From: Chryseolinea lacunae
GTDB taxonomy: Bacteria > Bacteroidota > Bacteroidia > Cytophagales > Cyclobacteriaceae
NCBI RefSeq assembly: GCF_016735595.1
Contig: NZ_JAERRB010000001.1
Location: 682,001-746,000 of the forward strand
DNA length: 64,000 bases
Direction of reading: 5' to 3'
In this document: piece after piece, positions 1 through 64,000 of the stretch
How positions within the stretch are numbered: the first letter of the stretch is position 1
Layout: every line of letters begins with the position of its first letter
Made by a program: the position numbers and the translations under genes
The notes under the pieces: model-generated
Databases searched by the model: none
Told to the model about the DNA's origin: nothing
Seen by the model: the letters and a program-made list of their open reading frames with translations, nothing else

Positions 1-1
1 C

Positions 2-934
2 CCCGATTTCAAAATATTGTCGCCCGCCACCATGCCGCACACGCCCATATCGCCCAACAGGATGATGGTGACGGCCGTGGGCTTTGTGGCCAGCATCATC
101 CTGATTTTGTTTTTTGTTGGGGTCCTCTACCTGCTCAACAACAAGATCACCACACTGCAGGACATTGAGCGCATTCACAACATCCCTGTGCTGGGCGTGG
201 TACCGTCGTCGCGCCACTCCAACGGGCAAGACCTGCACGTGAAAGATCACCCCAAGTCGATGGTGAGCGAAGCCTTCCGTACACTGCGTACCAATCTTGA
301 CTACTTCAATGCACACGGCAAGAAAAAAGTGATTGCCATATCGTCGACCGTGTCGGGCGAAGGAAAATCGTTTATCGCTCTCAACCTGGGTGGTGTGATG
401 GCGCTGTCGAAAAAGAAAGTGATTCTGCTGGACCTCGACATGCGCAAACCAAAGGTGAACCTGCCCGTGAAAATCGACGACAACTCCAAAGGGGTAAGCA
501 CGATTCTGATCCGCAAAAACACCTGGCAGGAATGTCTGGCCAGCACAGCCCTTTCCAACTTTGACTACATTCCCTCGGGACCTCACCCGCCCAATCCGTC
601 CGAGCTTTTGCTAAACGGTGAATTCGAAGACCTGGTGAACGATCTCAAACAACACTACGACTACATCATTCTCGACACGCCACCCGTGGGCCTCGTCACC
701 GACGGCATCATGGCCATGAAGCGCGCCGACATTTCCATCTACATCTTCAGGGCCGACTATTCCAAAAAGGATTTCATCACGAACCTGAATCGCATCGTCA
801 CCATTAACAAGTTTTCGAATATCACCACGCTGCTCAACGCGTTGCCTTCAACCGGCGAGCAGAGCTATGGCTATGGTTACTACGAAGAACCTACGCGACG
901 TCCCTGGCTGAAAAAAATCTTTAGCTCCTCCTAA
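2..934 (+). CDS. Tyrosine autokinase (BY-kinase, Wzc/chain-length regulator type), C-terminal part
   Basis: The frame is open at the left edge, so the N-terminal Wzz region is outside the window. What remains is a proline-rich stretch (PHTPISP), one membrane helix (VGFVASIILILFFVGVLYLL) and a cytoplasmic P-loop kinase domain. The domain has Walker A (TVSGEGKS, about 360 nt in), Walker A' (LLDLDMRKP) and Walker B (IILDTPPVG). The C-terminus carries a tyrosine cluster (SYGYGYYEE), the usual autophosphorylation tail. Proteins of this family control exopolysaccharide or capsule polymerisation and export by cycles of Tyr phosphorylation. The stop codon directly abuts the start of a PHP phosphatase, its expected partner. 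Family confidence is high; the polysaccharide made is unknown because the locus lies to the left. Confidence 0.9.
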   Translation, partial: PDFKILSPATMPHTPISPNRMMVTAVGFVASIILILFFVGVLYLLNNKITTLQDIERIHNIPVLGVVPSSRHSNGQDLHVKDHPKSMVSEAFRTLRTNLDYFNAHGKKKVIAISSTVSGEGKSFIALNLGGVMALSKKKVILLDLDMRKPKVNLPVKIDDNSKGVSTILIRKNTWQECLASTALSNFDYIPSGPHPPNPSELLLNGEFEDLVNDLKQHYDYIILDTPPVGLVTDGIMAMKRADISIYIFRADYSKKDFITNLNRIVTINKFSNITTLLNALPSTGEQSYGYGYYEEPTRRPWLKKIFSSS

Positions 935-1666
935 GTGTTCTCCTGGTTCAAAAAGAAAACAAAACCGTCGGAAGCCCCACCCCTGCTCACCGACATTCAC
1001 TCGCACCTGCTGCCGGGGCTGGACGACGGCGTGCAAACCTATGAACAAGCCGAAGAAGTGATCCTCTTCTTTCAGAAGCTGGGCTACAAAAAACTGATCA
1101 CCTCACCCCACGTGATGAGTGACGCTTATCGCAACACACCCGAGATTATTCTCGACGCCCTCGAAAAACTCCGCGCCTACCTGGCGTCACGCAACATCGA
1201 CATGGCGCTCGACACCGTGGCCGAATATTACCTCGACGAATACATGTTGCGCATGGTAGAAGAAAATCAAAAGCTGCTGACGTTTGGAAAAAACTACCTG
1301 CTCTTTGAAACCAACTTCATCAACGAGCCCCTCAACCTCAACGAGTTTATTTTCAAGGCCAACACAAAAGGATACAAGCCGGTGCTGGCCCACCCCGAAC
1401 GCTATCTCTATCTTCAGAACAACATCGAGAAAGCCGAAGACCTGTTGAACCGTGGCGTGCTCTTTCAAATCAACATCAGCTCGCTCACCGGCCACTATTC
1501 CAAGAATGCGCAACGCACCGCGCAAAAGCTCATCGACAACGGATGGGTGCACATGCTGGGCAGCGATTGCCACGGCATGCCTCACGCGCAGCTTGTGGCC
1601 GCAGCACAGTCTACGCGGCATTTTCAAAAAGCACTATCTTTGCCCCTGCTCAACCGTTCGCTTTGA
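935..1666 (+). CDS. PHP-domain tyrosine-protein phosphatase, CpsB/YwqE type
   Basis: This 243-residue protein starts with GTG immediately after the kinase stop codon. It begins MFSWFKKK, as is common for this family in Bacteroidota. Metal-binding PHP motifs are visible: DIHSHLLPGLDDG near residues 20-32, HPERY in the middle and GSDCHG near the C-terminus. CpsB/YwqE enzymes are manganese-dependent phosphatases that dephosphorylate the Tyr tail of the BY-kinase and so reset polysaccharide assembly. Adjacency without any gap to the kinase supports this pairing. No signal peptide is seen, so it is cytoplasmic. Confidence 0.9.
   Translation: MFSWFKKKTKPSEAPPLLTDIHSHLLPGLDDGVQTYEQAEEVILFFQKLGYKKLITSPHVMSDAYRNTPEIILDALEKLRAYLASRNIDMALDTVAEYYLDEYMLRMVEENQKLLTFGKNYLLFETNFINEPLNLNEFIFKANTKGYKPVLAHPERYLYLQNNIEKAEDLLNRGVLFQINISSLTGHYSKNAQRTAQKLIDNGWVHMLGSDCHGMPHAQLVAAAQSTRHFQKALSLPLLNRSL
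1635..1642 (+). promoter_or_regulatory. Possible -7 box TATCTTTG upstream of the SDR gene
   Basis: TATCTTTG matches the Bacteroidota TAnnTTTG -7 consensus exactly and lies 68 nt before the SDR start, inside the 3' end of the phosphatase gene. No convincing -33 TTG is present at the usual distance, so it is only a candidate. Confidence 0.3.
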
Positions 1667-1709
1667 CGGCGGTCTGTAATTTTCATTTTATGTCAAAACG
1701 CTTTTTCAT

Positions 1710-2696
1710 ATGATCGCGGTCACCGGTGCCAACGGCTTGTTGGGGAGTTTCATTGTGCGGGAGCTCATCGCACACAACCAACCCTTTGTGGCCCTCAAAC
1801 GCTCGGGCAGCGACACGTCGCTGCTGAACGATGTGGCCCACAACATCACCTGGCGCGATGCTGACGTGCTGGACGCTGTGGCCCTGACGGAAGCCTTTCA
1901 GGATGTGACGCATGTGTTTCACACCGCAGCCATCGTGTCGTTCAATCCGCGCCGCGCCAAGGAAGTGATGGACATCAACGTGCAAGGCACTCGTCATGTG
2001 GTGAACGCCTGTCTCATGCACGGTGTGAAGCGCCTGGTGCACATCAGTTCGGTGTCGGCACTGGGCAGACAAAAAGATCAGCGGCACATCGACGAGAGCA
2101 ACAAGTGGGTTGACAGCCCGCTGAACAGCGTCTATGGTCAATCAAAATATTTTGCCGAACTGGAAGTGTTTCGCGCGCAGGAAGAAGGCCTGTCTACGGT
2201 GATGCTGAATCCTTCGGTGATTCTTGCGCCGGCCGATTGGGCCCGCAGCAGTGCACAACTTTTCAAGTATGTGTGGGACGAGAAAAAATTCTACATCGAC
2301 GGTTATCTGAACTATGTGGATGTGCGCGATGTTGCATCGTTAAGCTACCAATTGCTGAACCACCCTGCCGAGGCAGAACGGTTCATTGCCAGTGCAGGCA
2401 ACATTACCTTTTCGGATTTTTTTTCCAGCATCGCAAGGAAATTCAACAAAAAATCTCCTTCCATCAAACTGTCGAAAAATCTTCTTTCGGTTGTGGCTTC
2501 CTTCGAGACGTTTCGTTCGAACGTGATGGGCACAGAACCGTTAATAACGAAGGAAACGGCACGTTTGGCGGGTACAGAATTTCTGTATGACAACGCCAAG
2601 GTGCGCAAGGGCCTGAATTTCGAGTTTCAACCGTTTGATAAAACCCTACAATGGTGTTGCGAATATTACACGAAAAAAAACGAGGGTAAAAAATAG
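1710..2696 (+). CDS. NAD(P)-dependent epimerase/dehydratase, extended SDR family
   Basis: The 328-residue protein has an N-terminal Rossmann fold with TGANGLLG (residues 5-12, the GxxGxxG signature) and the catalytic YGQSK pair (Tyr142, Lys146) with Ser113/114 just before. This is the layout of extended SDR enzymes that act on nucleotide sugars or dihydroflavonol-like substrates. The C-terminal substrate domain does not let me name the substrate. The ATG at 1710 puts the nucleotide-binding loop at the very N-terminus, as usual. A TPR gene begins 58 nt after its stop, so it may lead the following operon. Confidence 0.85.
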   Translation: MIAVTGANGLLGSFIVRELIAHNQPFVALKRSGSDTSLLNDVAHNITWRDADVLDAVALTEAFQDVTHVFHTAAIVSFNPRRAKEVMDINVQGTRHVVNACLMHGVKRLVHISSVSALGRQKDQRHIDESNKWVDSPLNSVYGQSKYFAELEVFRAQEEGLSTVMLNPSVILAPADWARSSAQLFKYVWDEKKFYIDGYLNYVDVRDVASLSYQLLNHPAEAERFIASAGNITFSDFFSSIARKFNKKSPSIKLSKNLLSVVASFETFRSNVMGTEPLITKETARLAGTEFLYDNAKVRKGLNFEFQPFDKTLQWCCEYYTKKNEGKK

Positions 2697-2754
2697 AGCG
2701 AAAGGTCTTAGCTTTACGTCAGTTTTACTTATTTTAGGAAAACCTTTTTATTCC

Positions 2755-4161
2755 ATGTCTAAAGAATATCGTAAAAGAGAAGAAGGAAACGAGCTGATTA
2801 AACGATTTGAAGACCATCTCCGGAAAAAGAAAGCAGAGTTTTTTGATTTAGATGCCTACGAGCAGATCATTGATTACTACATGTTGCGTAGCAAACACAA
2901 CAAGGCTCTTCAAGCCGTTAATCAAGCGATCAGTCAATATCCATTTTCAACAGAACTTATCACCGTCAAAGCACAGATCCTCTCCAACCTGGAAGAGTTT
3001 GGTCAGGCATTAGAACTGTTGGAACAGGCACACGCGTTGCAACCCAACGACCCGGAGATTTTCCTCACAAAAGGTTCTATCCTTTCCCTGCAGGGAAATC
3101 ACAAAGACGCCATCGAGAATTTTGAACAAGCCCTCTTGCTGGCCGACGACAAAGATGAAGTGTACTACAGCATTGGTCTTGCCTATCAAAGCATGGAAGA
3201 CTATGTGCATGCCATCGAAGCCTACAAACAATCCATCGAGATCAACATCAATCACGACGGCTCACTCTATGAACTGGCGTTCTGTCTCGACATCACGGGT
3301 CAGCTGGAAGGCAGCATCGAATATTATCAGAAATTCATAGACGAAGATCCCTACTCCACGGCGGCGTGGTATAACCTCGGCATTGTCTACAACAAGCTGG
3401 AGAAATATCAGGAAGCCCTGAATGCCTACGACTACGCCATCACCATCGACGAGTCGTTTGCCTCAGCCTATTTCAACACGGGCAACACGTACATGAACAT
3501 GAGCGAGTATACCAAAGCGCTCGATGCCTTTCGCAAAACCGTAGAGATTGAAGGCCCCAGCCCCGAAGTGTATTGCTGCCTGGGCGCGGCCTACGAAAGC
3601 CTGGAACAATATGACCTGGGGTTGAAATACTTTCAGAAAGCTACCAAGCTGGACTCGCTGTATGACGAAGCCTGGTTTGGCGCCGGTGCCTGCCTGGAGA
3701 AACAGGAAAAATGGTATCAGGCCCTGCATTTCTATAACAAAGCCTTAAAAATCAACACCGAAAACCCGGAATACTGGAAATCTGTGGCCCATGCCGAGTT
3801 TAAAGTAGGCAACACGGTTTCCAGCATCGACGCCTACGAAGAGGCGAGCAAACTGGAACCCGGCGATAAAGAAATCTGGCTGAACTGGTCGTTCATCTAC
3901 TACGAACAGGGCGATCACGACAAGGCTATCGACACTTTATTGGTCGGATTCGACGAAACTCCGGACGATGCCGAATTCTTTTACCGCATGACGGTATACC
4001 TCATAGAAGCTGGTCGTTTCAAAGAAGCCTTTAATTATCTGGAAAATGCTTTAATTTTGGACTTTGATGGTCACACCGCCCTGTTCGATTTTTTTCCGAA
4101 ACTGGAGACACAAAAGGCGTTGTATAAGATCATCGAGCAGTTTAGAAAAGAAAATAGCTAA
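2755..4161 (+). CDS. Tetratricopeptide-repeat protein
   Basis: The 468-residue protein consists almost entirely of TPR helices from about residue 40 to the end, with typical A/Y/P spacing (AWYNLGIVYNKLEKYQEAL and many similar units, roughly a dozen). There is no signal peptide; the start MSKEYRKREEG is charged, so it is probably a cytoplasmic scaffold. The frame is open further upstream into the SDR gene, but the ATG at 2755 is the first that does not overlap it. Its TAA overlaps the ATG of the ComA-like gene by one base (TAATG), which implies coupled translation. The partner protein is unknown. Confidence 0.85.
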   Translation: MSKEYRKREEGNELIKRFEDHLRKKKAEFFDLDAYEQIIDYYMLRSKHNKALQAVNQAISQYPFSTELITVKAQILSNLEEFGQALELLEQAHALQPNDPEIFLTKGSILSLQGNHKDAIENFEQALLLADDKDEVYYSIGLAYQSMEDYVHAIEAYKQSIEININHDGSLYELAFCLDITGQLEGSIEYYQKFIDEDPYSTAAWYNLGIVYNKLEKYQEALNAYDYAITIDESFASAYFNTGNTYMNMSEYTKALDAFRKTVEIEGPSPEVYCCLGAAYESLEQYDLGLKYFQKATKLDSLYDEAWFGAGACLEKQEKWYQALHFYNKALKINTENPEYWKSVAHAEFKVGNTVSSIDAYEEASKLEPGDKEIWLNWSFIYYEQGDHDKAIDTLLVGFDETPDDAEFFYRMTVYLIEAGRFKEAFNYLENALILDFDGHTALFDFFPKLETQKALYKIIEQFRKENS

Positions 4162-4964
4162 TGAACTACGATCTTAAAAACCTGCCTGTGCGCACGACCA
4201 AGCCCAGGCAATATGGCTTTACTATGGCCATGGATAAGGGCTTGAGCATACGCGAAACGGAGGATTTTGTCAGCATCTGCGCGGACCATATTGACATCGT
4301 GAAACTGGGTTGGGCAACGTCGTTTGTCACCCCAAACCTCAAGGATAAACTGAAAGTCTATAAAGAAGCGGGCCTGCCGGTCTATTTTGGCGGCACCCTC
4401 TTCGAAGCCTTTGTGATTCGCGATCAGTTCGACGACTATCGCAGATTGCTGGATCAATACGAACTGACTTTTGCCGAAGTATCGGACGGTTCCATGGACA
4501 TTGACCACGACAAAAAGTGCGACTACATCACCAAACTGGCCGACCAGGTAACCGTGTTGTCGGAAGTGGGGTCTAAAGACGCCGACAAGATCATTCCGCC
4601 CTACATGTGGATTGAACTGATGCAGAAGGAGTTGGAAGCCGGCGCCTGGAAGGTGATCGGCGAAGCCCGCGAAGGCGGCAATGTGGGCCTGTTCCGCTCC
4701 AGCGGCGAAGTTCGCTCGGGCCTGGTGCAGGAAATCCTGACGAAAATTCCGTTCGAAAAAATAATCTGGGAAGCTCCCCAGAAAGCACAGCAGGTTTGGT
4801 TTGTGAAACTGCTGGGAGCCAATGTGAACCTGGGCAACATCGCCCCCGAAGAAGTTATACCTTTGGAAACCATTCGTTTGGGCCTGCGTGGTGACACCTT
4901 CTTGCATTTTCTCGGTATAGAGAAGAAGAATACCAACACCGCGCCGCCCTTCGAGGTAGACTAA
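4161..4964 (+). CDS. comA: Phosphosulfolactate synthase (ComA family)
   Basis: The 267-residue protein matches the ComA family along its length: AMDKG, KLGWATSF, YFGGTLFEAF, EVSDGSMDI, SEVGSKD, and a C-terminal WEAPQKAQQVWFVKLLG followed by NVNLGNI and LGLRGDT. ComA joins sulfite to phosphoenolpyruvate to give (R)-phosphosulfolactate, the first step of one coenzyme M route and a route to sulfonates. Bacteroidota do not make coenzyme M, so the product may feed sulfolactate, cysteate or sulfonolipids; that is inference. No ComB (phosphatase) or ComC (dehydrogenase) is seen nearby. It overlaps the TPR gene by one base and precedes popT by 10 nt. Confidence 0.85.
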   Translation: MNYDLKNLPVRTTKPRQYGFTMAMDKGLSIRETEDFVSICADHIDIVKLGWATSFVTPNLKDKLKVYKEAGLPVYFGGTLFEAFVIRDQFDDYRRLLDQYELTFAEVSDGSMDIDHDKKCDYITKLADQVTVLSEVGSKDADKIIPPYMWIELMQKELEAGAWKVIGEAREGGNVGLFRSSGEVRSGLVQEILTKIPFEKIIWEAPQKAQQVWFVKLLGANVNLGNIAPEEVIPLETIRLGLRGDTFLHFLGIEKKNTNTAPPFEVD

Positions 4965-4974
4965 GACGAACGAT

Positions 4975-5913
4975 TTGAGAAGACCCAAAGACTATATTCT
5001 CCTTTACTTCAAAGGCATAAGTATGGGAGCAGCTGACGTTATACCCGGTGTTTCGGGTGGCACGGCAGCCCTGCTCACGGGAATCTACAACGAGTTCATC
5101 TCATCCCTGCAAGCCATTGACCGCAAGGCCCTGCAACTCCTGCGCGAGCGGCAATTCGAAGCATTCTGGACCAAAATCAACGGCACCTTTCTGCTCATCA
5201 TTTTTGCCGGCGTCATCACCAGCATCATCACCGCAGCGCGGGGCATGGTGTATCTCTATACACGTCATCCTGTGCTCACGTCGGCATTTTTCTTTGGCCT
5301 GATTTCCATCTCCATTACGCTTATGCTGCGGGAAATCAAGAAATGGAATGGCGGCACCGTGCTGGCATTTCTGGTGGGCACGGCCGCTACCTATGGCCTC
5401 ACGTTTCTTCACCCCATTCACACCCCCGACGCCCTGTGGATTGCCTTCTTTGCCGGCGCCCTGGCCGTGTGCGGCATGGTGTTGCCCGGAATTTCGGGTG
5501 CGTTTGTGTTGCTTATCCTTGGAAAATATAAATACCTCACCGGTGCCATCGCAACCTTCAACATCCCTATGTTGTTGATATTCAGCCTGGGATGCGTGGC
5601 TGGACTACTGGGATTCTCCAGAATTTTAGGCTGGATTGTAGACAACTATCATGGCGTCACCGTAGCTTTACTAGCCGGCTTCATGATGGGTTCATTGAAT
5701 AAGTTGTGGCCCTGGCGTCAGGTAATGGAGTTTGTGACCAACTCCAAAGGCCAGCAGGTTCCCGTGTGGGACAAAAGCGTTTTGCCATGGCAATACCTGG
5801 CCACCACCGGCAAAGACCCCCAGGTCTTTCAGGCCATCCTCGCTATGGCGATCGGTGTTTTTATCATGGTAGTAGTAGAAAAGATTTCAGCAAGACTTAA
5901 AACAAAACTCTGA
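4975..5913 (+). CDS. popT: DUF368 polyprenyl-phosphate transporter (PopT-like)
   Basis: The 312-residue membrane protein has about eight to nine hydrophobic helices and the DUF368 signature GAADVIPGVSGGTAALLTGIY at residues 17-37, repeated in weaker form as MVLPGISGAF in the middle (an inverted-repeat fold). DUF368 proteins recycle undecaprenyl phosphate across the inner membrane for wall and glycan synthesis. I use the TTG at 4975 because the conserved KDYILLYFKGISMG segment must be included and no ATG occurs between the previous stop and 5023. The gene sits 10 nt after comA and 2 nt before aroE. Confidence 0.85.
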   Translation: MRRPKDYILLYFKGISMGAADVIPGVSGGTAALLTGIYNEFISSLQAIDRKALQLLRERQFEAFWTKINGTFLLIIFAGVITSIITAARGMVYLYTRHPVLTSAFFFGLISISITLMLREIKKWNGGTVLAFLVGTAATYGLTFLHPIHTPDALWIAFFAGALAVCGMVLPGISGAFVLLILGKYKYLTGAIATFNIPMLLIFSLGCVAGLLGFSRILGWIVDNYHGVTVALLAGFMMGSLNKLWPWRQVMEFVTNSKGQQVPVWDKSVLPWQYLATTGKDPQVFQAILAMAIGVFIMVVVEKISARLKTKL

Positions 5914-5915
5914 AC

Positions 5916-6659
5916 ATGGAAAAAGTATTCGGACTAATTGGTGCAACCGTTAGTCACTCGTTCTCAAAGGCCTATTTCGACGAGAAGTTTTTTCGCGAAG
6001 GATTACGCGATTATCATTATGAATTGTTTCCCCTGAATAACATCACGGATATTGAATCACTGTTGAAAGACACCAAAGGCCTCACCGGTCTCAACGTCAC
6101 CATCCCCTACAAAGAACAGGTATTGAAATACCTCGACGAAGTGGACGGCTTCGCCAAAAAGATTGGCGCCGTGAACGTGATCAAAATCAAAGATGGCAAG
6201 CTGAAAGGCTTCAACACCGACTCCGACGCCTTCTTCGAAACCATTGAGAAATGGCTGCCCGAAGGCCGAACGTTTAAAGCCCTCATTCTCGGCACCGGCG
6301 GTTCGTCCAAAGCCGTGCAGGAAGCCCTGAAGAAACTGAAAGTGGAATATCAGGTCGTGTCGCGCGAAGCAAAGAAAGGTTTGCTTACCTATGCCGACCT
6401 CGAAGCCAACCCGAAGATCATCTCCGAGTCGCTGCTCATCATCAACACCACACCGCTGGGCATGAGCCCCAACACCGAGACGATGCCTCCCATCGACAAC
6501 GAATACATCGGTCCCGACCACTACGTATACGACCTCATCTACAACCCTGCGCGCACCATGTTTCTGCAGAAAGCCGAAATGCGTGGTGCCACCATCAAAA
6601 ACGGATTGGAGATGCTGCACATACAGGCAGAAAAATCGTGGACCATCTGGAATAACTAA
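5916..6659 (+). CDS. aroE: Shikimate dehydrogenase
   Basis: The 247-residue cytoplasmic enzyme reduces 3-dehydroshikimate to shikimate with NADPH. The N-terminal domain has the substrate signature SHSFSK and the catalytic Lys66 in NVTIPYKE with Asp102 in FNTDSDAF. The C-terminal Rossmann domain shows GTGGSSKAV, NTTPLGM and the late GLEMLHIQAEKSW that closes the active site. The length is slightly short of the E. coli enzyme, as is usual for Bacteroidota. It is the last gene of the run, followed by a strong terminator. Confidence 0.95.
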   Translation: MEKVFGLIGATVSHSFSKAYFDEKFFREGLRDYHYELFPLNNITDIESLLKDTKGLTGLNVTIPYKEQVLKYLDEVDGFAKKIGAVNVIKIKDGKLKGFNTDSDAFFETIEKWLPEGRTFKALILGTGGSSKAVQEALKKLKVEYQVVSREAKKGLLTYADLEANPKIISESLLIINTTPLGMSPNTETMPPIDNEYIGPDHYVYDLIYNPARTMFLQKAEMRGATIKNGLEMLHIQAEKSWTIWNN

Positions 6660-6685
6660 CCTCAAACGGGTCTCAAAAAAAGTAG

Positions 6686-6715
6686 ATCGCTTCTGGCAAC
6701 GGAAGCGATTTTTTT
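6686..6715 (+). terminator. Rho-independent terminator after aroE
   Basis: A perfect 8-bp stem (ATCGCTTC / GAAGCGAT) with an 8-nt loop is followed directly by six T. It closes the SDR/TPR/comA/popT/aroE run. Confidence 0.85.
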
Positions 6716-6720
6716 ATTGC

Positions 6721-6749
6721 TTGCAAGGGAACGAAGCGCTACTACTTTG
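6721..6749 (+). promoter_or_regulatory. Probable uvrB promoter
   Basis: TTG at 6721-6723 and TACTTTG at 6743-6749 are separated by 19 nt, close to the Bacteroidota primary-sigma arrangement (TTG - about 19 nt - TAnnTTTG, here with one base less in the -7 box). It lies just after the aroE terminator and about 60 nt before the uvrB start. Confidence 0.5.
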
Positions 6750-6811
6750 CGTATGCCCTAAGGAGTTTTGTCTGGTGAAAAACAGCGTATCCTCAGAAAC
6801 GTCATACCCCT

Positions 6812-8833
6812 ATGGACTTTAAGATCACAAGCGAATACAAACCCACCGGCGACCAACCGACCGCCATCGCCCAGCTCACGAAGGGCGTAGAGGCCGGCGA
6901 GCAACATCAAACCCTGCTGGGTGTGACCGGCTCGGGCAAGACGTTCACCATGGCCAACGTTATTGCCAACACCAACCGTCCCACGCTGGTGCTGAGCCAC
7001 AACAAGACACTGGCTGCCCAGCTCTATGGCGAGTTCAAACAATTCTTCCCGGAGAATGCCGTGGAGTATTTCATCTCCTACTACGACTACTATCAGCCCG
7101 AAGCGTTCATTCCTTCTTCAGGATTGTATATTGAAAAAGATCTTTCCATCAACGAAGAAATCGAAAAGCTTCGACTCAGCGCCACATCGGCGTTGCTGAC
7201 AGGTCGCCGCGATGTGATCGTGGTGGCGTCAGTGTCGTGCATCTACGGTATTGGCAACCCCGAAGAATTCGGAAAGAATGTGATCAAGCTCAAAACGGGC
7301 GAGACCATTGTGCGCAACAAGCTGTTGTTTGCCCTGGTGGATATTTTATACAACCGCACCGAAGCCGAATTCAAACGCGGCACCTTCCGCGTGAAGGGCG
7401 ACACCGTGGATGTGTTTCTCGCCTATGCTGACTATGCCGTGCGCATCTACTTCTGGGGCGATGAAATTGAATCGATCCAGCGCATCGATCCCGTGAGCGG
7501 AAAGAAAATTTCGGACGAAACCGTGGTGACCATCTTCCCCGCCAATTTGTTTGTGACCGGCAAAGACTCGCTGCAGCAGGCCATCCGCGAAATTCAGGAC
7601 GACATGGTGGCGCAAGTGGCCATGTTTGAAGCAGACCGCCGCCACCTGGAAGCCAAGCGCCTGAAAGAACGCACGGAGTTCGACATCGAGATGATGCGCG
7701 AGCTGGGCTACTGCTCGGGCATTGAAAACTATTCGCGCTATTTCGACCGCCGTAAACCCGGCGACAGGCCCTTCTGCCTCATCGATTATTTTCCCAACGA
7801 TTTCCTTATGGTGATCGACGAAAGTCACGTCACGGTGCCGCAAGTGCGCGCCATGTGGGGTGGCGATCGCTCACGCAAAGTGAACCTGGTGGACTATGGC
7901 TTCCGGTTGCCCTCGGCCCTGGACAACCGCCCGCTTACGTTTAATGAGTTTGAAGCATTGCTCAGCCAAACGGTCTATGTAAGCGCAACGCCATCGGAAT
8001 ATGAACTCCGGAAATCGGAAGGCGTGGTAGTCGAACAAATTATCCGCCCCACAGGCTTGCTCGATCCGGTGATCGACGTAAGGCCCAGCCGAAACCAGAT
8101 CGACGACCTGTTGGAAGAAGTGGACGAGCGCATCAAACGAAACGAACGCGTGCTGGTGACCACCCTCACCAAACGCATGGCCGAAGAACTTACCAAGTAT
8201 ATGGATCGCGTGGGCGTGAAGTGCCGCTACATTCACTCGGAAGTGGCCACGCTGGACCGCGTTGAAATTTTGCGCGAGCTTCGCCTCGGTGTGTTTGATG
8301 TGCTGGTGGGCGTGAACCTTCTGCGCGAAGGTCTTGACCTTCCGGAAGTGTCGCTCGTCGCTATTCTGGATGCGGACAAGGAAGGATTCTTAAGAAACCA
8401 ACGCTCGCTCGTGCAAACCATTGGTCGCGCAGCCCGGAACGACCGCGGCAAGGTGATTATGTATGCCGACACCATCACCGAATCGATGCAGCTCGCCATC
8501 GACGAGACCAATCGCCGTCGCGCCATCCAACAGGAATACAATACAAAACACGGCATCACACCCCGCACCGTGCTCAAGTCCAAAGACTCCATCCTCGGCC
8601 AAACCAAAGTGGCCGACTCCAAACGCAATCAGAAGTTTTATGTGGAGGACGAAGAAACCACACTGGCAGCCGATCCGGTAGTGGCCTACCTCAGCAAAGA
8701 CGAACTGCAAAAAATGGCAGACCGCACCCGCAAAGCCATGGAGAAAGCCGCCAAGGAACTGGAGTTCATGGAAGCCGCCAAACTGCGCGACGAATACATG
8801 GCCATACAAAAACTGATCGAAGAAAAAGTCTAA
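6812..8833 (+). CDS. uvrB: Excinuclease ABC subunit B
   Basis: The 673-residue protein is a full-length UvrB. It has Walker A GVTGSGKT (residues 37-44), the damage-probing beta-hairpin region [10 protein letters not shown], helicase motif MVIDESH, motif V/VI region [11 protein letters not shown] and QTIGRAARN, and a C-terminal UVR coiled-coil (residues about 632-668, [20 protein letters not shown]) that binds UvrC. UvrB is loaded by UvrA at bulky lesions and positions UvrC for incision. It stands alone with its own promoter and converges on the nuclease gene 10 nt away. Confidence 0.97.
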
Positions 8834-8843
8834 CCGAAACTTA

Positions 8844-11765
8844 TTATCGATAGCAGATGCCCTGATAGGGACAGTTGCGGCAAAGTTCGTGATCGGTGGT
8901 TTGATCGAAGGGAACTTCGATATCAAAAAGTTCTTCGAGCATGATCTTCAGCTGTTGTTCAAACTCCGGCAACAACGGCTCCACATCGGTAACATAGTCC
9001 TTGCCCACGCGCAATCCGAATTTAAAATCCTCGTCGAACAGGTTCATGCGGTTGATGAGGCCCGGCACAATCTTGAGACCCACCATGGGTGTGTTGGAAC
9101 GATAGAGCAACGCGTAGACGAGCGTTTGAAACGCCGCTTTGTTTCGGCGGCCGTCGCGCACAAACAACGACGCCACGCTCTCGAAGTCCAGTTTATCTTT
9201 TCCGGTTTTGTAGTCAATCACGCGCAGCACATCGTCTTTGCGATCCACGCGGTCTATCTTTCCGCTCAACAGCACATAGCCCGGTGCACGATCGATGTTC
9301 ACCTTGTGCACCATGCCCTCCTGCTCCACACCTTCCATCACAAACGGCGCATAGGCTTTGTCCATCTCCACAATGCGATGGGCAAAACGTTTCACCACTT
9401 CGCGCACCACCAGCCGTTGTCCTTCATATTCCACCGGTTTGGTGGGATCAAGTCCATACGAGTCGATAAACACCTGGTCAATGAGTTGGTCTATGATTCG
9501 CGGGGCGGCATCGAAGTCTGATGCTTCCACGGCCTTGCTCTGTTTTTGTTCGCGCAGGCGCTTATAGAAATGTTCCATCACATCGTGCAGGAAATTTCCC
9601 AGGACACGCGCATCAAGATCTTCTTCCACGGCATCGGCCTCGCGAATTTTCGCCACATGTCTGAAATAAAAACGCAGACGACATTCAATGTATGTGTTGA
9701 GCGCCGACGGCGAAATGCCCCTGAACATGCTGTTGCCTTCGCTGAGTCGCGCAAGCATTTGCATCACGCTTTCATTTTTTTCAACGGTGATGGGCGTGAT
9801 GGGCGTGGGCTGAACCGGGTTGTGCAATATTTTCTTTTCGAGCGTGAGGCCGCTTTCGTAGAGCAGTTGTTGCAAATAGCGACTCATCTCGCCTTGTCCC
9901 AACACATCGGTCTCGGCGTTGTAGAACAGGAAGATGTTTTCCGCCCGCTGCAACACACGGTAAAACAAGTAGGCATACATCGCATCCTGGTGCTCAACCG
10001 TAGGAAGGCCATAGGCTTTCCGGATGTTGTAGGGAATATAAGATCCCTTGCTGCCCGACGACGGAAATGCCCCTTCGTTGAGCGAGAGGATAAATACATT
10101 TTTATAGTCCAGGTTACGCGTTTCCAACACGCCCATCACCTGCAACCCTTTCAAGGGCTCGCCGGTGAAAGGAATTTTGTAGGCTTGAATGAGCTGACGG
10201 AAAAGACGAAGAAATGATTTCAGTGCTTTTTGTTTGGTGCGACCGGGCTGTGCCGTGATGACCGTGTCGTCGGCTTCGGCCGATGGTGGTTCGCCTTCAG
10301 CACCCATCACGTCCTGCATGCGGTTCAGCAACTTCAAAAAGTGAAACGCATATTCCTTATCGAACGCAGTAACGGTGGGCATCACGCCGATCTCCATCAC
10401 GATGTCGTGGAGGTAGTGAATGATGTCGTCTTCGGCGGTTTTGAAAATGAGCCGGTGCAACGCGACAGACGATGCCAGGAAATTTTTGGACACGTGCACC
10501 CAGTTGTTGCCCAGAATTTCTTTTCGCTTGGCATTGGCCACGGCCGCGTCGGCCGCTACAACATAGGGATGGCCCAGCAACGCCAGCACCTGGCGGTGAT
10601 TAAATTGATCGTGACGCGCACCAATCTGCATCTCCACCAGCAATTCCACTAAATTATAAAGCGGCGTGCTGCTCACCGGAAAGCCCATCGTGATGTTGAG
10701 CTTCTCCACATCGTTCGACAAGCCATGCAATACGGGCAGCAACAACTTTTCATCGGGCAACACAATGAGCGTGTCTTCCGGATCGATGCCCTTCAGCAGC
10801 TCTTCGCGAAGCACCTGGGCCATGGCCTTTGCCTGCCCCACAGGTTGCGCCGCGCCAAAGATGCGGATGGACTTGGCTTGTGCTGCTCCCGTGTCTGATG
10901 CAGGTGTGCCGGTGAAGTTTGACGGAATATCTTTCTGAAACGTTTTTTCCAACACGGGATGCTGCTGGTACTCGCGAAAGAATTTTCCTGCCTCCTGCTT
11001 GGTGTCGTTCACGTAATACTCGTCGAGATCCCAATACACGGTGGCAAGACCTTTGTCGACAAAGAAAGAGATAATCACTTCTTCGGCTTTGGTGAGGGCG
11101 TTGAACCCGGCAAACACCAGTGTCTGCCCTTTCACGCGTTGCGTGGTGGCATCGGAAATGGTTTCGGCCACGGTGCGGTGAAGCATGCCTTCGTAGGCAA
11201 AGCCTTCGGCCAGCAAGGTTTGTTTAAATTGTGTGTAGAGCTTGAACAACTGGTTCCACACTTCCAGAAATTTGCGTTTGTTTTCCGTGAGGTTCTCTTC
11301 AAAACCTCCCCAGAAATTCCGGAGAAATTCGCGTTGTTCGTCGGTGAGGTAGTCGAAGCTGGAGTCCAGTTCTTTTTGGTGACTCAGGTCCTGAAAAAGC
11401 TGGCCGGGGTTCACCATGTATTTGTCCACCTCGTCGAAGTCGCTCAGCAACATGTCGCCCCAGAAATAAAACTTGTCAAAGGGTTCTCCCTCGCTTTCCA
11501 GATTTTTCCGGAGCAGGTCGTTGTAGGTTTTGAAAAGCCGGTGGATCAGTTCCAGTTTGTCGGGCACTTTCAATTCGGTGAGGCCCGAAATAAAATCCTC
11601 GATGGTGATGAGTCGCGGCGCAAAGGCGGGGCGATCCAGGAATGTGCTGAGGTGTTTGCGGAAATAGAGCACCGCCCGTCGGTTGGGAAAAATTACCGTG
11701 AGCGCATCCAGCGGGCGGTGCGTTTTATAGAGCGTTTCGGCGAGTTCGTAGAGGAAAGGTTTCAT
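8844..11765 (-). CDS. PD-(D/E)XK nuclease / AddB-like DNA repair protein
   Basis: The 973-residue protein resembles AddB and related Bacteroidota repair nucleases. The N-terminal two thirds looks like an inactivated helicase fold (FPNRRAVLYFRKHL at the start). The C-terminal nuclease has FLHDVMEHF, GKIDRVDR and VIDYKTGK, the PD-(D/E)XK catalytic motifs. Four cysteines in AddB spacing (one in YIECRLRFYF, three in CRNCPYQGIC at the extreme C-terminus) suggest an iron-sulfur cluster. The frame extends to a TTG at 11810, but the ATG at 11765 (MKPFLYEL) is the natural start. No AddA or RecB-type helicase partner is in the window. Confidence 0.85.
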   Translation of the reverse strand: MKPFLYELAETLYKTHRPLDALTVIFPNRRAVLYFRKHLSTFLDRPAFAPRLITIEDFISGLTELKVPDKLELIHRLFKTYNDLLRKNLESEGEPFDKFYFWGDMLLSDFDEVDKYMVNPGQLFQDLSHQKELDSSFDYLTDEQREFLRNFWGGFEENLTENKRKFLEVWNQLFKLYTQFKQTLLAEGFAYEGMLHRTVAETISDATTQRVKGQTLVFAGFNALTKAEEVIISFFVDKGLATVYWDLDEYYVNDTKQEAGKFFREYQQHPVLEKTFQKDIPSNFTGTPASDTGAAQAKSIRIFGAAQPVGQAKAMAQVLREELLKGIDPEDTLIVLPDEKLLLPVLHGLSNDVEKLNITMGFPVSSTPLYNLVELLVEMQIGARHDQFNHRQVLALLGHPYVVAADAAVANAKRKEILGNNWVHVSKNFLASSVALHRLIFKTAEDDIIHYLHDIVMEIGVMPTVTAFDKEYAFHFLKLLNRMQDVMGAEGEPPSAEADDTVITAQPGRTKQKALKSFLRLFRQLIQAYKIPFTGEPLKGLQVMGVLETRNLDYKNVFILSLNEGAFPSSGSKGSYIPYNIRKAYGLPTVEHQDAMYAYLFYRVLQRAENIFLFYNAETDVLGQGEMSRYLQQLLYESGLTLEKKILHNPVQPTPITPITVEKNESVMQMLARLSEGNSMFRGISPSALNTYIECRLRFYFRHVAKIREADAVEEDLDARVLGNFLHDVMEHFYKRLREQKQSKAVEASDFDAAPRIIDQLIDQVFIDSYGLDPTKPVEYEGQRLVVREVVKRFAHRIVEMDKAYAPFVMEGVEQEGMVHKVNIDRAPGYVLLSGKIDRVDRKDDVLRVIDYKTGKDKLDFESVASLFVRDGRRNKAAFQTLVYALLYRSNTPMVGLKIVPGLINRMNLFDEDFKFGLRVGKDYVTDVEPLLPEFEQQLKIMLEELFDIEVPFDQTTDHELCRNCPYQGICYR

Positions 11766-11814
11766 CGTGAAATTCTCCGGAAAGAACGGCGTTCGCGACG
11801 AATAAACCAACGCC

Positions 11815-12216
11815 TCAATAGGGTCGCGCCGTGGAATTGCAAAAGTCGGCGGCCGTGTTTTCGTAGCGGTCGCGCACCCGGTAAGTAAGGCTCACGTTGC
11901 CGCCATAAATCGAACCCGATCCCTCCACTTCAAAGCCATTCACCACCTGGGGCGGTATGGTGATCCGATCGTTTTGCACCAGGGCGCGCACCAGTATGTC
12001 GGAAGCGTAAAAGTTATCGATGTAAATTTCTCCGGCGTATGCCGACTTGGTGATGTAGATGGAATAATACGACAGGTCGTTGTAGGTGTCGCTGTACTCT
12101 TCCATTTCATACTTGCCCACAAGCTTTGTGCGCGAGTCGTAGCGGGGTTCCACATCATAGACCGTGCAGGCCCCAAGGGTCAGCAGCAGTGTCAACACAG
12201 GCAACAAACGTTTCAT
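11815..12216 (-). CDS. Small predicted lipoprotein, unknown function
   Basis: The 133-residue protein begins with a lipoprotein signal (MKRLLPVLTLLLTLGAC, lipobox LGAC), so it is probably anchored in the outer membrane. The mature part is rich in Tyr, Asp and beta-forming residues (VGKYEMEEYSDTYNDLSYYSIYI), reminiscent of small beta-sandwich lipoproteins. I do not recognise a named family. The start was moved to the ATG at 12216 because only this start gives a clean signal peptide. It lies 49 nt upstream of the AddB-like gene on the same strand. Confidence 0.7.
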   Translation of the reverse strand: MKRLLPVLTLLLTLGACTVYDVEPRYDSRTKLVGKYEMEEYSDTYNDLSYYSIYITKSAYAGEIYIDNFYASDILVRALVQNDRITIPPQVVNGFEVEGSGSIYGGNVSLTYRVRDRYENTAADFCNSTARPY

Positions 12217-12343
12217 ACACAGGGTACGTTGGTGTTGCCAGTGAAATCGCAAGTTTGAGGCCAGAATTAGGATGGCCGTTTCACGCAGGAAAAACAACAA
12301 ATGTGCGTAAGAACGGACGGCGTTCGGATGGGTTGCCGGTGTC

Positions 12344-13207
12344 TTACAAATTATTTGTATTGAAGGTATCGCCCTGGTCAATGTCGCCCGTTTCGAAGCC
12401 CTTTTTAAACCAGCGCATGCGTTGCTCGGAGGTGCCGTGTGTGAACGAGTCGGGCACTACATAGCCTTGCCCCTGTTTCTGCAGGCGGTCGTCGCCAATG
12501 GCGCTGGCCGCGTTGAGGGCTTCGTCGATGTCGCCGGGTTCAAGAATGGATTTGGTTTGCTGCGCGTGATTGGCCCACACGCCGGCCAGAAAGTCGGCCT
12601 GGAGTTCGAGTTTCACCGAAAGTTTGTTGTATTCTTCTTCGCTGATTTTGCCTTGCATGGCGTGCACCTTATCGGTGATGCCCAACAGGTGTTGCACATG
12701 ATGGCCCACTTCGTGCGCGATGACATAGGCCTGCGCGAAATCGCCGGGGGCCTGGAAGCGGCTTTTCAGTTCTTCATAGAAGCTGAGGTCAATGTATACG
12801 CGTTCGTCTTCGCTGCAATAGAACGGGCCCGTGGCTGAACTGGCCGAGCCGCACGCCGATTGCACGTTGCCGCTGAACATGACCAGCCGGGGTTCGCGAT
12901 AGTCTTTCATGATGCCATGCCACACGTCTTCGGTGTCGGCCAGCACCACCTTCACAAATTCGCTAAGCTCCTGCTCTTCGGCCGAAGGTTGATAGTCGCT
13001 GGCCTGCGTTTGTTCCGTTTCGTAGCCACCGCCGCCTTGTGTCTGAATTTCCTGGAGGAGACTCAGGGGATTTTTACCCAGGATGAGGCTGATCACCAGC
13101 ACCACCACAATGGTGCCGAGGCCGCCTTTCACGGCCATGCCACCACCACCGCCACTGCCGCGTTGATCATCTACGTTCGAGCTTTGTCTTCGTCCTCGCC
13201 ATTGCAT
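12344..13207 (-). CDS. Neutral zinc metallopeptidase, YpfJ family
   Basis: The 287-residue protein has a short polar N-terminus with a glycine run, one membrane helix (GTIVVVLVISLILG, residues 31-44) and a zinc protease domain with HEVGHH (His165, Glu166, His169). Other family features are the GNVQSACGSASSATGPFYCSEDE-like segment around residues 113-134 and QADFLAGVWA, whose acidic residue may be the third ligand. YpfJ-family proteins are putative membrane-anchored metallopeptidases of unknown physiological substrate. The gene is followed by the small lipoprotein gene 127 nt downstream. Confidence 0.9.
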   Translation of the reverse strand: MQWRGRRQSSNVDDQRGSGGGGGMAVKGGLGTIVVVLVISLILGKNPLSLLQEIQTQGGGGYETEQTQASDYQPSAEEQELSEFVKVVLADTEDVWHGIMKDYREPRLVMFSGNVQSACGSASSATGPFYCSEDERVYIDLSFYEELKSRFQAPGDFAQAYVIAHEVGHHVQHLLGITDKVHAMQGKISEEEYNKLSVKLELQADFLAGVWANHAQQTKSILEPGDIDEALNAASAIGDDRLQKQGQGYVVPDSFTHGTSEQRMRWFKKGFETGDIDQGDTFNTNNL

Positions 13208-13291
13208 AGTATCGGGGGGTTTTAATTTGCATAGGAAAATACGAAAGACATTCTATCCCTCCAATAAAAGGCCGGTATAGTTTGGACATTC

Positions 13292-13344
13292 CATTTTCCG
13301 CGTCGTGCGTTGGTTAAACCCACCAGACGCGGAAAATGTTTTTT
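13292..13344 (+). terminator. Perfect 13-bp hairpin with T tract on the + strand
   Basis: Arms 13292-13304 (CATTTTCCGCGTC) and 13326-13338 (GACGCGGAAAATG) are perfectly complementary, with six T directly after on the + strand. Both neighbouring genes are on the - strand, where the hairpin is preceded rather than followed by the T/A tract. It is formally a + strand terminator without a + strand gene. Confidence 0.6.
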
Positions 13345-13355
13345 GATAAAGTATG

Positions 13356-13757
13356 TTATTTCCAGGCGGCCAGAATTACACCCATCACCGTGAGCGCCAC
13401 CACGCTGTAGCCGGCGTTGATGAGGAACAGTGTGAACGACTTCCGTTCGAAAAGATAGTGCGTGCCCACAAACGTGGCCACCCAGCCAAAGCCTGCGGCA
13501 AAACCCCAGAGCGCGCCCATCTCCGGACGACTTTCCGGGCCAAGAAACATAGCGAGATTCACCGCCGAAATCACTCCCAGAAAAAACGAGAGACCAAATA
13601 TCTTCGCCATGTTGCCACCCTTGAGGCTTTCTTCAGTGAATCCGTTTTCACGCATCCACGCTTTGCCAAACACGGCCGGCGAATACCAAAGCCCGCCAAT
13701 GAGAAAAGTAGACAAGGCCGCCACCAGAACGGCCCAGATGTTGAGTTGTGGTTCCAT
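13356..13757 (-). CDS. DUF1761 membrane protein
   Basis: The 133-residue protein has four predicted membrane helices and the DUF1761 pattern: an N-terminal helix followed by GGLWYSPAVFGKAWM, then WGFAAGFGWVATFVG and FERKSFTLFLINAGY. The family is widespread in Bacteroidota and has no established function. It is preceded on its strand by a VOC-family gene with a 33-nt gap, so the two may be cotranscribed. Confidence 0.85.
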   Translation of the reverse strand: MEPQLNIWAVLVAALSTFLIGGLWYSPAVFGKAWMRENGFTEESLKGGNMAKIFGLSFFLGVISAVNLAMFLGPESRPEMGALWGFAAGFGWVATFVGTHYLFERKSFTLFLINAGYSVVALTVMGVILAAWK

Positions 13758-13790
13758 ACATTTTATAAAGATTAGGTAAGGTTTCTTAGA

Positions 13791-14207
13791 TCACGGGCGG
13801 GATTGGACCAGCACGATTTCATTGCCATACAGATCCTGGAATTGCAGGAATGTAAAGTCATCGCCCACAACAGGAGGTTTCACAATGCGCGCGGCACAGG
13901 CCTGCAGTTGCAAATGCACAGGCTCAAGCGCGTTTGTATACAGCACAAACAACGGTTGCCCTTCGGTTTGTTTTCCGACGCGACTCTTCTCGCCGGGCGT
14001 CGACGCTTGTAAAAACCAGATACCGGATGTAGCGTTCTCTTCAAAGCCGATGTGAAGATAGCGCTGTCCATCTGGCAACACCTGATCAAAAATCTTCCGG
14101 GCGTTCAAAGCATTTTTATAAAAATTGAACGCTTCATCATAGTCGTCTACCAAAACGACAACGCGCCCCAGGGTGATTTTGACATCTTGTTGTAAAGCTG
14201 TTTCCAT
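13791..14207 (-). CDS. VOC (glyoxalase/bleomycin-resistance fold) protein
   Basis: The 138-residue protein has one pair of beta-alpha-beta-beta-beta units: VVVLVDDYDEAFNFYKNAL in the first and a second ending in FQDLYGNEIVLVQ. This is a single VOC fold; two such folds normally dimerise to form an active site. Metal ligands are not clearly conserved, so the reaction cannot be assigned. I chose the ATG at 14207 (METALQQDVKIT) over an upstream in-frame start because it starts close to the fold. Confidence 0.75.
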   Translation of the reverse strand: METALQQDVKITLGRVVVLVDDYDEAFNFYKNALNARKIFDQVLPDGQRYLHIGFEENATSGIWFLQASTPGEKSRVGKQTEGQPLFVLYTNALEPVHLQLQACAARIVKPPVVGDDFTFLQFQDLYGNEIVLVQSRP

Positions 14208-14309
14208 TTGTGTTTTTAAAATTGTCGGCTTCGAACCGTGTAAGTGCAAGTTGAAATTGTCACTTTTACAGACACGAACCTACCGTCTGAAACCGAAACG
14301 GAAGAAAAC

Positions 14310-15362
14310 ATGCCTGAACCGGAAAAGGCCATCCCTCACCACGACATCGAGCTGAACGACAAAACCATTCGGCTCATCGGCATTCCATTTTTCGGCATCG
14401 TCATTCCCAATGCCACGGGATTGTTTGGCGCGCTCACGATGCGCGACGCGGCCTATTGGCTGGGCTATGGCTACTTCATCGCGCTGGCACTTTTCATCTG
14501 GCATGGCAACCGCTACCTGCTCTTCCGCACACGCAAACGCTTCACATGGTTTGACAAGCCCATCGAAAAACTGATCCTCCTTTTTCTCAACAACATTTTC
14601 TACACCTCGCCACTCACCATCGCGTGGTTGTGCATGTGGTATGCCTGGGTGGGCTTTGATGTGAAGTGGAACACCGTGCTGGTGGTCACACTCATCAACG
14701 TCATTTGTGTGCTCTTCATCACGCATGTTTACGAAACGGTGTTTATGGTGAAGGAGCAACAAGGCGAACAAGTGCGCAATGCACAGCTCTCAAAAGCAAA
14801 AGCCGAAGCCGAACTGGAAGCGCTCAAAAATCAGATCGACCCGCACTTCATGTTTAACTCGCTCAATAGTCTGGCCTATCTCATCGACACGCATCCTGCC
14901 ACGGCAAAGCTGTTCACCGAAAATCTGGCGGATGTGTATCGCTACATTCTCTCCCAAAAAGACCGCAGTCTTGTGCAACTGGAAGACGAGTTTGCGTTTC
15001 TTGAAAAGTATGCCGAATTGCTACGACTGCGTTTTGGAAAAGCCCTGGAGTTGCAGAAACATTTTAACGGCACCACCGAAAAAGATTTCCTGCTCCCACC
15101 CATCTCCGCCTTTGTGGCCTTTGAAAACGCCGTGAAGCACAACGAAATTTCGGAACGCACGCCACTGTGCATCGCGTTTCGGGTGGAGCACGATGTGCTG
15201 TTCATTCAAAACTCGCTGCAACCCAAACGAACGCTTCAACACTCGTCGCACATCGGGTTGAAGAATTTAAACGAACGGTTCAGGATCATTGTCGGAAAAG
15301 AAATTACCGTGACCAAGTCCGGCGATTCGTTTGTGGTGGGGTTGCCTTTGCTCAGAAGCTGA
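14310..15362 (+). CDS. LytS-type sensor histidine kinase
   Basis: The 350-residue protein has four membrane helices (residues about 22-140), a short coiled coil and a His_kinase domain with QIDPHFMFNSLNSL (phospho-acceptor His179). The ATP domain has FENAVKHN (N box) and HIGLKNLNERF (G box). It has no large periplasmic sensor, so it probably senses within the membrane or through a partner. A GTG at 14244 would add 22 residues, but the ATG at 14310 is preferred. The cognate LytTR regulator starts 55 nt downstream. Confidence 0.9.
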   Translation: MPEPEKAIPHHDIELNDKTIRLIGIPFFGIVIPNATGLFGALTMRDAAYWLGYGYFIALALFIWHGNRYLLFRTRKRFTWFDKPIEKLILLFLNNIFYTSPLTIAWLCMWYAWVGFDVKWNTVLVVTLINVICVLFITHVYETVFMVKEQQGEQVRNAQLSKAKAEAELEALKNQIDPHFMFNSLNSLAYLIDTHPATAKLFTENLADVYRYILSQKDRSLVQLEDEFAFLEKYAELLRLRFGKALELQKHFNGTTEKDFLLPPISAFVAFENAVKHNEISERTPLCIAFRVEHDVLFIQNSLQPKRTLQHSSHIGLKNLNERFRIIVGKEITVTKSGDSFVVGLPLLRS

Positions 15363-15417
15363 AACGACACACGCCGATGATTCAACCTATTCCTATCATA
15401 TTCACATAAGCAGATTT

Positions 15418-16158
15418 ATGAAGGTGATCATTATTGAAGACGAGCTCCTGGCCCAGGCAAAACTGGAAGACATGCTGACACGGCTGGACGAACGCATTGA
15501 GGTGCTGGCAAAAATCACCAGCGTGCGCGAAGCCCTGCTCTGGCTTACCAATCACCCGGCACCCGACCTTGCGTTTGTAGACATCCAGTTGTCGGACGAT
15601 CATTCCTTCGAAATTTTCCGCAAGCATCCCATCACCTTCCCGGTAATTTTCACCACGGCCTACGACAAGTATCTCCTGGAAAGTTTTGAATTCAATTCCA
15701 TCGACTACCTGCTGAAGCCCGTGACGGAAGAAAAACTGAAACGCGCCCTCGACAAAGTAAAGACCCTGGAACGTCATTTTGTGATGGGCAACGTGACACG
15801 CCTGCTGGACGCGGGCACCGCTGGAAAAAACAGAATCATCGCCCGCAAGGGCACCGAGTTCATCGCCTTGCCGCTCGACGATGTGGCCTATTTCTACACC
15901 GAACACAAAATTGTTTTTGCCCGGGATTTTGCCGGCCGACAACTCATCGTCGACAAAAACCTGGCCGAGCTGGAAGCAATGGTCGACAAGAAAAAATTCT
16001 TTCGCCTGAACCGGAAATACCTCGCGCAATTGAAAGCCATCGACCGTTTCAAACCCGACAACGGCAAAATCCGGATTTTTATTCAGCCCGAAATGAAAGA
16101 AGAAATTCACGTGAGCAAAGAAACCGCGCCCGAGTTCAGAACCTGGATGGAAGGCTAA
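15418..16158 (+). CDS. LytTR-family response regulator
   Basis: The 246-residue protein has a receiver domain (residues 1-120; acidic IIEDE, phospho-acceptor Asp55 in FVDIQLS, Thr in FTTAYD, Lys in LLKPV) and a C-terminal LytTR DNA-binding domain (about 138-240; FFRLNRKYLAQLKAI). It is the partner of the LytS kinase upstream. Targets are unknown; LytTR proteins usually bind pairs of short imperfect direct repeats. The ATG at 15418 places the receiver at the N-terminus. Confidence 0.92.
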   Translation: MKVIIIEDELLAQAKLEDMLTRLDERIEVLAKITSVREALLWLTNHPAPDLAFVDIQLSDDHSFEIFRKHPITFPVIFTTAYDKYLLESFEFNSIDYLLKPVTEEKLKRALDKVKTLERHFVMGNVTRLLDAGTAGKNRIIARKGTEFIALPLDDVAYFYTEHKIVFARDFAGRQLIVDKNLAELEAMVDKKKFFRLNRKYLAQLKAIDRFKPDNGKIRIFIQPEMKEEIHVSKETAPEFRTWMEG

Positions 16159-16210
16159 AAAAAACGGAGCCTTATCGCCAATGCTATGCAGCATCTTTGA
16201 TAAGGCTCCG
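16157..16210 (-). terminator. Terminator of the amidohydrolase operon (- strand)
   Basis: A perfect 12-bp stem (16165-16176 CGGAGCCTTATC with 16199-16210 GATAAGGCTCCG) is followed on the - strand by eight T (16157-16164 read as A on +). It ends transcription of the gene stopping at 16228 and abuts the stop of the convergent LytTR gene. Confidence 0.85.
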
Positions 16211-16227
16211 CCTCAAAATGAATTGAT

Positions 16228-17538
16228 CTAGTTCTTTGTCACACCCGGGTCACGTTTCAGGAACTCGTCATACAACAGGGTCTGACGGGTCACCATCGGC
16301 ACTTGCCAGCCGTCGATGTATACTTGTTTGATGTTGGTCTTGGTCTCGAACGGATCGCCATCGCTCACCAGCAGTGTGGCGTTCTTGCCCACTTCGATGG
16401 AGCCCAGCTTGTCGGCCACGCCAAAAATTTCAGCCGGCACAATCGTCACCGAGCGCAACGCTTCTTCTTTGCCAAGTCCATAGGCCGCGGCGAAGGCCGC
16501 ATGATACGGCAGGTTGCGCACGTTCTCGGCTTGCGATGTGCGCAGCGCTACTTTCACGCCGGCCTTTTTCAACAAGCCGGGGTTTGCATAGGCCTTGTCG
16601 TAGCGATCGTAGTCGCGCGAGGGAATTTCCTGCACGGGTCCGGCAATGACGGGAATGTTCGCCGCAGCGATCTCGTCGGCCACACGCCATCCTTCGGCCA
16701 CACCGGTCAGGATCACTTTCTTCACCTGATGTTCCTTCACCCACTTCAACGCTGCCTGAATGTCTTTCGATGCATTGGCTTCAATCATCAGTGTGCGTTC
16801 GCCACGCACCACCGGCAGCAAAGCTTCCATCTCGGGATAGTAGCTCAGGCCTTTCGATTTTGTAGCCGAGTCCAGCTTGTGATATTGCACCGCCATCTCC
16901 CAAACCGAATTGATTCGCGACAACGATTTTTCCGCGGCCTTCTTGATCTCCTCGTCTGTGCGGCGATCGTAGAAGCCTTTGCGGCCGGTGTTGGGGAAAT
17001 TCACCACCACCCCTTCAAAGCCCGCAAACATCTGCTCCGGCGTATAGCCATAGAGGTTGATGAGCGCGGCTGTGCCGGGAATGAGGTCGCCTTCAGGAGC
17101 GGCAATAACGGTGGTCACACCACTAACACGCGTCACGGGAATGAGCACCGAGTTGGGGTTCACCGCGGTGAGCGCTTTCATTTGCGGAATCACGTCTCCC
17201 ACTTCATTAAAATCCTGTGTGCGGGCGTCCGACCCGATCTCGCGCAAGCCCAGCAGCGTGCCACTGTCGATGAGGCCGGGATAAATCCAGCTTCCCTTGC
17301 AGTCGATCACTTCGGCGCCGGCAGGCACCGTCACATTGGTTCCCACAGCGGTGATCTTGCCGCCGCTCAGCACCACGGTGCCGTCCTGGATCACCCCTTT
17401 GGTCACGGTTTGAATGGTGGCATGTGTCAACGCGAAGGTTGCGTATTTTCCCTTGGGGCTCTGGGCGGCGGCGTCCAGGGCCAGCAGGCCGAACAACGCT
17501 GTCACCAGACTCAGTATAGTTTGAATGTTTCGTTTCAT
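16228..17538 (-). CDS. Exported amidohydrolase-fold protein lacking the HxH metal site
   Basis: The 436-residue protein has a signal peptide (to about residue 25, LDAAAQ) and an amidohydrolase frame: the beta-sandwich start GTVVLSGGKITAVGTN, a TIM-barrel middle and the C-terminal LGSIEVGKNATLLVSDGDPF return to the sandwich. Where family members have HxH after PGLID, this one reads PGLIDSGTLLG (residues 87-97), so the two metal-binding histidines are missing. It is therefore probably not a normal metal-dependent hydrolase. It is the third gene of a tight leftward cluster of three related proteins and begins 8 nt after the intact one. Confidence 0.85.
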   Translation of the reverse strand: MKRNIQTILSLVTALFGLLALDAAAQSPKGKYATFALTHATIQTVTKGVIQDGTVVLSGGKITAVGTNVTVPAGAEVIDCKGSWIYPGLIDSGTLLGLREIGSDARTQDFNEVGDVIPQMKALTAVNPNSVLIPVTRVSGVTTVIAAPEGDLIPGTAALINLYGYTPEQMFAGFEGVVVNFPNTGRKGFYDRRTDEEIKKAAEKSLSRINSVWEMAVQYHKLDSATKSKGLSYYPEMEALLPVVRGERTLMIEANASKDIQAALKWVKEHQVKKVILTGVAEGWRVADEIAAANIPVIAGPVQEIPSRDYDRYDKAYANPGLLKKAGVKVALRTSQAENVRNLPYHAAFAAAYGLGKEEALRSVTIVPAEIFGVADKLGSIEVGKNATLLVSDGDPFETKTNIKQVYIDGWQVPMVTRQTLLYDEFLKRDPGVTKN

Positions 17539-17546
17539 GGTGATGC

Positions 17547-18917
17547 TTAGTTAAGGCCAAAGATGTTTACGAGGTTTTCTTCCGCACCATCGAGGCAATG
17601 GTCGCCCTGCTCGCGGTCGCGGAAGGTGGCCATGTCGACGGCCTGGGTCGGATCAACATAGATGCGCATGTCGTCCGGATCTTTTGCACGGTCAAAGCGC
17701 ACCACGCCGTCCACCACGGTGAACGTGGGAATGGTGTAGGACGAAAGCGGATGCGCGTTGAAGATGGCGATGTCGGCTTCCTTGCCAACTTCCAATGAAC
17801 CTACGCGTGCGTCGATGCCCAGTTGCTTGGCGGGGTTCAGGGTGATGAGCGCGAGGGCTTCATCGTCGGTGAGGGCACCATACTTTTGCGTCTTGGCCGC
17901 TTCGTGATACAAATGACGCATCAGCTCTCCGTCGTCGGAGTTGATGGAGGTCACCACGCCGTTGCGGGTAAGGATGGCGGCGTTGTAGGCTGTGGAATAA
18001 TACACTTCAAATTTATAGGCCCACCAGTCGGCAAACACCGATGCCATGGCACCGAATTTCGCCAGCTCGGGTGCTACCTTGAAGCCTTCGTTCACGTGTT
18101 GAAAAACCAGGCGTTTCACGCCAAAGTCTTTGCACACGTTCAGCAACATGCTGATCTCGTCGGCGCGATAGCTGTGGCAATGGATGATGATGTCGCCCTT
18201 CAGAATGTCGGCCAGTGTTTCGAGACGGAGGTTGTATTCGGGGGGTGCTCCGCGAAACCCTTTTTGTGTTTTGGCTTTGTTGTATTTGTCCCACGCAGCG
18301 CGATATTCTCTGGCCTTGCTGAACGACTCGCGAATCACAAACTCCACGCCCATGCGGGTGCGGGGCACAATGCCGTTGCCACCGCCGTGAACACGCGTGG
18401 GATTTTCGCCAAGCGCAAATTTGATGGTACGTGGGGCGCCTTCCATGCGAAGGTCGTCGGCATTCTTCACACCATAGCGCAGCTTGATGGTTTCACACTG
18501 CCCGCCAATGGCGTTGGCCGATCCGTGCATGGCGTGAATGGTGGTGACACCGCCACCGAGTGCGCGATACAAACCGACTTGAAATGGGTTGAGACCATCG
18601 CCGGTGAACACTTCGGCCGTGACCGGTGCTGTGGCTTCGTTGATGGCGTCGAGGCCCGCATGCGAGTGGGCATCGATGATGCCGGGCATCACAAATTGTC
18701 CGCTGGCATCAATCACTTTCACGCCCGCGGGCGCCGCTATGTTTTTGCCGATCTGGCTGATCTTGCCGTCTTTCACCAGCACGTCGGTATTTTCGAATGT
18801 GCCCTTGGTCACCGTGAGCACGGTGCCGTTCTTGATCAAAAGGTTGCCGCGCTCCACCTGCGCATAGCCCAGGGTGGCTACTGCCAGCAACGCAACGCTG
18901 TATAATATTTTCTTCAT
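17547..18917 (-). CDS. Exported amidohydrolase (imidazolonepropionase-like), intact metal site
   Basis: The 456-residue protein has a short signal peptide (MKKILYSVALLAVATLGYAQ) and a complete amidohydrolase site: PGIIDAHSHAG (His84, His86), HCHSY and QHVNE for the further histidines, and INSDDGEL for the catalytic Asp. The C-terminus has GSLEVGKEADIAIFN. Such periplasmic enzymes hydrolyse cyclic amides, prolyl dipeptides or related compounds; the substrate is unknown. It lies between two degenerate relatives (20-nt gap before it, 8-nt gap after it), so a complex or functional division is plausible. Confidence 0.9.
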   Translation of the reverse strand: MKKILYSVALLAVATLGYAQVERGNLLIKNGTVLTVTKGTFENTDVLVKDGKISQIGKNIAAPAGVKVIDASGQFVMPGIIDAHSHAGLDAINEATAPVTAEVFTGDGLNPFQVGLYRALGGGVTTIHAMHGSANAIGGQCETIKLRYGVKNADDLRMEGAPRTIKFALGENPTRVHGGGNGIVPRTRMGVEFVIRESFSKAREYRAAWDKYNKAKTQKGFRGAPPEYNLRLETLADILKGDIIIHCHSYRADEISMLLNVCKDFGVKRLVFQHVNEGFKVAPELAKFGAMASVFADWWAYKFEVYYSTAYNAAILTRNGVVTSINSDDGELMRHLYHEAAKTQKYGALTDDEALALITLNPAKQLGIDARVGSLEVGKEADIAIFNAHPLSSYTIPTFTVVDGVVRFDRAKDPDDMRIYVDPTQAVDMATFRDREQGDHCLDGAEENLVNIFGLN

Positions 18918-18937
18918 GTGAGTTCTGAATTAAAGTC

Positions 18938-20608
18938 TTAGCGATTGGGATCCTTCGTGCCTTTCATCGGGAAGCTTCCGTATTGACCTGCGGTCATGGA
19001 GCCGTCGAACGCGTCGCCGTCGACTGTGGCCGTGGCCTCCACGTTCACGCCGCTGCCTTGCACCCGTATGGTGTAGGTAAACGTGAGCTGGCTTCCTTCT
19101 ACCGAAACACTCTTCAACTCAATTTCCTTATCGGAAAACGTGGAGGTGATGGTGCCGGTGTAGTTGTCGCCGTCTTTCTTCAGCTTCAGTTTGCCGTTGT
19201 TGGCGCCTTGTGGTGTTTCGGTTGAATAGGACCACGTGCCGCTGACGTCCACTTTCTTGCCATCGCTCTTCTTGGTTTCTTTTGCTTCGAATTTGTAGAG
19301 CGTGCCGTCCACAAACACATACCGCACTTTCGACTTTTCGTCGAAGTATGATTTATCCGTGATCACCAGGTTGGCAATCTTTCCGTTGTCGATGGAACCG
19401 AGTCTGTCCGACAGGCCCAGAATCTGCGCGGCGTTGGTGGTGAGCGCTGCGAGGGCCTGATCTTCGGTGAGTCCCGCTTTGATCATGCGGCGCAGGTTGG
19501 CGGGGATGTCTTTTGTTTTGGCAGTGAGCGTGGAAAAGCCAAAGGGAATTCCGGCCTTTTGAAACGCGCCGGCTTGTGCGGCATACAACGTCACAAATTC
19601 GGCCTTGCGTTTTTCAAGCTGATCTTTTTCGGGATCGGGTTTTGCCTTGGGATCTTTCTTCTCTTCTTTCTTTTCTTCGGGAAGATCAAGGCTCAAAAAC
19701 ACTTTCGTGCCGGTGGCTTTCACGCGTGGCAACATGTCCCAGCCTTCTTTCACGTTTGCAGCAATCAATGGAAAACCTAAGTCAGCCTGCAAGGTGAAGG
19801 CACGTTGCAGATCCAGTATCTTTTCGGTTTTGAACACCACGGGAATACGTTTGTCGATGACGGGATAGAACGCTTCCAGTATGCGATCGGGCGATGGACG
19901 TTCAAGTCCGGCACGGTTGGAAGCATAGAGCGATTCATAGGCTTTTGCCTGCACGGCCTGGCGATAGAGTTCGCGATACTTGGCCATCACACCCAGCACC
20001 GTGTTGGGATACACGCGCTCGGCGGTGGTGAGCTCGCTATAGAAGGCGGTCTTCGAAAGCAACACCATCTTGTCGGGCGACGAGGCACCCAGCGAAACAA
20101 TCGCGCCACTTCCCGGAAGCATGCCACCATAGGGCACAACCTGTGCGGTGGTGAACCCGAGGGCACGAAGCTCTTCCACCGATTTGTCGGCGGGGTTCAG
20201 AAAATCGCGTACGTCGTTTTGAGGTGTGATGCCGGCGCGCTCAGGCGACGGGTTGCCGGGATCTTTCGGTTTTTCTTTGTTCTCATCTTTAGGCTTGGTC
20301 ACGCCGGTGCGCGAAAGGCCGTCAATGAACCCGGCATAGATCGTGAGGCTGTCGCCTTTGATAACGATGGCTTCGGGCGGAATGGCAATGCCTTTTCCAA
20401 CCGCGGAAATCAATCCGTTTTTAACCACCACGGTGCCGTGTTCAAGCTTTCGGCCAGGGGCCTGAATAACGGTGGCGTTGGTGATGGCATACGTGCCGGA
20501 AACCGGTGCCAGTGTTCGCTCCTCCTGGGCGCGAAGCATGGCCGGCGCTCCGAGCCCGCACAGCAGCACCAAGGCTGCGAATACGTGTTTCGGGTAAATT
20601 CTCTTCAT
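18938..20608 (-). CDS. Exported amidohydrolase-fold protein, degenerate, with C-terminal beta domain
   Basis: The 556-residue protein has a signal peptide to about residue 27 (MLRAQ), an amidohydrolase-like region (about 35-440) and an extra C-terminal beta-rich domain (about 450-556, SGTWSYSTETPQG ... FPMKGTK) that looks like a small lipocalin-type barrel. The metal motif is replaced by AGFIDGLSRTG (residues 92-102) with no HxH. A Lys/Glu/Pro-rich insert (EEKKEEKKDPKAKPDPEK) interrupts the barrel near residue 320, and another charged insert follows the degenerate motif. It is the first gene of the three-gene cluster. Confidence 0.85.
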   Translation of the reverse strand: MKRIYPKHVFAALVLLCGLGAPAMLRAQEERTLAPVSGTYAITNATVIQAPGRKLEHGTVVVKNGLISAVGKGIAIPPEAIVIKGDSLTIYAGFIDGLSRTGVTKPKDENKEKPKDPGNPSPERAGITPQNDVRDFLNPADKSVEELRALGFTTAQVVPYGGMLPGSGAIVSLGASSPDKMVLLSKTAFYSELTTAERVYPNTVLGVMAKYRELYRQAVQAKAYESLYASNRAGLERPSPDRILEAFYPVIDKRIPVVFKTEKILDLQRAFTLQADLGFPLIAANVKEGWDMLPRVKATGTKVFLSLDLPEEKKEEKKDPKAKPDPEKDQLEKRKAEFVTLYAAQAGAFQKAGIPFGFSTLTAKTKDIPANLRRMIKAGLTEDQALAALTTNAAQILGLSDRLGSIDNGKIANLVITDKSYFDEKSKVRYVFVDGTLYKFEAKETKKSDGKKVDVSGTWSYSTETPQGANNGKLKLKKDGDNYTGTITSTFSDKEIELKSVSVEGSQLTFTYTIRVQGSGVNVEATATVDGDAFDGSMTAGQYGSFPMKGTKDPNR

Positions 20609-20941
20609 GCAATACGTTCGGTTTAGGTAAAATGATAGGCGTCAAGATAAGCACGTTTGGCTCAACCCATCAAGGGGAATACACGGGTGGTTTTTAAATC
20701 GTATCTGAGGGTGCCATGCTGCTCAGCGGCTACCCGAACTGATTTCGTGCCATTTCAGGATGCGCTCCGCCAACGTGTGAAATTTCTACAGCCCTGCCGT
20801 TCACGACCGTTTTCCGACAGGCCGGTGACGCGTGCTACGGTTCACTACACCGGTCTAACAGTTCGCTACATAACCCTTTCCGGGGGCGCATCTTCTTCGG
20901 ATACTTGTATCGTAAATACGCATAGAACAAACAAACTTGCT
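20609..20941. other. Divergent intergenic region, 333 bp
   Basis: This region separates the leftward amidohydrolase cluster from the rightward SDYY-repeat gene. A weak leftward promoter-like pair is visible (CAA at 20671-20673 and CAAGATA at 20643-20649 on the + strand, that is TTG - 21 nt - TATCTTG). I see no clear rightward promoter, no hairpin and no plausible gene. Confidence 0.5.
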
Positions 20942-22405
20942 ATGACAACGCGCCTCCGGTTACCGTATCTTTTAAGCCTTCTCTTCATCGCCGCAGTGTC
21001 CACCCCAGTTCTGTCGCAGGACGAGACGGCCACGTCCAGTTCGTCTTCCTCGGTCAGTGTGCATTCCGTGAACGGTGTGCAGCGCTGGAAAACCTCCACC
21101 GGCCTCTCCAACTTCAACGTGGAAGTGCGCGGCAAGATTGAGGTGACCGACGACGATAAAGACATCAAAGGACTTTCCGACAACGGCTACCTGGAAATTA
21201 CCAAGACCGTGTTTGGCAGCAAACGCTCCATCGTAGTGGAGTCGCTGGGCGGCGGCAAAATCAAGAAAGAATATTATGAAGGCCGCAACAAAATGGACTG
21301 GGAAACCAGCGGCAAAACGTGGCTGGGCGAAATCCTTCCTGAGATTGTGCGCTCTACGACGCTGGGTGCCGAAGGCCGCGTGAACCGTTTCTTCAAACAA
21401 GGCGGCAGCCCTTCCGTGCTCAAGGAAATAAACGGGATGGAGAGCGACTATGTGAAAGCCCACTACGCCAAACTGCTGCTCGACAAAAGCATTCCACCGG
21501 CCGACATGCCGAACGTGATCACACAACTGGCGTCGGCCATCCACTCTGACTATTATCTGTCGACAGTGTTGCAAAACAACATCACCAAAATGATGGCCAC
21601 ACCCGAATCGGCCGATGCATTTTTCAAGGGCACGCAGAAAATAAATTCCGACTACTATAAATCTGTCGTACTGAAAGAGGCCCTGAAGAAAGTGTCGGCG
21701 TCGCCGGCCCAAATCAAAGTGGTGCTTCAGTCTGCTGCCGAAATCAAATCGGACTACTATCTTTCTGTAGTACTCACCACGTTGCTGGAAGAAGACAACC
21801 TCAAAGAAGAATCGCTCAGTGAACTGGTATTGGTATCCAAAAAAATTCCGTCCGACTACTATCGCACGCAAGTGCTGTCGAAGGCATTGCGGAAACCCGG
21901 CATCTCAAAAGCCACGCTCAAAAATGTTGTGAACGCGTTGGCCGACGTTGGCTCGGACTACTACAAGACCGGCGTGTTTAACACCATGGCCGAACAAAGC
22001 ACGATGGACCCCGATGTGCAGATGCAGGTTGTGGTGTTGCTCGACAACTCGGTGGAATCGGACTACTATGCTTCGGGCACTATGAAGAACCTGCTGGAAC
22101 ATCAGAAACTTTCCGACGAATCGTTCAAACAACTGATCGACGCCGCGGGCCACCTAGAATCGGCCAACTATGCCAGTGAAGTGATGCGCGCCGCGGCCCG
22201 CACCGATCTGTCGCGCACACAACTGATCGACATTCTTATCGCCAGCGGCAACGTTCGTTCCGACCACTACCTCACCGAAGTGTTGCTCTCCCTCGCCGGA
22301 AAAGTGAAAACCAGCGACAGCACCGTGAAAGATGCCTATCGCAGCGCCGCCAAAAAAATAGGTTCGGAGACTTACTACGGCCGGACCATGAAAGCAATCG
22401 ACTAA
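20942..22405 (+). CDS. Secreted SDYY-repeat protein
   Basis: The 487-residue protein has a signal peptide (residues 1-25, ending VLSQ), a Ser/Thr-rich linker and a unique N-terminal region (about 30-160) of mixed beta character. From about residue 166 to the end come nine to ten helical repeats of 33-35 residues. Each begins with a SDYY-like core: starts near residues 168, 201, 236, 270, 303, 337, 372, 406, 440 and 474. I have seen similar SDYE-type repeats in Bacteroidota secreted or BlaR1-linked proteins, but no function is established. The repeats probably stack as an alpha solenoid. A LytS/LytTR set follows 57 nt downstream on the same strand. The frame is open upstream, but the ATG at 20942 gives the signal peptide. 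Confidence 0.8.
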   Translation: MTTRLRLPYLLSLLFIAAVSTPVLSQDETATSSSSSSVSVHSVNGVQRWKTSTGLSNFNVEVRGKIEVTDDDKDIKGLSDNGYLEITKTVFGSKRSIVVESLGGGKIKKEYYEGRNKMDWETSGKTWLGEILPEIVRSTTLGAEGRVNRFFKQGGSPSVLKEINGMESDYVKAHYAKLLLDKSIPPADMPNVITQLASAIHSDYYLSTVLQNNITKMMATPESADAFFKGTQKINSDYYKSVVLKEALKKVSASPAQIKVVLQSAAEIKSDYYLSVVLTTLLEEDNLKEESLSELVLVSKKIPSDYYRTQVLSKALRKPGISKATLKNVVNALADVGSDYYKTGVFNTMAEQSTMDPDVQMQVVVLLDNSVESDYYASGTMKNLLEHQKLSDESFKQLIDAAGHLESANYASEVMRAAARTDLSRTQLIDILIASGNVRSDHYLTEVLLSLAGKVKTSDSTVKDAYRSAAKKIGSETYYGRTMKAID

Positions 22406-22462
22406 CCTCATACGCCCGAATTTTGCACACGCCGTCACTCATTTTATGTGTACCTTCGAAGC

Positions 22463-23569
22463 ATGAGTTCGTCATCCCGGCTATTTGTCATGAACGCTTT
22501 TCTTAGAAGAACGCTCCTGGTAATGTTCATCTCCGGCTCGCTGGGATGGCTGCTCTTTGCTTACCTGCATTTCAGCGAGACCGACTCTTTCCCTTCCCTC
22601 CGCGAAAATTTCTCCGGCCTCATGGTCGCCATGCTCATCGGCTGGATAAACGGTGTCGGTTTGTATTTCGCCAATGGCTGGCTCGACAAGTGGCTCCCCT
22701 GGCGAAATCACTATGCCACCCGCTTCGTGGTGGGGTATGTCGTCAACTATGCGCTGGCACTTGCCATCACCTATGTGCTGGTGATCATCACGCTGTCGCT
22801 GGCAGGGCCCGAAACGTTCTGGGTTGGCTTTTCGCTGAAGGACCTCGACCTCAAAATAAAACTTGGCATCCTCCTGCTGTGCACCCTTTTCATCTACAAG
22901 GTGGTGTATGCGTTGCTCTACTCCTATCAACACTACACTGTGGCGCAGATTGAAAACATTCAACGCGAACGCAAACAACTGGAGCTTCAATTTGAAGCGT
23001 TGAAAAGCCAGATCAGTCCACACTATTTATTCAACAGCCTCAACACCATTTCGTCGCTTGTCTATAAAGACACGCCGTCGGCCGAACAATTTATCCGACG
23101 CCTTGTGCAAACGTATCAATACATCCTGTCGACCCAGAACAAACGTTTTGTGACTTTGCAGGATGAAATTGATTTTGTGCTGTCGTATTATTATCTGCTG
23201 CGCATCCGCTTTCAGCAACAGCTCACGGTGGAGATCAACTTGCCACACAACATCATGCACACCAAGATTCCGCCGCTCACATTGCAGATCCTGGTGGAGA
23301 ATGCCGTGAAGCACAACAACCTTTCGAGCGACAAAAAGCTTTTCATCTACATCACCGCACAAGACAACATGTTTCTGAAAGTGATCAACACCAAAACCGG
23401 AGCGCTCAGCGGTGTGACCTCGTTCCGCGTGGGGCTCGAAAACATTCAGAAGCGTTATGAGTTTTTTACAGACAAAAAAATCGAAATCAAAGACGACGAC
23501 AAGTTTGTGGTGACCTTGCCGGTCATTCATCATAAAACACGCGAACACGAACACAAACACAGCGCATGA
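22463..23569 (+). CDS. LytS-type sensor histidine kinase
   Basis: The 368-residue protein has four membrane helices (about 15-150), a short coiled coil and a His_kinase domain with QISPHYLFNSLNTIS (phospho-acceptor His187). The ATP-binding part has LVENAVKHN and VGLENIQKRYEF. It appears catalytically complete. The ATG at 22463 is preferred over GTG 22448; ATG 22490 (MNAFLRR) is also possible. Its TGA overlaps the ATG of the next gene by 4 nt (ATGA), so the two kinase-like proteins are translationally coupled and probably made in equal amounts. Confidence 0.92.
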   Translation: MSSSSRLFVMNAFLRRTLLVMFISGSLGWLLFAYLHFSETDSFPSLRENFSGLMVAMLIGWINGVGLYFANGWLDKWLPWRNHYATRFVVGYVVNYALALAITYVLVIITLSLAGPETFWVGFSLKDLDLKIKLGILLLCTLFIYKVVYALLYSYQHYTVAQIENIQRERKQLELQFEALKSQISPHYLFNSLNTISSLVYKDTPSAEQFIRRLVQTYQYILSTQNKRFVTLQDEIDFVLSYYYLLRIRFQQQLTVEINLPHNIMHTKIPPLTLQILVENAVKHNNLSSDKKLFIYITAQDNMFLKVINTKTGALSGVTSFRVGLENIQKRYEFFTDKKIEIKDDDKFVVTLPVIHHKTREHEHKHSA

Positions 23570-24615
23570 AACGTTACTTTATTCACAATGCGTTTTTCCG
23601 GTTGCTGGCGCCCATTATCTATGGTGCGCTGGCCTATTTGCTCATCCTGCTCATCAGTAACAACGTGGCCCAGGTAAACGATTTCTTCAGTGGCCAGGAA
23701 GTTTATGTATGCATCGGGTTGGTGTATGTGTCGCTGGAGTCGATGCGTGTCATCATCGTGCTGCTGGACAAGTTTTTGCCCGAACGTTATTTGTCGCTGC
23801 GGGTGCCGGTTCAGTTTCTCATCACCACGGTGGTTTCGGTTGGTCTGGTGTCGCTCGGGCTTCATTTGTATTTCCAGTATGTGGTGGGCTTTAGCATGAG
23901 TGGTGTTCAGGTGCTGATCTTCTCCATCCTGTTCACAGTCACGGCGCTGTTGTATAACATCCTGTACTTCAGCAACCACTTCCTGCAAAAAGAGAACACC
24001 CTGAAGCTGAATCTGGAAAAACAACAACAGGAAGTGCTGGAAGCCGAAATGATGGAATTCAAAAACGACGTGAACGCCGACCTGCTCTACGAAAGTCTGG
24101 AAAGCCTTATCACCCTCATGTATCGCGACGTAGACCAGGCCGAAGAATACATCGACTGCCTTGCGAGCGCCTACCGCTATGTGCTCAGCAATCGTCATCA
24201 GGAACTGGTGCCGGTGGCACAGGAACTGGACGCCGCCAAAAACCTCGTGAAACTTCTCAACGAAAAACACTTTGGGCAACTGCGACTCGAATCGACCTTA
24301 GATGCCGACGACCTCAGCGCCATGCTCATTCCGGGATCGCTGCCCATCATCATCGAAAGCCTGGTGCGCAACACCATCATCTCGCGGTTCGAGCCCATGG
24401 TGATTCGTTGCTATCTGGAAGAAGACTATATCACGTTGCAAAGCAAACTCAACGACCGGCTCATCGTACACCCCAACACCGAAATGGCGTTGAACCGGCT
24501 GCAACGATCGTATGCCATGTATAGCGACCTCACCATGATTAAAGTGAAGGCCTACGAAGAAAATTATATTAAATTGCCCGTGATTCGCGTGGCGGAAGAA
24601 ATCACGACGTATTGA
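23566..24615 (+). CDS. LytS-like pseudokinase without phospho-acceptor histidine
   Basis: The 349-residue protein has the same design as the gene before it: four membrane helices, coiled coil, then a kinase-like domain. The active-site pieces are gone. The histidine motif aligns as DVNADLLYESLESL, with Asp172 where the neighbour has His187. The N-box ENAVKHN aligns with ESLVRNT, and the G box aligns with MALNRLQ. It should neither bind ATP normally nor phosphorylate. I infer a regulatory or sensing subunit that pairs with the intact kinase. The reading frame is undisturbed, so it is a maintained gene, not a recent pseudogene. It overlaps the kinase by 4 nt and the regulator by 1 nt. Confidence 0.85.
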   Translation: MKRYFIHNAFFRLLAPIIYGALAYLLILLISNNVAQVNDFFSGQEVYVCIGLVYVSLESMRVIIVLLDKFLPERYLSLRVPVQFLITTVVSVGLVSLGLHLYFQYVVGFSMSGVQVLIFSILFTVTALLYNILYFSNHFLQKENTLKLNLEKQQQEVLEAEMMEFKNDVNADLLYESLESLITLMYRDVDQAEEYIDCLASAYRYVLSNRHQELVPVAQELDAAKNLVKLLNEKHFGQLRLESTLDADDLSAMLIPGSLPIIIESLVRNTIISRFEPMVIRCYLEEDYITLQSKLNDRLIVHPNTEMALNRLQRSYAMYSDLTMIKVKAYEENYIKLPVIRVAEEITTY

Positions 24616-25391
24616 TGAAGGTTTTAATCATAGAAGACGAAACACCGGCTGCCGAAAAACTGGAACGCTACCTGCTCAAGTACGATCCTGCCACTGTGGT
24701 GGTGTCTGTGCTGGACACGATAGAGAAAGCCGTGTCGTGGCTGGCAACCCACCAGGATCAAATCGATCTCATCTTCATGGACATTCAGTTGAAAGACGGC
24801 CTCAGCTTCCAGATCTTTCAACAGGTTGTAGTGAAAAAGCCCGTCATCTTCACCACGGCCTTCAACGAATTTGCGCTCGATGCCTTTAAGGTGAGCAGCA
24901 TCGACTATCTTCTGAAACCCATCACCTTCACCGACCTCTCGGCAAGCCTCAAGAAACTGGAAAGCCTGCGCGAGCAGCTTCAGCCAAAAGACCAGCCCGA
25001 GCGCATCCAAACGTTGTTCACTAACCTCAAAACAAAAGAATACAAAACACGCTTCATGGTGAAGCTGGGCGAACACATCCGTTCCATCACGGCCGACCAG
25101 ATCAGTCTTTTTTATGCCGACGGGCGCGATGTGTATTTAGTGACCACCCAAAACCGGAAGTTTATTATCGACTACACACTGGAGTCGCTGGAAGATATTC
25201 TGGATCCCCAGGTTTTTTTCAGACTCAACCGCACGTTCATCCTAAATATTAATGGCATCAAAGACGTGCTGGTTTATTCCAACAGCCGGCTCAAGATCAC
25301 GCTCGTGCAGGAATTCGACAAAGAAATTATTGTGAGTCGCGAGAAAGTGGGCGACTTCAAGGAATGGTTTGATGGGTTGCAGCGCGCCTAG
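24615..25391 (+). CDS. LytTR-family response regulator
   Basis: The 258-residue protein has a receiver domain (IIEDE at residues 5-9, Asp56 in FMDIQLK, FTTAF, LLKPI) and a LytTR DNA-binding domain (about 145-250, [15 protein letters not shown]). The ATG at 24615 overlaps the pseudokinase stop (TGATG). It is the output of the kinase/pseudokinase pair. It converges on the SUI1 gene with a 4-nt overlap of stop codons. Confidence 0.92.
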
Positions 25392-25735
25392 CCTGCGCGT
25401 TTGGCTTTGTAGCCCTCCTTCAGCAGCAGCTGCACCAGCTTGTCGCGGTGGTCGCCCTGAATGATCACTTCGCCGTCTTTCACAGAACCGCCCACGCCAC
25501 ATTTTGATTTCAACAGTTTGCCCAGTTGTTCCAGGTCGGCCGCAGTGCCCACAAAGCCGGTGACCAGCGTCACTTGTTTACCGGCGCGCATACTTTTGTC
25601 GAGCATCACTTTCAGATTTTGTTGCTGGGGTGGCAGGGTCTGTGCTTCGTCGTTGCCCTGATACGAAAACTCAAAATCCGACGCGGTGGAGAATACCACG
25701 CCATCGCGTTTCTTCCAGTCGTTGTTCTTTGCCAT
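25388..25735 (-). CDS. SUI1/eIF1-like translation factor (YciH family)
   Basis: The 115-residue protein has the SUI1 fold in its C-terminal 80 residues: [33 protein letters not shown] and the terminal LLLKEGY. Bacterial YciH proteins resemble eukaryotic eIF1 and may affect initiation fidelity, but they are not essential. It follows the membrane J-protein gene with one base between them, so the two form an operon. The stop overlaps that of the convergent LytTR gene by 4 nt. Confidence 0.92.
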
Positions 25736-25736
25736 G

Positions 25737-26540
25737 CTACAAAGTTAAGATGATGAAGATCATTAACACCAGCACAATAGCACTGGTAACGCCCAAATTA
25801 AATCCGGCTTCCACCCGGTTGCGGAGATACACGCCCGCCGCCGACAGAACGAGCAACGCCAGTGGCACAAACAAAAAATTGCCCAGCAGCGATCGCCCGA
25901 TGCGGTGCACGTAACCTCCCGACTGCACCCTACGGGGAATATTAAACAACAACGATGAACGGAACGCAACGCGTTCGCCCTTCCTGAAAAAGTCCTGCAA
26001 GTCGATGGGCAGGTGCACCGTCTTGCCTTCGTCGGTCACAATGGCCCACGAATCATCGCCACGGTAGCGGGCGGCACGGCTCTCGACGCGATAGGCATAT
26101 TGAATGGTGGCTTCATGCTGACGGTTCGGCAATACAAAATCGACGGCGAGACACACCGCGATGACAAAACAGACTTTTGAAATCTTTACGGCCCACGGCA
26201 AATATTTGCGCATGGCGTCGTGCACGGTGGGCTTGCGTTTTTGCGGCGGAACATGGGTGTGTGCCTGCCCGCGATAGGCCGGGTCGCGATGTCTTGGTTT
26301 AGGAGGCGCGGGTGTGTGCAACACCACGCCATAGTAGTTTTCGCGCTTGCGATCGTACATCATTTTCTTCACGGGATCGCTCAGCACATTATAGGCCGCC
26401 GTCACTTCTTTGAAGTACGATTCAGCCCGGGGATCGGGGTTCTTGTCGGGGTGATAGGCAACCGCAATCTTCCGGTAGGCCCTCTTGATGTCTAACGCGC
26501 TGGCGGAGTAGCTAACACCCAAAGTCTGATAGTGATCCAT
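25737..26540 (-). CDS. Membrane-anchored J-domain protein
   Basis: The 267-residue protein starts with a complete J domain (residues 1-65, including YHPDKNPD with the HPD triad that stimulates DnaK ATPase). A His/Pro-rich linker follows (about 75-100, [10 protein letters not shown]), then a membrane helix (about 115-140), a beta-rich segment (about 145-215) and two more membrane helices (about 220-267). It has no Gly/Phe or zinc-finger region, so it is not DnaJ itself but a specialised co-chaperone acting at the inner membrane. Its client is unknown. The SUI1 gene follows 1 nt after its stop. Confidence 0.85.
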
Positions 26541-26548
26541 ACGGATTG

Positions 26549-26587
26549 GGAAAAGAAAAGCCCGGTGGATATAGACCAGGCTTTTCT
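26549..26587 (-). terminator. Terminator of the universal stress protein gene
   Basis: Arms 26554-26562 (AGAAAAGCC) and 26579-26587 (GGCTTTTCT) pair perfectly, extended inward by three pairs after one mismatch. On the - strand the stem runs into a T-rich tract (CTTTTCTTTTCC). It lies between the UspA stop and the J-protein start. Confidence 0.75.
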
Positions 26588-26630
26588 ACGTTTCAATTTC
26601 TTATAACGCAACGTTGAATTTACAGACCAA

Positions 26631-27491
26631 TTATTTCTTGCGTCGCTTCGTCACAAAGGTCAGCACAGGACGGCGCGAGTGGCTCACCACATCTTCGGCG
26701 ATGCTTCCGGCCAACACGTGCGCGAAACCGGTGCGGCCGTGAGTAGCCATCGCAATGAGGTCGGCGTTGATGCTGTCGGCAAAATAAACGATACCTTCTT
26801 CTTCGCTCACGTCGTTGAACACGTTGATGGTATAGTTCTTCAGTTGCAGTTTCTTTGCAAAGTCTTCCATGTATTTTTTCACCACTACATCGCGCTGAAA
26901 ATTTCCAGGTGTGTTGATGCGCACAAGGTGCACGGTGGAGTCGTAGATTCTTTGGGTGGTGCGCACAATGCGGGAGAAGATCTCTTCGTCTTTCTCCATC
27001 GACGTGGCATACACGATGTCTTTAAAGTTTTTGCTGATCGGTTTTTCGTGCACGGTGAGCACGGGGCAGTTGGATTGACGAATCACTTTTTCGGTGTTCG
27101 AGCCAATGATCATCTGCTCCAGGTCGCTGTGACCGGCGGTGCCCATCACAATGAGGTCTACCTTCTTGTCGGTGATGATGGAGTTCATGCCGTGGAAAGC
27201 ATTTCCCACACGCAGGGCCTGCTTCACGCGCACGCCTTCAAACTTCGGATCTTCCACCAGCTTCGCCATCTGCTTTTTCGCTTTCTCGATGAGCTTCAGG
27301 GTGAAGATTTTTTCTTCCCAATCGCCGTCCACATCCACCTGGCCTTCCACGTTCATCGAGTTGCCGATAGCTTCTTCTACAACGTGAAGGAATGTGAGTT
27401 CGGCGCCAGACTTCTTCGCAATGTCAGCGGCAACGCCGGCGGCAATCTGTGCAGGTTTCGAAAAGTCGGTTGGGACAAGTATTTTTTTCAT
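26631..27491 (-). CDS. Universal stress protein with two UspA domains
   Basis: The 286-residue protein holds two tandem UspA folds. The first (residues 1-150) begins KKILVPTDFSK and has the ATP-type loop GTAGHSDLEQMIIGSNTEKV; the second (about 155-280) ends with MATHGRTGFAHVLAGSIAEDVV, which fits the G-x2-G-x9-G(S/T) nucleotide-binding pattern. Tandem UspA proteins are common in Bacteroidota and accumulate under starvation or redox stress. The frame is open upstream, but the ATG at 27491 begins the fold directly. Confidence 0.93.
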   Translation of the reverse strand: MKKILVPTDFSKPAQIAAGVAADIAKKSGAELTFLHVVEEAIGNSMNVEGQVDVDGDWEEKIFTLKLIEKAKKQMAKLVEDPKFEGVRVKQALRVGNAFHGMNSIITDKKVDLIVMGTAGHSDLEQMIIGSNTEKVIRQSNCPVLTVHEKPISKNFKDIVYATSMEKDEEIFSRIVRTTQRIYDSTVHLVRINTPGNFQRDVVVKKYMEDFAKKLQLKNYTINVFNDVSEEEGIVYFADSINADLIAMATHGRTGFAHVLAGSIAEDVVSHSRRPVLTFVTKRRKK

Positions 27492-27852
27492 GAGCAGTAA
27501 GAATTTGTTTTGTATTTGAAGTACAGCCATTGACCCGTTAACGGGCAAAATAACAGGTTCTAAAATTAAAATAAATCTGCAACAATCATACACCCTTAAA
27601 CCTCTTTTCCCGCACAATACCATCCTAATCCAACCCCCTGGCCGCATCGCCCTCTTTCTAATATCCTTACCTCCAAGTGCTTACCGGGATCGCCGTGCAC
27701 AATCTTCGCACCTTTCCGCCCAACCCGCTGTTCGCTCGGCGAGGGCCACATCAAAAACCATCTTCAGAAACTCATCGCAACTATTCCCGTCACCGCCAGA
27801 ATTTTTGGTATATGACAACCTGTTGCACTTCACCCGGCCCTACCTTTGCAAC
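27492..27852. other. Divergent intergenic region, 361 bp
   Basis: This region lies between the leftward UspA gene and the rightward CDF transporter gene. It contains a 12-bp perfect palindrome CCCGTTAACGGG (27534-27545), 43 nt upstream of the UspA start, and an A+T-rich stretch (27556-27585) suited to a UspA promoter. At its right end is the -7 box of the CDF gene. Short open frames here have no protein-like features. Confidence 0.5.
27841..27848 (+). promoter_or_regulatory. -7 box TACCTTTG directly before the CDF transporter start
   Basis: TACCTTTG matches the TAnnTTTG consensus and ends 4 nt before the ATG at 27853. If it is used, transcription would start at or within a few bases of the ATG, giving a leaderless or nearly leaderless mRNA. 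A TTG occurs 15 nt upstream, closer than usual. Confidence 0.4.
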
Positions 27853-28770
27853 ATGCACGATCACCACGACCATCATCATCACCATACGCTAGACATCACG
27901 CATGTTAGCCGGATGCTGGTGATCGGCATCGTTTTGAATCTTGTGTTTGTGGTGGTGGAGTTTGCATCGGGGTTCCTGTCCAATTCCTTGTCGCTCATGT
28001 CAGACGCCGGGCACAACCTCAGCGATGTGGCCAGTCTGGGGCTGGCGCTGGTGGCGTTCAAATTGTTTAAGGTGAAGGCGACGGAAAAATATACCTATGG
28101 CTATCGCAAGGCCTCCATTCTCATATCCCTGCTCAACGCGGTGATCCTGCTCATTGCCGTGGGGGGCATTGGCTACGAGTCGTTCTATCGCATCTTCGAT
28201 CCCGAACCGGTAAAGGCGGGTTATGTGATCGTTGTGGCGGCCATCGGCATTGTCATCAACGGCCTTTCGACGCTGCTGTTTTTCCGAAGCAAAGAACACG
28301 ACCTCAATGCAAAAGGCGCGTACCTCCACCTCATGGTGGATGCGCTGGTTTCGGTAGGCGTGGTGGTGTCGGGTGTTGTGATCCGCTACACCGAATGGAC
28401 GTGGGTGGATCCGGCAATAAGCCTCGTGATCATGATCGTGATTGTGTCGAGCACGTGGCGGCTGCTGCGCGACAGCCTGCTCCTGTCCATCGACGCCGTG
28501 CCCCGCGACATCAACATGAACGCCATTCGCGAAGCGGCCGCGAAGTTGCCGGGTGTGAAAGACATACACCACATTCACGTGTGGGCCATCAGCACTTCCG
28601 AGAATGCCCTCACCGCCCACCTCACGCTTACCGAAAATCTGTCGCCACCCGATGTGGCAAAACTGAAACACACCTTCAAACACGACCTTCAGCACCTGGG
28701 CATTCAACACGCCACCCTCGAAACCGAAACGGCCGATTGCCGCGAGTCGTCGTGCAACGTTCCGTTATAG
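27853..28770 (+). CDS. Cation diffusion facilitator (CzcD/ZitB-type Zn2+ exporter)
   Basis: The 305-residue protein has six membrane helices and CDF motifs: SDAGHNLSD in helix II and HLMVDALVS in helix V, which form the HxxxD / HxxxD zinc site. The cytoplasmic C-terminal ferredoxin-like domain contains PGVKDIHHIHVWAI. The N-terminus MHDHHDHHHHH is a histidine cluster that may bind metal in the cytoplasm. It probably exports Zn2+ (or Co2+/Cd2+) against protons. I chose the ATG at 27853 over an upstream TTG because of the position of the -7 box and the His cluster. It converges on the DUF4136 gene with a 6-nt overlap. Confidence 0.92.
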   Translation: MHDHHDHHHHHTLDITHVSRMLVIGIVLNLVFVVVEFASGFLSNSLSLMSDAGHNLSDVASLGLALVAFKLFKVKATEKYTYGYRKASILISLLNAVILLIAVGGIGYESFYRIFDPEPVKAGYVIVVAAIGIVINGLSTLLFFRSKEHDLNAKGAYLHLMVDALVSVGVVVSGVVIRYTEWTWVDPAISLVIMIVIVSSTWRLLRDSLLLSIDAVPRDINMNAIREAAAKLPGVKDIHHIHVWAISTSENALTAHLTLTENLSPPDVAKLKHTFKHDLQHLGIQHATLETETADCRESSCNVPL

Positions 28771-29301
28771 TTTCGCGAACAACGCGGTGATGCCCTCTTC
28801 AATCATCGGCCCCACCTTCTCAGGGTTGTCGGGCACAACGCCGGCCACAGCGCCCTTCCACACCAGTTTGTTTGATGCGGCCTCCACCAAGTGCACGGTG
28901 GCCGTGCCTTCGCGGTAACGCCCAACCTCAACCTCCTCGCTTTTCCAGGAATATTTTCGCTGCCCCATGTAGCGCGGCGCTTCCTGAATGGAAGTGGAGC
29001 GGGTTTGAATTTTGTTCTCCACCATCACGCCAATGTTCACCAGCAAGTCGGGCCGCTCGGTTGTGGCCTTCAACCCCCGGGCTTCCAGCTGACGACGCAC
29101 GGCCGTTTTCAGCAAATCCACATTCTTATGAAACGTGGGCGACACGGTGTCGCCATCCGCTTCGATGGCATAGAACTCGAACGTCTTGTATTGACCGATC
29201 TGAAAACCATCGGCCTTGTCGGTGTTTAACACGCGCACGCCCGAACAGGCGCCGCAGCACAGCAAGAAGATGACGCAGAGCGTGCGAAGAAAAGATGTCA
29301 T
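28765..29301 (-). CDS. DUF4136 lipoprotein
   Basis: The 178-residue protein has a lipoprotein signal (FLLCCGACS; the lipidated Cys is in GACSG) and the DUF4136 fold: FQIGQYKTFEFY at the start, AVRRQLEARGLKAT and RPDLLVNIGV in the middle, EGTATVHLVEAASNKLVWKG near the end. DUF4136 proteins are common outer-membrane lipoproteins of unknown role. A second, distinct DUF4136 protein lies at 61352. The start was set at the ATG 29301, which gives the signal peptide. Confidence 0.88.
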   Translation of the reverse strand: MTSFLRTLCVIFLLCCGACSGVRVLNTDKADGFQIGQYKTFEFYAIEADGDTVSPTFHKNVDLLKTAVRRQLEARGLKATTERPDLLVNIGVMVENKIQTRSTSIQEAPRYMGQRKYSWKSEEVEVGRYREGTATVHLVEAASNKLVWKGAVAGVVPDNPEKVGPMIEEGITALFAKL

Positions 29302-29345
29302 AGTGTATAGTGAGGGTTGATTGTTCTTCAATGAAACCAGCCGCA

Positions 29346-29672
29346 TTAGTGCGACACAAACTTCAGTCCCACAATGGAGGCAATGAGGGTTGTGATAAAA
29401 AACAGGCGCCAGAAGTCGGCCGGTTCTTTAAATATCAGAATGCCCACCAGCACCGTGCCCACGGCACCCACACCGGTCCACACGGCATAGGCCGTGCCGA
29501 TGGGCAGGGTTTGAGTGGCCCGCATCAGCAACACCATGCTCACCGTAAGCGACACAAAAAATCCCGTGAGCCAGAGGGCCGATGTGGTACCTGTGGTTTC
29601 GTTGGCCTTGCCCAAACAGGTGGCAAAGCCCACTTCAAAGAATCCGGCAATGATGAGGATGATCCAGGCCAT
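29346..29672 (-). CDS. SMR-family exporter, SugE/Gdx type
   Basis: The 108-residue protein has four membrane helices. Glu in GFFEVGFA (helix 1) is the essential proton/substrate residue of the family. The helix 3 motif GTAYAVWTGVGAVGTVLVG resembles the SugE/Gdx subgroup that exports guanidinium rather than the broad EmrE subgroup. The assignment to Gdx is by motif memory. It precedes the DUF4136 gene by 44 nt on the same strand. I see no guanidine riboswitch upstream. Confidence 0.85.
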   Translation of the reverse strand: MAWIILIIAGFFEVGFATCLGKANETTGTTSALWLTGFFVSLTVSMVLLMRATQTLPIGTAYAVWTGVGAVGTVLVGILIFKEPADFWRLFFITTLIASIVGLKFVSH

Positions 29673-29782
29673 AGCGTTGGTGCACGTGTTGCTGCAATGC
29701 GCTGGAAAGATACGAACGCGAACCGTATTTGTTTTTCCGTAACGTTGAAATCTGCCGCCAACCACCTGAGCGCGTTGACGAC

Positions 29783-30829
29783 TTAGCCTACATTGTCAAT
29801 CACCTTCAGGTATTTTTTTGTTTTGCGGCTGGGCTGAAAACGATATACAAAATTCAAGCGCACGTTGCCCGTGTTCATGATCAGCTGCCCCGAACCGCCG
29901 GTGGGCAAATGCACCCCGTTGTTCACATAGTTGGCTGTGATCGCCCACACTTTCGAATTGTAGCCACCAAACACCCGGAAGAAAGTGTTGGGACTGAATC
30001 CATCGACATTGCGATAGCCGTCGTTCTCGAAGATGCGACTGGTGCTGTAGTCGAAGCTGACGGAAAAAGAACCCGTCAGAAAAAAATGACGGTCAATCAC
30101 CACGCTGTAGGCATAGCCTACGTTGGGACCTATCTCAAAAAATCGCATACGATCGGCGTTGCCCGTGGCGACGGGCTTGTCCAGCGACGATGGCACAATG
30201 CTGCTGTCGGCACGCACAATGCCGTAGTAAGCTTCAATGCCCGCGATGACTGTTCCCGCAGATTTTTTTTGATACTCGTTCTGCAAAAACGCCGCCCGGT
30301 ATGAAAACCGTTCATGATTAAAAATATATTGACTGGAGGCACCGATCATGTTCACACGAAGGTCGGGCCGGAGATAATTGTCGCCGGCGTCGATGTCGGA
30401 GCCCGCGAGATAGAAACCTTTATAGAACTGGCCAAACACGTCGGTCAGGATCTTCCGCCCGTAGCTGTGAAATTGCAGGTCGAGATACTTCGTTTTGCCT
30501 TTGCCCGTGTCGGGGTTAAGAAAGCCAAAACCGTAGGCAAGATTGAGCGTGGCCCAGCGATAGGTTGCGCCCACCCCCATGTTCAGCGTGGTGTTGGGAC
30601 GATACGAAAAACTGTAGCCTTCCGTGAAATTCCGGAAGCGCAGCAAGGTATATTTCTTGGAAAAATAAAACCGTCCGGTGATCTGATTGACATATGAAGA
30701 ATAATAGGCGGTGTCGTGTTGTTGTGCCTGCGTTTCGCAAACGCTCAACAGGGTAATTCCGAACACAACAACGATCCTCAGCAACCGCCGCGACGAAAGA
30801 ATGTGAACGCTTGGAGAGAGGGTTGTCAT
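29783..30829 (-). CDS. DUF4421 outer-membrane protein
   Basis: The 348-residue protein has a signal peptide (to about residue 35, ETQAQ) and a series of amphipathic beta strands ending in an aromatic pattern, consistent with an outer-membrane barrel. Features such as YTLLRFRNFTEGYSFSYRPNT and NMGVGATYRWATLNLAYGFGF fit DUF4421, a Bacteroidota family without known function. Its ATG overlaps the stop of the META-domain gene by one base (TAATG on the - strand), so the pair is coupled. Confidence 0.82.
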   Translation of the reverse strand: MTTLSPSVHILSSRRLLRIVVVFGITLLSVCETQAQQHDTAYYSSYVNQITGRFYFSKKYTLLRFRNFTEGYSFSYRPNTTLNMGVGATYRWATLNLAYGFGFLNPDTGKGKTKYLDLQFHSYGRKILTDVFGQFYKGFYLAGSDIDAGDNYLRPDLRVNMIGASSQYIFNHERFSYRAAFLQNEYQKKSAGTVIAGIEAYYGIVRADSSIVPSSLDKPVATGNADRMRFFEIGPNVGYAYSVVIDRHFFLTGSFSVSFDYSTSRIFENDGYRNVDGFSPNTFFRVFGGYNSKVWAITANYVNNGVHLPTGGSGQLIMNTGNVRLNFVYRFQPSRKTKKYLKVIDNVG

Positions 30830-31617
30830 TAGTCCACTTTTAAAAATTTACAAACTGCCACATCGCCCTTAAATAACCACAGATACCGTTCTTCGCATGT
30901 AAAATGATCGGCCGCATTCAGCGTCTGCAAAAAATCCTTCTCGCGCGATTGCCCGCAAGCCATCTTCGTGTTCACCAGTTGGCGAAAGGCAATAACGTTG
31001 CCATGGGTGATCAGCTGCCCCGAAAATTCGTTGCATCCGGTCACGCCCATCACCGTGCCTTCGGAGGGGTTAAGTTCCATGCGGGGCTGCTCGCGGGTAT
31101 AGTCTTTTTCGGTGATGGCCTTTCCATTCAATTCCTTCAGCACCCAGATGTCGTGCAACCGGTAGTCGGGCAAATAGCGGCCGCATCCGTTGAAGTGTGT
31201 GTAGTCTTTTGCTTCGTTCGCCTTCACATCGATGCTCACCGCGAAAGGAAACTTCTCGCCCGACATGTTGTCGTGGCACCCCTTCTCCTGCACCTGCACA
31301 ATAATCTCCGACGATTCAGCAACAGCACGGTAGCGTGTCACATTCGCATCCTGTGCGCGTTGGGGTTCGGGCACAGAGATGTTCAGCTGTGGCACATCGG
31401 TGAGCGACCGAAAAAGCATGGTACCTTCCATGTCCATCTCCAACGACCAAAACGGCTCATTGCCCGACGCCACGAAGTCTATGCCGCGCTGAAATCGTTC
31501 GATGTCAAGTGTCACGTTTCGCGTATTGGGCACGTCGCCCGTTGCTGCGGGTTGTGGCTTCACCGAAGCACAACTCATCGCCGCCACACTGCCAAGAACA
31601 ACAAAGATCGTTTTCAT
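30829..31617 (-). CDS. META-domain lipoprotein with N-terminal GNEPFW domain
   Basis: The 262-residue protein has a short lipoprotein signal (MKTIFVVLGSVAAMSCAS). Residues about 40-155 form a domain starting VASGNEPFWSLEMD, as in COG3650-type periplasmic proteins. Residues about 165-262 are a META (HslJ-like) domain: WVLKELNGKAI, RMELNPSEGTVMGVTGCNEFSG and TKMAC. HslJ is linked to heat-shock induction and novobiocin resistance in E. coli; the role here is unknown. The start is the ATG at 31617. It is coupled to the DUF4421 gene. Confidence 0.85.
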   Translation of the reverse strand: MKTIFVVLGSVAAMSCASVKPQPAATGDVPNTRNVTLDIERFQRGIDFVASGNEPFWSLEMDMEGTMLFRSLTDVPQLNISVPEPQRAQDANVTRYRAVAESSEIIVQVQEKGCHDNMSGEKFPFAVSIDVKANEAKDYTHFNGCGRYLPDYRLHDIWVLKELNGKAITEKDYTREQPRMELNPSEGTVMGVTGCNEFSGQLITHGNVIAFRQLVNTKMACGQSREKDFLQTLNAADHFTCEERYLWLFKGDVAVCKFLKVD

Positions 31618-31814
31618 TTCTATTCGCATTCGTTCTTCGCTTATGGGTTCAGACAAAGAACCTAAGCTCAACCGTGCGGTTCACGGATTCACTGCGTTAC
31701 ATCGCGTCGTTGAGGCTCATGTTCTATAACACAGGCGACGTACTAAAGTTATGAAAAAGAAAAACGCGCCGGACATGGGGCAATGCTTGCTCACATTGGG
31801 GAAACGCTGACGTG

Positions 31815-33608
31815 CTAGCGCGTGAACTGCACTGCGTTTGTGATCACATTCAAATCAGTTACTTCGGGCTCATGGCTCCAGGTGCGCCATTGAATGAATC
31901 GCCCTGCACCGAGCTTTCTGACCCAACACGCGGCGCGGCCATATTCATTTAGGGCCAGCACTTCGTCAACCGCATCGGCCTTCACCGAGAATGAGCCGAT
32001 AAAAAAATCCGGTAGACCAACACGTTTACCTGCGGCGGTGGCCGTGCAGGAGTATTCACCACCATCGTGGGTCAGATCGAAGTCCATGTCGAGCAAGGCA
32101 TTTGCGATGGCCGGGTTCTCGCCGAGATAATTTCCCTTCGCGTCGAACGAAACGAGGTTGGGTGCGAAGCTGGTCCAGAGAACAGTTCCACCCGACTCGA
32201 TGTAGTTTCTGAAAAGGCCCGTTCGCGCGTCGGGCAACAGCAAATTGGTGGGAATGCTATTGTGGTTGAACACCACCACACTGGGCACCTTGTCTTGCAT
32301 TCTGGCTTTCATGAATTCTTTCAACGCGACAGAATCTACCGACACAACATGCGCTGCCTGCAACGTAGTCGTGATTTTCGGATCGCCTTGCAGATAAGGA
32401 TGGTCGCCAGCGTTTGCATACACCGCTACATACTTCACAGGGGCGTGCGAACTTCCCTGCAGTGCATAAAGCGCACCGTCGTCGCTGCCCACAAAAATGC
32501 GCATGCTGTCCAACACGGGCGATGCATAAACGCTGCTTTGTGTTTTGAATGTCCACGCAACGTCACCCGTCGTTTCATCAAACGCATAGAGCTTGCTGTC
32601 GCCGCCGCCCACAATCACCTGGTGCCCGGCAAGGATGGGTGACGAATACACATAGTCGCCGGTTTCGTATTTCCAGTGTTCTTTGTCGGTTTCGAGATCA
32701 AGGGCTGAAAACAGTTTGTTGTCGGACCATCCTACAAAAACTTTTCCGTTGTGAACCAACGGTGAGGATATGCTCCACGTGGGGCCATAGGTGAATTTCC
32801 ATGCCAGCGTTTTTGTCGCCAGGTCCAGGCAATACACATTGCCATCACGCGAGCCGAACACTACGCGGTTGCCTTCCACGGCGGGTGTTGCATCTAGGGC
32901 ATTCCGGTCCCAGCCAAAGTCTTCCGATTTCAAGTGAGCTCCTTCCGTTTCATAGGTCCACTTCAATTTTCCGGTAGCTTTCTCCAACACATAAAATATT
33001 CCATCAAAACTGTTGATAAAAATTTCTTCTCCGTGAATTACCGGCGTAGCGCGAATGCGACCCTTCGTCTTGAAGTTCCACACGACACTTCCGTCGCTGG
33101 TCTTTACGGCATAGAGCACGCCATCACCGCCACCCACATATAGAATTTGATTTTCAATCACAGGGCTTGATTGAAAATATTCCCATCCCCAAAGGTGCGG
33201 CAACAGCGCACCCATTTTCAGCTTCCATTTTTCTTTTCCTGTGCTGGCATCCACGGCATACAGATGCTGGTCGCGACTGGTCACAAAAACATCTCCGCCG
33301 GCCAGTGCGGGTGTGCTGCTGATGGCACCGCGTGTTTTAAACGTCCAGGCCACTGTCCCATCTTTTTTCTCCACGGCATATAAAACTCCGTCGGCACTTC
33401 CAAAATACACACGCGGGCCGCTCACCAGGGCGTTGCCGCGAATGCCGCCACCGGTCTGCACTTTCCACGCGATGCCCGAAAGAGAACGCAACGGCGACTG
33501 CTCCTGGATGCGGGCCGGCGCAGGATCGGACTGGACTACCGTGGCATTGCGGGGTGTGCAGGCGTAGACAAACATGAGCCCGGCAAAAAGTAACCTATTG
33601 AAATTCAT
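31815..33608 (-). CDS. PQQ-like beta-propeller lipoprotein with C-terminal ThuA-like region
   Basis: The 597-residue protein has a lipoprotein signal (FVYACTP, Cys17). Residues about 45-405 form a beta-propeller of roughly eight PQQ-type blades, each with a TG/DG-x-x-x-W-x-F/Y signature (GTVAWTFKT, GKEKWKLKM, GSVVWNFKT, GKLKWTYET, TLAWKFT, EHWKYET, GDVAWTFKT). No quinoprotein catalytic residues are recognisable, so it is more likely a binding or scaffold propeller of the BamB sort. Residues about 410-597 form a second domain that resembles glutamine-amidotransferase/ThuA folds but is not clearly assignable. Confidence 0.8.
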   Translation of the reverse strand: MNFNRLLFAGLMFVYACTPRNATVVQSDPAPARIQEQSPLRSLSGIAWKVQTGGGIRGNALVSGPRVYFGSADGVLYAVEKKDGTVAWTFKTRGAISSTPALAGGDVFVTSRDQHLYAVDASTGKEKWKLKMGALLPHLWGWEYFQSSPVIENQILYVGGGDGVLYAVKTSDGSVVWNFKTKGRIRATPVIHGEEIFINSFDGIFYVLEKATGKLKWTYETEGAHLKSEDFGWDRNALDATPAVEGNRVVFGSRDGNVYCLDLATKTLAWKFTYGPTWSISSPLVHNGKVFVGWSDNKLFSALDLETDKEHWKYETGDYVYSSPILAGHQVIVGGGDSKLYAFDETTGDVAWTFKTQSSVYASPVLDSMRIFVGSDDGALYALQGSSHAPVKYVAVYANAGDHPYLQGDPKITTTLQAAHVVSVDSVALKEFMKARMQDKVPSVVVFNHNSIPTNLLLPDARTGLFRNYIESGGTVLWTSFAPNLVSFDAKGNYLGENPAIANALLDMDFDLTHDGGEYSCTATAAGKRVGLPDFFIGSFSVKADAVDEVLALNEYGRAACWVRKLGAGRFIQWRTWSHEPEVTDLNVITNAVQFTR

Positions 33609-33710
33609 GTGGGTAGATTATGAAAAACAAGTATCGTATTAAAAATCCTGCTATCCCTCACCCCACGGTCGTTATTTCGCACCCCGCGTTCAACTTCCCA
33701 CAACGTTTAT

Positions 33711-33718
33711 TACCTTTG
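33711..33718 (+). promoter_or_regulatory. Probable -7 box TACCTTTG of the FKBP gene
   Basis: TACCTTTG matches the Bacteroidota -7 consensus and lies 97 nt before the SlyD-like start. A weak -33 (TTC) stands 19 nt upstream. Confidence 0.4.
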
Positions 33719-33815
33719 CCCCACCAATTCAATTACGAGGTAAGCCTTTCTGCTCGGTACGCATGGCTCAGCACAATCACCTGCCTCTTTTACTCATTAA
33801 CTCAAAACAAGACTT

Positions 33816-34289
33816 ATGCAGATCACAAAACACAAGGTCGCAGGCATTCATTACACGCTTCGAGACAATGAAGGCACCATCATCGACACCAGCGACGGCC
33901 GCGAGCCGCTGTATTATCTGCACGGTGCAGGCAACCTCATCGTGGGCATGGAAGAAGGCCTGGAAGGCAAACAAAAAGGCGACAAGTTTCAATTGAAAAT
34001 TGCGCCCGCAAAAGGGTATGGCGAACTCGATCCGGCCATGACTCAAAAAGTGCCCCGCTCGGCATTCGGCGATCAGGAAGTGCGCAAAGGCATGAAGTTC
34101 TCTACCGACCGCGGCGACGTGGTGACCGTGACTGAGGTGGGCCTGGAATCCATTACCGTAGACGCCAATCATCCCCTGGCCGGTGTGGAACTGAACTTTG
34201 CTGTAGAGATCATTGAAGTGCGTGAAGCCACGTCCGAAGAAATTTCGCACGGCCACGTGCACGGTCCCGGCGGACATCACCATCACTAG
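33816..34289 (+). CDS. slyD: SlyD-like FKBP peptidyl-prolyl isomerase
   Basis: The 157-residue protein has a split FKBP domain with an insert-in-flap layout: YTLRDNEGTIIDTS, LYYLHGAGNLIVGMEEGLEG, the IF insert around KGYGELDPAM to VTVTEVGLESITVDANHPLAG, and the closing LNFAVEIIEVRE. NHPLAG is diagnostic of SlyD. It catalyses proline isomerisation and acts as a chaperone. The tail HGHVHGPGGHHHH is a short metal-binding His cluster, as in other SlyD proteins that handle nickel. It is a monocistronic unit with its own promoter and terminator. Confidence 0.93.
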   Translation: MQITKHKVAGIHYTLRDNEGTIIDTSDGREPLYYLHGAGNLIVGMEEGLEGKQKGDKFQLKIAPAKGYGELDPAMTQKVPRSAFGDQEVRKGMKFSTDRGDVVTVTEVGLESITVDANHPLAGVELNFAVEIIEVREATSEEISHGHVHGPGGHHHH

Positions 34290-34354
34290 GCTTATTCTTT
34301 GAAGCCGACCCCATCGCAGGATTGGGTTGGTCTTCGGATGACATATTATTCAAC

Positions 34355-34386
34355 AGAGGTCGTTCGTGGTGACGACCTCTTTTTTT
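34355..34386 (+). terminator. Rho-independent terminator after slyD
   Basis: A perfect 9-bp stem (AGAGGTCGT / ACGACCTCT) with an 8-nt loop is followed by six T. Confidence 0.85.
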
Positions 34387-34408
34387 GTGCGTTATTTTTG
34401 GGGAGAAA

Positions 34409-34756
34409 TCAGTCGATACCTAAAGCGGCTCGTGTTTTCTTTGGGAGTTTAGAGGCCACCAGTCGATGCGATTCACGAACAAAAGCCTGCCACTCTTTTG
34501 GACGCACACGGTCGGGCTGTTGCACAAGCACCCACTTGGCGCGCGCCAGGTAGGGCGCGGGAATAAATTCGTCGCGCGCGGCCATTTCTTCAAACGCTTC
34601 GTCGGGAACCTTAAAAGAGTAGTGATGGGGTGGATCGAGTCCGATCACGCAATACATTTTTTCGCCCACGGTGAAACACAAGTCGTGTTCCCACTTGATG
34701 TCCTCCTTCGTGCCCGGAAGTGTCTTGCAAAACTTTTGTAACGACTCGATGTCCAT
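34409..34756 (-). CDS. MmcQ/YjbR family protein
   Basis: The 115-residue protein matches the MmcQ/YjbR family (CyaY-like fold): FCKTLPGTKEDIKWEHDLCFTVGEKMY at the start, SFKVPDEAFEEM in the middle and WVLVQ near the end. The family is described as DNA-binding on structural grounds, but no function is settled. The ATG at 34756 (MDIESLQKF) is preferred to one 21 nt upstream. It stands alone between the slyD terminator and the PorP gene. Confidence 0.88.
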   Translation of the reverse strand: MDIESLQKFCKTLPGTKEDIKWEHDLCFTVGEKMYCVIGLDPPHHYSFKVPDEAFEEMAARDEFIPAPYLARAKWVLVQQPDRVRPKEWQAFVRESHRLVASKLPKKTRAALGID

Positions 34757-34802
34757 GGCAAGGATGGTGCAACGCACCGGTTAAAGCCTGCTGGGTGTCT
34801 TC

Positions 34803-35846
34803 TTAGAAATCCGGACAAGGAATGATGAGCTTGTCTTTGGGTGGCTTGCGCGGGTTGCGCATGGGCCAGGTGTAGACAAGGCTGAACTCGTGCGCGCCAC
34901 CACTGCCGGTGCCAAGCTTGGACACGGTGTAGTCGAAGCTGTAGCCAATGTTGATGGCATCTTTCGCCCCCAGTTGGGTGAACCCTATGAGCAGCACAAT
35001 GGATTCGTTGTTCGCATAGTTGTTGACAGACTTGAACGGGATGCCGCGATACCACGTGCCCAGCACCAACGGTGCCGAGGTGAAATAGAGGCCCACATCC
35101 ATTTGGTCGAACTGCCCCTGGTGACGGTATTGAATGGCCGGTGCAATGCTTCGTTCTGTTTTCTTGGCATAGACGCCACTGCCGACCGTGCCGGGGCGGA
35201 GGTAGAATTTAAATCCGCCGTGCACCGAAAATTTCCGGGGCAACGGGCTGTTTTCGTTGATCAGACTTTGGTTGGGTTGGGTAAGGTGCCATGCCGAAAT
35301 GCCCAGCCATGCCGTGCGGGTGAAGAGCACGCCGCCGAGCGAAAGGTCTACAAATGTTTTCTTGAAATTGGTATTGAATCCCTCGGCCGTTGGCTTGTCC
35401 AGAAACTGGCCGGTGGTGGGATCGAACTGGTCACCAAAGGTGAGCTTTCCGAAATTGATGTCGCGGTTGTAGAGCGCCACCTGCACACCGGGGCGGAAGC
35501 CGATGTTTTTGTTGATCTTCATTTCATAGGCATACTGCAGCCCGATGCTGAGCGAACGCAGGCCGGCAAGTCCTTCGCGGTCGCGGGTGATGATCATCCC
35601 CACGGCGCTGTTCTTGTCTTCAATGAAATAATCGAAATAGGCCGACATAGTGGTGAAGTTGGCGTCGATGGCGGGCCATTGGTTTCGGTAGTTCATTCCC
35701 GCGCGGGCCTGTCCTGTGGAGCCGGCCATGGCCGGGTTCAGATAAAGAGGAGCTGCATAAAACTGTGAAAATTGAGGGTCCTGGGCAGTTACCGCCCCAC
35801 TAAACGCCAGCATTAATACACATAAGAGCAGGGATATCCTGTACAT
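34803..35846 (-). CDS. PorP/SprF family type IX secretion-associated outer-membrane protein
   Basis: The 347-residue protein has a signal peptide (to about residue 22, GAVTAQ) and the classic PorP/SprF start QDPQFSQFYAAPLYLNPAMAG, followed by barrel strands (YRNQWPAI, SVGLQYAY-like segments). PorP/SprF proteins hold large type B cargo at the cell surface after export by the type IX system. It is divergent from, and close to, the 1756-residue cargo gene. The ATG at 35846 gives a better signal peptide than the upstream TTG. Confidence 0.92.
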   Translation of the reverse strand: MYRISLLLCVLMLAFSGAVTAQDPQFSQFYAAPLYLNPAMAGSTGQARAGMNYRNQWPAIDANFTTMSAYFDYFIEDKNSAVGMIITRDREGLAGLRSLSIGLQYAYEMKINKNIGFRPGVQVALYNRDINFGKLTFGDQFDPTTGQFLDKPTAEGFNTNFKKTFVDLSLGGVLFTRTAWLGISAWHLTQPNQSLINENSPLPRKFSVHGGFKFYLRPGTVGSGVYAKKTERSIAPAIQYRHQGQFDQMDVGLYFTSAPLVLGTWYRGIPFKSVNNYANNESIVLLIGFTQLGAKDAINIGYSFDYTVSKLGTGSGGAHEFSLVYTWPMRNPRKPPKDKLIIPCPDF

Positions 35847-36093
35847 CAACTTCAGTGATTTTAGAGTACGCAATCAAGGCAAATTAAAAGTATATCGGAA
35901 ATTTATGAAATAGTTTGTCGTTTCTGTCATCCGTTGTCAGTTATATGGTCGCCAGCAATCGTTGAATGTTTTCGTCTCTGAAAATTCACGTTATGTACTC
36001 AGGGTCACCGGCCATGACGACAGATACCTAGTAACGTCCCGCGGTTAACGATATTTTATGCAAATTGTATACTTTAAATGACCCCGGGCGTTT

Positions 36094-36101
36094 TACATTT
36101 G
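36094..36101 (+). promoter_or_regulatory. Possible -7 box TACATTTG of the giant cargo gene
   Basis: TACATTTG fits TAnnTTTG and lies 44 nt before the ATG at 36146. A -33 box is not clear. The 299-bp divergent region 35847-36145 is A+T-rich and holds no gene. Confidence 0.4.
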
Positions 36102-36145
36102 ATCTTGAATAGTTTTTGAGCGTAAGTTGAAGAGCTATAACCCCT

Positions 36146-39100
36146 ATGAAGAATCTAACCACTACCGCTTTACGATTTTCTCTGCTGTTGCTCCTGCTGC
36201 CGTCTGCCCTCCGGGCGCAGAACTTTGCGGGCTACAATTGGTACTTCGGCAACAGCCCACAAGGTGTGCGCTTCAGCCGCTCCAACAACAGTGCAACCCT
36301 GGTCAGCAATCAGGCCGTTCCCTTTGGAACCGGCGGCAGTGCTGTGGCCAGCGACCAGGTGAATGGCGACCTCCTTTTTTACACCGACGGCGCCAACATC
36401 TATGACATCACAAACGCTGTGATGCCCAACGGCACAGGCCTCAACGGTTTCACCGGCGGCAATCAACCCGTAGCGGTGGCCAAAGTGCCCGGTCAGCTCA
36501 ACCAATACTACGTCTTCACCAACAACTCCAATTTCACCACCGGCGGCTCCATCGAATACAGAATCGTGGACATGGCCCTGTTTGGCAATGCTGTTTTTCC
36601 CACGCCTGCCCTCGGCGACGCCTCCAACACCACCAACACCGCTGTGGCCGGTCTCACCAACCGCAGCGAAGCCATGATCGTGATCCCCCACAGCAACGGC
36701 GACGACTTCTGGCTCATCACCCATGCCAACGGCGCACCGGATTATAGCGTGACACGGGTCACACCCGCCGGCCCCACAACGACCACCATAGTGGCTGGCC
36801 TGGGACTGATCCAGCTGGCCGCAAACTTTTCGTATCACCCCGCCACAAATCAACTGGCCGTGTCGCCACAGGAAGCTACCCGCGATGTGGAAGTGCTCAC
36901 GTTCGATCCGGCCACGGGCGCGCTGATTTTTCAACAACGCATTCTCAGCTCGGGCGTGGCCAGCACCACCAACCAGGCAATCTACGATATCGAATTCAGC
37001 GCCAACGGCGACCTGGTCTACCTGTCGCGTCATGGCGAGACGGGCATCCCCGCCGATGTGTTGCAATTCAATCTGGTGAGCACCACACCGGTGTCGCTCG
37101 CCTCTGTACTGCCACAACCCAACACCATCTTCAGAAGTTATGGTTTGCAGATGGCACCCGACAGCGCCATCTATCATCTTTATCAGGCCACCAACGGCGG
37201 CCCGTTCCTGATGGGAAAAATAACCGACACCGATTCGCTTGCCCCGAAAGCCCTCTACACACCCCAGGCTTTTGCCGGCAACATCAATTTCAACGGCAAA
37301 CAATTTCCATCCTTCGCGCCACGCGACACAGTGAACCTGAATGTGACCTTCCTCGCCAAAGGCCTATGCGCCAACGCACCCACATCGTTCTTCCCAACGG
37401 TGACGCCAGGCGCCGACAGCCTGCACTGGGATCTGGGCGACGGCACATCGACCAGCGACTGGAGTCCGGTGTATACTTATCCCGACGCCGGCACGTATGA
37501 CGTGGCCGTAACCGCCTATCTGAACGGTCAGGAAAAAACCACCACACAACAGATCACCGTCACTACATTCGACACACAGATCTCGCTGGTGGAAGACACC
37601 ACGGCCTGTAGCTGCGAGCTTCCCTTTCCCAAAACAAAGAAACCCGTTACCCGTTGCGGCACCTTTAGCGTGACGGCCTCCGTGAGCGGCACCGGCACAC
37701 CGCAGCTGCAATGGTATGGACCCGGTGGTCCCATTGCCGGCGCAACCACAGCAACGCTCGCGCCGGATTCGGCCGGATATTATTATCTGGTAGCCACCGT
37801 GGGCGGCTGCTCTACCTACTCTGGTGTGAACATCAAAGAATATGGCATCCAGGACGAACGCGCCAACATCTGGTTCTTCGGCAATAATGCCGGCCTTGAT
37901 TTCAACGATCAGCCTACTGTGGCAATTCAGAACGGTGTGATGAATGCTCCCGCCGGAACCTCCACCATCAGCGATCGCAACGGCCAGGTGATCTTCTTCA
38001 CCGACGGCGACAAAGTATGGAACAGACAGGAAGTGGAACTTGCTTCGGGCCTTGGCGGCGATCCCACGTCGTCACAAGCCGCGCTCATCATTCCCGTGCC
38101 CGGCGACGAAACCCTGTACTACATTTTTACAACGAAAGAAATCTACGGCGGCTACAGCTACGAAATGCGTTACGCACTTTTCGATCTGAAGATGAACAAC
38201 GGCACAGGTGGCATTGTTGACCCCGACAACAATCCGGCAACGTCACCCAGCACCTTGTTGTTTGTGAAGAGCACCGAACGTGTTACAGGCAGTGCCAACT
38301 GGCTCATTGCTCACGAGTATGGAAACAATTCCTTCCGCGCCTATCGCGTAACGCAGCAAGGGCTGGGCAACCCGGTGATCTCGAGCATCGGTTCCGATCA
38401 CAACTTTGCCACAGCCGCCAACGGCCAGGGCTACATGAAGCTCGGCGCAAGAGATCGCCTTGCCGTGGCACTCTCCACACCCGGAGCCTCGAATGTGGTG
38501 GAGGTGTTTGACTTCACCGACTCCACCGGCACAGTATCCAATTTCAGAACCGCCGACCTGAAGAATGCAAACGGCCAGGTTTATGGCGTGGAGTTCTCTC
38601 CCGGAGGCAACAAACTCTTTGCATCTTTGAAAAACAGCGGATCGTCGCAGATCGTAGAGTTCGCTTTCGATTCACTGTCGATTCCATACCTTAAGAAACC
38701 ACCTATCGCGCCCGTAAGTCAAACCCTGGGCGCCATTCAAACCGGACCCGACGGACAGATTTATGTGGCGGTTGACGGGCAGAATGCACTCGGCACGATT
38801 CAGGCATCAGAAGACACCACACAAGTGTCGACCTTCAGAATCGACGGCATGCCGTTGCTGAGCGGCACCAACAGCCGCCTGGGCTTACCAAACTTTATTC
38901 AACACATTTCAGACCCTGCACAAGGGCCGGGCATATCCATTGCAGGCGAATGCGTGCAGGACTCTGTTTCGTTCTCCGGCTCACCACGCGATCCCATCGA
39001 CACCTATGCGTGGACGGTTTCGCTGGGTGGCAGTGTGATCACTACATCAAAAGAGCAAAGCTTCAAGTTCCTGTTCAGTGTGCCCGGCACCTATCATGTG

Positions 39101-41416
39101 GCGCTCACACTTCACAACCGCTGCGTGCCCGACACGCTCATGCAGCGAGATCACATCATCTATGGAGCACCTCCTAATCCAACGGCTTCGGCCGTGATTT
39201 GTACGGGTCCGGTGGTGCTCGACGCCAATCCAAATAATTTAACCGGTCTCACCTATGCCTGGTCAACCGGAGCCACCACAGAAACCATCACGGTGAGCCG
39301 TCAGGCGGTCTACAACGTGACGGTCACAAACGCCGCCGGCTGTACGGTGAATGGCCAGATACTCGCTGCCGACAACCGACCGGTGGTGGATCTGGGACCC
39401 AACCTCACCATCTGCCAGAACACACCCATCGCCACGCTCGACGCCCGAAACCCCGGCACCAGCACCACCTATGCCTGGACCATCAACAACGTTCCTTCAG
39501 GCGCAACACGCACGCAGGCGGTGAACACTTCCGTGCCCGGCCCTCCTACATTTGAATATGAAGTGACGGTAACCGACGGCATCACCACGTGCTTCGCGAA
39601 AGATTCGGTGATCTATACCATCAATCCGCTGCCTACAATCAGTACGCCTTTGGTTGTTAATCCTTCGGCGTGTTTGGTAAACGACGGTTCAATCAACTTC
39701 GACATCACGGGCCCTACAAACGGCACCTTGTTCTCTTACTTCATCACAGGACCATCCACATCGCTTTCCGGAACCGATCGCTCGCTTGGTGCAGTGCCTG
39801 CAGCAACGGGATTGGGTGCCGGCACATATGGCATCACGGTGGCCGATCAGGTTAGCGGGTGTGCGCTTACCACAACGGCTTCACTTAACAACACATCCTT
39901 CACCGTTGCCGGAACACCAACGGACGTCTGCAACCCCATGGGCATTAACGTGACAACCGTTCCGGCTGTGGGCGCCTTGACATACCGGATCATCAACAAC
40001 ACCACGTTGGCCGTTATTGAATCCGGAGCCAAAGCAGGAACACCTTTTGTCACGGCCACGCTTCCGAATGCCGACTATGTTGTGGAGATAACGTCGTTGG
40101 GATGTACGGCATCTTCGACCCCAGTCATTCTCCAGCAGAACAGTCAATTCACCGTCACCTTTGACACCAACGACATTTGCGCCAACCAGAATGTGAAAGC
40201 GATTGCCGCCGGTGCTACCACGTTCGATTGGTCGTTGTCGCAAACGGGCAGCGTCATTGCTCCCACCAATGCCGACGTTGTGAAAGTGAACACAGGTGAC
40301 TGGATGCTGCGTGTGAAAGTAGACGACGGTCCAGGCAACACCTGCCCTACCATAGATTCCATTGCCGTGAAAATTCTGCCGCCGCTGGTTGCAAACTTCA
40401 CGCAGACCGACGGCTGTGCCGATCAGGTCACCATCAATGCCACACCAAACGGTCCGTATCTGTACCGCTGGTTTGTGAATGGAGCCGCCACACCTGACCC
40501 CACGCTGGCCGGACCTCAAATCACCGTGACTTCGGCTAACGACGGCTTCACCTATGGCTTGACCATCTATGATCCCGTGAATGGCTGTACCAGTTCGTTC
40601 TCCAACACCGTGCAGGTAGACGGCACGTTGAGCGCAACACTCACGTCGTCGCCGCCGTGCGAGGGGTCGTTGTTCACGCTCACGGCAACGCCAAGCCGGG
40701 CCGCTACGTTTGCGTGGGCCTTTAATGGCAACACCATATCCGGTCAAACCGCCGCCACGCTGCAAGACGAGCGCAGTGGAAACTACACCGTCACCGTCAC
40801 GGCCGCGACTTGCCAGGCCACAGCCGACCTCGACATCATTGTGAACCCGGTGACGCCGGGCCTCATGCGCGATGAAGCGCTCATCTGTCCCGACCCTGCA
40901 AACCCCGACCCCAATACACGCGAAGTGGTGCTGGTGCCGGGCGAATTCAATTCCTACGACTGGTTCAAGGACGGCGTGTCGCTGGGCATCACAACGCCCA
41001 CGCTGGTGGCCTCCGAAGTCGGCATTTTCTCGGTGAACCTGGTGAACGGCTACGGCTGTGCCAGCAATGACAAGACCACCGTGAAAGAACAGTGCGATCC
41101 CGTGATCGTGGGCCCAAACGCCTTCCGCCCCACCAGCTCGGTGCAGGGTCAAGGCGGCGACTATGTGAACCAGTCTTTCAAGCTGTTCACCTTCTTCATC
41201 GACGACATGAATTTCCAGATCTTCATCTTCAACCGCTGGGGTGAAATGATCTATCAGTCCGACCAACGCGACTTCCGCTGGAACGGCGGCTATAACAACA
41301 ACGCCTCACAGCAAGCTCCTCCCGGCACCTATTCGTATGTGGTGCGCTACCAAAGCTCCTACCGCCCCGAAAAAGGTGTGCAGGAAAAACGTGGCGGTGT
41401 GGTGCTGCTTCGTTAA
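36146..41416 (+). CDS. Giant type IX secretion cargo with PKD/Ig-like domains and type B sorting domain
   Basis: The 1756-residue surface protein has a signal peptide (to about residue 24, LRAQ). Two homologous propeller-like modules follow: about 25-395 (NWYFGNSPQGVRF) and 570-925 (NIWFFGNNAGLDF). Each is followed by a PKD domain (about 400-478, LHWDLGDGTSTSDW ... TYPDAGTYDVAV; and about 930-1006). An Ig-like unit lies at 485-560. Several Ig/HYR-like units run from about 1010 to 1640. Residues 1650-1756 are a type B (gliding-motility) sorting domain: GPNAFRPTS, FQIFIFNRWGEMIYQS, WNGGY, PGTYSYVV. It should be exported by the type IX system and attached or released with the help of the neighbouring PorP/SprF protein. 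Adhesion is inferred. Confidence 0.92.
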   Translation: MKNLTTTALRFSLLLLLLPSALRAQNFAGYNWYFGNSPQGVRFSRSNNSATLVSNQAVPFGTGGSAVASDQVNGDLLFYTDGANIYDITNAVMPNGTGLNGFTGGNQPVAVAKVPGQLNQYYVFTNNSNFTTGGSIEYRIVDMALFGNAVFPTPALGDASNTTNTAVAGLTNRSEAMIVIPHSNGDDFWLITHANGAPDYSVTRVTPAGPTTTTIVAGLGLIQLAANFSYHPATNQLAVSPQEATRDVEVLTFDPATGALIFQQRILSSGVASTTNQAIYDIEFSANGDLVYLSRHGETGIPADVLQFNLVSTTPVSLASVLPQPNTIFRSYGLQMAPDSAIYHLYQATNGGPFLMGKITDTDSLAPKALYTPQAFAGNINFNGKQFPSFAPRDTVNLNVTFLAKGLCANAPTSFFPTVTPGADSLHWDLGDGTSTSDWSPVYTYPDAGTYDVAVTAYLNGQEKTTTQQITVTTFDTQISLVEDTTACSCELPFPKTKKPVTRCGTFSVTASVSGTGTPQLQWYGPGGPIAGATTATLAPDSAGYYYLVATVGGCSTYSGVNIKEYGIQDERANIWFFGNNAGLDFNDQPTVAIQNGVMNAPAGTSTISDRNGQVIFFTDGDKVWNRQEVELASGLGGDPTSSQAALIIPVPGDETLYYIFTTKEIYGGYSYEMRYALFDLKMNNGTGGIVDPDNNPATSPSTLLFVKSTERVTGSANWLIAHEYGNNSFRAYRVTQQGLGNPVISSIGSDHNFATAANGQGYMKLGARDRLAVALSTPGASNVVEVFDFTDSTGTVSNFRTADLKNANGQVYGVEFSPGGNKLFASLKNSGSSQIVEFAFDSLSIPYLKKPPIAPVSQTLGAIQTGPDGQIYVAVDGQNALGTIQASEDTTQVSTFRIDGMPLLSGTNSRLGLPNFIQHISDPAQGPGISIAGECVQDSVSFSGSPRDPIDTYAWTVSLGGSVITTSKEQSFKFLFSVPGTYHVALTLHNRCVPDTLMQRDHIIYGAPPNPTASAVICTGPVVLDANPNNLTGLTYAWSTGATTETITVSRQAVYNVTVTNAAGCTVNGQILAADNRPVVDLGPNLTICQNTPIATLDARNPGTSTTYAWTINNVPSGATRTQAVNTSVPGPPTFEYEVTVTDGITTCFAKDSVIYTINPLPTISTPLVVNPSACLVNDGSINFDITGPTNGTLFSYFITGPSTSLSGTDRSLGAVPAATGLGAGTYGITVADQVSGCALTTTASLNNTSFTVAGTPTDVCNPMGINVTTVPAVGALTYRIINNTTLAVIESGAKAGTPFVTATLPNADYVVEITSLGCTASSTPVILQQNSQFTVTFDTNDICANQNVKAIAAGATTFDWSLSQTGSVIAPTNADVVKVNTGDWMLRVKVDDGPGNTCPTIDSIAVKILPPLVANFTQTDGCADQVTINATPNGPYLYRWFVNGAATPDPTLAGPQITVTSANDGFTYGLTIYDPVNGCTSSFSNTVQVDGTLSATLTSSPPCEGSLFTLTATPSRAATFAWAFNGNTISGQTAATLQDERSGNYTVTVTAATCQATADLDIIVNPVTPGLMRDEALICPDPANPDPNTREVVLVPGEFNSYDWFKDGVSLGITTPTLVASEVGIFSVNLVNGYGCASNDKTTVKEQCDPVIVGPNAFRPTSSVQGQGGDYVNQSFKLFTFFIDDMNFQIFIFNRWGEMIYQSDQRDFRWNGGYNNNASQQAPPGTYSYVVRYQSSYRPEKGVQEKRGGVVLLR

Positions 41417-41424
41417 CTTTAACA

Positions 41425-41474
41425 CTCCGGCGCGGCGGGGTTGACATGTTCAACCGTTGCGCCGGAGAGTTTTA
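41425..41474 (+). terminator. Terminator after the giant cargo gene
   Basis: Arms 41425-41433 (CTCCGGCGC) and 41459-41467 (GCGCCGGAG) pair perfectly, with an inner stem GGTTGA / TCAACC, followed by a short T run (41470-41473). Confidence 0.65.
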
Positions 41475-41507
41475 AAGTACAGTTCAAAACCCAACCGTGA
41501 TCTCCTT

Positions 41508-41855
41508 ATGAAAGCAAGCATCAAAATTGTTTTTGCCCTGGCGCTTATCGTTTTGTCATCGGGCTTCCAGATCATCAAAACCGCCCTGAGCGTGACCGTT
41601 CGCGACGAGGTGGGCAACACCGTGGAAGGCGCGTCCGTGCAGCTGTTTGAAAAAGAAGAAGACTATGCCGCCGAAACCAACGTGGCCGCACAAGGCGTGA
41701 CCGACGCCAAAGGCATCTTGAAAATAAAAGAACTGAAAGCCATGTCCTACTACGTCATTGTGCGCAAAGACGATAAAGACAACGCTGGTGGTGGTGAACA
41801 GACCGGCAAGCTGGAAGCAAACCGCATTAATAAGGTGACGATTGTTATTCAATAA
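41508..41855 (+). CDS. Small secreted protein with carboxypeptidase-regulatory-like beta-sandwich
   Basis: The 115-residue protein has a signal peptide (MKASIKIVFALALIVLSSGFQ) and a single prealbumin-like sandwich: LSVTVRDEVGNTVEGASVQLFE and GVTDAKGILKIKEL, which follow the CarboxypepD_reg/SdrD-B pattern (V-x-V-x-D-x-x-G-x-x-v-x-G-A). Such domains are usually parts of larger surface proteins; here it stands alone. It may travel with the giant cargo, which ends 91 nt upstream, although a terminator lies between. Start at ATG 41508. Confidence 0.8.
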   Translation: MKASIKIVFALALIVLSSGFQIIKTALSVTVRDEVGNTVEGASVQLFEKEEDYAAETNVAAQGVTDAKGILKIKELKAMSYYVIVRKDDKDNAGGGEQTGKLEANRINKVTIVIQ

Positions 41856-41870
41856 GGCGAAGCCCCTTCC

Positions 41871-42329
41871 TCAAGCATCAGGCTCTTTGGTATCCTGATT
41901 AGGGTCAAATGCATAGCTATCGTTAGGATAAGACTCTATATGCAAATGAATCTTTGAGTTTATGAAGCTACCTAGCTGATGGATGAATTCAAATATAGGT
42001 GCAGCTTCTTTATCGTTTAAATGGAGAACAGAATCTGTGTAAAACTCCATTTCATTCACGGCATTGAAATGATAATACAACTTACAAGTCAGCAAGTCGA
42101 TAACTATCTCTTCACTCTCACTACTAAGAAAGCTTCCCAAACCAACTGTCGTTGGTAAATCTTTTTCCTGACCGGCATAAAAATATTTAACATCACATTT
42201 TTTGCTCGTAAGGAATTTCAGAAGGGCATTTTGCTTATCCAAACCCGCATCCGTCACTTTTATTTCGAGAACGGTATCATCTCCCTCCATATCTCTGATA
42301 ATCTCTCCCCACTTTTCCGATATATTCAT
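41871..42329 (-). CDS. Unknown 152-residue cytoplasmic protein in an A+T-rich patch
   Basis: No signal peptide, membrane helix or recognised motif is seen. The protein is acidic with mixed alpha/beta pattern (TVLEIKVTDAGLDKQNALLKFL, SEEIVIDLLTCKLYYHF, IHLHIESYPND). Small acidic proteins of this kind are often immunity proteins or antitoxins, but nothing in the sequence proves that here. Its DNA is visibly richer in A+T than the genes on either side, as is the next gene upstream. The ATG at 42329 is used; a GTG 6 nt upstream is possible. Confidence 0.65.
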   Translation of the reverse strand: MNISEKWGEIIRDMEGDDTVLEIKVTDAGLDKQNALLKFLTSKKCDVKYFYAGQEKDLPTTVGLGSFLSSESEEIVIDLLTCKLYYHFNAVNEMEFYTDSVLHLNDKEAAPIFEFIHQLGSFINSKIHLHIESYPNDSYAFDPNQDTKEPDA

Positions 42330-42368
42330 AGTCACCTAAAAGTTACATTGAACCGCGCCTTCAATTCG

Positions 42369-43082
42369 TTACTTGGCTTGATAATCGTAAATGAATTCAA
42401 AAGGAAAAGGCTTACCCGCAACATCCAATATCACCTTACCTACTATACTATTTTCGCCTTCCTTAACCGGCGTGAATTCATACAAAAAACCATCGCGGTT
42501 GTCGCCCTCAATCAGGCTTAATGTATCCACTGGTTTACCATCGCGGAATCCGGAGGTTATTATCATGATACCTTTTTGATATGTCAGGCTATCGGCATTA
42601 CCCATTTTTATAAAAAAGGTATTTCTAAATTCCGTAGTTGCCGAATCATATATATAAGTGATGGGAAACATGTCCGCATTTCTTCTACCCGACCCTGATC
42701 TATCATATCGATGAAAATCCACCACTCTTCCCAGATCGTTGTAAAATATTTTTTCGGATAGTATATGCTTGGTAGAAGAGTACATGTTCCATTCTCCCAC
42801 CTTATGACCATCGACATAGAAGCCCTCTTCCAAAACGCCTCCGCCCTCCCAGTACTCAAAAGATACCCCCTCCTTTTTTCCATTCACATAGGTGACAACG
42901 CCTCGTTTTTTTCCACTTGGATAATATCCTATCCCTAGTCCATCCCAAACCCCATCCTTAACCGGGACTTCAAACTCCACCTTTCCATTGGAAAAATACT
43001 TAACATACGTTGAAGATTTTGCCGGATTTGAGCATCCATAGAGCCAAAAAGGCACAAGGAAAATCAATAAACTATTCTTCAT
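42369..43082 (-). CDS. YwqK/MORN-repeat lipoprotein
   Basis: The 237-residue protein has a lipoprotein signal (LIFLVPFWLYGCS). Residues about 25-120 hold MORN-like repeats (VKYFSNGKVEFEVPVKDG, GIGYYPSGKKRGVVTYVNGKKEG, SFEYWEGGGVLEEGFYVDGHKVGEWNMY). YwqK-like proteins are annotated as antitoxins in Bacteroidota, mainly by association with toxin clusters. The C-terminal half (120-237) is not recognised. The gene is A+T-rich like its downstream neighbour (39-nt gap). No toxin is visible in the window. Confidence 0.78.
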   Translation of the reverse strand: MKNSLLIFLVPFWLYGCSNPAKSSTYVKYFSNGKVEFEVPVKDGVWDGLGIGYYPSGKKRGVVTYVNGKKEGVSFEYWEGGGVLEEGFYVDGHKVGEWNMYSSTKHILSEKIFYNDLGRVVDFHRYDRSGSGRRNADMFPITYIYDSATTEFRNTFFIKMGNADSLTYQKGIMIITSGFRDGKPVDTLSLIEGDNRDGFLYEFTPVKEGENSIVGKVILDVAGKPFPFEFIYDYQAK

Positions 43083-43089
43083 AGCCCTT

Positions 43090-43578
43090 TTACCGAACAA
43101 TGAATTGATAAACAAACACACCGAGATACCACGCCATCACAAGGCACACAACCAGCTTCAACAACGTTCCAAACAAAAATCCAACAAAAGATCCAAGGGC
43201 CGATTTAAACGCCTGCTTTGAATTGTTGTTGGCCAGCAGCTCGCCGATGAATGCGCCCACAAAGGGTCCTGCAATGATGCCGATCGGTCCAAACCAGAGA
43301 CCCACCAGCAAGCCAATGGTGCATCCCCACATGCCCCATTTGCCACCGCCAAATTTCTTGGCGCCATAGATGGGAACAAAATAGTCGAGTACTGTGATTG
43401 CCACCGTGATGCCGCCCATGATCCACAGAAACTTGGCCGAAAAGGGTGGGTTGGTGTTTAATTGCTGGATGAGTAATCCCAGAAACGCCAGCGGCGGCCC
43501 CGGCAGAAACGGCAGCACGCACCCGGCCAGGCCTACCAGCATGAGCACTACGCCAATCACGATCAATGCGATGTCCAT
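43090..43578 (-). CDS. DUF456 membrane protein
   Basis: The 162-residue protein is highly hydrophobic, with about four membrane segments and the Gly-rich DUF456 core: LAGCVLPFLPGPPLAFLGLL, YGAKKFGGGKWGMWGCTIGLLVGL, GPIGIIAGPFVGAFIGELL. The function is unknown. Seven bases separate its stop from the start of the MORN lipoprotein, but the base composition differs sharply at that point. The region to the divergent VOC gene is only 44 bp. Confidence 0.88.
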   Translation of the reverse strand: MDIALIVIGVVLMLVGLAGCVLPFLPGPPLAFLGLLIQQLNTNPPFSAKFLWIMGGITVAITVLDYFVPIYGAKKFGGGKWGMWGCTIGLLVGLWFGPIGIIAGPFVGAFIGELLANNNSKQAFKSALGSFVGFLFGTLLKLVVCLVMAWYLGVFVYQFIVR

Positions 43579-43622
43579 TTTTTGTGTAATGTTATGTTCG
43601 TCGAAAATACATAATTTCGGAG

Positions 43623-44012
43623 ATGCTTAACCTTCGCGCCATACATCATGTTGCCATTATTTGTTCGGACTATGATGCCTCCCGGGCGTTCTATACAAAC
43701 GTGCTGGGCTTCACTGTTGTGGCCGAACATTTTCGCGCCGAGCGTCAGTCCTACAAGCTCGATCTTGCCCTGAACGGGCAATATTGCATCGAACTGTTTT
43801 CATTTCCCGATCCTCCTGCCCGTGTGTCGCGGCCGGAAGCCCGCGGGCTTCGCCACCTGGCGTTTGAAGTCGACGACCTCGACGCTGCAACGGAGTGGCT
43901 ACGCCAGAATAGCGTTACCTTTGAGCCCATTCGCGTTGACGAATATACCGGCAAGCGATTCACTTTCTTTTCCGATCCCGACCACCTGCCCCTCGAATTT
44001 TATGAACGATAA
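43623..44012 (+). CDS. VOC-family protein (YaeR/GloA2-like)
   Basis: The 129-residue protein is a single glyoxalase-fold unit: LRAIHHVAIICSDYDASRAFYTNVLGF at the start, IELFSFP in the middle, LRHLAFEVDDLDAA and LPLEFYE at the end. His8, Glu in IELF, His in LRHL and Glu in PLEF fit the four metal ligands of active VOC enzymes. The reaction of YaeR-like proteins is uncertain. Its last 11 bases overlap the start of the acyltransferase gene. A TAATTTCG sequence 3 nt before the ATG may be a weak -7 box. Confidence 0.88.
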   Translation: MLNLRAIHHVAIICSDYDASRAFYTNVLGFTVVAEHFRAERQSYKLDLALNGQYCIELFSFPDPPARVSRPEARGLRHLAFEVDDLDAATEWLRQNSVTFEPIRVDEYTGKRFTFFSDPDHLPLEFYER

Positions 44013-44625
44013 TCCCGTATCCCTCCCCCACTACCTTCGCGACTTCACGCGTTTGTTTCCCGACTTCGTGCACACCTCGCCGTGGGAACTGTGCTCCACC
44101 ATTCAGGCGGTGTTGACAGAAAGAATCAAACATCTTTCATCCGACTATCACATCCACGACGATGTGGCCATTCACAAGAGTGCGCGCATCGAAGATCATG
44201 TGGTGCTGAAAGGGCCGCTCATTGTTTCGGAAGGATGTTTTCTGGGGGCACATGCCTACCTGCGCGGCGGTGTGTATCTGGGAGAGCGCGTGTCTATCGG
44301 GCCGGGATGCGAAATAAAGTCAAGCTATGTGCTTCCGGGAAGTGCCCTGGCACATTTCAATTTTCTGGGCGATTCGGTGGTGGGTTCGGGTGTGAACCTG
44401 GAGGCCGGAAGCATTGTGTGTAATCACTTCAACGAGCGCGCCGACAAGAAGATTTTTGTCATCGTGAACGGAAAAAAGGTCGACACCGGCTCCATCAAAT
44501 TTGGCGCACTCATTGGCGACGACACGCGCATCGGTGCAAACGCGGTGCTTTCGCCCGGCACGCTGCTGGAACCCAAGAGCATTGTGAAAAGACTTGAACT
44601 GGTGGAACAGGACAAGAACGCGTAA
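44002..44625 (+). CDS. Left-handed beta-helix (hexapeptide) acyltransferase/nucleotidyltransferase-like protein
   Basis: The 207-residue protein has an N-terminal helical part (residues 1-50) and a left-handed beta-helix of hexapeptide repeats (about 55-195: IHKSARIEDHVVLKGPLIVSEGC, VSIGPGCEIKSS, TRIGANAVLSPGTLL). The insert with NHFNERADKKI resembles the acetyltransferase half of GlmU. It has no nucleotidyltransferase domain. The substrate is not clear. The ATG at 44002 overlaps the VOC gene by 11 nt, so translation is probably coupled. It converges on the SMP-30 gene 3 nt away. Confidence 0.85.
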   Translation: MNDNPVSLPHYLRDFTRLFPDFVHTSPWELCSTIQAVLTERIKHLSSDYHIHDDVAIHKSARIEDHVVLKGPLIVSEGCFLGAHAYLRGGVYLGERVSIGPGCEIKSSYVLPGSALAHFNFLGDSVVGSGVNLEAGSIVCNHFNERADKKIFVIVNGKKVDTGSIKFGALIGDDTRIGANAVLSPGTLLEPKSIVKRLELVEQDKNA

Positions 44626-44628
44626 GGG

Positions 44629-45528
44629 CTACAGGCCTTTGTTCTTGCCGGCGATGTCGTTGCGGAAACGCTCCATGCCTTTGCGGTCTTGCAGCGTCAC
44701 AAAAACAAGTTTGCCGTTGATGCCACCAAACACGAGGTTGCTGCAGTTCTTTCCCTTCAACATCACCTCGCGTATCAATTGACCGGTTGGCGAGAGCACG
44801 GCAATGGCGCCTTTGCCATAGCGGGTCACATAAAGATTGCCTTCCTGATCGCACTTCATGCCATCAAAACCGAAGTCGGGAAATTCGGCAAAAAGTTTTT
44901 TGTTGGTGATGTTGCCTTTTCCATCCACATCGAACGACCATATTTTGCGCTGCACACTTTCGTTCACATAGAGCGTGCGTTCATCGGGGCTCAGCTCGAT
45001 GCCGTTGGTGGTGCCCATCTGGTCGGTTAACAAAACCGCTTTGCCTCCACGGTCCACACGCCACAGTTTGCCAGTGCCGTCTTTCCAGTTGGGATCTGAC
45101 ACAAACAGCTGATCGCGCGAGTTGATGCAAAAGTCGTTGGGTTGGTTAAAACCTTTTTCGTGCACATACACACCCACCTTTTTGGTTTTCATGTTCACTT
45201 CCAGAACATTGTGACCTTTGAAATCGGCCAGCAACATTTTGCCATGGCTGGTAAACGTGATGCTGTTGGCCACGCTGCCTTCGGGCAAGGTGAGAAAAAG
45301 CGACACCTGGCCATCGGGTTTCACCAGGCCAATGGTGCCATCTTTCTGAAAGTTGACCACATACAGATTGCCCTTGTCGTCGAACGACGGACCTTCGATG
45401 TTGTTGGTGAATAAATCTTCTTTGGTAAAATCTTCGGCTTTGTACAAGCCATAGAAATCCTGGGCCGATAGCACCGGAGCGGTTGCACATTCCAGAAGCA
45501 TGAGTGCTATGAAGAGGGTTTTACGCAT
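44629..45528 (-). CDS. SMP-30/gluconolactonase-like secreted beta-propeller
   Basis: The 299-residue protein has a signal peptide (to about residue 22, APVLSAQ) and a six-bladed propeller: NNIEGPSFDDKGNLYVVN with the metal-binding Glu, NQPNDFCINSRDQLFVSDPNW and TNGIELSPDERTLYVNES with Asn and Asp ligands. Members hydrolyse sugar lactones or other esters with a divalent metal. The family fit and ligand positions are good; the substrate is unknown. Confidence 0.88.
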   Translation of the reverse strand: MRKTLFIALMLLECATAPVLSAQDFYGLYKAEDFTKEDLFTNNIEGPSFDDKGNLYVVNFQKDGTIGLVKPDGQVSLFLTLPEGSVANSITFTSHGKMLLADFKGHNVLEVNMKTKKVGVYVHEKGFNQPNDFCINSRDQLFVSDPNWKDGTGKLWRVDRGGKAVLLTDQMGTTNGIELSPDERTLYVNESVQRKIWSFDVDGKGNITNKKLFAEFPDFGFDGMKCDQEGNLYVTRYGKGAIAVLSPTGQLIREVMLKGKNCSNLVFGGINGKLVFVTLQDRKGMERFRNDIAGKNKGL

Positions 45529-45594
45529 CGTTTCGCGAATGGTTATAAGTCGAAAGATACGGCACGATGGCCAAATAAGGAAACGGTTCGCCGA

Positions 45595-45951
45595 TCAGAC
45601 GGTGAGGCCCAACCGGTGCTGAAACAGCGTGGCTATGCTTGCTGCGCGGGTTTTGGCTTCGTCGGCCACAGGGCCTGCATACCGTTCATCCAAAGTTTCG
45701 CCAAACACCTGCAGCCAGCGTGTAAAGTGCGCCGCGGTGATAGGCAAGTGCATGTGCTTCTGAAAAGGGTTGCCCCGATAGGACTGATCGCCCAGCAACA
45801 TCGACGACCAGAAGTTTACCATGATGGGCAAGTGGTGTGGCCAATCCACATGACTGAACACAGGGGCCAGCAACGCGTCTTGTGCCACGCGGGCATAGAA
45901 CGCCGTGATCAGGTTTTCAATGTCTTGGCGTGTGTGAAGGTCTGTGTTCAT
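45595..45951 (-). CDS. Group III truncated haemoglobin
   Basis: The 118-residue protein has the 2-on-2 globin pattern: DIENLITAFYARVAQDALLAPVF (B helix), WPHHLPIMVNFWSSMLLG (E helix with NFWSSMLLG, typical of group III), and the proximal histidine His75 in AAHFTRWL. Group III haemoglobins bind oxygen or nitric oxide; their role in Bacteroidota is unclear. No reductase partner is adjacent. Confidence 0.92.
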   Translation of the reverse strand: MNTDLHTRQDIENLITAFYARVAQDALLAPVFSHVDWPHHLPIMVNFWSSMLLGDQSYRGNPFQKHMHLPITAAHFTRWLQVFGETLDERYAGPVADEAKTRAASIATLFQHRLGLTV

Positions 45952-46046
45952 AAAAAGGCGATGCAGCGTTGCCGATAGAAACTTTGCTGCACAAAATTAA
46001 AACAACGTGCGGGATATAAAACGTTTCACACAACTGCCCTAAAAGT

Positions 46047-46082
46047 CAAAAAGCCCGCGCCTGTAAAGGCGAAGGCTTTTTG
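46047..46082 (-). terminator. Terminator of the 192-residue paralogue gene (46101), possibly bidirectional
   Basis: A perfect 9-bp stem (CAAAAAGCC / GGCTTTTTG) with inner GCGCC / GGCG pairing is T-rich on both sides. It follows the - strand gene ending at 46101. Confidence 0.75.
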
Positions 46083-46100
46083 TTTCTAGAACCGCAGGGA

Positions 46101-46679
46101 TTAGAAACGAACGGTTTTAGTGTTACCGGCGTTGTCAGATACTTCGAAAGTATAAGAACCTACAGTTTTGATGGTGTACAGTTGAGCGAAGTCAGCTGCT
46201 ACTTCACGTGTTTCGCTATGCACCAGGTTGTTGGCTTCGTCATAGATTTTCACGTTGATTTGCGAGCTAGCACCTTTCGAAACAGCCAGGAGGAATTTAC
46301 CTTCTTCGTTTGCCAGTTTCGATACGTGGATTGCGCCTGTTGTTTTTGCAGGTTGGAAGCTGATCTTTTCGATCTTCTTGCCAGCAGCGTCAGCGATTTC
46401 TACGGTGTATTCGCCGAAAGGAAGACCTGAGAAATTGAGGGGGCGGATAAAACCGTCTACATTGCTCAATGTTTCAGAGAAGATCACTTTAGCGGAAGCG
46501 TCGTAGATGCTGAGTTTTACTTTGCTTGCTGTTTCTGATTTATAGATAAGCTTAAACACTTCAGATCCTTTGACAGGTACGATGGCGACGCCAGCGCTAC
46601 GGGGTTCATCTTTTCCGACCGCGGCTACAGCTGCACTGATAACGATAAGTGCTGCGAGGTAAAGAGATTTTGTTTTCAT
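46101..46679 (-). CDS. Secreted beta-sandwich protein, tandem paralogue 1
   Basis: The 192-residue protein has a signal peptide (to about residue 22, AVAAVGK). The mature part shows two homologous units of about 70 residues. Unit one is FKLIYKSETASKVKLSIYDAS ... SGLPFGEYTVEIADAAGKK; unit two is FLLAVSKGASSQINVKIYDEA ... GSYTFEVSDNAGNTKTVRF. These resemble the small sandwich modules of type IX C-terminal domains and of DUF3244 proteins. The C-terminus TKTVRF matches TKTLRY in the upstream paralogue. A good promoter and terminator flank it, so it is a monocistronic unit. Function unknown. Confidence 0.8.
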   Translation of the reverse strand: MKTKSLYLAALIVISAAVAAVGKDEPRSAGVAIVPVKGSEVFKLIYKSETASKVKLSIYDASAKVIFSETLSNVDGFIRPLNFSGLPFGEYTVEIADAAGKKIEKISFQPAKTTGAIHVSKLANEEGKFLLAVSKGASSQINVKIYDEANNLVHSETREVAADFAQLYTIKTVGSYTFEVSDNAGNTKTVRF

Positions 46680-46707
46680 AGTCGTATTTGTTTTTGTTTT
46701 GATGTTA

Positions 46708-46735
46708 CAAATGTAACGGGTCGTTGCGCAACAAA
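46708..46735 (-). promoter_or_regulatory. Promoter of the 46101 gene with palindrome over the -7 box
   Basis: On the - strand TTTG (46732-46735) and TACATTTG (46708-46715) stand 16 nt apart, a slightly short Bacteroidota promoter. The -7 box is embedded in a perfect palindrome GTTACAAATGTAAC (46704-46717), which could be an operator. Confidence 0.5.
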
Positions 46736-46902
46736 GCCGGAAGTTGTAAGGAAACCTATTTTAATTAGTGAAACAACGTTTGCGGAAAAATTTGCGGACG
46801 ATTTGATGAAAAGCCCCCCGAAGAAGTGCCCGCAAACGCAATCAGTGATTTTTTTTTTCATACAACGTTTGCAGTACAGGCCATTAACCACCCTATAGCA
46901 AC

Positions 46903-46930
46903 AAAAAAGCAACCCAAAGATTGGGTTGCT
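46903..46930 (-). terminator. Terminator of the 46984 gene
   Basis: A 9-bp perfect stem (AGCAACCCA / TGGGTTGCT) with a 5-nt loop runs into six T on the - strand. Confidence 0.85.
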
Positions 46931-46983
46931 CATTGAATGTTTGTTTCGCGCACAGGGCGCTCAACAGAATATTATAGCATCGA

Positions 46984-47562
46984 TTAGTAGCGAAGCGTCT
47001 TGGTTGTTCCCTGATCGTCGGTGATTTCAAACAAAACTTTTCCCGACACCTTTTCCAGGTTATAGATCTTCGCGAAGTCGCCTTGTGTTTCTTCACGACC
47101 ACTGTAAAGCAGCACATGCTCTTCGTTAAAGATTTTTACGAGCAGCGATTTCGAATCTTTGTTCGCTACGGTCAGCATCAAACGGCTGTTGTCGGAGCCG
47201 ATGCGCGACAAATGCGCCAGTTTTTCGATGATGCCTTTTTCATAGCTCACTTTCTCTGTGTGTGTGCCCTGATCGTCGCTAAGCTCGATCGTGTATTCAC
47301 CTTCCGGAAGGTTTGAGAAATTATAAGGGCGCATAAAGCTTTCTACTTTGCGCAATACCTCTTTGTATACGATTTGATCAGCCCCGTTGATAATCGTCAC
47401 TTTCACCGTGCTTTCCTTTACTCCTTTGTAGAAGAGTTTAAAAGTCGACCCGTTCTTCATCACCGCCGTTGCCGAAGTTGTGGCCGGTGCATCTACTTTA
47501 CGCGCAAACATTGTGGTGCTCATCACCATCATCACAGCAAACACAGATAAGATCTTTGTCAT
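46984..47562 (-). CDS. Secreted beta-sandwich protein, tandem paralogue 2
   Basis: The 192-residue protein has exactly the same length as the gene downstream and the same plan: signal peptide (MTKILSVFAVMMVMSTTMFA), unit one (FKLFYKGVKESTVKVTIINGA ... SNLPEGEYTIELSDDQGTH) and unit two (LMLTVANKDSKSLLVKIFNEE ... GKVLFEITDDQGTTKTLRY). The internal repeat implies an older duplication before the gene duplication. The ATG at 47562 gives the signal peptide. It has its own terminator, so the two copies are separately transcribed. Function unknown. Confidence 0.8.
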   Translation of the reverse strand: MTKILSVFAVMMVMSTTMFARKVDAPATTSATAVMKNGSTFKLFYKGVKESTVKVTIINGADQIVYKEVLRKVESFMRPYNFSNLPEGEYTIELSDDQGTHTEKVSYEKGIIEKLAHLSRIGSDNSRLMLTVANKDSKSLLVKIFNEEHVLLYSGREETQGDFAKIYNLEKVSGKVLFEITDDQGTTKTLRY

Positions 47563-47797
47563 AAATTTTATTTTTGAATATGACCTTAAGACGACTGACA
47601 TCGATTGAATGTTGCAGCGCAAACGTTAATTTTTGTTAACACTGGCGTGTTGAAACAAAAATGTTACACTCCACGAAGACACTCGTGAAGCTGCTAAACA
47701 AGGTTGCGTCAAACGGAAAGAGATGCTTCTGGGTACAGAAGAATAGAAAAACTTTCGCCCAACGATTTCAACAGGATATTGTTTCGTTAACAGAAAT

Positions 47798-48385
47798 TTA
47801 ATTCAGGTGATAGTTGTCTTTACTTTTTTCTTCCTGTTCCAGAATGTGAACCTGAAATTTCATGCGATTCAATAAAAAACCTTCACGACGGTCTTCGGGT
47901 GTTGTCAAAAACTTGTAACGGTCGTTCACCTCAAGGTTCAGTTCGTTGGCTACCTGATACAGGTTAAAAATGTTAAGGTGCTGGCTGATCTTGCGCAGCT
48001 TCAGGTAGTGTAGAAAGAGGTCGTAGAGGGCATGGTTGGGAAACGAGTTCACATCCACGTTCCAGAAACGCACGTTGCCGCCGGGATACAGTTTGGTTTT
48101 ATAGGTGCGCAGCAGCATGTCGAGACTGAAAATGTCTTCGCAGCGCACAATGATATCTGCTTCGCCCCCGGGATAACGTTTGATGATGCTTTCCAGCTTC
48201 ATGAGCGATCCGATCTTCTGTTCGTTGATTTCGTGGCTGAAGTAAATTCCAAAGGAAGCGTCGTCTACCTCGGCATCGTGTAAAAGCTGCCGGTAGCGGG
48301 GCTCAAAGATGTGGAGGGGCACCAGTTCTCCCGGCAGGGGTAGGATGGCCAGTGGAAACACGGGAATATGAACGACTTCGGACAT
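47798..48385 (-). CDS. LON-domain (Lon N-terminal-like) protein
   Basis: The 195-residue protein carries only the substrate-binding LAN domain of Lon protease: IPVFPLAILPLPGELVPLHIFEPRYRQLL is diagnostic, followed by FGIYFSHEIN and GEADIIVRCEDIF. There is no ATPase or protease part. Stand-alone LON-domain proteins are common; their role is unclear. It follows apt on the same strand with a 30-nt gap. Confidence 0.9.
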   Translation of the reverse strand: MSEVVHIPVFPLAILPLPGELVPLHIFEPRYRQLLHDAEVDDASFGIYFSHEINEQKIGSLMKLESIIKRYPGGEADIIVRCEDIFSLDMLLRTYKTKLYPGGNVRFWNVDVNSFPNHALYDLFLHYLKLRKISQHLNIFNLYQVANELNLEVNDRYKFLTTPEDRREGFLLNRMKFQVHILEQEEKSKDNYHLN

Positions 48386-48415
48386 ATAGGAATAAACACG
48401 TAAGGGCGCCTAAGG

Positions 48416-48949
48416 TTAATAGCTGGCGAGATAATGTGGTTTTACTCCAAAATGATCTTCCAGGTTCTTCTCGCCCGGCAAAAAGCTGAGGTTAATTATA
48501 AAGGAGAAACCCGCCACAATGCCTCCGGCTTCCTGAATGAGCTCTGCGGTGGCCACGGCCGTGCCCCCGGTGGCCAGCAAATCGTCGTGCACCAGCACCC
48601 GCCAACCGGGCTTAATGGCGTCGGTGTGCATCTCGATGGTGGCGGTGCCATATTCCAGGTTATAGGTCCGCGACAGGGTTTGGTAGGGCAGCTTGCCGGT
48701 TTTGCGCACGGGCACAAACGGGCATCCCAGTTCATAGGCCAGCACCGACCCAAAGATGAAGCCCCGGGCCTCGGTGGAGGCGATGGCATCGATTTTCTGA
48801 CCTTTATAGTCCTTTATCAGTTGCTGCATCATTTCGCGCACCAGCCCCGCATCGGCCAGCACCGGGGTGATGTCTTTGAAGGTGATGCCTGGCTTAGGGT
48901 AATCCTGGATGTTGCGGATGGTATTCTTGATTTTATCGGAAAGCAGCAT
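48416..48949 (-). CDS. apt: Adenine phosphoribosyltransferase
   Basis: The 177-residue enzyme converts adenine and PRPP to AMP. It shows DYPKPGITFKDITPVL, EARGFIFGSVLAYELGCPFVPVRK and the PRPP loop VLVHDDLLATGGTA. The frame is open well beyond the start, but the ATG at 48949 (MLLSDKIK) gives the standard length. A strong promoter lies just upstream. Confidence 0.96.
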   Translation of the reverse strand: MLLSDKIKNTIRNIQDYPKPGITFKDITPVLADAGLVREMMQQLIKDYKGQKIDAIASTEARGFIFGSVLAYELGCPFVPVRKTGKLPYQTLSRTYNLEYGTATIEMHTDAIKPGWRVLVHDDLLATGGTAVATAELIQEAGGIVAGFSFIINLSFLPGEKNLEDHFGVKPHYLASY

Positions 48950-48972
48950 GGTGATGGCGGAATGGGCCGGGC

Positions 48973-49004
48973 CAAAAATAGACGAGTGATTCCTGTAATC
49001 CAAA
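48973..49004 (-). promoter_or_regulatory. Probable apt promoter
   Basis: On the - strand TTTG (49001-49004) and TATTTTTG (48973-48980) are 20 nt apart, both matching the Bacteroidota consensus. It lies 24 nt before the apt start. Confidence 0.55.
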
Positions 49005-49013
49005 AGTGTCACG

Positions 49014-49031
49014 GCCGACCTATCGGTCGGC
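49014..49031. repeat. Palindrome GCCGACC-TATC-GGTCGGC
   Basis: A perfect 7-bp inverted repeat with a 4-nt centre lies between the divergent apt and ABC-transporter genes, just upstream of the apt -33 box. No T tract follows, so it is a possible operator rather than a terminator. Confidence 0.4.
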
Positions 49032-49072
49032 GAACATTCCTTTATAGAATACCCACCCTGACCTTGCTCCGT

Positions 49073-49705
49073 ATGCTGACGATTGAGAATTTCTCCAAAC
49101 GCTATGGCGACACGCTGGTGCTCACCGTTCGCCACCTTGAACTCGCGCCGGGTGTTTATTGGATCAAAGGTGAAAACGGCTCGGGCAAAACAACCTTCTT
49201 CCGGTCGCTTTCCGGATTGTTGCCTTGCGAAGGAAAGTTGTCGTTCGACGATGGCGTCACACTTCATCATCACCCCCTGGAGTATCGCCGCCGCGTGAAT
49301 TACAGCGAGGCAGAACCACTCTATCCCGAATTTCTCACGGCAAAAGAACTGACGCGTTTCATCGGCAAGACCAAAGGCGCTTCACTGCAGCAACAGGATG
49401 ACGTGACGCGCGCGTTTGGTATCGATCAGTTTTTTGAGAAGCCGTGTGGTGCCTGCTCCAGCGGCATGATGAAAAAGATTTCTCTCGCGCTGGCCTTTCT
49501 CGGCACACCGCGCATCATCATTCTTGACGAACCGCTCATCACGCTCGACGAGGCTTCGCGCCATGTGCTGACCAATCTCATTCAAACGTTCCGCGACCAA
49601 TTCAACGTCACGTTCCTGTTGTCGTCGCACCAGTTGCTGGAAAGTTCTTCGCTGGTACTGAACGACGTGTTGCACGTGCGCGACAAAACGCTGGCAAGGG
49701 CGTGA
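49073..49705 (+). CDS. ABC transporter ATP-binding protein
   Basis: The 210-residue ATPase has Walker A GENGSGKT (residues 33-40), Walker B IIILDEP and an H-loop SSHQ. The signature motif reads CSSGMMKK instead of LSGGQ, a variant often seen in ABC-2 type exporters. It pairs with the membrane protein that follows, overlapping it by 4 nt (GTGA). The substrate is unknown. The frame is open upstream, but the ATG at 49073 starts the domain. Confidence 0.9.
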   Translation: MLTIENFSKRYGDTLVLTVRHLELAPGVYWIKGENGSGKTTFFRSLSGLLPCEGKLSFDDGVTLHHHPLEYRRRVNYSEAEPLYPEFLTAKELTRFIGKTKGASLQQQDDVTRAFGIDQFFEKPCGACSSGMMKKISLALAFLGTPRIIILDEPLITLDEASRHVLTNLIQTFRDQFNVTFLLSSHQLLESSSLVLNDVLHVRDKTLARA

Positions 49706-50814
49706 GCGCGGTGTTCACCATCCTGAACAAAGTTTTTGTTCGCGAGTTTTATCGCGCCAATGCAACGTTCTTTCTGCTGGTGATCGGCCTCGCGGGCGGC
49801 TTCATGCGCAGCCAGGATCACATTGCCCTGGCAGAGTTTCAGGTAAGTTCTCCGTTTCTTTTGCTCATCGCCATCAGCATCTGGTGTCTCTATATTTTCA
49901 AGATCACCGACTTTCATCGCAAGGTGCTGAAGCGTGGTGAAAATGAATTCATATTCTATACGGCCATTCTTCCGGTGCGACAACAATTCACGACACTGCT
50001 GGGTGTGCTGGCACTGGAACTCATCCCGGTTTTTGCCTATGCTTTGTTTCTGATCCTCACGGCCGCGAAACATGCGTTGTATCAATCTGCCGCGCTCGTA
50101 GTGCTGGCTTGTGTGGTGCTTTTGGTGGCGTCTACGCTTCACCTCTTTTGGTCGCTGCGACATCCGCATCGCGAGCGAAAAACCCCGGCACTGGAGCGGT
50201 ACATTCACAGGCGTTTCACAAAACCCTATCCCCTCTTCTTTCCCGAATGGATTCTGCGGCGCGCACCTTTTCTGTTGATCGGCACAAAAATTTTCAGCGC
50301 GCTGGTGTTGTACGGCGTGGCGCAACTTTACCGGTATGATACCTACGATGCGCGCCTCATGGGCATGGCGGTGGTGCTGGCGTTTTCGGCAAACGTGAAC
50401 CTGGTGTGGGAGATGCACCGGTTCGACAACGTTCACTTCGGCATCAACCGGAATTTGCCCATACCACTGGGCACACGGCTACGGTATTTTCTGATCACTC
50501 TTTTCCTTCTCACGTTGCCCGAGGCCGGTTTGCTGGTCAATCACTTTTCCTCCACCGTGGCGTGGCAACACCTTGTGCTCGCGCTTTTGTATGGCTGGAG
50601 CATCTGCCTGTTTTTCTACAGCTGGCTTTTCAAAAATGTAAAGGAACAGGATCAACTGATGTCGGTGGTGTTCTTCACGTGCATGGGTCTTGTGGTGCTG
50701 GTGCTTTTCGGAATGCCCGTGTGGCTGCTCATCGTGGTCGCCACGGGGGCAAGTCTCTATGGCTGGAGGAAATATTACTACGCCTACGAACGGCTCAACA
50801 GCAACGGTTCCTGA
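49702..50814 (+). CDS. ABC transporter membrane protein (ABC-2-like)
   Basis: The 370-residue protein has about eight to ten hydrophobic segments and no signal peptide. It starts with GTG inside the ATPase stop codon (GTGA), so the two are translationally coupled. It resembles membrane halves of Bacteroidota ABC-2 exporters but I cannot name a subfamily; a large charged loop (about 150-185, RHPHRERKTPALERYIHRRF) lies between the helical halves. It probably forms a dimer with two ATPase copies. Confidence 0.82.
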   Translation: MSAVFTILNKVFVREFYRANATFFLLVIGLAGGFMRSQDHIALAEFQVSSPFLLLIAISIWCLYIFKITDFHRKVLKRGENEFIFYTAILPVRQQFTTLLGVLALELIPVFAYALFLILTAAKHALYQSAALVVLACVVLLVASTLHLFWSLRHPHRERKTPALERYIHRRFTKPYPLFFPEWILRRAPFLLIGTKIFSALVLYGVAQLYRYDTYDARLMGMAVVLAFSANVNLVWEMHRFDNVHFGINRNLPIPLGTRLRYFLITLFLLTLPEAGLLVNHFSSTVAWQHLVLALLYGWSICLFFYSWLFKNVKEQDQLMSVVFFTCMGLVVLVLFGMPVWLLIVVATGASLYGWRKYYYAYERLNSNGS

Positions 50815-50843
50815 CGCTACTGCGCAAAACGAAAAAATTGTTA

Positions 50844-52088
50844 TTAGGGATTGCTTATGGTCTTTCCATTCAAAATCACATCCTGCACAACGGGGCTTCC
50901 AAAAGCATAGGGCACGTGGGCCACAGAGGGTATGGGGTGTGTGATGAATACGTTGGCCACCTTTCCCCGGGTGATCGAACCATGCGTGGTGTGCAACTCA
51001 AGGGCGGCGGCGGTGTTGAGGGTGGCGGCGTTGATGGCCTCTTCGGGTGTTAATTTCATTTTGATGCAGGCCAGTGAAATCATGAGGGGCATGTTGCCGC
51101 TGGGCGCGCTGCCGGGATTATAGTCGGAAGCAATGGCGAGGGGCAGTCCGGCCTGCAACATTTGGCGCGCCGGCGGAAAGGGCAGGTTCAGGAAGAACGC
51201 CGCACCGGGCAAGGCCGTGGGCATGACGCCGCTGTTTTGCAGGGCTTCAATTTCTTCGTCGCCCATATTTTCGAGATGGTCTACGCTCACGGCTTTTGTT
51301 TTCACGCCCACCTGCACACCGCCGGAGCGATGGAGTTGGTTGGCGTGTATGCGGGGGCACATGCCGTGCTGCTTGCCGGCCTCCACGATCCGTTCGGTTT
51401 CTTCGGCCGTGAAAAAGCCTTGTTCACAAAACACGTCGATGTAGTCTGCGAGTTGTTCGGCGGCCACGGCAGGAATCATGTCGTGAATCACCAGGTCGAT
51501 GTATTCTTTTTGGGTGGTGTCTTTGGGCACGGCATGGGCGCCCAGGAAGGTGGTCTTTACGGTGAGCGGTGTTTCGCGGCCAATGCGCCGGGCTACGCGC
51601 AGCATTTTCAACTCGTCGCGCACGGTGAGGCCATAGCCGCTTTTGATTTCTACGGCGCCTGTGCCGGTGCGCACAATTTCGTGGGCGCGTGTGAGGGTGC
51701 GCTCAAATAATTCGTCCTCGGTCATTTGTTGCAGTCTGCGGGCCGAGTTCAGAATGCCTCCCCCCTTTGCCGCAATGTCGGCATAGGTGGCGCCTTTTAT
51801 CTTCATCACAAACTCCTCTTCACGGCTGGCAGCAAAGACGAGGTGCGTGTGCGAATCGACAAAACTGGGAAACACAAAACGGCCGGTTGCATCCAGCGTC
51901 TGGGTGGCGTGACGAACCAGCAGGCTGCTCATGCTGCCATAGTCGGCAATGATGCCGTCTTTGATGGCCAGGTAGGCGTCGGGCAACACAGGAAGCGTAG
52001 CCATGGCGTCGCCGGCCAAAACGTGGTTGCCGGGCTCGCGCACCTGGACCAATCCTTTGATGTTGACGATGAGGATGTCCCAGGACAT
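50844..52088 (-). CDS. hutI: Imidazolonepropionase
   Basis: The 414-residue cytoplasmic enzyme hydrolyses imidazolonepropionate to formiminoglutamate in histidine breakdown. Metal ligands are visible in VDSHTHLVF (His80, His82), with EIKSGYGL, FLGAHAVP, HANQLHRSGG, SVDHLE and ASDYNPGSAPS, all typical of HutI. It stands without hutH, hutU or hutG in this window. It converges on the ABC gene with a 29-nt gap. Confidence 0.95.
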   Translation of the reverse strand: MSWDILIVNIKGLVQVREPGNHVLAGDAMATLPVLPDAYLAIKDGIIADYGSMSSLLVRHATQTLDATGRFVFPSFVDSHTHLVFAASREEEFVMKIKGATYADIAAKGGGILNSARRLQQMTEDELFERTLTRAHEIVRTGTGAVEIKSGYGLTVRDELKMLRVARRIGRETPLTVKTTFLGAHAVPKDTTQKEYIDLVIHDMIPAVAAEQLADYIDVFCEQGFFTAEETERIVEAGKQHGMCPRIHANQLHRSGGVQVGVKTKAVSVDHLENMGDEEIEALQNSGVMPTALPGAAFFLNLPFPPARQMLQAGLPLAIASDYNPGSAPSGNMPLMISLACIKMKLTPEEAINAATLNTAAALELHTTHGSITRGKVANVFITHPIPSVAHVPYAFGSPVVQDVILNGKTISNP

Positions 52089-52127
52089 GACGCGCGGATT
52101 AGTGTTACACTGCGATACGGGTCGGGA

Positions 52128-53195
52128 TTATTTTCCGAACGACTCCACCTTGTAGTCAAGGTTGGTGCCGAACACGGGGAAGCTGATCTTGAGCATGGCA
52201 TAGAGGCCACGGCCCTGAATGCTGGGGCGATAGCCCAACTCAGCGCCATACGACCAGCTGAACATGCGGTTGAAACGACCGTCCATGCCGAGGCGGAAGC
52301 CGATGTTTTTTGTCTTCAACGGGCTCACGTCATAAGTATGCGTGCCGGCGTTGGGGCTGTTCTCATCGGGGTCGGTATAGACAATGTTGTCGATCTTCAA
52401 AGACGGTGCATACATGATGTCGGCATAGACGGTGAAGATGAGGTCGTCGATGCCTTCTTCAAACTTGTCGAAGTTCACGGCCACGTTTTTGATCCAGGCC
52501 ATGGACCCTCCAATGTAGAGGCTTTGGGAAGAAATGTTGCTGAACACGTCGAACGATTCGCTTCTGCCGTTCACCACAATGGTTTTGGGCAGGCCAATGC
52601 CTTCGGCGTTTTTGAAGTCGGCGTTGCTGAGGCCTTGTTTGGAAAGGGCACGGCCCATGTCTGTGGAGCTATCCCAGATGATAGCGCCCAGCCTAGCCCC
52701 GTAGATCTTGCGGACTTTGCAGGGCACCTCGGCGTTGAGGGGCACGCGGGCGGCCCACTTGTTGCCTTTGTAGCTGTTTTTGTAGAGGAACATCTTGGTC
52801 TTGGAGCTTTGCTCGAAGTCTTTGATGTGATAGGTTCCGCCAAACTCGTAGTAGTTAAAAACCTCGGCGCGGTTGTCTACATCGCTCTTCTTCATGGCGA
52901 GGTCGCGCGAGAAATCGAAGAATTGCTGGCTGTAGGTTTTTCGGAAACTTACGCGAAAATCGGCCTTGTCCTTGTGATAATAGACCGCTTCCGCCCCAAA
53001 ACCGGCATTCACGTTGGTCACGAACATTTCGGCATAAAGGGGTTGAATGCCCACAAAAAGCTTGTTGACGGAATAGGGTTCGTCATAGAGTTCTTCGTAG
53101 GTAACGGCGGTTTTATCCTTTCGTTCCCCCTGCGCAAAAAGGTTGACGGAAGCTGTCAACAACGCAGCGATCAAGATTAAAAAGCGATGGTTCAT
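52128..53195 (-). CDS. Predicted outer-membrane beta-barrel protein, unknown
   Basis: The 355-residue protein has a signal peptide (to about residue 22, VNLFAQ) and many alternating strands (VGIQPLYAEMFVTNVNAGFG, AVYYHKDKADFRVSFRKTY, LYAMLKISFPVFGTNLDY). The pattern and size fit a barrel of about 14-16 strands. No family is recognised. It lies 39 nt upstream of hutI on the same strand, so they may share a transcript, though no functional link is obvious. Confidence 0.78.
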   Translation of the reverse strand: MNHRFLILIAALLTASVNLFAQGERKDKTAVTYEELYDEPYSVNKLFVGIQPLYAEMFVTNVNAGFGAEAVYYHKDKADFRVSFRKTYSQQFFDFSRDLAMKKSDVDNRAEVFNYYEFGGTYHIKDFEQSSKTKMFLYKNSYKGNKWAARVPLNAEVPCKVRKIYGARLGAIIWDSSTDMGRALSKQGLSNADFKNAEGIGLPKTIVVNGRSESFDVFSNISSQSLYIGGSMAWIKNVAVNFDKFEEGIDDLIFTVYADIMYAPSLKIDNIVYTDPDENSPNAGTHTYDVSPLKTKNIGFRLGMDGRFNRMFSWSYGAELGYRPSIQGRGLYAMLKISFPVFGTNLDYKVESFGK

Positions 53196-53306
53196 AACCT
53201 TCGGAATTGGGTATAATACAGTAAAAGTAATAAATCTACAGCGAAAAGTCAGCCCTATACATACGGGTCAGCCGACAGATGTAATACTTTGATTAAAAAA
53301 TGACTT

Positions 53307-55787
53307 TTACTCAGCCCCCTTCTCCAACCGCTTTTTCAGCTCCGACAGCTCTTTCAACTTCGCCGCGGTGTCGGCTTCCTTGTGTTTACGGGCGGTGATA
53401 TCCTCGAACATCCCCAAAACGCCCACCACTTCGCCGTGCTTGTTCATGACCGGCACCTTGCTGGTGAGCACCCACGATTCCTCGCCGTTGCTGTTCACAT
53501 TCCGCTCTTCATGGTCCAACCTAGCCTTGCGGCTGTTCATCACGGCCAGGTCGTCGGCGCGGTAGGCTTCGCCATGTTCTTTCCAGGGCATGTCGAAGTC
53601 GGTGCGGCCAATGAGGTCTTTGTGCGAGCGCAGGCCCGCCACCTGGGTAAATATCCGGTTGGCTCCCTGGAAGCGCAGTTCCTTGTCTTTCCAGAACACG
53701 GCGCGCGGCAGGTTGTCGATAATGGTTTGCATGGTCTGCTGGTCGTCGCTCAGTTGCTCCAGCATGCGGTTAATACGCGAGGTGTTGAAGGCCACCGTGA
53801 GCAGGTCGGCGCACGACTTCAGGAACTCCACATCTTCTTCTGTCCAGTCTTTTTGTTCCTGCTGATGTTCGCAGCAGATCACGCCGGCAATCTTGCCTTC
53901 GTTGAAGAACGGCACATCGAGCATGGATTGAATGTCGAGCGGGCTCAGGTAAACGTCAGAGAATTCGCGTGTAGCCACGTGGGTGTGAGCGTCTTTGGCG
54001 ATGATGATCTCTTCGCTGGTCACGGCTTCGAAGTAGCCTGGGAAGTCGCGGCCATAAAGCTCGGTGCCCGATTCGAACGTACCTTTGTTTTGCTGGTATA
54101 GTTTTTCGTTGAGGATCTTGTTTTCCTTGGCATGATAGGTCCAGATGCTGCAACGCGACACGCCCAGCTGACGGGTGATGGTGCTGGTGATTTTTTCGAG
54201 CGATGCATTCCAGTTGCCGTCCTGGATGTCTTTGTTTTTGGTGAGCTCCATCAGCACCTGGCGGTTGCGCTGGCTGATCTCGTTGCGCTTCTTTTCGCCG
54301 TCGAGCATGTTCTGGATGTGCTTTTCCTTGCGGCGCATTTCTTCCTGCGTGGCTTCCAGCTCTTCCATGTTCTGGCGCATCTCTTCTTCCTGTGCGCGCA
54401 TTTCTTCGGCTTGCTGCTGGGTGCGTTCCAACAACAGGCGCGTGCTTTCGCTGATGCGCACCGACGATATGGTGGAGGCTATGCTTTCGGTGAGTTTTTC
54501 GACAAGTTCAATTTCGTGGGGTTCGTATTTTCCGAAGGTGGCCAACTCCATCACACCAAAAATTTTCTCATTCACTTTCAGGGGCACCAGCAACAGGGCG
54601 TTGGGTGTAGACCCTCCTAAACCGGAGGTGATGGTGATGTATTCCTTCGGCACTTCCACCAGATAGATGCGTTCGCCTTCCAGAAAGCTTTGCCCCACCA
54701 GGCCTTCACCGATGGCCATGTGTTTCTTTAAAAACTTTTTCCGCTCAAAGGCATAGCAGGCCACGAGTTCGAGAAACTTCTCGTTGTCGCTTTCTTCGTT
54801 CAGCACAAACAGGCCGCCCTGGTTGCTTTTGGTATACTTCACCACAAAGCGGATGATGTTGTCGAATAGCTCTTCCGTTGTGCCGGTAGAGGTGCGGAGA
54901 ATTTCACCGATTTGCGCGAGGCCCGAAGTAGACCAGTTGCGCCGACGATCTTCTTCGGCATTGAGGCGAAGTTTGTCGCGCATCGAAATGAGGGTGTTGC
55001 CCAGGGCACCGTCGTCGGTTTCGAGGTTGAGGTCGGCGGTGTAGTCGCCGGCCGAGATGGCTTCGATGAAACCCGACAGCGACGACACGGCACGGCCCTG
55101 CTCCTCCGATCGCTTTTCGTGCTCCGTCACCATTTTCATGGACGAGCTTTGCAGGCGATAGAGGAATGCACACAGCGCACCCAAACCAACCACCAGCAAT
55201 AAAATGGATAACCACGACAGCGCACTGAGTGAGCTGGCGTCGGCGTGAACATCTTTTTGGATGTGCTCCACGAGCCTGTCTAATGTGCCGGCAAACGTTT
55301 CGTAGGCAGCGTCAAATTGTTGGTCGGCGGCATCGCCTGCGTGGCTTCCCGCCACGGCCGCGGTGCTGTCGGTGCCCGCGGTGCCTGTGCTTCTATTTTT
55401 CCAGCGCTCCTGTGCCGACTCCATCAGTTTGTCTAAGGCAAAGATGGATTCTTTCAGCAGTGCTTTTGTTTCTTCTTCGTGAATAACGCCGAGATTTCCC
55501 AGCTCGGTTTCTTTACCGTCGTAGGTCCCCTGCAAAATTGCAGCCGATGTCTTTATGGGGGCGATGACATCGCGATCAAAGTTCTGGGTTTCGTCGCCGG
55601 CCATCAGTTCTTCGAACGACAAGTGAGCCGTGGTGACGCGGTTCTTGATGTTGTCGCCCAACGTGATGAACGGAACGTTATGCTCGTAGGTGTTGAGTGT
55701 TCTTCGCTGAACATACCCGATGAGGAGTGTGATGATCAGGCCCGCGAGGGCAAAGGCGAGGGTGTACTTGAGGGCACGATTTCTCAT
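53307..55787 (-). CDS. Membrane GAF-GAF-PAS sensor protein without output domain
   Basis: The 826-residue protein has an N-terminal membrane helix, a helical extracytoplasmic sensor (about 30-195, with a Gly/Ala/Ser/Thr-rich insert near 135-155), a second membrane helix (about 190-215) and a HAMP-like segment (about 215-275). A GAF domain (about 285-450), a long coiled coil (about 450-520, Glu/Gln/Met-rich), a second GAF domain (about 525-680) and a PAS domain (about 690-800, RAVFWKDKELRFQGANRIF ... VVGVLGMFEDIT) follow. It then ends with a short helix. No histidine kinase, GGDEF, EAL or methyl-accepting module is present, so output must go through a partner. Confidence 0.88.
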   Translation of the reverse strand: MRNRALKYTLAFALAGLIITLLIGYVQRRTLNTYEHNVPFITLGDNIKNRVTTAHLSFEELMAGDETQNFDRDVIAPIKTSAAILQGTYDGKETELGNLGVIHEEETKALLKESIFALDKLMESAQERWKNRSTGTAGTDSTAAVAGSHAGDAADQQFDAAYETFAGTLDRLVEHIQKDVHADASSLSALSWLSILLLVVGLGALCAFLYRLQSSSMKMVTEHEKRSEEQGRAVSSLSGFIEAISAGDYTADLNLETDDGALGNTLISMRDKLRLNAEEDRRRNWSTSGLAQIGEILRTSTGTTEELFDNIIRFVVKYTKSNQGGLFVLNEESDNEKFLELVACYAFERKKFLKKHMAIGEGLVGQSFLEGERIYLVEVPKEYITITSGLGGSTPNALLLVPLKVNEKIFGVMELATFGKYEPHEIELVEKLTESIASTISSVRISESTRLLLERTQQQAEEMRAQEEEMRQNMEELEATQEEMRRKEKHIQNMLDGEKKRNEISQRNRQVLMELTKNKDIQDGNWNASLEKITSTITRQLGVSRCSIWTYHAKENKILNEKLYQQNKGTFESGTELYGRDFPGYFEAVTSEEIIIAKDAHTHVATREFSDVYLSPLDIQSMLDVPFFNEGKIAGVICCEHQQEQKDWTEEDVEFLKSCADLLTVAFNTSRINRMLEQLSDDQQTMQTIIDNLPRAVFWKDKELRFQGANRIFTQVAGLRSHKDLIGRTDFDMPWKEHGEAYRADDLAVMNSRKARLDHEERNVNSNGEESWVLTSKVPVMNKHGEVVGVLGMFEDITARKHKEADTAAKLKELSELKKRLEKGAE

Positions 55788-56023
55788 GTTTCTACAGCGA
55801 TTGTCGTTCAGTGTTAAAAAAGCGCAGGCTTAGGTTGAAAAGTTAGCTAATAATCCCTGGAAAAGAAAAGACTGATGACCTGCCGCCGTTCAAATCAATC
55901 GTTTTAAATGTATGAAAATCCGGCGTTTTGAATGAATTGAGCAACCTAAACCAACCCATCACGGCACAAGGCCGCATCACGGTGTTTCTTCCGCGCGTTG
56001 TTCTGTTAAAAAGGCGCGACGAT

Positions 56024-57313
56024 TTACAGTTCTTTCAAGGCTTCTTCGCTGGCTTGCAGCACGCGGCTCACCACAAGGTCGTCGATGGCGGCCGACACAA
56101 ACATGGCTTCGTATTGCGACGGCGCCATGTAGATGCCGCGCTGCAACATAGACTGGAAGTATTTCGCAAACCTTGCCGTGTCCGAAGTTTTGGCCGTGTC
56201 GAAGTTGATGACGGTTTCGTCGGTGAAGAACAGTGTGAACATGGACCCCACCTGGTTGATGGTGTAGCCCAGCCCTTTAGAAAAAAGTTGTTTGCGTATG
56301 CCGCCCACGATGGCCGTGGTGGTGGTGTTGATCTGATGATAGAGTGAAGGATTGTCACGCAGTTGCGTGAGCATGGCATAGCCTGCGGCCATGGCCAGGG
56401 GGTTGCCCGACAATGTGCCGGCCTGATAGATGGGCCCCGCGGGCGACACGGCATCCATGATGTCCTTGCGCCCGCCATAGGCGCCCACCGGCAGTCCGCC
56501 GCCGATAATTTTTCCCAGGGTTGTAAGGTCCGGTTTAACATTGTAGAGTTCCTGCGCGCCGGCCAATGCCAGGCGGAAGCCGGTCATCACTTCATCAAAA
56601 ATAAGAATGATGTTGTGGGTGTCGCACAACTTACGCAAGCCCTGGAGATAGCCGGGCTGAGGTGCAACGCAACCCATGTTGCCCACTACAGGTTCGAGAA
56701 TGATGGCGGCAATTTCTTTCGGGTTTTCGTCGATGAGTCTGGCAATGGCATTGAGGTCGTTGAAGGGCGCGATGAGTGTGTCTTTGGCCGTTCCTTTTGT
56801 TACGCCCGGGCTATCGGGTGTGCCGAACGTCATGGCTCCGCTGCCCGCAGCAATCAGGAAGGAGTCGCCATGGCCATGATAGCAGCCTTCCATTTTAATG
56901 ATCTTGTCGCGGCCCGTAAACCCCCGGGCTACACGCACAGCCGACATGGTGGCTTCGGTTCCCGAATTGACCATGCGCACTTTTTCTACTGATGGAATGA
57001 TGGAGCAAATGAGCGCTGCCATTTCCACTTCGCGCGCCGTGGGCGCGCCAAACGATGGCGATGTGGCCAGGGCTTCCTTTACGGCTTCTTCCACCGCGGG
57101 GTGTGCGTGGCCGAGAATCATCGGTCCCCACGAGTTGATGAGGTCCACAAATTCATTTCCATCTTCGTCGTAGAGATACGGGCCCTTGGCGCGTTTCATG
57201 AACAAGGGATTTCCGCCCACGGCGCGAAACGCCCTCACGGGCGAATTGACGCCGCCGGGAATAATTTGCTTGGCCCGTTCAAACAAGGCTTTGCTCTTGG
57301 AAAAATCTTTCAT
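56024..57313 (-). CDS. hemL: Glutamate-1-semialdehyde 2,1-aminomutase
   Basis: The 429-residue PLP enzyme makes 5-aminolevulinate from glutamate-1-semialdehyde for haem synthesis. It has GGVNSPVRAF, VNSGTEATMSAVRVAR (PLP phosphate contact), FDEVMTGFR and the Schiff-base Lys268 in TTLGKIIGGGLPVGAYGG. Length and motifs are standard. It is the last gene of the guaA / TPR-binding protein / hemL series (36-nt gap). Confidence 0.96.
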   Translation of the reverse strand: MKDFSKSKALFERAKQIIPGGVNSPVRAFRAVGGNPLFMKRAKGPYLYDEDGNEFVDLINSWGPMILGHAHPAVEEAVKEALATSPSFGAPTAREVEMAALICSIIPSVEKVRMVNSGTEATMSAVRVARGFTGRDKIIKMEGCYHGHGDSFLIAAGSGAMTFGTPDSPGVTKGTAKDTLIAPFNDLNAIARLIDENPKEIAAIILEPVVGNMGCVAPQPGYLQGLRKLCDTHNIILIFDEVMTGFRLALAGAQELYNVKPDLTTLGKIIGGGLPVGAYGGRKDIMDAVSPAGPIYQAGTLSGNPLAMAAGYAMLTQLRDNPSLYHQINTTTTAIVGGIRKQLFSKGLGYTINQVGSMFTLFFTDETVINFDTAKTSDTARFAKYFQSMLQRGIYMAPSQYEAMFVSAAIDDLVVSRVLQASEEALKEL

Positions 57314-57349
57314 CGCAATATTGTTTTAAGACCGACAACGCGACACGCA

Positions 57350-59068
57350 TCACCGGCGATCGAGCACTTTCATCTGGCCTTCTTCAAAGCGCACAAAGGG
57401 TATCAACTCGTTGCTCCGGCCATGCTGATAGTCGTAGCCTTCGGTGAGGTAGCCGGGAATGACGCCTTCCTTGCTGAGCGCATCCTGAAAATAGACGCCG
57501 TTCTTTTTCAGTTCGTTACCCACAAAAATCATGTAGGCATAACCCATGGCGGCATAGTTGGATGGTGCGCGGCCATGTGTTTTCACATACTTGCGCACAA
57601 ACGCTTTGGTGTAGGGTTTGGCCGGATCGGTATAGTTGGGCGCGGTGAGAATGACGGAGAGGTTCTGGAATTTTTCGAGGTCAACCGCAGTTTGTTCCAG
57701 CCAGCTTTCGGAGCCCAGCACGATGATGTCGTCTTTGCGAGTTTCGATGCTGCTGAGCACTTTGGCGTAGATGAGGGCTTCGTCGGAGGCAACATAGATG
57801 CTGCCTACACTGTCCTTGCGCAAGGTGAATTGTTTCGGGTAGCGATACTCATCGTATTCCGTGGGTGTGGCCAGTGTGGTGAAGATGGATTGTGATCCTT
57901 CCTTGGATACGCGAAAGGTTTTTGAAATTCTGAAGTTCTTTTCCTTAGCGGCCTGAATGAAGTTGGCGGCCAGCACGGAGTCGCGACGCGTAGTGCCGTA
58001 GAACACGATGCAGTTTTTCTTTTTCACAAACGACGCCATGAACTCGCCCGACTTTCTTCCGATGGTTTCCAGCGCAGGCTGGTAGAGAAACGCATACGGG
58101 TTGGTGCCGATCATTTCGCTGTTGTTGTGCACCGGGTTGAACACGTTGATGCGGTTGGCCAGCGAGAAGTCGACAATGGCTTTGGCTTCTTCCTGGAAAA
58201 ACGGTCCCACCAGCAGGTCGGAGCTTTTCAGTTCGTCGGTATTGAGAATGGTTTTGATTTTCTCTACGCTGCGCTCGGTGTCGTAGGCGCGGAAGCTGAT
58301 CTTCACGCCTTGCTTGGCCAACGTGTCGACGGCGAGCTTCATGCCTTCATAGAGGTCGAGCACGCTTTGGTTTCTTTTCTTTGCCGGTGAGGCATCGAGT
58401 GTGCTGGCCATGAAGGGCAACAACACCGATACGGTGTAGGTGTCTTTGAAGAACGACTTTGGCGCTTCGGCTATGAAGTCGGCACGGTTCAGGTTATATT
58501 TTTTGATGACCGATTCCAGCTGTGTTTTGTCTTCGGGCACGGCGCTCTTCGACAGGGCGGTGGCGAGCGTAGTGCCGAGGAGTTGGTCTTTGGGATATTC
58601 CTCCGTCATCATGCGAAGGGTTTCGGCGTCGGCGATGGTGGGAATGATTTTCGCTTTCACCGCTTCGGCATCCTGCTGTATTTTTTTGTCCTGCAACAGG
58701 GCAAACATTTTGAGCCCCTGGAAGTAGTCTTTGTCTTCCATGTTGATCTTGCCCAGCCAGAAGTTCACTTCGTCCATTTTGTCCCACGTGGGATGGAGGG
58801 TTTTGATCTGGTTGAGCGATGTTTTTGCCACGGCCTTGTAGCCCTGATTGTAGGCGGAGAGCGCATAGAAAAACGATGCATATTCGGAGAACGGATTGCC
58901 GGTGCTGTAGGGAATCAGCGGTTTGAAACTCTCCATCGCCAGGTTCCATTTGCCTTCGCGGAAGAGGGTCTTGGCATTGAAATACTGCTTCGTAAAATCC
59001 ACCTGTGCAACTACGGCAACCTGCAGGCTCACGATCAGCACAAAAAACAATACTATTTTTCTCACCAT
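57350..59068 (-). CDS. Exported TPR plus type I periplasmic-binding-fold protein (LpoA-like layout)
   Basis: The 572-residue protein has a signal peptide (to about residue 22, VAVVAQ), a helical TPR-like part (about 25-190, ALSAYNQGYKAVAKTSLNQIK) and a type I periplasmic binding fold (about 215-560: YTVSVLLPFMAS, DLYEGMKLAVDTLAKQGVKI, DLLVGPFFQEEAKAI, IYVASDEALIYAKVLSSI). This order matches LpoA, the outer-membrane activator of PBP1a in Proteobacteria. No lipobox is present. Alternatively it is an amino-acid-binding protein of an ABC system, but no such transporter is nearby. It lies between guaA (54-nt gap) and hemL. The ATG at 59068 is used. Confidence 0.75.
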   Translation of the reverse strand: MVRKIVLFFVLIVSLQVAVVAQVDFTKQYFNAKTLFREGKWNLAMESFKPLIPYSTGNPFSEYASFFYALSAYNQGYKAVAKTSLNQIKTLHPTWDKMDEVNFWLGKINMEDKDYFQGLKMFALLQDKKIQQDAEAVKAKIIPTIADAETLRMMTEEYPKDQLLGTTLATALSKSAVPEDKTQLESVIKKYNLNRADFIAEAPKSFFKDTYTVSVLLPFMASTLDASPAKKRNQSVLDLYEGMKLAVDTLAKQGVKISFRAYDTERSVEKIKTILNTDELKSSDLLVGPFFQEEAKAIVDFSLANRINVFNPVHNNSEMIGTNPYAFLYQPALETIGRKSGEFMASFVKKKNCIVFYGTTRRDSVLAANFIQAAKEKNFRISKTFRVSKEGSQSIFTTLATPTEYDEYRYPKQFTLRKDSVGSIYVASDEALIYAKVLSSIETRKDDIIVLGSESWLEQTAVDLEKFQNLSVILTAPNYTDPAKPYTKAFVRKYVKTHGRAPSNYAAMGYAYMIFVGNELKKNGVYFQDALSKEGVIPGYLTEGYDYQHGRSNELIPFVRFEEGQMKVLDRR

Positions 59069-59122
59069 AATTTTTGCATTCAAAACAAAGTGCACGTCAC
59101 GCCACGGAATTCAGTACTAACA

Positions 59123-60649
59123 CTATTCCCACTCGATGGTTGCCGGGGGCTTCGAGCTGATGTCGTAGACCACGCGGTTAACGCCTTTCACTTTATTGAT
59201 GATGTCGCTCGACACGTTGGCCAGAAACTCGTAGGGCAGATGCGCCCAGTCGGCCGTCATGCCGTCGGTGCTGGTCACAGCACGGAGGCTCACCACGCGT
59301 TCGTAGGTTCGTTCGTCGCCCATCACGCCCACCGATTGCACGGGGAGCAACATGGCGCCGGCTTGCCACACTTTGTCGTAGAGGCCGCTGTCGCGCAGGC
59401 CGCCGATGAAGATGGCGTCCACTTCCTGGAGTATCCTCACTTTGTCGGCGGTGACATCGCCCAGAATGCGGATGCCCAGGCCCGGTCCGGGGAACGGATG
59501 ACGTCCAAGAATGGTGGGATCGATGCCCAATGTTTTTCCTACTACCCGCACTTCGTCTTTGAAGAGCGTGTTGAGGGGCTCCACGATTTTCAGCTTCATC
59601 TTTTCCGGCAACCCGCCCACGTTGTGGTGCGACTTGATGGTTTGGGATGGGCCGTTCACGGAAACCGATTCAATCACGTCGGGATAGATGGTACCCTGGC
59701 CCAGCCATTTCACATCGGAGATAAGGTGGGCTTCTTCGTCGAATACTTCAATGAAAGTTCTGCCAATGGCCTTACGCTTCGCTTCGGGTTCGGTGAGGTC
59801 TTTCAATGCCGCATAGAACTTGTCTTTGGCATCGACGCCTTTGATGTTCAGGCCCATGTGCTGATAGGAATCCAGCACTTGCTGAAATTCGTTTTTGCGC
59901 AGCAGGCCGTTGTCAACAAAGATGCAATGGAGGTTTTTGCCGATGGCTTTGTGCACAAGGATGGCGGCAACAGTGGAGTCTACCCCACCCGATAACGCCA
60001 TCACTACCTGGTCGTTGCCAAGGCGTGCTTTCAGCGACGCGATGGTGGTGTCCACAAACTGGTCGGCGGTCCAATCCTGGTTGCAGCCGCAGATGTGCAC
60101 TACGAAATTCCGGAGCAGATTTTTGCCTTCGGTGGTGTGCGTCACTTCGGGGTGGAACTGGATGCCCCACACCTTCTGGTTTTTTACTTTATAGGCAGCC
60201 ACGGCCACTGAGGGCGTGGTGGCGATGATTTCAAACGTGTCGGGCACGGAAGCGATGGTGTCGGCGTGCGACATCCACACTTGTGTATCGAGGGAGATTT
60301 CTTTCAGCAGCTCGTTGGCGTGGTTCACGGTGTTGAGCTTGGCGCGACCATATTCGCGGATCTGCGATGGCAGCACGTTGCCGCCTTGCTGGTGGGCAAT
60401 GAGTTGGGCACCGTAGCAAACACCTAGCACCGGCACATTCGAAAACGCGGAGATGTCGACCGTGGGCGAATTTTGGTCCCGCACGGAACAAGGGCTTCCG
60501 GAAAGGATCACGCCTTTGATGTCGGGCGTGATGGCGGGGACTTTGTTGAAGGGATGGATCTCGCAGTATACATTGAGCTCTCTCACCCGGCGGGCGATCA
60601 ATTGCGTGTACTGGGAACCGAAATCAAGGATCAGGATCTGTTGCGACAT
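59123..60649 (-). CDS. guaA: GMP synthase (glutamine-hydrolysing)
   Basis: The 508-residue enzyme makes GMP from XMP. The N-terminal class I glutaminase (residues 1-190) has [15 protein letters not shown], the nucleophile Cys in [15 protein letters not shown] and the His-Glu pair in FHPEV. The ATP pyrophosphatase domain has [12 protein letters not shown]. The C-terminal dimerisation domain ends [15 protein letters not shown], invariant in the family. It is complete. A -7 box stands directly upstream of the ATG. Confidence 0.97.
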
Positions 60650-60654
60650 GCCTG

Positions 60655-60662
60655 CAAAGATA
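60655..60662 (-). promoter_or_regulatory. -7 box TATCTTTG directly before guaA
   Basis: On the - strand TATCTTTG ends 5 nt before the guaA ATG. If it is used, the mRNA would begin at or next to the start codon. The -33 element is weak. Confidence 0.4.
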
Positions 60663-60731
60663 ACAGAAGCCTTCGGGCGAGAACGTTCGCACGATAAAAA
60701 ATTCTAGCGACTGTTAATCAATACGTTAGGC

Positions 60732-61355
60732 TCACCATTGCATGGAGATGATGCCGACTTGAAACCCGACAGACGAGAAACTGCTATAGTTGTAGTCGTT
60801 GCTTTTGCTGGTGCTGTAGTCATAGTGTACGACGGCCATCAACCCAAGCCTGCGTCGCTCGCTGATACGAACCAGGACACCGGCCTCGGGGCGGGCCAGA
60901 AATCCCCACGACCGCTCCTTCTCCTTGTATATATTATAGAATACGCTGTAGTCGTTTTTGTTGGCGCCCAGGCCCAGCCCGGCATAGGGAAGGAAACGGC
61001 TTTCCTTGTTCTCGCCACGGAAATAATATTGGCCACTGGCGGTGAAGCCCAACTGGTAGATGTAGTTGAAATAGTCAGTGGTGATGGCGCCGCTGGTCTG
61101 TTCGAACGTTTCGGTGGGCTTATACTCGGCGAAGGTGGTCCAGTTCACGTCCAGACCTGCCGAGAATTTGCGTTCGGAGCCAATGAACACGCGGTAGCCC
61201 ACCTTTACCCCGCGGGCCGAGGTGGCGCCGAGCCAGTCGGTGTTAGTGAGCGGCTGGTTGATGTCCCAGTTCAGATAGAAGTAGTTTTCCTGCGCGTTCA
61301 CAAAAGTGCAGACGCCGGTCAGCAGAAATAATATCGCGAGCTTTTTCATGTTCAT
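60732..61355 (-). CDS. Outer-membrane beta-barrel protein, unknown
   Basis: The 207-residue protein has a signal peptide (LAILFLLTGVCTFVNAQ) and about eight amphipathic strands (YFYLNWDINQPLTNTDWLG, VGYRVFIGSERKFSAGLDVNW, FLPYAGLGLGANKNDY, GFLARPEAGVLVRIS, VVHYDYSTSKSNDY), an OmpA/OmpW-like small barrel. The ATG at 61355 overlaps the stop of the DUF4136 gene by 4 nt (ATGA); the ATG at 61349 is also possible. The coupled pair suggests a lipoprotein/barrel complex. Function unknown. Confidence 0.82.
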   Translation of the reverse strand: MNMKKLAILFLLTGVCTFVNAQENYFYLNWDINQPLTNTDWLGATSARGVKVGYRVFIGSERKFSAGLDVNWTTFAEYKPTETFEQTSGAITTDYFNYIYQLGFTASGQYYFRGENKESRFLPYAGLGLGANKNDYSVFYNIYKEKERSWGFLARPEAGVLVRISERRRLGLMAVVHYDYSTSKSNDYNYSSFSSVGFQVGIISMQW

Positions 61356-61972
61356 TTGCTGATGTAGGGTGATTGAAGGAAGGCCTGATCGATGGCGTCG
61401 GTCGACTGCTTGTTCAGGTCGATGGTGCTGTATACGTCGCCCATGTAGGCCGTCCACAGCACGTTCACTTTTTTGTCGGCACCGATGTTTTTTAGGTCAA
61501 CGATCTCCAGCACCAGCGCGCCGGTGTTCTGGGCGTAGGTGTTCACATAGGGATAGTTGTAATAAGAGCCATAGTAGCCATAATAAGATGGATAATAATA
61601 GCTGGGATAGACCACTTGCTGAAACAGGTTGTAGTCGTTCACCACATAGACGTTAATACCCAAATCGGGCGACGCATTTTTTGCTACGCGTGTGTAGTTT
61701 GCCTTATTTATGTTGGCCTCCACCCGTTGCAACACGGTGCGCGGGTAGGTAGATTCTTTCTGCGTGAGGATGGTGTCTTTGGGATTGGCGTTCGAAATGA
61801 AGCCGATCGTGTCGGTCGACATGGAATAGGTGGCGTAGGACTTGAAGTTTGCGTTTTTGTCGTAGTGCGTAGACACCACCAGTTGATCCAGCAGCTTCAC
61901 GCTGTCGGGTTCGGGTTGACATCCCCACAGGGCAACACCCACCAGGGTTGTTAACAATGCTATCTTTTTCAT
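61352..61972 (-). CDS. DUF4136 lipoprotein with Tyr-rich loop
   Basis: The 206-residue protein has a lipoprotein signal (LLTTLVGVALWGC, Cys18) and a DUF4136 fold: NFKSYATYSM, RVEANINKANYTRV, PDLGINVYVVND and the final GALVLEIVDLKN ... VNVLWTAYMGDV. Between them lies a Tyr/Pro/Ser-rich loop of about 25 residues (QQVVYPSYYYPSYYGYYG onward). It differs clearly from the DUF4136 protein at 28765. It is translationally coupled to the following barrel protein. Confidence 0.88.
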   Translation of the reverse strand: MKKIALLTTLVGVALWGCQPEPDSVKLLDQLVVSTHYDKNANFKSYATYSMSTDTIGFISNANPKDTILTQKESTYPRTVLQRVEANINKANYTRVAKNASPDLGINVYVVNDYNLFQQVVYPSYYYPSYYGYYGSYYNYPYVNTYAQNTGALVLEIVDLKNIGADKKVNVLWTAYMGDVYSTIDLNKQSTDAIDQAFLQSPYISK

Positions 61973-62456
61973 AGGCTCTTTGCGCTTTAAAAAAACGAAG
62001 GTTCACGGGATAAAATTGCGTGCCATTCGTCTTGATCCCTTAGACACCGGTTTTGGCGGAATGGTTTAAACGATATGAGAATTTACACGAACGGGGGTCG
62101 CCGCGACCGGCGATGAATCCAAAAAGGCAGCGTTAAAGGCTCAACCCAACTCATTCCATTTTCTAACAAACACCATGGCACAAAGGTTTAAAGTATGAAC
62201 CTCCCCTATTCCAAATCTGGTATAAAAAAACAAATGCCGAACGCTACTAACGTCCGGCATTTACATAACTACGTGCGCCATTTGCTCAACCAAAAACTGC
62301 AAATAAAAAATAAGCGCTCCTACTGTTTAAAAATTGGCACTCCGGCACCGGCTAAAAATATTTACCACCAACAACCACTACGAATGGAGTAAATGACCTG
62401 TCGTGCCGGAAATGCCATGTCTTCAAAGCTTTCCTTTTTTTGGTTAGCCTATGTTC
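61973..62456. other. Intergenic region upstream of the DUF4136 gene, 484 bp
   Basis: This is the longest gene-free stretch. It holds the ftsZ terminator (62224-62262) and a small hairpin TCGCCG-CGAC-CGGCGA (62098-62113). The rest is A+T-rich with short meaningless frames. I see no tRNA-like cloverleaf. A small RNA cannot be excluded. Confidence 0.5.
62224..62262 (-). terminator. Terminator downstream of ftsZ
   Basis: Arms 62232-62239 (AAATGCCG) and 62255-62262 (CGGCATTT) pair, with an inner ACG/CGT extension after one mismatch. On the - strand the stem is followed by a tract containing seven T. It lies about 195 nt past the ftsZ stop. Confidence 0.65.
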
Positions 62457-64000
62457 TTAATCTACGTTGTCGTGCAAGAATTTATTATTGCCCAACAAAT
62501 TGTTGTCGTCGTTCAGATTGTATTTCGAGATGAAGGGTTCGGCCGAGTGGGGCACGTCCTGCATCTTCACGCCACGGCGGAGGTATGCGGGCAACGACCA
62601 TTTTTCGTTGAACTCTTCTTTCGTCATTTCCTGTTTGCGCGCGGCCTTCATTTTTTCCTGGCGCTCTTTGGCTTGTTGTTGCAGACGTTGCTTGGTGGAG
62701 CGGAGTTCCATCATGCCTTCGTCGTTCACCACCTGGTCGCCATAACGTTCGGTCACGTCGTCGAACTCGTCGTCGCGGAAAAGGCTTTCTTCGCCATCGT
62801 CGTCTGCTTCTTCGGCACGCACAGGCTCCACGCGGCTGAAGGGACCGGTGAATACTTGTTCGCGTTCCATGGGTTCTTCTTCGGAGGCGCTGGTTTTAAT
62901 TTCCGGCGCGCGACGCGAACCGAGGTCGTTGCTATCCTTCGAAACCTGGTCCGCGGAATTAAAAAGCCATCCCTGCGAACGATCGAGGTCATGCACTTTC
63001 TTTTCTTCCTTCTTTATAGGAATGTGCCGGGTTTCGTTGTGAAAGCCCGTGGCGATCACGGTCACGCGGATGCGGTCGCCCAGGTCGGCGTCCACACCGT
63101 GGCCAAAAATCATTTCGGCTTCTTCGCCGGCCTGACCTTGAATATATTCGGTGATCTCGGTTAGTTCGTCCATTTGCAATTCAGCTTCTACACCGGAGAT
63201 GATGGAGAGCAAAATGCGTTTCGCACCCATGATGTCGCGGTTGTCGAGCAACGGCGAGGCTAGGGCACCTTCGGCTGCTTTTTGTGCGCGGTTGTCGCCA
63301 CGGGTTTCGGCTGAGCCCATCACGGCGGCGCCGGCGTTCAGCATCACGGTGCGCACGTCCTGGAAGTCGACGTTCACATAGCCTGCCAGGGTAATGATTT
63401 CGGCGATGCCTTTGGCGGCCGTGGTCAACACGTTGTCGGCTTGCGCAAAGGCCTGTCCGATAGAGAGGTTTCCAAAAATTTCGCGCAGTTTATCGTTCAG
63501 AATCACCAGCACGGTGTCGCAGCTGTTGCGCAGAGCTTCGAGGCCCAGGTCGGCTTGCGTCGTTTTTTTCTTTCCTTCGAAAGAGAACGGCGCTGTGACA
63601 ATGCCCACCGTGAGGATGTCCATGTCTTTGGCAATTTTCGCGATGACAGGCGCCGCGCCGGTGCCGGTGCCACCGCCCATGCCGGCTGTGACAAACACCA
63701 TCTTGGTGCCTTGCAGCATCTCGCGAATTTGCTCTTTGCTTTCGAGTGCCGCGTTCTTGCCTACTTCGGGATTGGCGCCACACCCTAACCCTTCGGTGAG
63801 GTTGGTGCCGATCTGAAGTTTGTTGGGCACGGGGCTGCTCATCAGTGCCTGGTTATCGGTGTTACAAACGATGAACTCGACATCTTTAATGCCTTGCTTA
63901 TACATGTGGTTCACCGCATTGCTCCCGCCACCGCCCACGCCGATCACTTTGATGATGGAGCGTGTGGTGATTTTCGGGATCTCAAATTTGTATGATCCTG
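62457..64000 (-). CDS. ftsZ: Cell division protein FtsZ, N-terminus cut by window edge
   Basis: The frame is open to the right edge; only a few N-terminal codons appear to be missing, since FKFEIP-like residues (SYKFEIPKI) are visible at the end. The GTPase core has VIGVGGGGSNAVNHM, the tubulin signature GMGGGTGTGAAP, and NVDFQDVRTVM in the T7 loop with its catalytic Asp. After the core (about residue 330) come a charged linker of about 110 residues and a conserved C-terminal peptide (SLPAYLRRGVKMQDVPHS) followed by an Asn-rich tail. FtsZ polymerises with GTP into the division ring. Confidence 0.97.
   Translation of the reverse strand, partial: GSYKFEIPKITTRSIIKVIGVGGGGSNAVNHMYKQGIKDVEFIVCNTDNQALMSSPVPNKLQIGTNLTEGLGCGANPEVGKNAALESKEQIREMLQGTKMVFVTAGMGGGTGTGAAPVIAKIAKDMDILTVGIVTAPFSFEGKKKTTQADLGLEALRNSCDTVLVILNDKLREIFGNLSIGQAFAQADNVLTTAAKGIAEIITLAGYVNVDFQDVRTVMLNAGAAVMGSAETRGDNRAQKAAEGALASPLLDNRDIMGAKRILLSIISGVEAELQMDELTEITEYIQGQAGEEAEMIFGHGVDADLGDRIRVTVIATGFHNETRHIPIKKEEKKVHDLDRSQGWLFNSADQVSKDSNDLGSRRAPEIKTSASEEEPMEREQVFTGPFSRVEPVRAEEADDDGEESLFRDDEFDDVTERYGDQVVNDEGMMELRSTKQRLQQQAKERQEKMKAARKQEMTKEEFNEKWSLPAYLRRGVKMQDVPHSAEPFISKYNLNDDNNLLGNNKFLHDNVD

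Follow-up and report, generated by a model that had tools for sequence, protein, structure and literature searches.

The usual description of a histidine kinase is that of a homodimer, and to our knowledge natural kinase/pseudokinase pairs that possess their own regulator have rarely been described. What, then, might be the role of a membrane kinase-like protein that lacks the phospho-acceptor histidine, and that is encoded between an intact kinase and a LytTR response regulator? This question is raised by a locus of Chryseolinea lacunae, in a 64,000-nucleotide stretch of its genome (hereafter the window), whose four genes we designate X, K, Q and R. Our search of the literature (titles, abstract openings and text passages, with subscription papers mostly outside its scope) returned no description of an X-K-Q-R family, and the available text of PMC11481889, PMC8895600 and PMC10197871 has no bearing on it.

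Results

Gene anatomy of K, Q and R

K (22463..23569) encodes a four-helix membrane histidine kinase that retains His187, the N-box ENAVKHN (residues 279-285) and Gly324 of the G-box. Q (23566..24615) encodes a membrane protein of the same layout, in which the aligned residues are Asp172 (codon 24079..24081), ESLVRNT (residues 264-270; 24355..24375) and Ala308. R (24615..25391) encodes a response regulator with a receiver and a LytTR DNA-binding domain (PF00072 and PF04397, both above cut-off), and all three genes lie on the plus strand. The first-pass annotation of this stretch had reported these losses from Q, between an intact kinase and a LytTR regulator, and gene overlaps of 4 nt and 1 nt. 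Direct reading bears out the overlaps: K and Q share 4 nt (ATGA), and Q and R share 1 nt (TGATG) if R begins at its ATG, or 4 nt if it begins at a TTG at 24612.

K and Q score 79.9 and 36.2 bits, respectively, against Pfam PF06580 (cut-off 25.2), a family matched by all 16 K and all 16 Q proteins scanned (E up to 1); the 5TMR-LYT domain is absent from the Pfam matches of the same 32 proteins at that threshold. Because strict LytS-type kinases are defined by a 5TMR-LYT membrane domain (PMC10653868), both K and Q fall outside this type, and the name LytS that the annotation had given them does not hold in its strict sense. Thirty proteins of the window's own genome pass the PF06580 cut-off, of which 28 have the histidine at the expected site (by pattern or by eye) and one ends before it, leaving Q as the only one that covers the phospho-acceptor site without a histidine. 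The structural model of Q (pLDDT 82, pTM 0.52) retains kinase-like DHp and CA domains, and the GanS kinase domain is its top match in the PDB. Judged by these motifs, K and R are intact as a PF06580-type histidine kinase and a LytTR regulator, respectively, and Q is a conserved pseudokinase whose usual histidine is unavailable for phosphorylation, and whose ATP-binding motifs are gone.

Two other loci with kinase-like genes were observed in passing. A second PF06580 kinase (window 14628-15359; in L007 and L093) is paired with a LytTR regulator and has its histidine intact; and in G000 (C13:92892-93359; L107) a 161-residue kinase fragment without the histidine-bearing part, possibly truncated, precedes a LytTR regulator.

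Conservation of the motif losses and of the gene order

Searches with Q and its alignment yielded, after removal of same-place duplicates, 42 distinct loci; the genome set is a sample and the loci are related, so that the counts given here are not independent. The histidine and the G-box glycine are missing from all 42 Q proteins, and none has a full N-box, four of them retaining Asn at its first Asn position. All 41 K proteins encoded beside Q have the histidine, N-box and G-box glycine intact (the K of the remaining locus, L064, sits on another contig). The residue at the histidine position of Q is Asp or Glu in 28 of the 42 and Pro in eight, the others having Phe, Gly, Thr, Ser, Lys and Arg, one each. 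Same-class genomes outside the order contain five further pairs, all with an intact K and a degenerate Q. A relative of Q with a normal histidine, which the first-pass annotation would have counted against its reading, was sought in the K-Q-R setting and not found (0/42).

Q scores at least 198 bits in 31 of 291 genomes in a sample of the order, with a gap below that score down to 168 bits. The 1e-52 threshold is passed by 8 and 6 of 395 genomes sampled from the class and the phylum, respectively, and none of the matches listed lies outside the class. In searches with a K profile, which mixes K of genus g75 with ordinary kinases, K never reached 370 bits without Q (22/22 genomes); genome G145 has a K-like match of 282 bits. 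K and Q are separated by at most 20 nt in 39 of 46 loci, and R is visible within the stretch examined in 44 of 47 Q loci, with its phospho-acceptor Asp present in 44/44. The gene order, for which the annotation had recommended a search in related genomes, and whose lack of conservation it would have counted against its reading, is conserved far beyond the genus. The three Q loci without an adjacent R are L063, which stops at a contig end, and L050 and L064, which belong to genus g129 (genomes G215 and G228). The latter two genomes carry an R orthologue elsewhere (L184:5971-6747 and L185:6133-6912) that is 60-61% identical, against 47-48% for the next best match.

Two divergent groups were also seen. 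Genus g75 (L065-L072) contains a long-branched subgroup of Q with Pro at the histidine position, in which K-Q-R order is retained. Genomes G083 and G137 encode a diverged pair, K'-Q' (L178:1785-3919 and L179:5114-7248), away from X and with no regulator directly downstream; K' is intact, and Q' has Arg at the histidine site (IHPRFWFASLE) and no N-box.

Selection and division of labour between K and Q

Estimates of dN/dS from four species pairs range from 0.03 to 0.10 for Q and from 0.03 to 0.09 for K, with dS close to or exceeding 1 for two of the pairs, and on these values Q is under purifying selection. In a tree from a quick search, the Q and K proteins fall into one clade each; the tree has several long branches and an unfixed root, and thus leaves the parent kinase of Q unsettled. 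Independent losses of the motifs in each lineage are unsupported, Q being a single clade.

The two proteins differ in where they are conserved. Mean pairwise identity over 41 loci (820 pairs) is higher in Q than in K for the membrane part (0.329 vs 0.228), and higher in K than in Q for the linker and DHp (0.556 vs 0.427) and for the CA domain (0.484 vs 0.327); for each of the three differences the bootstrap over loci excludes zero. Such a split would be expected of a sensing Q and a catalytic K, and suggests this division of labour; of the two roles that the annotation had offered for Q in a heterodimer, sensing and restraint, it favours sensing. Further, the linker and DHp carry a mean net charge of -4.85 in Q and +1.21 in K, with K the higher in 35 of 39 loci, a contrast that is no more than suggestive. 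Two candidate signs of pairing were set aside as unspecific. The linker is 38 residues long in 39/39 K and 39/39 Q, and also in 18 of 28 other kinases of the alignment; and a mirror-tree correlation of r = 0.964 leaves shared descent uncontrolled.

The upstream gene X

The annotated span of 22463-25391 fits the three genes K, Q and R, and the unit to which they belong begins upstream at approximately 20837, with a repeat and a further gene, X, that the annotation had overlooked. X (20942..22405, plus strand) encodes a secreted-looking protein with an N-terminal beta domain and a helical solenoid of approximately 34-residue repeats; the ATG at 20942 is our choice of start, the longest ORF beginning at 20657. 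Its AlphaFold2 model has a pLDDT of 90.8, and its N-terminus, which resembles an export signal, was judged by eye. X of the window matches no Pfam or NCBIfam family above cut-off, and across the family there is no consistent Pfam match, DUF4476 appearing weakly in 7 of 27 members. The VIA rows for X, in which large HEAT/ARM proteins prevail, reveal little of its function. Kinship of the N-terminal domain to Toastrack/DUF4097 was considered; DUF4097, DUF2154 and DUF2807 are absent from the matches of X.

X adjoins K upstream and on the same strand in 31/31 neighbourhoods (27/27 clustered, and four more), and occurs in 36 of the 291 order genomes, including all 31 with Q (Fisher p 7e-37, a value that ignores kinship and the building of the X profile from neighbourhoods selected for holding Q). 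In 30 of the 31 genomes X and Q share a contig, within approximately 3 kb of each other, and in G228 they are on two contigs. The five genomes with X and a sub-threshold Q score have no K, Q or R adjoining X; two of these (G083 and G137) carry K'-Q' elsewhere, and three (G144, G171 and G231) appear to have X only, which implies that X has a function without Q. Linkage to K-Q-R provides a first context for X, as a family without a consistent Pfam name.

Other flanking genes were noted on the minus strand. Two or three tandem amidohydrolase-like genes, ending at approximately 20608 upstream of X, are kept in 8 of 27 neighbourhoods. Small translation-factor-like (which we take to be SUI1), DnaJ-like and universal-stress-like genes, recognized by eye at 25388-27647 of the window, are kept in 6 or 7 of 27.

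A LytTR-type direct repeat before X

Upstream of X lies a direct repeat, ACGGTTCACTACA-N8-ACAGTTCGCTACA, with a 21-bp period (20837..20870, plus strand), which is probably the site of R and is predicted from sequence to be of the LytTR type. DNA alignment upstream of X gave the consensus ACRGTTCANTACA-N8-ACRGTTCANTACA, written by eye from 10 loci. The window repeat fits 23 of its 24 positions, a score equalled in 0/300 shuffles of permuted dinucleotide blocks; it is the sole site scoring at least 19 in the 64 kb window, and the sole match with three or fewer mismatches in the 7.9 Mb genome. When 400 nt upstream of, and 120 nt inside, the longest ORF of X were scanned, 28 of 30 X-K-Q loci scored at least 19/24, all with a period of 21, including 18 of the 20 loci outside the set used to build the consensus; one more site-bearing locus (L186) brings the total to 29/31. 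The same score is reached by one of 234 control stretches upstream of other neighbourhood genes, and by none of the five X loci without an adjoining K-Q (scores 13-17). The site lies inside or at the start of the longest ORF of X in 4 of the 28 loci (L113, L119, L122 and L127), where the start is probably over-called. It is missing at X-K-Q loci L112 and L123, with nothing better in their 16 kb, and is found neither beside X nor beside K'-Q' in G083 and G137. It is kept in G215 although R has been relocated there.

G000, G001 and G002 each contain a single occurrence of the pattern with three or fewer mismatches, every time before X. The near-identical pattern ACRRTTCANTACA-N8-ACRRTTCANTACA was sought in 20 further genomes: 12 of the 16 with X-K-Q have it before X, against 0/4 of those with X but no adjoining K-Q. 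Four of these 12 (G306, G016, G275 and G215) have extra matches elsewhere, and the control with the pattern reversed matched once in total. As far as sequence can tell, the predicted sites have the paired 9-11 nt repeats and 11-13 nt spacer of LytTR target promoters, and the layout upstream of X matches that of LytTR sites as described (PMC4847170).

Discussion

With X and the repeat in front of it, X-K-Q-R is a dedicated four-gene signalling unit, which is probably self-regulated. We lean, with some reserve, towards a model in which a K:Q heterodimer, with Q sensing and K catalysing, drives this autoregulated locus. K and Q, being made together, would pair via their membrane helices, signal helix and DHp helices, with the sensing membrane half contributed by Q and the phosphate chemistry by K. 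If K alone is catalytic, then it must either phosphorylate its own histidine in cis, or the state of K:Q must control K:K. Phosphorylated R would then bind the repeat before X and drive X-K-Q-R, with X as the conserved output, probably residing outside the membrane near the loops of Q and K. X may also be the signal that is sensed, in a homeostatic envelope loop. The fullest version of this proposal is tentative, and we hold it to be rather doubtful as a whole: a closed loop in which the pseudokinase subunit senses X, and X is also the main or only transcriptional output, with one regulator serving essentially one site per genome, and with a sensor split into a sensing protein (Q) and a catalytic one (K), made together and inherited together across several Bacteroidia-like orders. 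Counted against the X-K-Q-R model are the siteless loci L112 and L123, the location of K'-Q' away from X, the relocated R, the genomes with X only, and the extra matches to the site.

The mode of phosphorylation bears directly on the strongest alternative, namely that Q restrains K, in that K:Q would be dead under trans phosphorylation and a signal would free K to form K:K. Phosphorylation in trans requires both the acceptor histidine and the ATP site, and Q has neither, so that if K acts in trans then the K:Q dimer is inactive and Q is a brake; if K acts in cis, then K:Q can be the working form. There is a precedent for restraint in RetS, which inhibits GacS through a heterodimer (PMC12189002). 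However, the coupled genes suggest approximately equal amounts of K and Q, which would be odd for a mere brake, and a membrane part better kept than that of K is more than a simple poison subunit would call for. We consider restraint unlikely; coupling of the genes, together with the better-conserved membrane part of Q, favours the working heterodimer.

Less likely still is that Q is not paired with K, and resembles DivL in reading the phosphorylation state of R, or in holding R or X at the membrane. DivL has lost its histidine, binds DivK~P and reverses the flow of information (PMC4211667), and its structure (4q20) is among the fold matches of Q. According to the structure paper, though, DivL retains the H, N, G1, F and G2 motifs (PMC4211667), of which Q has lost N- and G-box residues, and the CA domain is among the less conserved parts of Q. 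That Q still performs phosphotransfer or binds ATP through other residues seems most improbable: Asp or Glu at the histidine position of most Q proteins, and the CA-like fold of the model, could be read in this way, but the position is also occupied by seven other residues from Pro to Arg, and the N- and G-box residues are gone. Finally, loss of the catalytic motifs might in itself suggest chance, or a decaying duplicate without function, an explanation that we reject: frames are open across the family, the motif losses are themselves conserved, dN/dS is low, and Q is a single old clade, which 31 of the 291 sampled genomes of the order possess and which extends to other orders. The first-pass annotation had likewise taken the intact frame of Q as a sign of function.

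More broadly, this family supplies dozens of natural kinase/pseudokinase pairs with a shared gene order, a clear split in conservation between membrane and catalytic parts, and one predicted DNA target. The K-Q family makes it directly testable whether a pseudokinase can do the sensing within a histidine kinase, as one of its subunits.

Comparison with known systems

The locus resembles several described systems in part. In Toastrack/LiaI-LiaF/LytTR neighbourhoods, a beta-domain protein is encoded near a LytTR or two-component module and envelope sensing is proposed (PMC11237479), as might apply to the X locus; X differs from these in being a secreted-looking protein with a helical solenoid that matched no Toastrack Pfam family. 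The BtsS/BtsR and YpdA/YpdB systems of E. coli likewise combine a kinase with a PHF-type H-box and a LytTR regulator that activates a dedicated target through paired repeats (PMC10653868, PMC5552118, PMC4847170). Unlike K-Q-R, they have 5TMR-LYT as their membrane domain, and each regulator is served by one active kinase. Regulation of one kinase by heterodimerization with another, as proposed here for K:Q, is described for RetS and GacS of Pseudomonas (PMC12189002), although RetS is a hybrid kinase that itself acts as a phosphatase on GacS, and Q has no receiver domain.

As a pseudokinase, Q has a counterpart in DivL of Caulobacter, a pseudo-histidine kinase that has similarly lost its histidine in a conserved lineage, and which works without kinase activity to control another kinase (PMC4211667). 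DivL belongs to another type of histidine kinase and has kept its other kinase motifs (PMC4211667), in contrast to the lost N- and G-box residues of Q; and the gene for Q, unlike that for DivL, adjoins those of its presumed partner and regulator. The nearest precedent for the whole is FasBCA of group A Streptococcus, in which, as in K-Q-R, two kinase-like membrane proteins are encoded together with one response regulator. FasC retains a phospho-acceptor, His246, that is required (PMC12675982), whereas Q has lost its histidine in all 42 cases; and an X-like gene, present in X-K-Q-R, goes unmentioned in the available text on FasBCA (PMC12675982). FasB and FasC formed a heterodimer in two-hybrid assays, in which neither homodimerized, and one of the partners is proposed to be a pseudokinase (PMC12675982). 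FasBCA also has a dedicated promoter target (PMC12675982), a further likeness to X-K-Q-R.
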